Of a stretch of 37,778 bases of DNA, positions 1-37,778 are shown piece after piece. Within the stretch, counting starts at the first letter, position 1. Every line of letters starts with the position of its first letter. The DNA is taken from the NCBI GenBank assembly GCA_903897475.1, contig CAIUBS010000031.1, forward strand, positions 1 through 37,778, read 5' to 3'. Below the pieces are notes generated by a model. That model searched no databases, was not told the origin of the DNA, and saw nothing but the letters and a program-made list of their open reading frames with translations. Origin of the DNA: an uncultured Actinomycetes bacterium (GTDB taxonomy: Bacteria; Actinomycetota; Actinomycetes; Nanopelagicales; Nanopelagicaceae). The position numbers were made by a program, and so were the translations under genes.

Positions 1-1161
1 ATCATCTCCAATTACTAATGCATACGTAGCGCCGCTCTTATCAGCAGCCTTCATTGCTCCCTTTAATCCCCTATCGCCGTAAGCCATATCGCACTTAATT
101 CCTGCATCTCTAAGTTGTGATAGAAGTTTGAAGCCAAATGATTTAGCTTCATCGGTGATTGGTGCAATAAACAACTCCAGTGGGTTAATATCTAATGGCA
201 AAGTTTTCTCAGCTTTGCATGCCATTAATACTCGATCAACTCCAAGTCCGAAACCGATTCCACTGACATCGGCTCCGCCAAGTGAGCCCATCAATCCGTC
301 ATACCTTCCGCCTCCGCCAATACCAGATTGAGCTCCAAGTAAAGGATGATCGAACTCAAAGGTAGTTCCTGTGTAATAATCCAAACCTCTCACCATTCTT
401 GGGTTAATTTGGTAAGCAATTTTCACAGAATCAAGCAATTCTTTAACTTTCTCAAAATGCGTAGAGCTCTCAGAACTTAAATAATCCAACAGCACTGGAG
501 CTTGTCTCATTTTTAATTTGATCTCATCTCGCTTATCATCGAATAATCTTAAAGGGTTTAGTTTTGCTCGCTCAGCACTTGCCTGATCCAATTCTAAGGT
601 TGAGATAAATTTAACTAAATCTTTACGATGTGCATCTCGGCTCTTGCTATCCCCCAAAGAGGTAATATTTAGCACGTATTGTTTTAATCCTAATTTCTTA
701 AAAGCAGAATCAGCAACCGAAATAACTTCAACATCGATCTCGGGATCGTTGTATCCGATTGCTTCTATTCCCACCTGATAAAACTGTCGATATCGACCAG
801 CTTGTGGTCGCTCTGCCCTAAAGAATGCACCAGAATAGAAAAGCTTTACGGGCAATTGTCCTTTATCCAAGTTGTGCTCAATTACTGCTCGCATCACGCC
901 AGCAGTTCCTTCAGGTCTTAGCGTGATCGATCTTCCACCTCGATCTTCAAATGTATACATTTCTTTGCTGACCACATCGGTAGATTCACCAACACCTCTG
1001 GTAAATACTTCAGTATCTTCGAAAACTGGTAACTCAATAAGGTTATAGCCTGCCAGCTTTGCACTTTGCAATAAAAGATCTCTTACATTTTCAAATTGAT
1101 TTGAATCTGGTGGAAAATATTCACTGACACCTTTGGGGGCTTGGAACTTACTCAACTTCAC
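1..1161 (-). CDS. hisS: Histidyl-tRNA synthetase, C-terminal end cut off by the window edge
   Basis: Charges tRNA-His with histidine in the cytosol. The 387 visible codons read as a class II synthetase. Motif 2 is at about residues 114-129 ([16 protein letters not shown]), and the histidine-specific RGLDYYTG element is near residues 256-263. A usual HisRS is about 420 residues, so only the end of the anticodon-binding domain is missing. The start is taken as GTG at 1161-1159, which overlaps the TGA of the upstream hydrolase gene as GTGA; this is the coupled arrangement repeated through the window. No ATG is available nearby. The MBL-hydrolase/hisS pairing is common in actinobacteria. Identification is secure; the start is likely but not proven. 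Confidence 0.95.
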
Positions 1162-1850
1162 CGCCCCATCTGATCTAAGAAATCGCTCTGCAAGTAAGGG
1201 TTTCTAACTCGCTCTGTTCCAATTGTAGTTTGCCCCCCGTGCCCAGGTAGGACATTTAACTCATCAGGTAGAGTCAAAATTCGATCTTTTAGGGTTTTTT
1301 TCATATCTTGTGCTGAACCAGTAGGTAAATCTGTGCGACCAATACTTCCAGCAAATAGAACATCACCTGATAAAAGTTGCTCATTATTGACCGTAAAAAC
1401 TACAGAGCCTTTTGTATGTCCAGGAGCAAAAATTGATTCAAACTTAAGACCAGCTAATTCGAAGTCTGAAAAATCTTCAAGCTCAACGACTTCGGAGGGT
1501 TCTTTAAATTTATCTGTACCAAAAGCTCTTAAGAGTTGCTCACTGACGCCACCACTATCTAGTGCTCCCATTGGATTGGATAGTAGGAAGCGATCTTCGC
1601 CAGTGATGTATGTTCTCATTGGAATTGATTTCGTTAAAGGTAATACGGAAAAGAAATGATCAAGATGTCCATGAGTTATTAGAACTGCAACTGGTTTCAG
1701 GTTATGGTGATCCAGCTTTTCTTTAATCTCCTTTATTAAGTCTGGCTTGCCTATACCAGGGTCGACAATCACGCACTCTTGACCCGAGCTGGGGGCAATA
1801 ATCCAGCAGTTGGTTTCAAAGTATGCAGCGATAACGCGATCAATTAACAT
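1158..1850 (-). CDS. Metallo-beta-lactamase fold hydrolase, glyoxalase II-like
   Basis: A cytosolic metal-dependent hydrolase of about 230 residues. The zinc motif THGHLDH is at residues 59-65. Further metal ligands are the His of PGHT near 145, the Asp of SGDVLFAGS near 163 and the His of PGHGG near 204. This set defines the glyoxalase II/MBL-fold family. Substrate cannot be told from sequence; hydroxyacylglutathione is unlikely because actinobacteria mostly use mycothiol, so another thioester is possible. The reading frame can begin at GTG 1856, ATG 1853 or ATG 1850. I chose 1850 because an AGGGG sequence sits five bases upstream and family members usually begin just before the first strand. 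It ends in a GTGA overlap with hisS, so the two are probably co-transcribed. Confidence 0.88.
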
Positions 1851-1856
1851 CATCAC

Positions 1857-2025
1857 CCCTATTTATCATCTCTGATCCTGCTTTGGATTTCCCAAATATC
1901 AGGCCACTAGGCTATCTTTTAGCCAGAAATAAACAGGTATTTAGATGCCGCTAGGCCTTTAAATGCAACGCCACCCCATAACGAAAGCTTTTTAAAGCGA
2001 TCGTGCAACGAAAGGTATAACTACT
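1857..2025. promoter_or_regulatory. Divergent intergenic region between the MBL hydrolase and DUF349 genes
   Basis: These 169 bases separate two divergent genes and must hold both promoters. On the plus strand GAAAGG at 2010-2015 is a usable ribosome-binding site ten bases before ATG 2026. A convincing -35/-10 pair could not be assigned by eye on either strand. No small ORF or RNA gene was recognised. Confidence 0.45.
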
Positions 2026-3333
2026 ATGGATAATCAAAACGCTTTTAACCTTTCAGGTACTGGGGCCGCGGCAGCACTAATAGGAGATCCTTCAAAGTTT
2101 GGTCGCGTTGGCGAAGACGGAACCGTTTATGTAATCACACCCGCTGGCGATCGAGCCGTAGGTTCATATCCAGGAAAAAGTGCCGACGAGGCGCTCGCAT
2201 ACTTTGTTAAAAAATTTGAGATGGTTGCCTCAGAAGTTGCACTACTAGCGGCCAGAATTAGATCTGGTGCCATGGTTCCAAGTGATGCACACGAGGCAGT
2301 TAATAAGCTTAGAAATCAAATTAAGGATTTAAATGGTGTAGGCGATCTAGTTAATCTTGCAAATTCTTTGGAAAAAATTCCTGCCTTAATCATCGAACAT
2401 GAAGGTGCTTACCAAGCCAAAAAGGCTGCCCAGGCAGCAGAACGCGAGGCACGTAAAGCTGAAGCAACAGCAATTAAAGAAAAAATAGTAGTTGAGGCTG
2501 AATCCCTAGTTGATTCTGTTGCTTGGAAAGCTACAACAGCTCGACTAAAAGAATTGCTTGATGACTGGAAGAAAGCACCGCGTTTAGATAAGAAGGTTGA
2601 CGCAGCACTCTGGAAACGCTTTTCTTCGTCTCGAAATAAGTTTGATAAGAGAAGAAGGACGCATTTCGCCAGCCTAGATTCAGAGCATAAAAAGATAGCC
2701 TCTTCAAAGGAAGTAATAGTAAAAGAGGCTGAAAGCCTTGCAAATTCAAAGGATTGGGTTAACACTGCAAAAAAATACAAAGTGCTTATGGATCAGTGGA
2801 AAGCTTCAGGCCGCGGTAAGAAATCCTCAGATAGCGCATTATGGGCAAGATTCAAGGCTGCACAGGATACATTTTTCTCAGCAAAGAACGCAGACATGGA
2901 AAAGCGCAAGGGATCAATGGCCGAAAATTTAGCTAAACGAGAAGTCATGATCATAGAGTTTGAGGCACTTCTTCCAATCACTGATTTTAGATCAGCAAAA
3001 AATAAGTTTTATGATCTAATGGGTAAATGGCAAAAAATAGGAATGACAGACCGCAAAAAGAGAGCGGCTTTTGACGGTAGAATCAAAAAAGTTGAGGATG
3101 AGATTATTGAATTAGAAAGAAACTTTCAGCGCAAAAGTGATCCAACGGCTAAAGCCCAGGCAAACAAAGTTGTGCAAGGACTTGCCGAAGCAATTGAAAA
3201 TTATGAGAAACAAGCAGAGAAAGCAGAGGCAGCAGGTCAAAGTGCTAAGGCCATGGTCGCTCGTGAAGCCGCAGCTGCTAGAAGAGCTTGGTTAGAACAG
3301 GCCCAAAAAGGGCTTACCGAATTTACTTCTTAG
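2026..3333 (+). CDS. DUF349 domain protein, three helical repeats
   Basis: A 435-residue, highly charged, Lys/Glu/Ala-rich protein. After an N-terminal domain of about 120 residues that includes a GRVGEDGTVYV segment, three related helical units follow at about residues 150-220, 225-300 and 305-365. Each contains a pattern like W..t...l..lld.WK......k..d..lW.rF......F, the hallmark of DUF349 (Pfam). The C-terminus, about 375-430, is Ala/Glu/Lys-rich and probably coiled coil. Actinobacterial members are often encoded back to back with rel, as here, but no biochemical function is established. It converges on rel, and the two genes overlap by four bases (3330-3333) at their stop codons. No signal peptide or membrane segment is seen, so a cytosolic location is inferred. 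Confidence 0.85.
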   Translation: MDNQNAFNLSGTGAAAALIGDPSKFGRVGEDGTVYVITPAGDRAVGSYPGKSADEALAYFVKKFEMVASEVALLAARIRSGAMVPSDAHEAVNKLRNQIKDLNGVGDLVNLANSLEKIPALIIEHEGAYQAKKAAQAAEREARKAEATAIKEKIVVEAESLVDSVAWKATTARLKELLDDWKKAPRLDKKVDAALWKRFSSSRNKFDKRRRTHFASLDSEHKKIASSKEVIVKEAESLANSKDWVNTAKKYKVLMDQWKASGRGKKSSDSALWARFKAAQDTFFSAKNADMEKRKGSMAENLAKREVMIIEFEALLPITDFRSAKNKFYDLMGKWQKIGMTDRKKRAAFDGRIKKVEDEIIELERNFQRKSDPTAKAQANKVVQGLAEAIENYEKQAEKAEAAGQSAKAMVAREAAAARRAWLEQAQKGLTEFTS

Positions 3334-5498
3334 TTATTAAAAACCCTATTAACGTCATAGACGCCCTCGACCGATCTAACTGCCGTTAGAACAGTGTCGA
3401 GATGAGAGGCATCCGCCATCTCAAAGAGAAACCTACTGATAGCCGTTTGATCCTTATTGGTTACCACCGAAGCACTTAGAATATTTACGTGCTGATCTGA
3501 AAGTGCCTTAGTTACATCTGAAAGCAATCTTGCCCTATCTAAAGCTTCTACTTGAATATTAACTAAGAACGTGCTTTTCGCTGAATTATTCCACTTAACA
3601 ACCACTATGCGATCTCCTTGATGAATCCGAAGATCAGCCATGTTTATACAATCACTTCTATGAACAGAGACTCCACTGCCGCGCGTAATAAAGCCAGTTA
3701 TCAAATCTCCAGGAACTGGAGCACAACACCTAGCTAGTTTTACTAAAACATCTTCAGCTCCTTCAACATCAATGCCTGTGACGCTTTTCCTTTCACGTTT
3801 TATTGGAGCTACAAGTGGTGAAAGATCATTCTCTGGATGCGCATCGACTGTTCCAATTAGAACCATCAGTTTTTCAATAATCGAATGGGCGGACACATGT
3901 CCGTTACCAACTGCTTCATACAAGCTTTCAATATCTTCATATCTTAATTCGTGAGCTAACTCCAAGAGCGCATGTCCTCCTAAAATCTTCTGAATAGGCA
4001 ACCCAGCTTTGCGCATTTGTCTGGCAATTGATTCTTGGCCTGCTTCGATTGCCTCTTCTTTTCTCTCTTTAGAAAACCAGGCTTTAATTTTTGAACGCGC
4101 CCGAGATGAAGTAACAAAGTTGAGCCAATCATGGCTAGGCCCGGCATTCAACCCCTTATTAGTAACTACTTCAACAACATCACCATTTACGAGATGGGAT
4201 TCAAGAGGAACTAATTTTCCATTGACCTTTGCACCTACACACTTATTACCAACTTCGGTATGGACTGCATATGCAAAATCAACTGGAGTAGACCCAGAAG
4301 GCAAAGCAATAACACTTCCCTTTGGAGTAAATACAAACACTTCAGGTGTTCGCAAATCATATCTAAGTGTCTCAAGAAAATCAGAAACATCTTCGCTTTC
4401 TTGTTGCCATTCATGTAATTGGCGCAACCACATAACATCTGGCGATGTTCCTGATTTACTATTTTTCTGTTTGTACTTCCAATGCGCTGCAATTCCAAAT
4501 TCAGCTCTAGCGTGCATATCGTAGGTTCGAATCTGAATCTCAACCGCCTTACCGTTTGGACCGATAACAGTTGTATGAAGTGACTGATAGAGATTAAATT
4601 TTGGCATTGCAATGTAATCTTTGAATCTGCCAGGAACTGGGCTCCACCGTGCGTGAATAGATCCTAAAACTCCGTAGCAATCCCTTACTGAATCCACCAA
4701 AATTCTTATTCCAACTAAATCATATATCTCATTAAATTCACGACCTCGTACAACCATTTTTTGGTAGACGCTATAGAAGTGTTTTTTTCTACCGGTAACT
4801 TGGGCAGATATTGATTCCGAATTCAAATCTGCCTTGATTGCTGCTACAACCTCATTTGTTAACAAATCACGTGCGGGAGATCTCTCCCCTACAAGTCGTT
4901 CTATTTCTTCAAACTTTTTCGGCTCAATAACTTTGAATGACAGATCCTCTAGCTCCCATTTAATAGCGTTCATACCAAGTCGATGAGCCAATGGTGCGTA
5001 AATATCGATAGTTTCTCTAGCTTTACGCTTAGCTTTTTCAACATCAATAAATTCCCAAGTTCTGGCATTATGCAGTCGATCGGCTAACTTAATCACTAAT
5101 ACTCTTATATCTCGAGACATTGCTACTACCATTTTTCGAAGTGTCTCTGCTTCAGCAGTAGGTCCGTAAGTTAATTTATCCAATTTAGTTACACCATCGA
5201 CCAAAGACGCAACTTCATCGCCAAACTGATCTTTAATCTGTTCAACTGAGTAAGAAGTATCTTCAACGGTGTCGTGTAGTAATGCCGCCATTACAGTAGG
5301 AAGATCCATTCCTAAATCAATAAGAATCTGAGCCACAGCAACTGGGTGGGTTATGTACTCCTCACCAGATTTTCTTAATTGTCCGGCATGAGCTTTTTCG
5401 GCGGCAATAAAAGCCTTTTCAAGATCTAGTGTTGAAAAACCTGGATGTGATTGCGTTAATCCATCAACTAGCGGCTTTAACAATTCTTTTGTTGTCAT
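3330..5498 (-). CDS. rel: Bifunctional (p)ppGpp synthetase/hydrolase, Rel type
   Basis: Makes and degrades the stringent-response alarmone (p)ppGpp. All expected domains appear in 722 residues. The HD hydrolase has His51, the LLHDTVED motif (His75-Asp76) and Asp140 in LADRLHN, so the hydrolase should be active. The synthetase domain at about 230-370 includes GRFKDYIAMPKFNLYQSLHT. A TGS domain follows at about 400-470 and a C-terminal ACT domain at about 650-722. Length matches the long RelA/SpoT family. Actinobacteria typically have one such bifunctional enzyme, so I use rel. It follows secF by 29 bases on the same strand, as in other actinobacteria, although the apt gene often found between secF and rel is absent. 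The ribosome-binding site is weak. Confidence 0.97.
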   Translation of the reverse strand: MTTKELLKPLVDGLTQSHPGFSTLDLEKAFIAAEKAHAGQLRKSGEEYITHPVAVAQILIDLGMDLPTVMAALLHDTVEDTSYSVEQIKDQFGDEVASLVDGVTKLDKLTYGPTAEAETLRKMVVAMSRDIRVLVIKLADRLHNARTWEFIDVEKAKRKARETIDIYAPLAHRLGMNAIKWELEDLSFKVIEPKKFEEIERLVGERSPARDLLTNEVVAAIKADLNSESISAQVTGRKKHFYSVYQKMVVRGREFNEIYDLVGIRILVDSVRDCYGVLGSIHARWSPVPGRFKDYIAMPKFNLYQSLHTTVIGPNGKAVEIQIRTYDMHARAEFGIAAHWKYKQKNSKSGTSPDVMWLRQLHEWQQESEDVSDFLETLRYDLRTPEVFVFTPKGSVIALPSGSTPVDFAYAVHTEVGNKCVGAKVNGKLVPLESHLVNGDVVEVVTNKGLNAGPSHDWLNFVTSSRARSKIKAWFSKERKEEAIEAGQESIARQMRKAGLPIQKILGGHALLELAHELRYEDIESLYEAVGNGHVSAHSIIEKLMVLIGTVDAHPENDLSPLVAPIKRERKSVTGIDVEGAEDVLVKLARCCAPVPGDLITGFITRGSGVSVHRSDCINMADLRIHQGDRIVVVKWNNSAKSTFLVNIQVEALDRARLLSDVTKALSDQHVNILSASVVTNKDQTAISRFLFEMADASHLDTVLTAVRSVEGVYDVNRVFNN

Positions 5499-5527
5499 AG
5501 CGCGCTGACCTGCTTTAGTTCAAGTTT

Positions 5528-6577
5528 TTATCGACGGCGATCGCGTTTTGGCTGATTTCTTGGTCCGCGTTCAATTTTAGATTCAGAGGCGGGAGCATTA
5601 ACTACCACCGGCTTATCAGCACGATTTCCAACTCGCTTGGCTAACGCCTTCATAGCCGGTTCACGTTCGCGAAGGCCGGCAAGGATTGGAGTGGCAATAC
5701 ATAAGGATGAGTATGTTCCTGTTGCTAATCCAATAAAGAGGGCTAATGAAAGATCTTTTAAAGTTCCAGCTCCCAATAGTCCGGCACCAACAAATAAAAT
5801 TGAACCTACGGGCAATAAGGCCACTAGTGAGGTGTTAAAGGATCTAACAATAGTTTGATTGACTGCAAGATTTGCAGCCTTTGAGTATGTACTTCGGCCA
5901 CTTGCAACAATGCCTTTAGTATTCTCCCTGACTTTGTCAAAAACTACTACCGTGTCATAAAGTGAATATCCTAAAATTGTTAAGAAACCAATTACGGTAG
6001 CTGGAGTTACCTCAAAACCCACCAAAGCATAAATTCCAACTGTTATAAACACGTCATGGACCACAGCAATTATTGCTGCGAGAGCCATTTTGCCTTCCAG
6101 CACCATTGCAAGATAAATCATTACAACTAGTAGGAATCCAATTAATCCTTGTATAGCTTTCCGGGTGATTTCTTCACCCCAAGAAGGTCCGATAATTTGT
6201 GAATCAATTGAATCAATCGATACCCTAAACTTTGTAGCCAAAGCATTCTCAACGGCCGATTGTTCTGAAGCAGTTAACGCATCAGTTTGAACTCTTACCT
6301 TATCGTTACCAATCTTTTGAATAATTGTTTGGGATTCTATTCCAGCACTTTTTACCGCTTCTTGTGCGCCAGTTATTGAGGCTGAGGGTGTATTAACCGT
6401 AAATGAAGATCCGCCTTTAAACTCAATTCCTAGGTGCAAACCTTGAGTGAAGATAGTAACTGCTGAAAGGATAATCAGCAGAGAGCTAAATGAATACCAA
6501 ATCTTGCGATTGGAAATGAAATCGATTGAGGTCTCACCACGGTATAGACGGCCACCTAAACCTGATAACTTAGACAT
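5528..6577 (-). CDS. secF: Protein translocase subunit SecF
   Basis: Integral membrane part of SecDF, which uses the proton gradient to help pull preproteins through SecYEG. In 349 residues there is a first membrane helix at about 28-50, then the conserved GIEFKGGSSF motif near 70-80 and a periplasmic-type domain to about 130. Five more hydrophobic segments follow between about 135 and 305, including ILGYSLYDTVVVFDKVREN, which is diagnostic of SecF. The C-terminal tail is basic (about 315-349), as is common in actinobacterial SecF. ATG 6577 shares its A with the secD TAA (TAATG), so secD and secF are translationally coupled. Confidence 0.97.
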   Translation of the reverse strand: MSKLSGLGGRLYRGETSIDFISNRKIWYSFSSLLIILSAVTIFTQGLHLGIEFKGGSSFTVNTPSASITGAQEAVKSAGIESQTIIQKIGNDKVRVQTDALTASEQSAVENALATKFRVSIDSIDSQIIGPSWGEEITRKAIQGLIGFLLVVMIYLAMVLEGKMALAAIIAVVHDVFITVGIYALVGFEVTPATVIGFLTILGYSLYDTVVVFDKVRENTKGIVASGRSTYSKAANLAVNQTIVRSFNTSLVALLPVGSILFVGAGLLGAGTLKDLSLALFIGLATGTYSSLCIATPILAGLREREPAMKALAKRVGNRADKPVVVNAPASESKIERGPRNQPKRDRRR

Positions 6578-8103
6578 TATTTAGCCTCCAGATTTTCAGT
6601 AGCACGCTTGACTAAACCAGTTGATTTTGATGAAAAGCCAGAAAGTGAATGACCCTCATTAAAGAATGAGAACTTGGCTAAATAAGTCACAAGTGGCTTT
6701 GTAAAGAAGAATACTACGATCAAATCAATAATTGTTGTCAAACCTAATGTAAAGGCAAAACCTCTAACACCGCCTACGGCAAAGAAGTAAAGCATAATTG
6801 CTGCAATCATTGAGACAACGTCAGCAACAATTACCGTTCTTCTTGCTCTAATCCATCCAGTCTCAACTGCTGACTTAATAGATTTTCCTTCGCGAATTTC
6901 ATCGCGAACACGCTCAAAATAAACAATGAATGAATCCGCAGTAATTCCGATTGCCACAATCGCTCCAGCAATACCTGCAAGGGTAAGGGTAAATCCGATC
7001 CACTCACCTAACAGCAAAAATGAAAGTAAAGTCATTGCTGTTGCAATAAGTAATGAACTGACAGAAACTATGCCAAGACCGCGGTAGTAAACAATCGAAT
7101 AAATGAAAACAAGAATTAAGCCAAGAATTCCCGCTATTAAGCCACCTCTTAGTTGCTCTGCGCCTAAGGTTGGTGAAACTTGTTGCACCTCGCCTCGATC
7201 AAAAGCAAGTGGTAAAGCTCCGTACTTCAGTACATTTGCTAGATCTTGTGCATCTAGTTGTGAGAAATTACCAGTAATCTGCGCTGTACCAGTATTTATT
7301 GCTTCATTAATTCTAGGTGCTGAGTAAACCAGACCATCCAAAACGATTGCAGCTTGATTTTGAGGAGCAGGTAGTGAGGTAAGTCGAGAGGTCATCGCGC
7401 CAAACTTGCTAGTTCCCTCGCCATCAAACTCTAAGGTTACATACCAACCTGAAGCACCTTGTGGATCAACTAAAGAGGTAGCCTGAGTTACCTGTTTTCC
7501 AAGAACCTCTGCTGGTGCCAATATATATTTTGCAATACCTCCACGGTCACAACTAACTACAGCCTGTGCTTCATTACCACTTGAGCCACCTTGTCTATTC
7601 TGCGGCAAAGTGCAATCTAAGCTAGCAAATTGAGCACTTAATTCTGGCGTTACACCTGGCGGAAGTGCAGCCGGGTCACTACTTACTGAGGTTGCATTAG
7701 CTGCACCTTCGACCAATACAGGTCTAAATCTAAGTTCTGCTGTCTGACCAACTAGATCTACAATTCTGCGTCCAGTCTCACCCGGAACTGAAATTACGAT
7801 CTGACGATTAGCACCGGTACCTTGAGCTGCTACTTCAGATTCAGCTACACCTAGTGAATTAACGCGCTGACGAATAATTGCTACAGCTTGATCAATCGAC
7901 TCAGATGTGACACTTCCGTTTGCACCAGCTTCAATTCTCGGCTGCAATGTAACGCTGGTGCCACCTTGTAAATCTAGACCTAATTTAAATGAAGTAGCTC
8001 CTATTGCAAATGCTATTCCCGAAAAGGCCAAAATCGAAAGAAGTAAAATTGAGATTGTTCTAAGTGCACGCGATTGCGTGTTTGCGATTTTATTAGCAGA
8101 CAT
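6577..8103 (-). CDS. secD: Protein translocase subunit SecD
   Basis: Partner of SecF in the SecYEG accessory complex at the cytoplasmic membrane. The 508 residues show an N-terminal membrane helix at about 15-38, then LGLDLQGGTSVTL, the conserved SecD start of the first extracytoplasmic domain. A large exported region holds a Ser/Asn/Gly-rich insert near 150-180. The C-terminal membrane bundle begins near 330 and includes ITADSFIVYFERVRDEIREG. An in-frame TTG lies at 8112, but ATG 8103 is preferred. There is no clear Shine-Dalgarno sequence. A TAGAAT hexamer ends eight bases before the ATG, so the message may be nearly leaderless. yajC, normally just upstream of secD, is not present between ruvB and secD. 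Confidence 0.96.
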   Translation of the reverse strand: MSANKIANTQSRALRTISILLLSILAFSGIAFAIGATSFKLGLDLQGGTSVTLQPRIEAGANGSVTSESIDQAVAIIRQRVNSLGVAESEVAAQGTGANRQIVISVPGETGRRIVDLVGQTAELRFRPVLVEGAANATSVSSDPAALPPGVTPELSAQFASLDCTLPQNRQGGSSGNEAQAVVSCDRGGIAKYILAPAEVLGKQVTQATSLVDPQGASGWYVTLEFDGEGTSKFGAMTSRLTSLPAPQNQAAIVLDGLVYSAPRINEAINTGTAQITGNFSQLDAQDLANVLKYGALPLAFDRGEVQQVSPTLGAEQLRGGLIAGILGLILVFIYSIVYYRGLGIVSVSSLLIATAMTLLSFLLLGEWIGFTLTLAGIAGAIVAIGITADSFIVYFERVRDEIREGKSIKSAVETGWIRARRTVIVADVVSMIAAIMLYFFAVGGVRGFAFTLGLTTIIDLIVVFFFTKPLVTYLAKFSFFNEGHSLSGFSSKSTGLVKRATENLEAK

Positions 8104-8188
8104 GAGAGCCAATTCTATGCTTTCGACACTTTATTGAGAAATCCAGCTAGCGCATAGAAATTTACGCACTAATTCTGAGAGAATTCAC

Positions 8189-9244
8189 CTACTGAGCAAT
8201 GTCAGGATCTTGGTCGAAAAGCGTCGCATCGGTGCCAATTTGTGCAGACAATGGCGGTTTAATACCAAGATGCATCCAGCCTGCAGCAGTTGCAATTCTG
8301 CCCCTTGGAGTTCGGGCCATAAATCCCATTCTTACCAAGAATGGCTCAGCTAGTGATTCGATCGTTTCAATCTCTTCACCCACTGACATTGCCAAAGTTG
8401 AAACACCAACTGGGCCACCATTAAAGTTTTTAACTAAAGCAGTTAAAACCGAATTATCCAATCGATCCAACCCAATCTCATCTACTTCATAAATTTTTAA
8501 CGCAGCATGCGCGTGTTCTATCTTTATAATTTTCTCTCTATTTACTTGAGCATAATCGCGAACTCTTCTTAGCAATCTGTTTGCAACTCTTGGAGTACCT
8601 CTAGACCTAGAGGCAATCTCTAGTATTGCTGGTCCTTCAATTTCAATTTCCAGCAAATCTGCACTTCGCCTAATGATTTGTGCCAACTCATCAGATTCAT
8701 AGAAATCTAACTGCGCTGTAAAACCAAAACGGTCTCTGAGTGGGCTTGGAAGTAATCCGGCTCTAGTTGTAGCTCCTACTAAAGTAAAGTGTGGAAGTTC
8801 TAAAGGAATTGATGTAGCTCCAGCCCCTTTTCCCACTATTACATCAACTCGAAAATCCTCCATTGCCATATAGAGCATCTCTTCTGCGGGCCTAGACATT
8901 CTATGAATTTCATCAATGAATAAAACTTCTCCCTCAACTAACGATGAAAGTATTGATGCTAAATCCCCTGCATGTTGTATAGCAGGACCTGATGTAATTC
9001 GAATTGGAGTACTCATCTCAGATGAGACAATCATGGCTAATGTTGTTTTACCTAAACCTGGTGGTCCAGAAAAAAGTATATGGTCTGCAACCATTGATCG
9101 TTCTTTAGCTGCAGTAAGGAGAAGATCAAGCTGATCTCGCACCCTAAATTGTCCGACAAACTCCTTTAAAGTTTTTGGCCGCAATGCTAGCTCAGCGATT
9201 CTTTCAGCTTCATCCGAACCCGAGTTAATAATTCGTTCACTCAT
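8189..9244 (-). CDS. ruvB: Holliday junction branch-migration helicase RuvB
   Basis: AAA+ motor that drives branch migration of Holliday junctions with RuvA. The 351-residue protein has Walker [10 protein letters not shown] at 60-68, Walker B LFIDEIHR at 108-115, the sensor/arginine-finger region around [12 protein letters not shown], and a C-terminal winged helix with TARTPRGR that contacts DNA. Length and motifs are standard. Its ATG at 9244 overlaps the last base of the ruvA stop (TAATG), the tight ruvC-ruvA-ruvB coupling usual for the family. It ends 76-85 bases before secD, where the 15-base palindrome AATTCTGAGAGAATT (8171-8185) sits. Confidence 0.98.
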
Positions 9245-9831
9245 TACTTGTTACTACTAACTTTTAATGCCAATTTCAAAATTTCTGCAGCTGTTAAGTT
9301 GTCAATCTCTGTGCTTTTTGCAACCTGTGAAACCATATTCGCAGCATCCTTGGCTGAGTAACCCAATCCCTCAAGTGCATTTTCGACCTGGTTTTTAAGT
9401 GGATGGTTTTTACTTGTTGCGCCATTAGCAAATTGGGCTACCTTATCTTTTAGTTCAAGCACCAAGCGCTGAGCACCTTTCTTACCAAGACCTGAGAAAG
9501 ATTCAAGTAATTTTAGATTTCCAGAGGATATAGCACTAGCGATCGTAACTGAGTCAGAGCCAGACAAAATAGATTGAGCCACCTTAGGTCCAATGCCAGT
9601 TACAGTAAGAAGTAATTCAAAAAAATCTCTATCTGCTACCTCTAAGAAGCCAAAAAGTGTAAGAGAATCCTCTCGCACCACTAGATATGTATAAAAGTCA
9701 GCTCTACTTCCTATCTTCACTCCCGAGGTAACTCGATTTGGAACCTGGACTAAAATTCCAACGCCACCAACATCAACAACTACAGCGCTAGAAGAGGTGG
9801 ATTTGATAATTCCGGTAATTGAGCTAATCAT
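9244..9831 (-). CDS. ruvA: Holliday junction DNA-binding subunit RuvA
   Basis: Tetrameric protein that binds four-way junctions and loads RuvB. The 195 residues show the N-terminal OB fold (about 1-62) and two helix-hairpin-helix motifs, [14 protein letters not shown] near 78-91 and [19 protein letters not shown] near 115-133. The small C-terminal domain III that contacts RuvB ends the protein (about 145-193, [17 protein letters not shown]). ATG 9831 overlaps the ruvC stop as ATGA, so translation is coupled to ruvC. Length is normal. Confidence 0.97.
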
Positions 9832-10349
9832 TTTTTCTTAAGCGCCTTTTTCTTTGCATTGGCCAGACGGGCATTTCCTACACCTCGCCAATGATGGCAG
9901 ATAGCAAGGGCCAAAGCATCAGTACTATCGACAGGTTTAGGAATTTCTTTTAATTTGAGCAGTCTCTTTACCATTTGCGCTACCTGTTTTTTATCGGCCC
10001 TCCCCGATCCGGTCACAGCCGCCTTTACCTCGCTGGGTGTATGAATGCCAACAGGTATGCCGTTTTTAGCAGCTAACAACAATGCAACTCCAGCTGCTTG
10101 CCCGGTTGCCATGGCAGTCTTCACATTAAGTTGGGAAAACACTCGCTCTACAGCAATCACATCTGGCTTAAACTTACTAATCCAAAAAGAGATTTCTTTT
10201 TCCAATTCAAGTAATCGAAATTCTAAAGCGGCATCCGGATCAGTTTTAATCACGCCCACACCAACCATCGAAAGATTTTGTGAGCCGGTCGAGTCAACAA
10301 TTCCAATTCCGCATCTAGTTAAGCCAGGATCAATCCCTAAAACTCGCAT
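9828..10349 (-). CDS. ruvC: Holliday junction resolvase RuvC
   Basis: Endonuclease that cuts Holliday junctions symmetrically. The four acidic catalytic residues are in place in 173 residues: Asp7 ([10 protein letters not shown]), Glu68 (AVERVF), and Asp141 with Asp144 ([13 protein letters not shown]). These match the E. coli quartet D7/E66/D138/D141. The C-terminal tail is lysine-rich. The gene is first of ruvCAB and 30 bases downstream of yebC. There is no Shine-Dalgarno sequence; TAGGCT lies exactly six bases before the ATG, suggesting its own leaderless promoter in addition to any read-through from yebC. Confidence 0.98.
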
Positions 10350-10361
10350 AGGTTAAGCCTA
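10350..10361 (-). promoter_or_regulatory. Candidate leaderless -10 element of ruvC
   Basis: On the minus strand TAGGCT (10361-10356) is followed by six bases and then ATG at 10349. That spacing places the transcription start on the start codon. No clear -35 was found. It is part of a recurring pattern in the window. Confidence 0.5.
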
Positions 10362-10379
10362 ATCAGCGATAATTATATA

Positions 10380-11135
10380 TTAACTAAGGCTCGCCATTAC
10401 CTCATCTGAAACATCGAAATTACCGTAAACATTTTGCACATCATCTAGCTCTTCAATCGCCTCGATTAATTCGAAAACCTTTTTAGCCGTTTCACCATCA
10501 ATAGGAATTGACATAGTCGGAAGAAAGGAAGTCTCTGCAGAATCGTAATCAATACCAGCCCCCTGAAGTGAGGTTCGCACTGCAACTAGATCTGATGGGG
10601 ATGAAACTACTTCAAATGAGTCACCTAGATCGTTGACCTCTTCTGCACCTGCATCAAGTACAACTTCTAAAATTTTATCCTCAGTAATTTTTCCACCCTG
10701 TTTTGAAATAATCAGCACCCCTTTACGATTAAAGAGATAGGAAACAGATCCAGGATCAGCCATATTGCCGCCGTTACGTGTTACGGCAACTCGAACTTCA
10801 GAGGCAGCTCTATTTCGATTATCAGATAAACACTCAATTAATAAAGCAACACCGCCGGCGGCGTAACCTTCATACATAATGGTTTCCCACTCTTTACCAC
10901 CAGTTTCAAGTCCTGCCCCACGTTTTACTGCACGGTCTATATTGTCAGCAGGTACTGAGTTCTTTTTCGCTTTAGCAATCGCATCAAACAGTGTTGGATT
11001 TCCTGAGATATCAGCACCGCCAGATCTAGCGGAAACTTCAATTGCCTTTATCAATTTCGCGAAATTCTTGGCACGTCTTGAATCAATTATCGCCTTCTTG
11101 TGTTTGGTAGTTGCCCACTTGGAATGACCGCTCAT
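10380..11135 (-). CDS. yebC: YebC/PmpR family protein
   Basis: YebC-family proteins are conserved in bacteria and have been described both as transcriptional regulators and as factors helping ribosomes through difficult sequences. The 251 residues start with [20 protein letters not shown], the family signature. The three-domain length is normal, and central motifs include [11 protein letters not shown] and [15 protein letters not shown] good ribosome-binding site (AAAGGAT) precedes ATG 11135. It sits ten bases after pdxT and just before ruvC, the arrangement known from Mycobacterium and Streptomyces. Expression as part of pdxS-pdxT-yebC is likely. Confidence 0.95.
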
Positions 11136-11145
11136 TGTTTATCCT

Positions 11146-11751
11146 TTAGAAAGTTGCTAGTTGTTGGCATATGTTTTCTACAAAATATTTATGTACTCGA
11201 TTATCCCCGGTTAATTCAGGATGAAAGGAGGTAGCAAGTAAATTACCCTGACGAACAGCTACAGGGTGATTCACCCCTGCCGGATCAGCCACCTCAGCCA
11301 AAACTTCTACATCTGCACCAACAGACTCAACCCATGGGGCGCGGATAAAGACTGCCCTAATCTTGGGTTCAGTAATTCCTTTAAATTTTAGATCTGTTTC
11401 AAATGAATCTACTTGTCTTCCAAATGCATTTCTTCTAACGACCATATCTATTCCACCAAAACTCTCTTGACCTTCAATTGCATCTTTAATGCTATTAGCA
11501 AGCAAAATCATGCCCGCACAGGATCCGTATGTTGGCATTCCACTCTTTATTCGATCTGAAATTAAATCAAATAGATTAAATGATCTAGCTAACTTGGCGA
11601 TAGTCGTTGATTCTCCACCTGGAATAACTAAACCATCAATACTTTGGATTTCACTTTTAGTTTTCACTGCAAGGGCTTCGACGCCGCAATCACTCAATGA
11701 CTGGATATGTTCACGAACATCACCTTGGAGTGCAAGAACTCCAATTTTCAC
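11146..11751 (-). CDS. pdxT: Pyridoxal 5'-phosphate synthase glutaminase subunit PdxT
   Basis: Class I glutamine amidotransferase that releases ammonia from glutamine and passes it to PdxS for vitamin B6 synthesis. In 201 residues the catalytic triad is visible: Cys78 in GSCAGMILL, and His177 and Glu179 in SFHPEL. The oxyanion segment [11 protein letters not shown] is at 41-51. Translation starts at GTG 11751, three bases after the pdxS TAA, so the two subunits are coupled as expected for the PdxST complex. Length is normal. Confidence 0.97.
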
Positions 11752-11753
11752 AA

Positions 11754-12641
11754 TTACCAGCCCCGCTCCGCTAATCTATGTGGAACTGGAATATCAGCTA
11801 CATTAATGCCAACCATTGCATCACCTAAACCTCTAGACACATCAGCAATCACTTTTGCATCAGTGAAATAAGTTACTGCCTTTACACATGCAGCCGCTCT
11901 TTTTGCTGGATCGCCAGATTTAAAAATTCCAGAGCCAACAAAGACACCATCTGCGCCTAATTGCATCATCATGGCTGCATCTGCTGGAGTAGCGATTCCA
12001 CCTGCGGTGAAAAGTACAACTGGTAACTTTCCAGTGCTAGCCACCTCTTTTACCAACTCATATGGCGCCTGCATATCCTTTGCAGCGACAAATAATTCAT
12101 CCTCACGCATAGATGTTAGTCGGCGAATCTCTGAAGATATTGAGCGCATATGTGTTGTTGCATTTGAAACATCTCCAGTTCCAGCTTCACCTTTAGATCT
12201 AATCATTGCTGCGCCTTCATTAATTCTGCGAAGTGCTTCGCCTAAATTAGTTGCACCGCAAACAAACGGAATTGTAAAATTCCATTTATCAATGTGGTTT
12301 GAGTAATCAGCTGGAGTTAATACTTCAGACTCATCAATGTAATCCACACCAAGTGATTGCAAAATTTGTGCTTCTACAAAATGACCAATACGAGCCTTTG
12401 CCATTACTGGAATCGAAACCGCTGCTTGAATCGCGGCAATCATGTCTGGATCAGACATACGAGCAACTCCACCTTGGGCGCGAATATCTGCTGGCACGCG
12501 CTCAAGTGCCATTACAGCAACTGCGCCTGAATCTTCAGCAATCTTTGCTTGCTCGACATTAACAACATCCATAATCACGCCGCCCTTAAGCATTTCTGCC
12601 ATGCCGCGTTTTACTCGTGCTGTTCCTGTTTCCTTGGCCAT
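11754..12641 (-). CDS. pdxS: Pyridoxal 5'-phosphate synthase lyase subunit PdxS
   Basis: TIM-barrel enzyme that builds PLP from ribose 5-phosphate, glyceraldehyde 3-phosphate and ammonia. The 295 residues include Asp25, Lys82 (MAKARIGH, the Schiff-base lysine) and Lys150 ([11 protein letters not shown]), aligned with the known catalytic residues of the family. ATG 12641 is chosen over the in-frame GTG 12647 because AGGGAG lies at the proper distance and overlaps that GTG. It heads the pdxS-pdxT-yebC(-ruvCAB) series. The PLP product serves several enzymes encoded in this window, including kynureninase, the class III aminotransferase and PabC. Confidence 0.98.
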
Positions 12642-12737
12642 TATCACTCCCTGAAAATCTCTAGTCGCTAAGTGTACTAATTAAATGGTGAGGGTAAGAA
12701 CAATAAAAATGAAGCCCTGCTCACATCACTAGGCGTA

Positions 12738-13727
12738 CTAGGGGGTAACTACAGGTTGCTGGTCGGTTAAAAAAACCCAAATTCGACCCGGCTTAAAGTT
12801 TGCAATCTTGCCTTCATCATCTAGCCACGTGGTGACATCTTCTTCGCTTTCTCGCTTCCAAGTTAACTCATAACTAAAGCCATCTCTCAGCATTAAAGCT
12901 TTTCCGGTGCCAGTGGTCTTGGTAAATGGAGTTACTCCACCAAACTTATCGCCATAAATTGATGGCGTGATCGAAACCAATTGAATTATTGCAGTATCAG
13001 CATATAAATGCTCTCCTGATGCGGCTAAGTTTGGCTGATCTGCAAAGTAAATCAAATACTTTTCTAAGTCCGCATTCCATCGCAACTCATACCGAGCATT
13101 GGGCCATTTAATCTTCACAATAGAAGCAATGCTTTGGCTCTCTTTCGCATCTCCAAAAACCCAGGGGGCCTTAGTGGGCCTATCGATGACAGTTTCTTCT
13201 CTCGCGTTTGCTCTTTCTAGCAACAGATCTGGCTTTAAAATCATATTAACTGGACCTGGTCGATTTGGATCTTTGCCATAAATGCTAGGCGGATTTCTTT
13301 CCGCAGATAAATTCTCTAAGTTCGCTGCAGCTAATACCGGTCTTAATTTTGATTGTGCGCCACTATATGCAAATCCAACTCTGCCATATTGTGCCAAAAG
13401 TTCGATATCAGAAATTCGTGCGCTTCTGACCGGGCCAATTAGTGGCGGCAACTTCGAAGAGAAAATAGCTGCAAGTCGAGTAAGTCCGGATTCAACCTGC
13501 TCTACATAAATTGCATCGGCAAGTTCTATACCAATTTGTGGATGGGCAACTTTAGTGTCATCAATTTTAACCACCAGTATTTGATTGTTTTCTCCTGGCA
13601 TCCCATTTATTAGATTGTTTTCAACTTCAGGTTTGTCAATCACCTCAGTAATATTTGTAAAACTAAATAATGAAGCGAGAACAACTGTTATCGACAAAAC
13701 CAATAAACTTCTCTTGATTATTTTCAT
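12738..13727 (-). CDS. DUF3048 (YerB-like) exported protein
   Basis: A 329-residue protein with an N-terminal hydrophobic helix at about 7-27 (basic MKIIKR before it) that should act as a signal anchor. No lipobox cysteine is evident, so it is membrane-anchored or secreted rather than a lipoprotein. The rest matches DUF3048: an N-terminal half with QIGIELADAIYVEQVESG, GPVRSARISDIEL and AYSGAQS, and a C-terminal domain with YELTWKRESEEDVTTW near the end. The family relates to Bacillus YerB and has no established function; a role at the cell envelope is inferred. Its ATG overlaps the stop of the LemA-like gene (ATGA at 13724-13727), so it belongs to the pimA transcription unit. Confidence 0.85.
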   Translation of the reverse strand: MKIIKRSLLVLSITVVLASLFSFTNITEVIDKPEVENNLINGMPGENNQILVVKIDDTKVAHPQIGIELADAIYVEQVESGLTRLAAIFSSKLPPLIGPVRSARISDIELLAQYGRVGFAYSGAQSKLRPVLAAANLENLSAERNPPSIYGKDPNRPGPVNMILKPDLLLERANAREETVIDRPTKAPWVFGDAKESQSIASIVKIKWPNARYELRWNADLEKYLIYFADQPNLAASGEHLYADTAIIQLVSITPSIYGDKFGGVTPFTKTTGTGKALMLRDGFSYELTWKRESEEDVTTWLDDEGKIANFKPGRIWVFLTDQQPVVTP

Positions 13728-14230
13728 AAAGAATCATCTTCAAATGCATAGCGAACTGGCAACGGAGCCTTTCCCGCCAATCTGAAGAGACGAATTATCC
13801 ATTGAGACCTTACATTTCTAGTTGCATTCACAGCTTCTAGGTGGATGTTAATTGCTAACTTCACTTTGCTGGTTAGATCCGATAATTCAACCAATAACTC
13901 TGACGGTAATTCCAAGGCATTATCTAAGGCAGCGTTTTGGACAAGTTTTAAGGACTCAGACAAGATGCTCTCGGCAGAAGATCGCTCAATAATATTGGCA
14001 TCCCTTGCTGCCGTAGCAGAGGTTGAAATTAAATAAGCCGTAGCCGGGTCCAAATTTGATTCAGCAACAATCTCTTGAGCAAGTGCGGCTCTTTTTTGTA
14101 GGAGAGAATCAAGAGTAGCCCACGAAGTTTCAACTCGGTGATGCAATCTATCTAAACGCGAAGCCGAGAAAGATAAGTACCAACCAATTAGTACGATAAA
14201 TAAGAGAACTGCTAAATTTTCAAGATTCAT
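13724..14230 (-). CDS. LemA-like membrane-anchored coiled-coil protein
   Basis: A 168-residue protein with one N-terminal membrane helix (about 4-22) followed by a helical domain. The first part, RLDRLHHRVETSWATLDSLL, resembles the start of LemA, where a YNxLV..R..V..aWa.id..l.rR pattern follows the membrane helix. LemA function is not well defined. An in-frame TTG lies at 14242, but ATG 14230 overlaps the pimA TGA as ATGA and has GGAG six bases upstream, so it is the better start. Genes of this kind sit downstream of pimA in other actinobacteria, though often with a Nudix gene that is missing here. Family assignment is moderate. Confidence 0.65.
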   Translation of the reverse strand: MNLENLAVLLFIVLIGWYLSFSASRLDRLHHRVETSWATLDSLLQKRAALAQEIVAESNLDPATAYLISTSATAARDANIIERSSAESILSESLKLVQNAALDNALELPSELLVELSDLTSKVKLAINIHLEAVNATRNVRSQWIIRLFRLAGKAPLPVRYAFEDDSL

Positions 14231-15387
14231 CGTCTGCTCCAAAATCTATTCTCGGAAGAAAGCGTAACTCTCTGCCCACCGGCGATAGCCATTTCGTACA
14301 CACTCTCGATTTGTTCTGCAACTACTTGCCAGTCATATTTTTGTGCACTTAGTTTGCCATTAGTTGCAAGTTTTTCTCTTCGAGCATCATCTCTTAAAAG
14401 AGCAACAATAACTTTGGCTAAATCTGAAGAATCTTCGTTTCTAAACAATGCGCCTACTTCACCATTTTCTAGAACAGCCTTAAATGCAGGTATATCACTT
14501 GCAACCACAGCTGTTCCCGCCGATAACGCCTCGGTAAGAATGATTCCAAATGACTCTCCGCCAGTATTCGGAGCTACGTAAATCTCGACTGATTTAAGGA
14601 AACTTTCCTTTTGTCTATCGCTTAACCTTCCAAGAAAAGTTATACGATTTTGCAGTTGGGGGTTTAAGTTTTTCACAAACTCATCGCTATCCCCAGGACC
14701 TGCTATCAAATACTTTACATCTGGTACAAACCTAGCAACTATTGCTAATGAATCAATTAAAACTTGCAAACCTTTGCGAGGCTCTTCAAATCTACCCATA
14801 AAGCCAATTGTGTTAGGGCCACTGAATTCTTTAGTTATAGGCGCATTGGCATATTTCTGGCCGTCAATCCCATTTGGAATTACAACTGCATCAGTGTCGA
14901 AATGATCCTTAAGAGTTGATCTAGCTAGCTCGCTTACAGCGATTCGAGCGGTTAGTTTTTCAACTATAGGCTCGAGAATGGGACCAATTGCATAAATAGC
15001 TTTCTTCTTGGGTGTTGAGACATGAAATGTTCCAACAAGTGGACCTTCTGCAGCTGAACAAGCCAATAAGGAAAGGGATGGAATTGCTGGTTCATGCAAG
15101 TGAAGTAAATCAAAATCACCAGATGCGATCCATTGCTTGGCTCTTGAACTAGCAAGTGGCCCGAACAAAACTCGAGCAACTGATCCATTTACCGGAATTG
15201 ATATTGGCTTTCCTGCATTGACCACATAATCTTCGAATGAAACTGCGTCATCACTAATTGGAGCTAGTATCGAAACAAAGTGGCCTTCGCCAATTAAATA
15301 CTCCGCCAAATCCCGCATGTGAGACTGAACTCCACCTGGAGTGTCCCAACCGTAGGGACAAACCATTCCTATTCTAATTTTCTTCAT
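14227..15387 (-). CDS. pimA: Phosphatidylinositol alpha-mannosyltransferase, GT4 family
   Basis: Transfers mannose from GDP-mannose to phosphatidylinositol, the first step to PIM glycolipids, at the inner face of the membrane. The 386 residues form a GT-B fold: N-terminal PYGWDTPGGVQSH (11-23) binds the acceptor side, GTFHVSTPKKK and VIPNGID precede the linker, and GRFEEPRKGLQVLID starts the donor domain. The ESFGIILTEALSAGTAVVAS segment carries the E-x7-E catalytic/donor motif. Length matches PimA. It overlaps the acyltransferase gene by 14 bases and follows pgsA, as in the mycobacterial PIM cluster. The context makes PimA more likely than other GT4 enzymes. GDP-mannose supply could draw on the isomerases at 22326-23713. 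Confidence 0.9.
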   Translation of the reverse strand: MKKIRIGMVCPYGWDTPGGVQSHMRDLAEYLIGEGHFVSILAPISDDAVSFEDYVVNAGKPISIPVNGSVARVLFGPLASSRAKQWIASGDFDLLHLHEPAIPSLSLLACSAAEGPLVGTFHVSTPKKKAIYAIGPILEPIVEKLTARIAVSELARSTLKDHFDTDAVVIPNGIDGQKYANAPITKEFSGPNTIGFMGRFEEPRKGLQVLIDSLAIVARFVPDVKYLIAGPGDSDEFVKNLNPQLQNRITFLGRLSDRQKESFLKSVEIYVAPNTGGESFGIILTEALSAGTAVVASDIPAFKAVLENGEVGALFRNEDSSDLAKVIVALLRDDARREKLATNGKLSAQKYDWQVVAEQIESVYEMAIAGGQRVTLSSENRFWSRR

Positions 15388-16234
15388 CTATCCAAATCCG
15401 TTGCAACATATGCCAGTCAACTGGAGAGTCCTTAATTCGCTTAGCAAAATTATTGGCAATAGATTGGGTTACGATTTTAATTTGTTCCTCTTTAGTTCCA
15501 GATACGGGCAATTTTATCGTTTCATCAAAGGTAATTTCTATTCCTTTATCAAGGTAGCGAATATATGCAGTTAGTAATGGTGCACCACTTTCTATTGCCA
15601 AGATGGCAGGTCCAGAGGGCATTTTTGCCACCCCACCTAGGAAATCAACCTCTACACCACTTCTTGACATATCTCTGTCAGCAACTAGTGCAACAAGTTT
15701 TCCTGATCTTAATCGCTCTAGCAGAATCGGAATAGTTTTCTCTTTGTGGCTAATAGGTTCAATTCCGATAGAAGATCGGTAATCTAAAAATTTTCTAAAT
15801 ATCGCCTCTGGTTTTAATTTCTCAACTACAGCGGTCAAGGTTATTCCAGTTGAGCAAAAGTAAGCTGCGGCATGATCCCAATTCCCAGCATGAGGCAGAG
15901 CTACGATACAGCCTTTTTTTAACGCAATTGGATCACGCAGTAAATTTTCTCTAATTACATATGTAGTTTCAATAATTCTATTTTTGCTCCATTTATTTAA
16001 TCTAAAGGTATCAAACCAGTAACGTAAATAAGATCGCATTCCTAATTTTGTTAAATGATTTAGCTCTTTATCTGAGATTTCGGGTTTAACTCTTTTATAA
16101 TTACTTCTAAGACGCTTAACTCCTTTACTATTTTTCTTGAAGACAAAATCTGCTACAAAACTTGCCAGGGCGTAAGCTATCTTCTCAGGCAATATTCCAA
16201 TAAATTTCCAAGCAAATAGATAAAACAAATACAT
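15374..16234 (-). CDS. PIM acyltransferase (LpxL/HtrB superfamily)
   Basis: Membrane-associated acyltransferase, most likely adding a fatty acid to the mannose of PIM (the PatA role, Rv2611c in M. tuberculosis). The 286 residues contain the HxxxxD motif at His115-Asp120 (LPHAGNWDHAAAY), a hydrophobic N-terminal helix, and VALVADRDMSRSGVEVDFLG near 190, typical of the lysophospholipid acyltransferase superfamily. Its ATG at 16234 shares a base with the pgsA stop, and it lies directly before pimA. The order pgsA-acyltransferase-pimA is the conserved PIM operon. Substrate is inferred from context. Confidence 0.88.
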   Translation of the reverse strand: MYLFYLFAWKFIGILPEKIAYALASFVADFVFKKNSKGVKRLRSNYKRVKPEISDKELNHLTKLGMRSYLRYWFDTFRLNKWSKNRIIETTYVIRENLLRDPIALKKGCIVALPHAGNWDHAAAYFCSTGITLTAVVEKLKPEAIFRKFLDYRSSIGIEPISHKEKTIPILLERLRSGKLVALVADRDMSRSGVEVDFLGGVAKMPSGPAILAIESGAPLLTAYIRYLDKGIEITFDETIKLPVSGTKEEQIKIVTQSIANNFAKRIKDSPVDWHMLQRIWIDEEN

Positions 16235-16830
16235 CAGCTCACCGCTTTATAGACAATCATCATCCTCTGATAAACAGTAAAAATTGAGATTAAAGTTACG
16301 ATCCATAAGCCAATCGCTAAGGCGTATTCAATACCTAAGCCATGTAGACCATATGCAATCAAAATAACAATCAATCTTTCACTGCGCTCAGCTAGTCCAC
16401 CATCGCACGTAATCGCTAAAGATTCTGCCCTAGCTTTTATATAGGAGACCATAAATGATGCAAATGCGGCAATTACAAAAAGAATAACAATTTGATCAGA
16501 TGACTCAAGAAAGTACAAAAGGCCTCCAATAAAAATTGCAGCATCACTTATTCGATCTAAAGTTGAATCTAATAAGGCTCCCCATTTACTTTCACCCTTG
16601 TTTGAGGCTCTGGCCACTGCGCCATCGAAAAGATCGGACAGTACAAAAAGTGAAACAAGTATTACACCAACAAAAAAATCACCTTTCGGAAAATAATAAA
16701 GGGAGGAGGCAATAGCTCCTAAGCCACCAAGTGTTGAGATCATATTTGCACTCACGCCTATTTTGACCAGTAAATTCACAATAGGGGAAATAATTTTGGC
16801 GACTGGATCGCGTAATGAACGCTGCAACAT
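16234..16830 (-). CDS. pgsA: CDP-alcohol phosphatidyltransferase, phosphatidylinositol(-phosphate) synthase type
   Basis: Membrane enzyme that joins CDP-diacylglycerol to inositol phosphate to make the PI backbone for PIMs. The 198 residues hold the complete CDP-alcohol motif D66-x2-D69-G70-x2-A73-R74-x9-G84-x3-D88-x3-D92 and about six hydrophobic segments. ATG 16830 (or ATG 16839, three codons upstream) is chosen. The frame stays open to 17133, but that extension is antisense to another gene and unlike the family. A TAGGTT hexamer on the minus strand (16867-16862) could be its -10. It heads the PIM operon. Whether it makes PI or phosphatidylglycerol phosphate cannot be settled by motif alone; the neighbours favour PI. 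Confidence 0.88.
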   Translation of the reverse strand: MLQRSLRDPVAKIISPIVNLLVKIGVSANMISTLGGLGAIASSLYYFPKGDFFVGVILVSLFVLSDLFDGAVARASNKGESKWGALLDSTLDRISDAAIFIGGLLYFLESSDQIVILFVIAAFASFMVSYIKARAESLAITCDGGLAERSERLIVILIAYGLHGLGIEYALAIGLWIVTLISIFTVYQRMMIVYKAVS

Positions 16831-16867
16831 AATTCCCATCGTAGGCTTACCACTGATGAGTAACCTA
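16831..16867. promoter_or_regulatory. Interleaved divergent promoter region, pgsA and EF-G-like gene
   Basis: Only 25 bases separate the two divergent start codons. A plus-strand TAGGCT (16842-16847) could drive the EF-G-like gene. A minus-strand TAGGTT (16867-16862), inside the first codons of that gene, could drive pgsA with a leader of roughly 25-30 bases. Both assignments rest on the -10 hexamers alone. Confidence 0.35.
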
Positions 16868-17446
16868 ATTAACGCACGGTTCATACTAGGAATATCTCCT
16901 GAGAATGAGCAGATTGGCGCCGTTCTGGGGTTACCGGTTGCTGAGATTGATGACCCAACTTTAATTACCGCAGATGTCGTGTTGGTAGTTGCAAGTGCTA
17001 AAAATGGAATCGATTCAAAAGTTTTATCTAATTGGCCAACTTTTCGTGAGCTATATATCCCAACAATTGTTCTAGTTACTGATTTTGAAGATGGGGATGT
17101 TGATTTTGAAGATATGAGCGCAATTGTGGGCAAGATGCTCGAACCAGTACTAACGCCATATTTAGTACTTCATGCCGATGATGGCCAACCAACTGCACTG
17201 ATTAATTTGGAGGATCAAATGATCACTGATTACTCATCTGGCAAAATTACCCAGATTCCAAGTGATAGTGAGCATCGCGAGCTGATCTTAGAGTTTAAAG
17301 AAGAGCTAGCCTCTGCACTTAGTGAAGGAGGCTGGGAACAGTTTGTTCAAGGATTAGTAATACCAGCAATCCCATTAATTATAAGAAACAAATTGGGCGT
17401 TGCAGAAGTAAAAAGATTTTTAGATTTGATTCCAACCAGAGGCTAG
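16856..17446 (+). CDS. Degenerate EF-G-like G-domain protein without nucleotide-binding motifs
   Basis: A 196-residue protein divergent from pgsA. From about residue 35 it follows the order of the back half of the elongation factor G GTP-binding domain. ADVVLVVASAKNGID matches the strand after DTPG, YIPTIVLVTDFEDGD sits where EF-G has RVPRIAFVNKMDR, and PVLTPYLVLHADDG, then INLEDQMITDY, correspond to the G' insertion. GVAEVKRFLDLIP matches the EF-G segment that ends in DYLP. There is no P-loop GxxxxGK[ST], no DxPG and no NKxD, so GTP binding is not expected. The resemblance is by eye and the function is unknown. ATG 16856 is used; TAGGCT (16842-16847) lies eight bases upstream. The last 27 bases overlap the HIT gene antisense. 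Confidence 0.6.
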   Translation: MSNLINARFILGISPENEQIGAVLGLPVAEIDDPTLITADVVLVVASAKNGIDSKVLSNWPTFRELYIPTIVLVTDFEDGDVDFEDMSAIVGKMLEPVLTPYLVLHADDGQPTALINLEDQMITDYSSGKITQIPSDSEHRELILEFKEELASALSEGGWEQFVQGLVIPAIPLIIRNKLGVAEVKRFLDLIPTRG

Positions 17447-17962
17447 TAATGCTCTGCTTTCCTGCAGTAACTGTGGAAGAACTTTTGTCTTACCTATTAT
17501 TGGCATAAAGTTTGCATCTCCTGCCCATCTTGGAACTATATGTTGATGAAAGTGGCCAGCAATCCCTGCCCCTGAAACACTGCCTTGATTAATTCCGATG
17601 TTAAAGCCAACTGCATTACTTACTTTTCTCAATACTTTCATAGCATGAGCGGTAATACTGGTTACTTCATTTTGTTCTGATGTGGTTAACTCTGGAAGTT
17701 CTGCCACATGTCGATTTGTGCAAATCAGAAGGTGGCCAGCGTTATAGGGGTAAAGATTCATCACCGCATACACATCTTTGCCACGAAAAACTATTAATGC
17801 TTCTTCATCACTTAATTTTGGAATTCGACAAAATGGACATTCGATTGTATTTCCAGGTAACGGTCTATTTTCACCCTCCAAATATGACATCCTATGAGGT
17901 GCCCAAAGTCGCTGCCAATTATCGGGCATTCCGGCTCCGCCAGAGATTGATTTATCTGACAT
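17420..17962 (-). CDS. HIT-family hydrolase/phosphorylase (AP4A phosphorylase-like)
   Basis: A 180-residue histidine-triad protein. His137-x-His139-x-His141 in GHFHQHIVPRW is the HIT motif, and ECPFC at 41-45 may bind zinc. In M. tuberculosis the equivalent gene between thrS and pgsA (Rv2613c) encodes a diadenosine tetraphosphate phosphorylase, so nucleotide clearance is the likely role. That fits its place directly after thrS, since aminoacyl-tRNA synthetases make AP4A. ATG 17962 follows the thrS TAA with no gap, so the genes are coupled. The 3' end overlaps the convergent EF-G-like gene by 27 bases. Confidence 0.92.
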   Translation of the reverse strand: MSDKSISGGAGMPDNWQRLWAPHRMSYLEGENRPLPGNTIECPFCRIPKLSDEEALIVFRGKDVYAVMNLYPYNAGHLLICTNRHVAELPELTTSEQNEVTSITAHAMKVLRKVSNAVGFNIGINQGSVSGAGIAGHFHQHIVPRWAGDANFMPIIGKTKVLPQLLQESRALLASGWNQI

Positions 17963-19957
17963 TTATATTTGAGTGCGATCTCTGATTGCAGATAAAACTT
18001 CAGCTATTGCGTCTTTGATCTGTATTTGATTCTTCTGCTCACCATTACGGTAGCGAAATGAAACTGCGTTAGCATTTTGATCATCCTCACCGGCAATCAT
18101 CATGAATGGGACTTTTTCTAACTGAGCATTTCTAACCTTTTTTTGCATTCGATCATCAGAGGTATCAATATCTACTCTTATTCCAGCTTCTCTAAACTGC
18201 TTAACCACCTCTGATAAATATGGCGTGAAAGAATCAGCGACAGGAATTGCTCTGACTTGAACTGGAGCCAACCATGGCGGAAAGGCGCCGGCATAGTGCT
18301 CGGTCAGTACGCCAAAAAATCTTTCGATTGAGCCAAAGAGTGCTCTATGAATCATGACTGGTTGCTTAATCGATCCATCAGATGCGGCATAACCTAAATT
18401 AAATCTCTGTGGCAATTGAAAATCCACTTGAATTGTGGACATCTGCCAGGTGCGACCAATGGCATCTTTTGCTTGCACTGAGATCTTTGGTCCGTAAAAT
18501 GCTGCACCACCTGGATCTAAAACTAACTCTAGCTTCTGTTTTTCTGCAGCCTGGCGTAAAGCCTCAGTAGCACTCTCCCAATCCTTATCTTCACCGACAG
18601 ATTTTTCTGGATTCTTTGTAGAAAGCTCCAAATAAAAATCAGTTAAGCCATAATCTCTCAATAAATTAAGTACAAAGGTAAGCAATGAATCTAGCTCATC
18701 TGCCATCTGCTCTTTCGTGCAATATATATGTGCATCATCTTGGGTAAAGCCACGAGCCCTAGTGATGCCATGGACTACCCCAGATTTTTCATATCTATAG
18801 ACGGTACCGAATTCAAATAATCTAAGTGGTAAATCTCGATAGGATTTTGAGGAGGATTTATAAATTAAATTATGAAAGGGGCAGTTCATCGGCTTCATGT
18901 AATACTTTTGTCCTGCTTTTTTTAATGTTCCATCTGCATGAAACTCTTGATCCATCTCCATTGGTGGATACATACCATCTGCATACCATTGCAAATGACC
19001 GCTGGTTTCAAATAGTGCCGCCTTAGTTAGGTGAGGTGAATATACAAATTGGTAATCCTCTTCTTCATGCCTTTTCCGAGAGTAATCCTCCATCGCTCTT
19101 CGAATAATCCCACCTTTGGGATGAAAAACAGCTAGGCCTGAACCAATCTCTTCTGGAAATGAAAACAAATCTAGCTCTGCACCCAATTTTCTATGGTCAC
19201 GCTTTTCTGCCTCTTCTAATAAATGCAAGTACTCATCCTGAGCTTGCTGGCTTGGCCAAGCCGTTCCATAAATTCGTTGCAGCATAGGATTTTTTTCTGA
19301 GCCTCGCCAATATGCTCCTGCTGCTCGCATTAATTTAAAAGCAGGAATGTGTTTTGTTGATGGCAAATGAGGACCACGACAAAGATCACTCCAAACAGGA
19401 TTTCCATCTCTACCCAAATTGTCGTAAATTGTTAACTCCGCACCGCCGACCTCTACAGATGAGTCGCCTTCGATCGCGCTAGACTTTAAACCAATTAATT
19501 CACATTTATAAGGCTCACTCTTTAACTCCGCTAGTGCATCCTTTTCAGTTACTACCCTCCTACGAAATCTCTGTCCAGCTTTAACGATTTTTCGCATGGC
19601 ACTTTCTAACTTCTCTAAGTCAGAAGGTGTAAAAGGATTTTTAGGATCAAAGTCGTAGTAGAAACCATCCCGAATTGGCGGACCAATGCCCAATTTGGTC
19701 TCTGGAAATACCTCTTGAACTGCTTGAGCTAACACATGTGCAGTTGAGTGGCGTAAGACATTAAGTCCATCGGGTGAATCAATACTGACTGATTCAACTA
19801 CATCTGAATCGTTTAGTGGGCTCCATAAATCTTGCAGTTGTCCGTTAATACGACAAACGATGACTTCAGGTCGATCCTCAAACAGGTGAGTAGGTCTTTT
19901 ATCTGAATCTACAGTGGCGGCTTTGCCATCAACTGTGATCTTGATTTGGCCTGACAT
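17963..19957 (-). CDS. thrS: Threonyl-tRNA synthetase
   Basis: Charges tRNA-Thr in the cytosol. The 664 residues contain a short N-terminal TGS domain, the editing-domain motif [16 protein letters not shown] near 70-85, and the class II core with [13 protein letters not shown] (zinc Cys) and [18 protein letters not shown]. Motif 3 is [20 protein letters not shown], and a C-terminal anticodon-binding domain follows. Length is standard. No Shine-Dalgarno sequence precedes ATG 19957; TAACCT ends six bases upstream, pointing to a leaderless transcript. It probably heads the thrS-HIT unit. Confidence 0.98.
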
Positions 19958-19969
19958 AACGCTAGGTTA
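19958..19969 (-). promoter_or_regulatory. Candidate leaderless -10 element of thrS
   Basis: Minus-strand TAACCT (19969-19964), then six bases, then ATG 19957. There is no ribosome-binding site. This is the same geometry as upstream of ruvC, pabB and others. Confidence 0.5.
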
Positions 19970-19995
19970 GCAAAGCAGGGGTTAAAGAGGTGTTA

Positions 19996-20289
19996 TTAAC
20001 GAAGGTATTCGTACCAAATAACTAGGAAAACCAGTGAGAGTAAACAAAGTCCTGCGAAAATTAGGAACTGATGCTTCTTTTGAATTTTTGCTGCATCTGC
20101 TGCTCGTGTTGCAACTCCTTTGGCAGATGTAAGAACCCGAGCTGCCCAAGCAAACTCGGAAGCTAAAATTCCAAGCCCAGTAAAGATTATTAACCAGCCT
20201 GGACCTGGTGCAACTAATGCCACTACTCCAATCAAGGTTATTAGACCACCAACGATTCCAACTAAAACTCGTTTGAATACTGGACTCAT
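19996..20289 (-). CDS. Small PGPGW-motif membrane protein (TIGR02611-like)
   Basis: A 97-residue protein with two or three hydrophobic segments: about 8-28, 30-45 with the hallmark APGPGWLIIFTGLGILASEF, and about 73-93. The PGPGW motif defines a family of small actinobacterial membrane proteins with no known function. ATG 20289 overlaps the pabC stop (ATGA at 20286-20289), so it is the last gene of the pabB-pabC unit. The thrS promoter lies just downstream in the 38-base gap. Confidence 0.8.
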   Translation of the reverse strand: MSPVFKRVLVGIVGGLITLIGVVALVAPGPGWLIIFTGLGILASEFAWAARVLTSAKGVATRAADAAKIQKKHQFLIFAGLCLLSLVFLVIWYEYLR

Positions 20290-21056
20290 GGATTAATATT
20301 ACTAAATAACTTCGCTTTAAATTGATTAATCAGATCGTTTCCAAGTAAATTTTCATTAAATAACTTATCATCAACTCTCTTTACTGGTTGAATAAGTCGT
20401 AGTGAGGAGGTTACAAAGAGTGCCTTTGCTTCTAAGAGTTGTTCAAAGGTAATTTCAATCTCTTCAATGTCAAACCATTTAAGTAGCAGCTCTCTAGTTA
20501 TGCCAGGAAGACAACCTGTTGAAAGTGCTGGTGTCTGCCAAGTAGAACCATTAAGAATTAGCAGGTTAGAAAAGCCGGTTTCAACCACAAATCCTTTCTC
20601 ATTTTCAAAGAGTGAATCATCAAATCCCAGTTGGGCTGCTTTTCTTACGGCCAACAGGGATAACCCATATGAAATTGATTTAACTCCAACTAACCCATTC
20701 TTAGAATCAACTCTTTCAGAAAATTTAGTAAGCGCAATTGCCTGCGCAGGCTTTGACAGCTCCTCTGATGAGATAAACCAGTTACCGTCACTGAGAACAA
20801 CTAATCTAACCTTCGATTGACCAATTTGCCCTTGTAGTAAATTTGAAATACCAACCCTGATATCGATCTCTGCAGGTAAGGTTATTAGTAACTTAATTGC
20901 TGACTTTTCAAGTCGGGCTAGGTGACGATCAAGTGCTATCGGTTTGTCATCGATAGCAAGAATAGTTTCAAATAAACCATCTCCTCGAATTAGGGCATCA
21001 GAATAGGGCAGATTCGCAATATCACTTTGAATAATCCCGTTTACTAAGAGTTTCAA
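20286..21056 (-). CDS. pabC: Aminodeoxychorismate lyase (class IV aminotransferase)
   Basis: PLP enzyme that releases pyruvate from 4-amino-4-deoxychorismate to give p-aminobenzoate for folate. In 256 residues: N-terminal VNGIIQSDIANLPYSDALIRGDGLFET, typical of class IV folds (written here as the region from about 4 to 30), VKSISYG near 139 carrying the expected PLP lysine, and VVETGFSNLLIL near 171-182 with the conserved Glu and Asn. Translation starts at TTG 21056, which overlaps the pabB TGA and has GGAG seven bases upstream. The frame continues further upstream inside pabB, but that part is not family-like. A D-amino acid or branched-chain aminotransferase is a weaker alternative; pabB next door supports PabC. 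Confidence 0.85.
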   Translation of the reverse strand: MKLLVNGIIQSDIANLPYSDALIRGDGLFETILAIDDKPIALDRHLARLEKSAIKLLITLPAEIDIRVGISNLLQGQIGQSKVRLVVLSDGNWFISSEELSKPAQAIALTKFSERVDSKNGLVGVKSISYGLSLLAVRKAAQLGFDDSLFENEKGFVVETGFSNLLILNGSTWQTPALSTGCLPGITRELLLKWFDIEEIEITFEQLLEAKALFVTSSLRLIQPVKRVDDKLFNENLLGNDLINQFKAKLFSNINP

Positions 21057-22039
21057 AATATAGCTCCAGATGCTATTGCGATTAATCGCTTTGCCTTCAA
21101 CTGAGTCTCTTCCCACTCACTAGCTGCATCACTTTGCCAAGTAATACCTGCACCAGTTCCAAAGTTTATCCTGCCATCATTTTGCGACCAGAATATGCGG
21201 ATACCAACTGAGAGCAATGCTTGATCATTATCAATCCAGCCAATTACACCACAATATGGTCCTCGATCGATTTTCTCTATCTCTTTTATTAGCTTCAGTG
21301 CCGAGGATTTTGGTGCACCACTAATGGAACCGGCTGGCAGTAAAGATGTAAGAATTTTACTCCAACTGATTCCAGCACTTAAGCGTCCAGTTATATCTGA
21401 GACTAGATGAAATAACCCAGGATGAGATTCACTAGATAACAATCTTGGCACATCAACGCTGCCCGGTTTGCAAATTGCACCAAAATCATTACGCATAAGA
21501 TCTACGATCATTACATTCTCAGCTCGATCTTTTTCACCAAAATCATCAACCTTAGATGTTCCTTTAATTGGCGTTGTCTTAATTACCTCTCCATTTCGCT
21601 CCAGAAACAACTCCGGAGAGGCAGATGCAATCTCAATACCAGGCAATTTTAAATAGCTTGCAAATGGTGCTGGATTATTCTTCTGTAGTTTTCCCGCTAG
21701 ACCCAAGAGAGATTGTTGGCAGGCCGTGGTTAAAACTCTGCATAGATTTACCTGATAGATATGGCCTTCGGCAATTCTTTCTTTAATTAAATTGACATTG
21801 CTCTCAAATTCTTCTTGAGTTTGGGAAGATTGCCATTTCCCGCTTACACCTTGCCAATTAGTATCTGGTAATTTACTTGAGATTACATTTGCAAACCTTG
21901 CGCATATCCATTCACCTTCAAAGGTATTAACTACTGCCCAAAAGCCACCTTTATCAAGGCATGCTGGATCATTTGAAATTTCAACACATTCGGTTGCAAG
22001 CCGATTTGCCATCCAAAAGGTTGAGTTGGAGTAATCCAT
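21053..22039 (-). CDS. pabB: Aminodeoxychorismate synthase component I
   Basis: Converts chorismate and ammonia to 4-amino-4-deoxychorismate, first step to p-aminobenzoate. The 328 residues are the chorismate-binding domain with a reduced N-terminus. PIKGTSK near 165 is the PabB form of the motif (TrpE has PIAGT). EKDRAENVMIVDLMRND and AGSISGAPKSSALKLI are also present, as are GPYCGVIGW and the final GAGITWQSDAASEWEET. The partner PabA glutaminase is not in the window and may be shared with tryptophan synthesis. TAGCGT lies exactly six bases before ATG 22039, so the pabB-pabC-PGPGW unit may start leaderless. Confidence 0.92.
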   Translation of the reverse strand: MDYSNSTFWMANRLATECVEISNDPACLDKGGFWAVVNTFEGEWICARFANVISSKLPDTNWQGVSGKWQSSQTQEEFESNVNLIKERIAEGHIYQVNLCRVLTTACQQSLLGLAGKLQKNNPAPFASYLKLPGIEIASASPELFLERNGEVIKTTPIKGTSKVDDFGEKDRAENVMIVDLMRNDFGAICKPGSVDVPRLLSSESHPGLFHLVSDITGRLSAGISWSKILTSLLPAGSISGAPKSSALKLIKEIEKIDRGPYCGVIGWIDNDQALLSVGIRIFWSQNDGRINFGTGAGITWQSDAASEWEETQLKAKRLIAIASGAIF

Positions 22040-22051
22040 GTTTGAACGCTA
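22040..22051 (-). promoter_or_regulatory. Candidate leaderless -10 element of pabB
   Basis: Minus-strand TAGCGT (22051-22046), six bases, then ATG 22039. No ribosome-binding site is visible. Confidence 0.5.
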
Positions 22052-22080
22052 CCGCCAACGGCAGTTTTAGGTTAAATAAA

Positions 22081-22107
22081 TTACAATTGTGCGCACCGTG
22101 GCATAAT
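22081..22107 (+). promoter_or_regulatory. Possible promoter of the tRNA-Gly/tRNA-Cys pair
   Basis: TTACAA (22081-22086) and CATAAT (22102-22107) are spaced by 15 bases, with tRNA-Gly beginning 26 bases downstream. The perfect palindrome GTGCGCAC (22089-22096) lies in the spacer. The assignment is weak because the spacing is short. Confidence 0.3.
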
Positions 22108-22133
22108 GCGATAGATTTCACCCTCTGAAATAC

Positions 22134-22209
22134 GCGGACGTAGCGCAGTTGGTAGCGCGGAACCTTGCCAAGGTTCAGGTCGCCGGTTCGAACCCGGTCG
22201 TCCGCTCCA
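22134..22209 (+). tRNA. tRNA-Gly (anticodon GCC)
   Basis: Complete cloverleaf of 76 bases. The acceptor arm GCGGACG pairs with CGTCCGC, the anticodon arm GAACC/GGTTC encloses TTGCCAA, and the T arm contains GGTTCGAACCC. Discriminator T and CCA are encoded (22206-22209). The anticodon GCC reads GGC and GGT. Confidence 0.97.
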
Positions 22210-22247
22210 CTAAATAATTAATTTTAGATTTAACAACAAAAAAGCTA

Positions 22248-22321
22248 GGTCGGATGGCCGAGAGGCGAGGCTCGGGACTGCAAATCCCGCTACACGGGTT
22301 CAAATCCCGTTCCGACCTCCA
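22248..22321 (+). tRNA. tRNA-Cys (anticodon GCA)
   Basis: Complete cloverleaf of 74 bases, 38 bases after tRNA-Gly and probably co-transcribed. The acceptor GGTCGGA pairs with TCCGACC, the anticodon stem CGGGA/TCCCG encloses CTGCAAA, and the T arm GGGTTCAAATCCC is intact. CCA is encoded at 22319-22321. The convergent manA stop lies four bases downstream. Confidence 0.97.
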
Positions 22322-22325
22322 GTAC

Positions 22326-23342
22326 TTAAGCTTTTGGTGGACGCGAGAGTATTCCAGCACAATTTTCAATTGAAAATTCACCAGCGCAGTGTGGAATCAC
22401 TACCGCATCTCCAGTACTTACATTAAACTTTTCGCTGTTTGAAAAATTCATAACGCCACTACCTGCAAGAACTAAAAACACACCAAACCCAGGCTCAACT
22501 TTTTTGCTATCGCCAGTTAGATAATCTGCCCTAAAAAAGTTATCTGCTATTGATTTAAATATCTGATGGGATGCGCTTTCACTTTCTTCAAATCTACTAA
22601 CAATCTGTAATTGCTGTTCTTGGGTAAGTGGATCTAATCGAAGCGCATCTAATGCAGTATCAAAACCAAGATTTAAGTGCCCATCCTTATCCCCATCTAC
22701 TGCAAAGCCATCCCATTCCAACAGTATGGACAGATCAGTCGGTTCTTGTAACTCTAAAACAAAGATCCCAGCCTCAATTGCATGCGGCACACCAGCAGGT
22801 ACAAAGATCGCATCCCCTGCCTTAACATTTTTAAACTCTAAACTGTTTAGTAAGCCTGTTGAATCATGATCTTTTACTAGTTTTGCTACCTGATTTTTTT
22901 GCATTCTCTCTTTAAAGCCCACGCCAACTCGAGCACCTATTGGTGCATCTAAGACAATCCAAGCTTCAGTTTTTCCATGATTTAGTTGTAATTTGTCCTT
23001 GGCAAATTTTTGATCAGGATGGTAATGAACTGGTAAACGTTGATCAGGATCTAAAAGTTTGATTAAAACCTCAGTAGAGGTACCAAACTTTTCAAAATGC
23101 TTCTCTCCTAGCCATGTGGTTGGATCAGAATTAATTTCATCCCTTAGTAGATTTCCAGAAGCTAATTTAGAAAGTCCGTTAACCTCTTCGCCAAAGCGGG
23201 TGGTGGTAGATCCGATCCACTCCTCTGGTCGCATCGGACCACCGGGTCCATTACGAAGTTTGCCAATTCGATACCCACCTTTATAGAAATGATCAAATTG
23301 ATTTGAAGGTAATTTGGCAGGCTTGGCAGATGAATTACTCAC
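22326..23342 (-). CDS. manA: Mannose-6-phosphate isomerase, class I type
   Basis: Interconverts fructose 6-phosphate and mannose 6-phosphate, feeding GDP-mannose for the PIM lipids made at 14227-16830. In 338 residues the metal site of class I isomerases is visible: His106-x-His108 (PVHYHPDQKFA), Glu126 in GKTEAW and His187 in PAGVPHAIE. A second cupin half follows with a degenerate site. The N-terminus is shorter than in E. coli ManA. Translation starts at GTG 23342. A minus-strand TAAACT lies exactly six bases upstream, so the mRNA is probably leaderless. It is divergent from a second, unrelated-type isomerase domain and ends against tRNA-Cys. Confidence 0.88.
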   Translation of the reverse strand: MSNSSAKPAKLPSNQFDHFYKGGYRIGKLRNGPGGPMRPEEWIGSTTTRFGEEVNGLSKLASGNLLRDEINSDPTTWLGEKHFEKFGTSTEVLIKLLDPDQRLPVHYHPDQKFAKDKLQLNHGKTEAWIVLDAPIGARVGVGFKERMQKNQVAKLVKDHDSTGLLNSLEFKNVKAGDAIFVPAGVPHAIEAGIFVLELQEPTDLSILLEWDGFAVDGDKDGHLNLGFDTALDALRLDPLTQEQQLQIVSRFEESESASHQIFKSIADNFFRADYLTGDSKKVEPGFGVFLVLAGSGVMNFSNSEKFNVSTGDAVVIPHCAGEFSIENCAGILSRPPKA

Positions 23343-23371
23343 TCTTATAGTTTAAGGGTTAAAGTTACTTC
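23343..23371. promoter_or_regulatory. 29-base divergent region with two leaderless -10 elements
   Basis: Reading minus, TAAACT (23354-23349) ends six bases before GTG 23342 (manA). Reading plus, TAAAGT (23360-23365) ends six bases before ATG 23372 (cupin). Only five bases lie between the two hexamers, so RNA polymerase cannot occupy both promoters at once. No -35 element is recognised for either. Confidence 0.5.
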
Positions 23372-23713
23372 ATGCTAGAAAAGTCTGATCGTCCGTGGGG
23401 TCGCTATGAGGTACTGCAAGAAGGTGCCACATATAAAGTGAAATCTATACATGTGCTACCTGGAAAAAGACTTTCATATCAACGTCATCAACAGCGCAGT
23501 GAACACTGGTATGTGACTGATGGCGCTGGCGAAGTAACACTTGATGGCAAAGTTATTAAAGTTTCACGCGGATCAATAATCACAGTTCCCCAAGGATGCG
23601 CTCATCGAATGAGTAATACTGGTGAAAGTGAATTAATTTTCATTGAGGTACAAACCGGCAGTTATTTTGGCGAAGATGACATTGAGCGAATTGAGGATGA
23701 TTTCGGTCGCTAG
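23372..23713 (+). CDS. Stand-alone cupin of the type II phosphomannose isomerase family
   Basis: A 113-residue single cupin domain like the C-terminal half of bifunctional mannose-1-phosphate guanylyltransferase/phosphomannose isomerase. Motifs: RPWGRYEVLQEG (7-18), ILPG-type turn, LSYQRHQQRSEHWYVTDGAG (35-53, with metal ligands His39, Glu44 and His45), and VPQGCAHRMSN with His78. The guanylyltransferase half is absent. It could be a mannose-6-phosphate isomerase on its own, so the organism would have two unrelated candidates side by side. Substrate is inferred. The start ATG 23372 has no Shine-Dalgarno sequence and TAAAGT six bases upstream. tRNA-Val follows 14 bases after the stop. Confidence 0.85.
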   Translation: MLEKSDRPWGRYEVLQEGATYKVKSIHVLPGKRLSYQRHQQRSEHWYVTDGAGEVTLDGKVIKVSRGSIITVPQGCAHRMSNTGESELIFIEVQTGSYFGEDDIERIEDDFGR

Positions 23714-23727
23714 TAGACTTTAACCAC

Positions 23728-23802
23728 GGACGATTAGCGCAGCGGTAGCGTACTTCCTTGACATGGAAGGGGTCACTGGTTCGATCCCAGTATCGTCCAC
23801 CA
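23728..23802 (+). tRNA. tRNA-Val (anticodon GAC)
   Basis: Complete cloverleaf of 75 bases. The acceptor GGACGAT pairs with ATCGTCC, the anticodon stem CTTCC/GGAAG encloses TTGACAT, and the T arm CTGGTTCGATCCCAG is intact. CCA is encoded at 23800-23802. It sits between the cupin gene and the DUF3445 gene, whose start is ten bases downstream. Confidence 0.97.
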
Positions 23803-23812
23803 TAATTGAGTA
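23801..23812 (+). promoter_or_regulatory. Possible -10 of the DUF3445 gene overlapping the tRNA-Val 3' end
   Basis: CATAAT (23801-23806) shares its first two bases with the tRNA CCA and is followed by six bases and ATG 23813. The alternative is co-transcription with the tRNA and release by 3' processing, leaving a ten-base leader. The first base departs from TANNNT, so this is weaker than the other sites. Confidence 0.3.
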
Positions 23813-24664
23813 ATGAGTAACTCTTTCGCCTATCCACCTCCAAATGACGGAAAGCCTTTTCGTCTAAGCATGGGTTTACGCGAGCTTGATATTAGTAACT
23901 GGATTGAGGGCGGTACAGATTTAAGTATTCAATTGCAAGAACGAAACCAAATACTTGCTGAAAATCGTAATCAAGTATTTCAAACTCGATCAGAGCATGA
24001 AGCTGCAGCAAATCATTTTGCGCAACAAATTGCCGAAAATCTCAAGAAATACCACCCTGAATATGAAGTTATGGGATCAAAGATCAAACATATTCCAACT
24101 AAAATCGAGGTTGATTTACTTAACGATCATCCATTTGTGCAACTTGCCAAGGTAATTGCAGAAGATCTTTGTCTTTTAAATTCAGATAATGGGCAATGGC
24201 GCCTAGTTTCAGCTGTGGTTATTTTTCCATCAAGGTGGAATCTGTTAGAAAAAATTGGCAAAAGTATTGATGATATTCATATCCCAGTTCCAGGTTATGA
24301 CCAAGCATTAAAGCCTTATATGAGTGAAACCTTTAACAAGGTAAAAGTAGGCAGACCTGTTTGGCGCAAGAACTGGTCACTTCATGAAACCTCACTTCTG
24401 CACGAGCCTTTTTATGTTGAAAATATCGCTCGTGTTGAAGATTATTGGTGGCGCACTGAGCGTCAAACTTTAACTGCATCTAGCGATAAGAAGTACCTTC
24501 TTTTCACAATCAGAAACAGAAGTGAGCCTCTAGGCTGGATCAAATCTGATCTGGAATCTGCCAAGCAATTTGCCCAAACTTTAGCCTCATTGAGTCCAGA
24601 GATGCTTAAGTACAAGCACTTAGTTGAAAAGCGAGAGGAGCTAATTAACTTCCTAAATAATTAG
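23813..24664 (+). CDS. DUF3445 haem-dependent oxidative N-demethylase family protein
   Basis: A 283-residue soluble protein of the DUF3445 family, whose characterised members are haem-containing oxygenases that remove methyl groups from amines such as dimethylamine. Supporting segments are FRLSMGLRELDISNWIEGG near 17-35, then a Gln/Glu-rich helix, the central DLCLLNSDNGQWRLVSAVVIFPS-type block (about 114-136, family core) and WWRTERQTL near 216-224 with conserved Arg. The haem ligand cannot be fixed by eye. The substrate here is unknown; in nutrient-poor lakes methylated amines are a plausible nitrogen source (inference). It is followed after 50 bases by a nitroreductase. No signal peptide is present. 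Confidence 0.75.
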   Translation: MSNSFAYPPPNDGKPFRLSMGLRELDISNWIEGGTDLSIQLQERNQILAENRNQVFQTRSEHEAAANHFAQQIAENLKKYHPEYEVMGSKIKHIPTKIEVDLLNDHPFVQLAKVIAEDLCLLNSDNGQWRLVSAVVIFPSRWNLLEKIGKSIDDIHIPVPGYDQALKPYMSETFNKVKVGRPVWRKNWSLHETSLLHEPFYVENIARVEDYWWRTERQTLTASSDKKYLLFTIRNRSEPLGWIKSDLESAKQFAQTLASLSPEMLKYKHLVEKREELINFLNN

Positions 24665-24702
24665 ATTCTTGCGGGGTGTAATAGGGATTTAATCTTTGGA
24701 GT

Positions 24703-24714
24703 TAGAATTAAAGT
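24703..24714 (+). promoter_or_regulatory. Candidate leaderless -10 element of the nitroreductase gene
   Basis: TAGAAT (24703-24708), six bases, then ATG 24715. A GGAG sequence lies 17 bases upstream of the ATG, too far for a normal ribosome-binding site. Confidence 0.5.
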
Positions 24715-25464
24715 ATGAGTACAAATCGACCCGATCCTGAATGGATATCGGAATTTTTAGCCTCCAGAAGAAGTACAAGAGATTTTCTTTCAACTCCAGT
24801 ACCTGATGAGATTTTAGATCAAATTCTCACCGATTCACTTACCGCACCTAGTTGGTCAAATACCCGACCATTTAAGGTTGCAATTGCAACTGGTGAGGTA
24901 AGAGATCGAATTAGTGGTGAATTTTTGTCTAGATGGCATGTGTTGTCCCGAATTATGCGCAAAGGAGTCAGAAATAAGTTGCGTTTAATCTACTCAAGAT
25001 ATGGCCTACCAACTAGCAATAGATCAATTGTTAAACCATATGTAGCAGAGCTTCGGCCTAGAGCCCAACGGGTAGGTAAAGAGTTATATGAGTTATTTGG
25101 TGTAAAACGTGGTGATAGAACTGCCCGAGATGCACAGTGGGGTAAGAATTATTCATTCTTTGGCGCACCTGTTGAATTGTTTATTTATATTCACAAAAGT
25201 TTGCATATCTATGCCGCATCTGATGCTGGTTTAATGATGCAAAACTTAATGTTATCTGCCCATGCACATGGATTGGGCACCTGTGCTCAAGGGGCAGTAA
25301 ATATTTGGGATGATGTAATTCGTAAAGAGTTTGATATTTCCAAGGATTACCGGCTGCTGTGTGGTTTAGCAATTGGTTACCCCAGTGACGCTCCAGTTAA
25401 CTCTTTTCAGGCAAACCGAATTGATGTAAGTGAAATGGTAGTTAAACCAAAGAAATCTAAATAG
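24715..25464 (+). CDS. Nitroreductase family flavoprotein
   Basis: An FMN-dependent oxidoreductase of 249 residues. The flavin-binding start of the family is at about 18-23 (SRRSTRDF), followed by APSWSNTRPFKVAIATG near 45-61. The later DAGLMMQNLMLSAHAHGLGTC and the LLCGLAIGYPSD segment near 220 complete the fold. The family reduces nitroaromatics, quinones or specific metabolites; the substrate is not evident. Compared with a minimal nitroreductase there is an insert of about 60 residues (about 75-135, basic), present in a subgroup. The next gene starts directly after the stop codon, so the two are coupled. Confidence 0.88.
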   Translation: MSTNRPDPEWISEFLASRRSTRDFLSTPVPDEILDQILTDSLTAPSWSNTRPFKVAIATGEVRDRISGEFLSRWHVLSRIMRKGVRNKLRLIYSRYGLPTSNRSIVKPYVAELRPRAQRVGKELYELFGVKRGDRTARDAQWGKNYSFFGAPVELFIYIHKSLHIYAASDAGLMMQNLMLSAHAHGLGTCAQGAVNIWDDVIRKEFDISKDYRLLCGLAIGYPSDAPVNSFQANRIDVSEMVVKPKKSK

Positions 25465-26019
25465 ATGCCTATAAAGGATCCTGCACGCAAATCTTATTTT
25501 CCTGCTATCGAAAAAAGGTATGGAAAACCAATGAAGCATTGGTTTGCGATAATGGAAAAAATAGAGGGTCAGAAATACCCTGAACAAATTGCCTACCTTC
25601 GTGGTAAGTATAAGTTCTCCCAGGTTCATGCCAATGCCCTGGTTATGTACTCACGCGGGTCAAAATCTGCCCATAAATTTAACTCAATTTCTGATTACTA
25701 CAAAAGTATTAATACTGTGCAGTCAAAAACCATCAAATCAATCTTTAAGATAATTTTGGAGAAGTATCCAGCCCTAGATTTAGTAATTGCGTGGAATCAC
25801 CCAATGCTTAAACTTAATGATCAATACATTTTCGGAATATCAACGGCTAGAAATCACATCCTTATCGCACCCTTTAATTCGACTGTCTTTAAAGAGTTTG
25901 CGCCTTTTTTCGAGGAGTTTAAGGTAAATAAGAAGACAATCGGTTTACCAAATGATTGGAAGGTAGATAAGAAACTTTTACTGAGATTAATTGCAACTGC
26001 AATTAAGTACTCTAAATAG
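25465..26019 (+). CDS. DUF4287 plus DUF1801 (YdhG-like) fusion protein
   Basis: A 184-residue basic protein with two small domains. Residues about 1-65 match DUF4287: a helical unit with KHWFAIMEK, then LRGKYKFSQVHANALVMYSRG. Residues about 75-183 match DUF1801: VIAWNHPMLKLNDQYIFGIS, NHILIAPFNSTVFKEF, KKTIGLPNDWKVDKKLLLRLI. DUF1801 includes YdhG/frataxin-fold proteins for which an iron-related role has been proposed. Function of the fusion is unknown. ATG follows the nitroreductase TAG with no gap. It ends one base before the convergent ZIP gene. Confidence 0.75.
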   Translation: MPIKDPARKSYFPAIEKRYGKPMKHWFAIMEKIEGQKYPEQIAYLRGKYKFSQVHANALVMYSRGSKSAHKFNSISDYYKSINTVQSKTIKSIFKIILEKYPALDLVIAWNHPMLKLNDQYIFGISTARNHILIAPFNSTVFKEFAPFFEEFKVNKKTIGLPNDWKVDKKLLLRLIATAIKYSK

Positions 26020-26033
26020 ATCAGCTATTTTTT
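26014..26033. terminator. Weak hairpin with T-run between convergent genes
   Basis: AAATAG (26014-26019), loop ATCAG, CTATTT (26025-26030), then a continued T-run on the plus strand. The stem holds only one G-C pair, so it is a weak Rho-independent candidate. It overlaps both stop codons. Confidence 0.35.
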
Positions 26034-26725
26034 AATCCTTTACCATTTCTAGCATCCTTCAGGGAGTGCACTCCGTGAGGGATAAGTTCAGCTGCTGCAA
26101 CTGTAAGCATAATTCCAGCAACCACAGTCAATAACTTAGCCACAAAAACTTCAGATAGCGATGAGCTTTCATATAGAACTACGCATGCCCCTAATATCTC
26201 AGAGATTGTGGCTGCTGCTACCAAAAAAAATACTTTGCGAGCTGACATTCCTGCTGCAAGTGCGGTGACAGCAATTGCTAATCCTTCAGGAATGTTATGA
26301 AGTGAAATGGCAAGTGCAGAGATTAGACCGGACTGAAAGTCTACGATCGTAGTTGAGATTGCAACTGAACCTTCTGGAAAATTGTGCAAGGTAAGTGCTG
26401 CTGCAACTAAAATTGCAGACTTCTCTAACTTGCTGCCAGAGCTTTCAAGTTTGCCTGCTGCGAATCGAAGAATTAAAACTACCGCTATGCCAATTGTTAG
26501 CCACAAAACAATAGAACCAATATTTAAACCAGCTTTATCAGCAGTCGGTATTAACTCAAATATACTGACCAAGATCATTGCTGATGCTGCAAATAGCAGA
26601 GCAATAGCAACTAGATAATCTGAAAGCACTCTTTTGATCGCAACAATCAACCAACCAATCATGGTGGCCAAGGCAGCAACAATTGAGAGCAAAAAACCTA
26701 CCTGATTATTATCTAAATTAATCAC
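26021..26725 (-). CDS. ZIP-family divalent metal transporter
   Basis: Integral membrane protein of 234 residues with about eight hydrophobic segments. The paired metal-site motifs LHNFPEGSVAIS (about 113-124) and LHNIPEGLAIAV (about 141-152) are diagnostic of ZIP transporters. They import zinc, iron or manganese into the cytosol, and sequence does not fix the metal. The N-terminal GTG at 26725 is used. No Shine-Dalgarno sequence is seen; a TAAAGT at 26748-26743 would give an RNA beginning about 11 bases before the GTG. The inverted repeat at 26745-26770 overlaps that hexamer, suggesting control by a metal sensor. The upstream nrdEF enzyme is of the manganese/iron type. Confidence 0.88.
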   Translation of the reverse strand: MINLDNNQVGFLLSIVAALATMIGWLIVAIKRVLSDYLVAIALLFAASAMILVSIFELIPTADKAGLNIGSIVLWLTIGIAVVLILRFAAGKLESSGSKLEKSAILVAAALTLHNFPEGSVAISTTIVDFQSGLISALAISLHNIPEGLAIAVTALAAGMSARKVFFLVAAATISEILGACVVLYESSSLSEVFVAKLLTVVAGIMLTVAAAELIPHGVHSLKDARNGKGLKNS

Positions 26726-26744
26726 AGCAGATAGCCATTTGAAC

Positions 26745-26770
26745 TTTACTCACCATAGTTGGTGAATAAA
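26745..26770. promoter_or_regulatory. Inverted repeat, candidate operator upstream of the ZIP gene
   Basis: TTTACTCACC (26745-26754), loop ATAGTT, GGTGAATAAA (26761-26770): nine of ten arm positions pair. It overlaps the presumed -10 of the ZIP transporter on the minus strand, as an operator would. It lies 20 bases after the nrdF stop codon, so a role as an nrd terminator is the alternative, but no T-run follows. Confidence 0.45.
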
Positions 26771-26790
26771 CTCCGATCAAAACTGAGAGG

Positions 26791-29923
<3,133 letters not shown>

Positions 29924-29924
<1 letters not shown>

Positions 29925-30322
29925 TAAAATTGTTTCCACATTAGATCCATTCTCTCTTTGACCGCACTAACATCATGTGGGGTACCGATTAACTCGAACT
30001 GGTAAAGCAGGGGAACATTACACTTCTTAGCTATTAACTCACCGGCGTAGCAGTACTTGTCGCCAAAATTTGTATTTCCAGCGGCAATTACACCTTTGAT
30101 TAAATCTCTATTCTTCTTTACATTTAAAAACTTAATTACTTGCTTTGGAACTCCTGATTCATCCTTGCCATTGCCATAGGTGGGGGTCACCAACACATAA
30201 GGCTCGGCCACCTCGATCTGATCACTTGCTTGTAGCGGAATTCGCACCGCCGGCAGATCTAACTTCTCAACAAACCTCTTGGTGTTTTCAGAGACGTTGG
30301 AAAAGTAGACGATGTTAGGCAT
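29924..30322 (-). CDS. nrdI: NrdI flavodoxin-like protein
   Basis: Small flavodoxin of 132 residues that helps assemble the manganese-tyrosyl radical cofactor of NrdF. The N-terminal [18 protein letters not shown] is the FMN phosphate loop. [18 protein letters not shown] and [18 protein letters not shown] surround the flavin. The start ATG 30322 is 18 bases downstream of nrdH, without an obvious ribosome-binding site, so translation probably depends on nrdH coupling. Its presence argues for a manganese-loaded NrdF. Confidence 0.95.
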
Positions 30323-30340
30323 GGTGACAAAAAGATTACT

Positions 30341-30568
30341 TTACGCAACCGACAGCTTGGAGATCATATCTGGCCTAAAACCTGACCAGTGAGCATCCCC
30401 TGCAATTACCACCGGGGCTTGTTGGTAACCTAAAGATTTGATCAGCTCATAAGCATCCTCATCAGTACTCAGATCCACAATCGAGTAATCGATCTTGCTC
30501 TGATCTAGATACTTCTTCGTCGTATCGCACTGGATACAAGAAGGTAACGTGTAGACAGTTACTTGCAT
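30341..30568 (-). CDS. nrdH: NrdH glutaredoxin-like redoxin
   Basis: Electron donor to NrdE. The 75-residue thioredoxin fold has redox Cys11-x-x-Cys14 (SCIQC) and the C-terminal WSGFRPD motif that separates NrdH from glutaredoxins. APVVIAGD holds the cis-proline. A strong AAGGAG Shine-Dalgarno sequence (30579-30574) lies five bases before ATG 30568. It is the first gene of nrdHIEF and follows the long regulatory gap. Confidence 0.96.
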   Translation of the reverse strand: MQVTVYTLPSCIQCDTTKKYLDQSKIDYSIVDLSTDEDAYELIKSLGYQQAPVVIAGDAHWSGFRPDMISKLSVA

Positions 30569-30970
30569 GAGCTCTCCTTAAAATTAGGGTCGCAAAATGA
30601 GCAACAAACATTGAAAGGTTAGGAATTGCCTTTGCAGTATTTACTCGTCTTGCAGACTTTCACTTCTTAATATTCCAAATTAAGAACTCCGGTTTACTCG
30701 CGGGAAGATGCGGTAGTGGGATAACGCCGGAAGAATCTGGATTTTGTCCTATTAAGTTGTGAAAGACAACTATAAACCCGCACTATAGGTTTGTGTGGGA
30801 GCGACACGAACTCTATCCACACACCGGGGTGATTTTCTGAGCGCAAAAAGCAGCGGTTTTAAATACTTTTCCCCACCCCAGCCATCTGCTCTTGTCCAGC
30901 TCTTAGCAGACACCCCCTCTAGCCAGCCCAATGCCCACCGGTAGATAAAAGCAAACAACGCAAGATCCAA
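30569..30970 (-). promoter_or_regulatory. Long gene-free region upstream of nrdHIEF: tandem -10s, hairpins, candidate regulatory leader
   Basis: 402 bases with no convincing gene; other gaps in the window are mostly under 100. On the minus strand two TATAGT hexamers (30787-30782 and 30774-30769) could be tandem -10 elements giving a leader of about 200 bases. Perfect inverted repeats lie at 30755-30771 (AGTTGT, 5-base loop) and 30664-30686 (TTCTTAAT, 7-base loop). Farther upstream are TGTGTGG/CCACACA at 30792-30823 and TCTGCT/AGCAGA at 30885-30910. TGTGGATAG (30821-30813, minus) differs from the DnaA box TGTGGATAA by one base. The minus strand is G-rich at 30879-30932. No known riboswitch class was recognised. 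Confidence 0.5.
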
Positions 30971-31552
30971 CTAGCCAATATCTTTTAATAAATTATTCAT
31001 AAGCTCAATCTCTTTGTTCTGCGAAGATTTAATCTTGGCACCAAACTCTTTTATCTTGGCATCCCTTGAGCCTTCTATCATCGCCACCATATCAACTGCA
31101 CCTTGGTGATGAGCAATCATTCCCTTTAAAAACAACATATCGAATTGATTACCACGGGCGGCTTTAAGTTGTTCAATTTCACTATCAGAGAGCATTCCAG
31201 CCATTGAGTGCATTGAGTGACCTGGATCCTCACCCTGTCCTGCTGCTTTTAGCCAAATCTTCATCTGTTCAATCTCTGGCGCCTGTGCGTCTTTAATTTG
31301 TTTGGCTAAATCCAAAACTTGCTGATTTTTTGAGTTTGCATTTGCCAGATCTGATAACAAAATTGCTTGTTGGTGGTGAGGAATCATCATTTGTAAAAAC
31401 ATTGCATCATCACCATTCATATTAGATGAGAGCGAGCTGTGATCCATACCCATTCTAGAATCATTACCTGCATTATTTTCCACTAGGGCGTTTATGCCCA
31501 AACTTGCACCAACAAAGGCTAATATCGAAAGCAATAAAAATTTACGATTCAT
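30971..31552 (-). CDS. DUF305 exported metal-binding protein (CopM-like)
   Basis: A 193-residue secreted or membrane-anchored protein. Residues 1-22 form a signal segment (MNRKFLLLSILAFVGASL). Two DUF305 helical repeats follow, each with a paired His: IPHHQQAI (His59-His60) and IAHHQGAV (His148-His149). Met/His clusters near 34-45 and HSMHSM at 112-117 suggest copper or another soft metal. Some family members protect against copper in the periplasm; that role is inferred here. A strong ribosome-binding site (GGGAG, six bases before ATG 31552) is present. The gene stands alone, and its upstream region holds an imperfect palindrome at 31577-31590. Confidence 0.88.
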   Translation of the reverse strand: MNRKFLLLSILAFVGASLGINALVENNAGNDSRMGMDHSSLSSNMNGDDAMFLQMMIPHHQQAILLSDLANANSKNQQVLDLAKQIKDAQAPEIEQMKIWLKAAGQGEDPGHSMHSMAGMLSDSEIEQLKAARGNQFDMLFLKGMIAHHQGAVDMVAMIEGSRDAKIKEFGAKIKSSQNKEIELMNNLLKDIG

Positions 31553-31576
31553 GGCTTACTCCCTTTAAAACTATGA

Positions 31577-31590
31577 TGCAAATATATGCA
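31577..31590. promoter_or_regulatory. Imperfect palindrome upstream of the DUF305 gene
   Basis: TGCAAATATATGCA has identical self-complementary TGCA ends around an AT core, about 25 bases before the DUF305 start codon. It could be an operator for a metal sensor. No known consensus was recognised. Confidence 0.25.
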
Positions 31591-31659
31591 ATTTACCTGA
31601 GAATTAATATAGAATGATCTTGAAACAATTGTGATTTTAAATTCATCAAGTAGGCAATC

Positions 31660-32181
31660 TCAGGATAGGTTTTTACTTAATACCTCAATCTTTCGACCAG
31701 GCTTAATTAGCTCCTCAACAAATCTATATCCTCGATTCTCATAAAACGCTCGCTTGCCCTCTGTCCAAAGGTAAACCAGATTGATTCCATAGGAGAGAGC
31801 TTTTTGCTCAATTAATTCCAAAACTTGGCTACCTATACCAGTGCCCCTTAGATCCTCTCTGACCACAAATGCCACAATCCAAGGGCGATACTTTCTTAGC
31901 TCCTCAAAATCATCAAAATCACATAAGCCAATTGAGGCAACTACCTCTTCTACTCCGGCCACATTTCTAATGGCTAGAAACAGCAGCTCTTGGTTATCGC
32001 CAGAGTGATCCCAATTTAAGTAATTTGAATTCTTAGTATTTTCATAAAAATTGTGCCAATCCTGAGCAGAAAACTCCTCTTTGCCGCTTCCCCATAATTT
32101 AAGGCTCCAAGCCAGTGGTTTATCGGCATGCTGGGGCGCCTGACTTATGGGTACTAATTGAATTAGATTATCCATAGCCAT
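31660..32181 (-). CDS. GNAT-family N-acetyltransferase
   Basis: A 173-residue acetyl-CoA-dependent acyltransferase. The acetyl-CoA-binding motif A appears as VVREDLRGTGIGSQVLELIEQKA (about 106-128, with the R/Q-x-x-G-x-G/A core RGTGIG), and AFYENRGYRFVEEL near 146-159 is the C-terminal motif. The N-terminal part is Trp/Asp-rich, and its AWSLKLWG segment is unlike common RimI types. Substrate is unknown. It starts 12 bases after the class III aminotransferase stop, so it probably belongs to the tryptophan-degradation unit and may act on a product of that pathway. ATG 32181 or ATG 32175 could be the start. Confidence 0.82.
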   Translation of the reverse strand: MAMDNLIQLVPISQAPQHADKPLAWSLKLWGSGKEEFSAQDWHNFYENTKNSNYLNWDHSGDNQELLFLAIRNVAGVEEVVASIGLCDFDDFEELRKYRPWIVAFVVREDLRGTGIGSQVLELIEQKALSYGINLVYLWTEGKRAFYENRGYRFVEELIKPGRKIEVLSKNLS

Positions 32182-32193
32182 TTTGAACTTAAA

Positions 32194-33543
32194 TTAATTG
32201 ACTAAATCAGCACACATTTTTTCAAATGCTTGAGTGTGAGCATCTACATCGCTTATGGTGGTATCAGGACTAATAAGTGCCATATTATGAAATGGCGTAA
32301 TTAGAAAACCATCATTGAGCATTCGCAAATGTATATATTGTTCCAATTCAAAATCGCCAGCATCAGCAGCTTGCCTACCATTAATTGGCGCGCTAGATGC
32401 AAACATGTACTCAGCTCTTGCACCTAACCGATTTACCGTCCAATTGAGCTTATATTTTTTAATGCTCTGCTCAACTCCATCAGCCCAACGATTTCCTAGC
32501 TTTATCATCCGCTCAAAATTTTCTGCCGTTAAAACTTTGCTTAAGGTTGCTCGCATAGCAGCTAGTGATAATGCATTTGCTGCCAGGGTTCCTCCCACAC
32601 CTCCGGTATCAATTACCTCAAGCTCTACCAAATTTTTAATTGAATCTGCCACATGCTTTTGCATGCCAAATGCTCCAGTTGGAAAACCCCCACCAATAGC
32701 TTTACCAATAGTAAGAAAATCTGGGCACAGACCTAACTCTGCTGTCATTCCACCTGGGCCAACTGAAATGGTGTGAGTCTCATCAATAATAAGCAGGGCC
32801 TCATATTTTTTGGCAAGTTTTTCGACCTCTTTTAGATAGCCATCTGCTGGTAAGACAATGCCAACATTAGTCATTGCTGGCTCCATCAAGATTGCAGCTA
32901 CATCATTATTGGCTAGTGCTTTCTTCATGGCTACTAAATCATTAAATGCCACAACTCTGGTGGTTAGATCCAGATCTACTGGCGCTCCAATATTTCCCTC
33001 TCTGGCAACTGTTTTACCTTTCTTATCTAAGGTAGCAAAGCTTTCATCAACGCTGCCGTGGTAGCAGCGATCAATAACTATCACCTTTGATTTGCCGGTA
33101 ATTAATCTTGAGTATCTAATTGCATGACGGTTGGCATCTGTAGCAGATACGGTAAATTGCCAAAAAGGTAGATTGAATCTGCTGGATAGATCTGCCGAGA
33201 CATCAGATGCATCTTTAGTGGGCAACATTGCTGACATGCCTTTGCCAACTTGCTCTCTAATTGCTGTCACTACCGCATCTGGTGAATGGCCAGTCATTGA
33301 GCCAGTATCACCTAAACAAAAATCTACATAGGTGTTGCCATCCACATCAACAAAGGTGGCACCCTTAGCCTCTTCAACAAATACTGGGTGAGCACCTGGC
33401 CACTTAGCCATCCAGGACATGGGAACACCATCTGGCATATTTACTTTTGATTTTTCAAATAGCTGACCACTTTTTGGATGCAGGTCGATGAATCTTTTCT
33501 CTTCGCTGGCGCGCAGTTCGGCTAGCTTTGCCCGATCAATCAT
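32194..33543 (-). CDS. Class III PLP aminotransferase, glutamate-1-semialdehyde aminomutase-like
   Basis: A 449-residue PLP enzyme. IIDETHTISVGPGG (about 252-265) carries the cofactor Asp254, and FLTIGKAIGGGFPTGAFG carries the Schiff-base Lys281. DRCYHGSVDES near 158-168 and GVGGTLAANALSLAAM near 314-329 are also class III features and are closest to the HemL group. But the phosphate/substrate loop reads TVSATDANRHAIR where true HemL has NSGTEA, and the gene sits in a tryptophan catabolic cluster, so tetrapyrrole synthesis is doubtful. An amino-acid or kynurenine-related transamination is possible. TAGGTT lies six bases before ATG 33543, suggesting its own leaderless promoter. Confidence 0.8.
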   Translation of the reverse strand: MIDRAKLAELRASEEKRFIDLHPKSGQLFEKSKVNMPDGVPMSWMAKWPGAHPVFVEEAKGATFVDVDGNTYVDFCLGDTGSMTGHSPDAVVTAIREQVGKGMSAMLPTKDASDVSADLSSRFNLPFWQFTVSATDANRHAIRYSRLITGKSKVIVIDRCYHGSVDESFATLDKKGKTVAREGNIGAPVDLDLTTRVVAFNDLVAMKKALANNDVAAILMEPAMTNVGIVLPADGYLKEVEKLAKKYEALLIIDETHTISVGPGGMTAELGLCPDFLTIGKAIGGGFPTGAFGMQKHVADSIKNLVELEVIDTGGVGGTLAANALSLAAMRATLSKVLTAENFERMIKLGNRWADGVEQSIKKYKLNWTVNRLGARAEYMFASSAPINGRQAADAGDFELEQYIHLRMLNDGFLITPFHNMALISPDTTISDVDAHTQAFEKMCADLVN

Positions 33544-33555
33544 GGCTAAAACCTA
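33544..33555 (-). promoter_or_regulatory. Candidate leaderless -10 element of the class III aminotransferase gene
   Basis: Minus-strand TAGGTT (33555-33550), six bases, then ATG 33543. It lies in the 42-base gap after the tryptophan dioxygenase gene. Confidence 0.45.
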
Positions 33556-33585
33556 CCCCATTACGAAAAAACGCAGAAATAGCAA

Positions 33586-34380
33586 TTAGAACCTAGATCT
33601 AATCTCCCATAAATCTGCAAAGACTGGTTTAAATAAAGTGGAGCTTAAATAATCTACGCCACTAGACCCACCTGTTCCCATTTTTTTACCAATAGTTCGC
33701 TCGACCATCTTCACATGACGATAGCGCCACTCCTGTAGACCTTCATCAATATCAACTAATCTCTCGCAGACCATTGCCGTCTGTGGATCACTTTGATGCA
33801 GCTTTAGTAAAACATCCTGCACCTGTTCATTTGATGAGTAGGCAATAGATTTATCGCGAGTTAATACTTCTTTGGGAATTTGATGTCCGCGTTTAGTTAC
33901 AAACTCAAGAGTTGAATCCCAAATCGAATTTTGCTTGGTAAGGGATTTAATTTCTTCTGCGACCTTTGGGGGTAAATGGCTAGCTAATTTGCTATCGCGT
34001 CTTCCAAGTAAAGCTTCCACCATTCTAAATTGAGCCGATTGAAACCCACTTGAAGAAGAAAGATAGGAGCGAAAGGCGTTGAATTGCAGCGGAGTCATCG
34101 TTTCTAAGATATCTATCTGGGCCACACAGAGTTTTAATATCGTGCGAATTCTTCCTAAAATCGATAGCGAATAATGGGTATCACCAGCCTCTAGCGCTGA
34201 CTGGGCTTGTTTGAACTCATGAATTAACTGCTTAAACCAAAGCTCATAAGTTTGATGAATAATGATAAACAGCATCTCATCATGCTCTGGACCTGTCGAT
34301 AATGGCCTTTGAAGTTTTAATAATTCATCTACTGCAAGGTAGGAGTTATAGGTAAGTGCGGATTCGTATTTTTCACTCAT
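33586..34380 (-). CDS. kynA: Tryptophan 2,3-dioxygenase
   Basis: Haem enzyme that opens the tryptophan indole ring to N-formylkynurenine. The 264 residues match the bacterial family: YNSYLAVDELLKLQRPLS, EMLFIIIHQTYELWFKQLIHE with substrate-contacting His42, and RSYLSSSSGFQSAQFRMVE. EWRYRHVKMVERTIG contains the proximal haem ligand His222, and GTGGSSGVDYL binds the substrate amine. Length is normal. ATG 34380 overlaps the kynureninase stop as ATGA, so the two are coupled. The intermediate formamidase (kynB) is not seen in the window. Confidence 0.96.
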   Translation of the reverse strand: MSEKYESALTYNSYLAVDELLKLQRPLSTGPEHDEMLFIIIHQTYELWFKQLIHEFKQAQSALEAGDTHYSLSILGRIRTILKLCVAQIDILETMTPLQFNAFRSYLSSSSGFQSAQFRMVEALLGRRDSKLASHLPPKVAEEIKSLTKQNSIWDSTLEFVTKRGHQIPKEVLTRDKSIAYSSNEQVQDVLLKLHQSDPQTAMVCERLVDIDEGLQEWRYRHVKMVERTIGKKMGTGGSSGVDYLSSTLFKPVFADLWEIRSRF

Positions 34381-35660
34381 GTGACTCTTGAACCACTTTC
34401 TTTAACTCCCTTGTACTTACCACTTGAAACCAGATCTCTGATTCGCTCAAAGCCATCCCATACTTCAACATATGAGGTAGCAAGGGGTGAAATTGCTAGG
34501 CGAATTGAGTTGGGCGTTCGATAATCTGGAATAACTTTAGAAATACTTCGCAGCGCAATGCAGATCTGAGCAGCATCTGGATGAACCAATGAAATATGTC
34601 CGCCACGATATTGAGATTGTCTTGGCGTATTTAATTCAAACCCCAACGGCTTTAGCCAATGGTCAAATAGATCAATCATCAAAGTAGTGCCAATTGTTGC
34701 CTTCTTGGCGATCTCACTGATGCCTGCCTCTTGAATCAAGTTAAAAGCAGTTTGTACACAGCGAATTCCAATAAGTGAAGGTGATGCAATTTGAAATCCG
34801 CGAATGCTCTGCGCCCTTTCAAATTTTGGACCCATTTCAAATTGGGCCTCTTGCGCAAACCATCCCTGAATTGGAACCTGCAATTGGTTTTGAATGCGCT
34901 TTGAAACATATAGCCAGGCGGGTGATCCTGGGCCGGAATTACCATACTTGTATGTACAACCAACGCAAAGATCAGCACCTGAGTGATCTAAATTTAATTC
35001 AATTGCCCCAACTGCATGACTTGCATCCCAGACAACTAATCCGCCTACTGCTCTAACTTGATCAGTTATAGCTTTAATATCCGTTCTAGCTCCTGAGCGA
35101 TACTGAATCACTTGAAATGTAACTAATGCAACATCTTCATTCAAATATGGAGCTAAAACCTCAGTTGTAATTCGTTCATTGGTTGCAATCTTTGGATCTT
35201 CGTTATCAATAATTACAAGTTTTAATCCCAGTTGTTCGGCTATACCTTCTAAAATGTATCGATCTGTTGGAAAATTAGCTGCATCTGTAATTATGGTTTT
35301 ACGATCTGGCTTAGATCTAATTGCCGCTAAACAGAGTTGATAAAAATTAACTGAAGTTGTATCGCAAACTAGCACTTGACCAGTAGCTGCTCCCAGTGCT
35401 GATTTACCCAAAAGATCACCAGTGGGCTGGGCTTCATCTACCCAATGGCTCCAGCCAGAGACCAACTCTGGTCCCCACTCTTTTTGTAGAAAATCATTTA
35501 CTGCTGTGATAGTGCGTTTGGGCAATCTGCCAAGTGAATTTCCATCTAAATAACAAAGAGTTGGGTCTTCAACAACAAACTCAGATTTATACTTTGCTAA
35601 AGGATCCTTACTGTCTAGATCCAACGCGTATTGACGATCTATCGGATTAGATTTATCCAT
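34377..35660 (-). CDS. kynU: Kynureninase
   Basis: PLP enzyme cleaving kynurenine to anthranilate and alanine. The 427 residues include YLDGNSLGRLPK (37-48), CDTTSVNFYQL for cofactor contacts, WDASHAVGAI with Asp212 and His215, and GCTYKYGNSGPGSPAW with Schiff-base Lys238. The family length is about 410-430. It is first of the kynU-kynA pair and divergent from marC. No Shine-Dalgarno sequence or spaced TANNNT was found before ATG 35660, so its promoter is unassigned. The anthranilate produced could feed the tryptophan pathway or be degraded. Confidence 0.96.
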   Translation of the reverse strand: MDKSNPIDRQYALDLDSKDPLAKYKSEFVVEDPTLCYLDGNSLGRLPKRTITAVNDFLQKEWGPELVSGWSHWVDEAQPTGDLLGKSALGAATGQVLVCDTTSVNFYQLCLAAIRSKPDRKTIITDAANFPTDRYILEGIAEQLGLKLVIIDNEDPKIATNERITTEVLAPYLNEDVALVTFQVIQYRSGARTDIKAITDQVRAVGGLVVWDASHAVGAIELNLDHSGADLCVGCTYKYGNSGPGSPAWLYVSKRIQNQLQVPIQGWFAQEAQFEMGPKFERAQSIRGFQIASPSLIGIRCVQTAFNLIQEAGISEIAKKATIGTTLMIDLFDHWLKPLGFELNTPRQSQYRGGHISLVHPDAAQICIALRSISKVIPDYRTPNSIRLAISPLATSYVEVWDGFERIRDLVSSGKYKGVKESGSRVT

Positions 35661-35739
35661 TTAATTTTTCGTTCTTAATTTTGGCCAGTTATTTCTCACA
35701 CCTAAAGAGTATTGATTAATATTGCAATTGAAAAGCGGG

Positions 35740-35751
35740 TATGCTTTTAGT
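35740..35751 (+). promoter_or_regulatory. Candidate leaderless -10 element of marC
   Basis: TATGCT (35740-35745), six bases, then ATG 35752. No usable ribosome-binding site lies between. Confidence 0.5.
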
Positions 35752-36375
35752 ATGCAGGATTTAGCCGCACTCTCCGCCCTAACTTTTGGCGCTCAAGCCT
35801 TTGTGACCTTATTTGTGATTTTAGATCCACCTGGAGCGGCTCCGATTTTCCTTGGCTTAGCTGCTGGAAAATCTGTTAAAGAGCAACGCAAGTTAGCTTG
35901 GCAAGCAGCCTTTGTATCACTTTTTGTAATTGTCACCTTTGCTCTTTTTGGCAACGCATTATTGGATTATTTAAATATCTCACTAGCAGCACTACAGGGC
36001 GCCGGTGGAATTTTGTTACTAATTACCGGTTTAGGTTTGTTGACTGGCTCGCTAGTTGAAAGTGAATCAGCTGCATCTCAAAACATTGCCTTAGTACCAC
36101 TTGGCACTCCACTACTTGCAGGCCCTGGAGCAATAGTTACCACCATGCTTTATGTTCAAAAGGCAAATAATGGTGAGCAATTAACAGCTTTGGCACTAGC
36201 CATAATTGCAGTTCACTTGATAATCGGAATAACTTTTATGTTCTCAACCAAAATCCTTTCAGTAATTAAGGATTCGGGTGTGACTTTGTTGGCGCGAATT
36301 GCTGGCCTACTACTATCTGCAATTGCAGTTGAGATGATTGTCAGCGCAATTAAGTCATTCTTTAGTATTTCCTAG
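35752..36375 (+). CDS. MarC-family membrane protein
   Basis: A 207-residue polytopic membrane protein with about six helices. Conserved features are FVILDPPGAAPIFLGL near 21-36 in the first half and LVPLGTPLLAGPGAIVTTM near 117-135 in the second; the repeated glycine/proline loop is typical of MarC (UPF0056). The physiological substrate is unknown, and the multiple antibiotic resistance name is historical. An in-frame TTG at 35722 would add ten residues, but ATG 35752 is favoured because a TATGCT hexamer lies six bases before it and homologues start near here. It is followed 42 bases later by the exonuclease gene. Confidence 0.9.
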   Translation: MQDLAALSALTFGAQAFVTLFVILDPPGAAPIFLGLAAGKSVKEQRKLAWQAAFVSLFVIVTFALFGNALLDYLNISLAALQGAGGILLLITGLGLLTGSLVESESAASQNIALVPLGTPLLAGPGAIVTTMLYVQKANNGEQLTALALAIIAVHLIIGITFMFSTKILSVIKDSGVTLLARIAGLLLSAIAVEMIVSAIKSFFSIS

Positions 36376-36405
36376 ACCCTACTTAGATCTGTCCTATCCG
36401 GCAGG

Positions 36406-36417
36406 TATCTTTAAACC
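36406..36417 (+). promoter_or_regulatory. Candidate leaderless -10 element of the exonuclease gene
   Basis: TATCTT (36406-36411), six bases, then ATG 36418. No Shine-Dalgarno sequence is visible at a usable distance. Confidence 0.5.
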
Positions 36418-37062
36418 ATGGTCTTAGGTAGCACATCACTTCAACAAACAACTTTTGTGATAGTTGATCTTGAAACCACTGGATCCTCACCAAAAAAAGG
36501 TGCAGCAATAACTGAGATTGGTGCTATTAAAGTAAAAGCAGGTCAGAATCATGGCGAATTTGAGTCATTTGTTAATCCATTAACACCAATTCCAGAGTAC
36601 ATAACTCAAATGACTGGAATTACCGATCTGATGTTGGCAAAGGCCCCAGTCATAGATGAGATTCTTCCGGCTTTTTTTGAATTTGCCGGAGATTCAGCCC
36701 AAAGTATTTTGGTCGCCCACAACGCCCCGTTTGATCTTAGCTTTCTAAAGAGTGCGGCGAAGGAAATTGATATCAAGTGGCCTGAGTATAAAACCCTAGA
36801 TACAGTAACAATTGCAAGGCAAGTACTTACTAAGGAGGATGTACCCAACTGCAAACTTTCAACATTGGCCGAGTTTTTTGGCACCAAAACCGAACCAAAT
36901 CATCGTGCTCTAGATGATGCCAAGGCAACTACTGAAATTTTGCACGGTTTAATTGAAAGGCTTGGTAGTTTTGATGTTCATACCGTGGATGCACTTATGG
37001 AGTTTGCCAAGACTGCCGCTCACATCCAACGCAAAAATTACTGGGGTTTAAGCTCTATCTAG
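36418..37062 (+). CDS. DEDDh 3'-5' exonuclease, DnaQ/epsilon-like
   Basis: A 214-residue nuclease with all catalytic residues of the DEDDh family: Asp17 and Glu19 (VIVDLETTG), Asp106 (AHNAPFDLSFL), and His161 with Asp166 (HRALDDA). In many actinobacteria the corresponding protein (Rv2191 in M. tuberculosis) carries an additional UvrC-like GIY-YIG half; here the protein ends after the exonuclease domain plus about 40 residues. Roles in proofreading or repair are possible. The gene faces trpD, and they overlap by eight bases at their stops, the same neighbourhood as Rv2191-trpD. Confidence 0.9.
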   Translation: MVLGSTSLQQTTFVIVDLETTGSSPKKGAAITEIGAIKVKAGQNHGEFESFVNPLTPIPEYITQMTGITDLMLAKAPVIDEILPAFFEFAGDSAQSILVAHNAPFDLSFLKSAAKEIDIKWPEYKTLDTVTIARQVLTKEDVPNCKLSTLAEFFGTKTEPNHRALDDAKATTEILHGLIERLGSFDVHTVDALMEFAKTAAHIQRKNYWGLSSI

Positions 37063-37420
37063 CACTGACAATCGCATTGGAAAGTTCAATCCACTTACTC
37101 AGAACTGAAAGTGCCGCTCCAGAATCTAAAGCTTGATTTGCCATTACTAAGCCGTTGGCAATTTGATTTTGCAAGGTTAGATGGAAATCACCCTTAAACG
37201 CTGCAATAGCAAATGCAGCATTCAAAGTTACTGCATCCCGCATCGGCCCAACCTGGCCATTAAAAATACCTCTAGTAATCTTGGCATTAAATGCGGCATC
37301 GCCACCTGCCAATGCTGAAATCGGCGCTGCAGTTATGCCAAGTTCAGCTGGGTCAAAGATAGTTTCTTCAATTTTGCCATTACTAATTTGTAAGACAGTA
37401 GTAGTAGTTGATAGTGAGAC
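37055..37420 (-). pseudogene. trpD: Anthranilate phosphoribosyltransferase, C-terminal fragment only
   Basis: About 121 codons whose product matches the end of TrpD: VSLSTTTTVLQISNGKIEE, the FDPAELGI element, ISALAGGDAAFNAKITRGIF and GPMRDAVTLNAAFAIAAF. A complete TrpD has about 340 residues, so the N-terminal two thirds are missing. The similarity stops at about 37420, where the residue expected to be acidic (DE before VSLS) is replaced and the sequence runs into a glycosyltransferase-like fragment in another frame. It could be a real truncation or an assembly join near a contig end. Synteny with the exonuclease gene favours an originally intact trpD here. Confidence 0.85.
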
Positions 37421-37778
37421 CTTTGATAAATGGCGGAGTTAAAACTGAACCTCCAATTGAACCAATTTTAGGCCCGATATGAAATAATAATTTTTCTAGA
37501 ACATTGGATTCAGCAATAGTATCATCATCAAGCCTCCAAACCCATTCATAACCCATTGTATTTGCCATTTGATGATTGTAATGTTGACCTTTTTTACGCC
37601 CAAAAATTACTTCCCATTGTAAACTCTTTTCATCCATTATTTTAAAAAGATAATTATAATGTTGCATTTCTCTTAAATCTTTTGGATCATCATTGTCATC
37701 AAAAATAACTATAACATTATTTGATTTATGTTCTTTTTTAATCAATTGCACTAATTCTATTTTATCTTTAGGTAATGA
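37383..37778 (-). CDS. Glycosyltransferase family 2 fragment, open at the window edge
   Basis: An open frame from the window end down to a stop at 37383. The product contains VIVIFDDNDDPKDLREMQ, a basic RKKGQHYNHQMANT stretch, and YEWVWRLDDDTIAESNVLEKLL. The DDD triplet is the metal/nucleotide-sugar site expected of a GT-A fold, and SIGGSVLTPPF follows. The last 15 or so codons (after about 37420) come from trpD DNA read in the wrong frame, so the true C-terminus is missing. Base composition is clearly more AT-rich than the rest of the window. Family assignment is moderate; it does not look native to this locus. Confidence 0.55.
   Translation of the reverse strand, partial: SLPKDKIELVQLIKKEHKSNNVIVIFDDNDDPKDLREMQHYNYLFKIMDEKSLQWEVIFGRKKGQHYNHQMANTMGYEWVWRLDDDTIAESNVLEKLLFHIGPKIGSIGGSVLTPPFIKGLTINYYYCLTN

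Follow-up and report, generated by a model that had tools for sequence, protein, structure and literature searches.

A conserved putative promoter and leader before nrdHIEF in an uncultured freshwater actinobacterium: a candidate lineage-specific cis-regulatory RNA, possibly a remodelled B12 riboswitch leader

The systems closest to the locus considered here are regulatory elements associated with ribonucleotide reductase (RNR) genes. In Streptomyces, a B12 riboswitch controls nrdABS, a class I RNR operon (Borovok et al. 2006, as cited in PMC4991794). A different structured RNA, the Rfam nrdJ RNA (RF03034), has been reported in S. lividans (PMC8079986); we found nine matches to this family above its cut-off, all adjoining nrdJ and all in a single genus, presumably Streptomyces. 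At the DNA level, the operator of the NrdR repressor consists of tandem NrdR boxes placed 31 bp apart, a spacing implied by the NrdR-DNA structure, as described in PMC9110341.

The nrdHIEF locus and its RNR context

On the minus strand of the window (the whole 37,778-nt stretch of DNA analysed), a CopM/DUF305 gene is followed by a 402-base gap (30569-30970) and then by nrdH, nrdI, nrdE and nrdF (Table 1). The initial annotation had drawn attention to this gap and to the Shine-Dalgarno sequence at its end, and both are real: no other gap in the window, where genes mostly touch, is as long, and AAGGAGAG precedes the ATG of nrdH in a window in which few genes carry a motif of this kind. The strongest fold of the window lies at the end of nrdF (26701-26840, minus strand, z -5.5) and is perhaps the operon terminator.

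Table 1. Features of the nrdHIEF locus, in coordinates of the window
Feature	Position	Strand	Basis
nrdF, class Ib RNR beta subunit	26791-27762	-	TIGR04171; start codon uncertain, ORF extends to 27807
nrdE, class Ib RNR alpha subunit	27795-29939	-	TIGR04170
nrdI	29924-30322	-	TIGR00333
nrdH, first gene of nrdHIEF	30341-30568	-	TIGR02194, 98 bits, above cut-off
Conserved regulatory block (putative promoter and leader)	30569-30809	-	93% identical in G007, against 54% at fourfold-degenerate nrdIEF sites
Shine-Dalgarno of nrdH, AAGGAGAG	30572-30579	-	Sequence; kept in G007
Predicted structured RNA element of 109 nt: a single long hairpin, interrupted, with an apical core	30657-30765	-	Fold z-scores; differences from G007; model R2
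3' arm of the long-range helix, UAUUAAGAAGUGAAAG	30657-30672	-	14 of its 16 bases paired to the 5' arm
5' arm of the long-range helix, CUUUCACAACUUAAUA	30750-30765	-	Probability of pairing close to 1 along most of the helix, dropping to 0.4 at the outer end
Candidate -10 element 2, TATAGT	30769-30774	-	Sequence; invariant in G007
Candidate -10 element 1, TATAGT	30782-30787	-	Sequence; invariant in G007
Octamer CGTGTCGC (GCGACACG on the plus strand)	30801-30808	-	Reading of the leaders by eye
CopM/DUF305 gene	30971-31552	-	Upstream of the gap

The operon is rare in the order, nrdI being present in 4 of 296 genomes, all of one genus: G000 (the genome carrying the window), G001, G007 and G012. 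Outside these four, the nearest NrdE recovered by a contig scan belongs to Microbacteriaceae MAGs, including Rhodoluna (84%), which suggests that nrdHIEF was acquired horizontally. Most genomes of the genus encode a B12-dependent NrdJ with NrdR beside it, and most also contain cobalamin riboswitches, located mostly before one family of small proteins. G001, a complete relative, keeps both NrdJ and NrdR alongside nrdHIEF. In G000, G007 and G012, searches for NrdJ, NrdR (TIGR00244) and the cobalamin riboswitch gave no match. Completeness is 92% for G007 and about 75% for each of the other two, and the apparent joint absence of all three features from these three genomes is unlikely to reflect chance alone.

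Conservation and predicted structure of the leader

The region is intact in one other genome, G007, and every leader comparison is one between two sequences; the G012 contig starts inside nrdI, which leaves its leader outside. G007 keeps the gene order of the window minus the CopM gene, and its leader is about 93% identical over the 241-base block adjoining nrdH, but the remaining 161 bases of the gap (30810-30970) have nothing in common with it. The leader region of some 400 bp initially proposed therefore holds for its nrdH-proximal part and not for the rest. As a separate observation, the window has the CopM/DUF305 gene between a GNAT gene and the leader (30810-31552), and this gene is absent from the corresponding position in G007. 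Identity between G000 and G007 at fourfold-degenerate sites of nrdI, nrdE and nrdF is 54% (432 sites), and neutral positions of these genes are therefore close to saturation. Set against this background, the non-coding block shows strong purifying selection. Within it, the 47 bases preceding the 109-nt element differ solely at two edge positions, the element itself is 94.5% identical and the 88 bases that follow it 87.5%; conservation is highest in the promoter part. Conservation in close relatives, on which the initial annotation had made its proposal depend, is thus observed, with a single other species holding the region. A DNA search and a model search of the 296 genomes of the order found no further copies, and none were found in viral contigs.

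The two perfect hairpins that had been singled out in the leader are both exact, with stems of 6 bp (30755-30771) and 8 bp (30664-30686), but they are unsupported as functional units. When the leader is folded, the probability of the local 30664-30686 hairpin is near 0, and the partner of its arm is the 3' part of the 30755-30771 hairpin, so that arms of both are joined in a 14-bp long-range helix closing the 109-nt element. Chance would account for a lone 6-bp stem in 400 bases, but not for the long-range helix or its conservation. The fold z-score of the element is -3.4 in the window and -5.6 in G007, values that are optimistic because the ends of the element were chosen at the complementary arms; that of the whole transcript is -1.8. 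The best minus-strand 110-nt segment of the gap is 30656-30765 (z -3.9), values of -3 or below being reached by 1.5% of all 110-nt segments across the 37.8 kb. The structure was predicted from the window alone and then tested on G007, whose differences within the element fall on none of the 66 paired and on 6 of the 43 unpaired positions (Fisher p = 0.003). Covariation is absent from this two-sequence comparison because no pair varies between window and G007. Model R2 matches G000 and G007 only.

Two other structures were considered and set aside: a further hairpin domain lying between the element and the Shine-Dalgarno sequence, three pairs of which are broken in G007, and an RNA from the plus strand. 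The latter also folds well in the window (30691-30800, z -4.1, with values of about -4 to -4.7 over the leader), but its fold is weaker in G007 (-2.6) and the plus strand has no gene directly downstream. A scan of the minus strand after the element found no strong intrinsic terminator, only one weak 5-pair candidate at 30605-30589, which makes transcription attenuation less likely.

As for the promoter, the two TATAGT elements initially proposed as start signals are present and invariant in G007, but a simple sigma-70 scan of the gap returned 0 promoters against 1.9 expected in shuffles, and for this reason they are regarded as plausible -10 boxes lacking a recognisable -35. With element 2 as the -10 box, RNA would begin close to where the 5' arm of the long helix lies. 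Two sister genomes have an nrdR-nrdJ promoter that resembles a 25-base promoter stretch of the window (0 of 400 shuffles as good). The octamer GCGACACG lies at the block edge and also occurs in the nrdH promoters of several small-genome Microbacteriaceae, in the opposite orientation to that of the window (L008, L009, L010, L011, L037 and L194), and a similar AACACGCCGA is found in L133-L146. Motifs of the GCGACACG type contain GACAC, which we take to be the WhiA site of Streptomyces. WhiA and GACAC are the subject of PMC3781837.

Relation to cobalamin riboswitches and to the NrdR operator

That no known RNA class could be recognised in the leader is borne out by Rfam, which returned no family for the gap at the gathering cut-off and no relevant match at E ≤ 10, the sole listing at that level being a chance lncRNA match on the plus strand, which was discarded. 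At the same position, G001 carries an RF00174 cobalamin riboswitch (38 bits, cut-off 31.5; L086 4164-4312, minus strand), and it is likely that in this species the class Ib RNR operon is under B12 riboswitch control. A genus-specific model (R1), made from 13 cobalamin riboswitches and run with filters off, gave no match on the window leader. It weakly matches the nrdH leaders of Rhodoluna (L010, E 2.7e-4; L011, E 0.98), and in L010 the AdoCbl-II family of the same clan (CL00101) reaches 12.6 bits, under its cut-off. Diverged cobalamin-like elements below the Rfam cut-offs were observed before nrdH in Microbacteriaceae-type MAGs, Rhodoluna among them (L010 4220-4333, L011 4230-4337, L194 1077-1190 and L025 1771-1878). 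Reading of the window leader core reveals neither the GGGAA junction nor GUGAAA, and no L13-type loop complementary to the CCCAC segment, as in the L5-L13 kissing loop, was found by eye. A functional cobalamin riboswitch was rejected on the failure of the genus-specific model; by membership the leader does not appear to be one, and the cobalamin-binding core seems no longer to be there.

The leader does retain a partial likeness. Its core, UCCCaCuACCG...GAGUAA..CGG, lines up, by eye and in alignments, with UCCCgCaACCG...GAGUAA..CGG, and the pairwise alignments of the window or G007 leader with those of G001 and Rhodoluna are co-linear. Against L011 and L194, none of 814 background segments scored as high as the window (for G007, p = 0.001 and 0.012, respectively); against G001 the values were 0.036 for the window and 0.001 for G007, and against L010 they were 0.048 and 0.022. 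Removing the promoter part costs most of this significance, the exceptions being the window versus L011 and L194. Profile searches linking the leader to cobalamin leaders were not significant; profile HMMs made from nrdH leaders placed their best match at the right position in G007, but with an E-value of 2.5. Descent from a cobalamin-riboswitch leader thus goes no further than a supported suspicion.

For NrdR, a two-box profile (two 16-bp boxes at 31-bp spacing) was trained on 104 nrdH leaders. It detected tandem boxes upstream of nrdR within the genus (0-5 of 200 shuffles scored as well), but no boxes above shuffles in the window (43 of 200 as good) or in G007 (61 of 200). In L133-L146, upstream of nrdR, the two boxes are CCCAACATATAGGGGT and TTCCATAAGTAGTGGT, 31 bp apart. 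A DNA operator explains much of the conserved block that precedes nrdR-nrdJ. The idea that this block is homologous to the RNA element was discarded, given that it is a tandem NrdR operator sharing with the leader only the 25-base promoter stretch; nor is it RF03034.

A proposed leader RNA and its alternatives

The reading we favour, with a probability of roughly 0.55, is that the nrdHIEF mRNA has its promoter and 5' leader in the conserved block and that the predicted 109-nt fold acts in cis as an RNR regulator. The leader RNA would then be a cis-acting regulator specific to this lineage, possibly one that arose by remodelling of a B12 riboswitch leader. The long structured leader envisaged in the initial annotation keeps its support in the constraint on the block, the fold scores in both genomes and the avoidance of paired positions by the differences, but the hairpins then named are not its units. 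Against the favoured reading weigh the number of sequences, which is two, the placing of the element's ends at complementary arms, the z-score of only -1.8 for the whole transcript, the 1.5% of 110-nt segments that fold as strongly as -3 or better, the strong fold of the opposite strand and, as regards descent, the profile searches that were not significant and the alignments weakened by removal of the promoter part. The same constraint might instead act on DNA, the block being a promoter with operator sites for a repressor or an activator, its inverted repeats protein-binding sites and the RNA fold incidental. This alternative, possible but not probable, gains from the promoter part being the most conserved stretch, from its resemblance to the nrdR-nrdJ promoter, from the recurrence of the octamer in related RNR promoters, and from the fact that inverted repeats are identical when read on either strand. 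However, the 109 nt beyond the likely start site are also highly conserved and no change falls in a predicted pair, some 75 bases separate the arms of the long helix, which is unusual for one operator, and there is neither a tandem NrdR-box signature nor a detected NrdR gene.

Two further explanations involve a cobalamin riboswitch. The leader could be a decaying, non-functional remnant of a riboswitch leader, its conservation due to recent divergence or interspecies recombination; having only two known copies and a partial resemblance, it would fit such an origin. Neighbouring genes near saturation beside a leader about 94% identical, and differences that avoid paired sites, which is unlike decay, make this quite improbable, and recombination limited to the leader, possible as it is, is not needed. 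Least probable of all is a functional but highly diverged cobalamin riboswitch missed by Rfam. The riboswitch at the same place in G001, the aligned core and the sub-threshold elements of the Rhodoluna leaders speak for it; against it stand the lack of any match to the genus model or in Rfam, the absent GGGAA and GUGAAA loop and the purpose itself, since B12 sensing would be of little use to species in which no NrdJ is seen.

According to the favoured cis-regulatory reading, transcription from a promoter in the block would produce a leader RNA folding into the 109-nt hairpin, whose 14-bp base would join the transcript start to sequence about 90 nt downstream. The element would then modulate translation or stability of the nrdHIEF mRNA and would not work through intrinsic termination; neither NrdR nor the B12-dependent NrdJ is seen in this lineage. 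The element probably sits in the place of the cobalamin-riboswitch leader of a sister species and of Rhodoluna-type donors, and may descend from it. A bolder version, which we consider doubtful though slightly less so than decay, is that of a new class of riboswitch or protein-binding RNA serving the only RNR of the lineage after the loss of NrdR and NrdJ, derived from a cobalamin leader and now sensing, for example, a metal or a deoxynucleotide. RNR has to be kept in step with DNA synthesis; if NrdR, a dNTP-sensing repressor, and the B12 riboswitch were both dropped, this leader would be the most visible remaining regulator of the only RNR detected. If so, it would be an example from nature of how a riboswitch leader is remodelled once its ligand no longer serves a purpose, with G001, Rhodoluna and the window offering three stages at which to study the process.

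Among the described systems, RF03034 resembles the leader in being a structured RNA beside an RNR gene in Actinobacteria, but the window leader does not match it. The NrdR operator, like the block, is conserved sequence at RNR promoters and is present before nrdR-nrdJ in the same genus; it is, however, a DNA element, and the window and G007 show no box signal above shuffles, nor was an NrdR gene found. In contrast to the cobalamin riboswitch, the window leader is matched by neither Rfam nor the genus model, has no GGGAA/GUGAAA core and no P4 hairpin, and occurs in genomes where no B12-dependent RNR is detected. With that riboswitch it nevertheless shares a weak, co-linear core similarity, the same operon in the sister species G001 and, as in both G001 nrdHIEF (RF00174) and Streptomyces nrdABS, the position of a leader before a B12-independent RNR operon.
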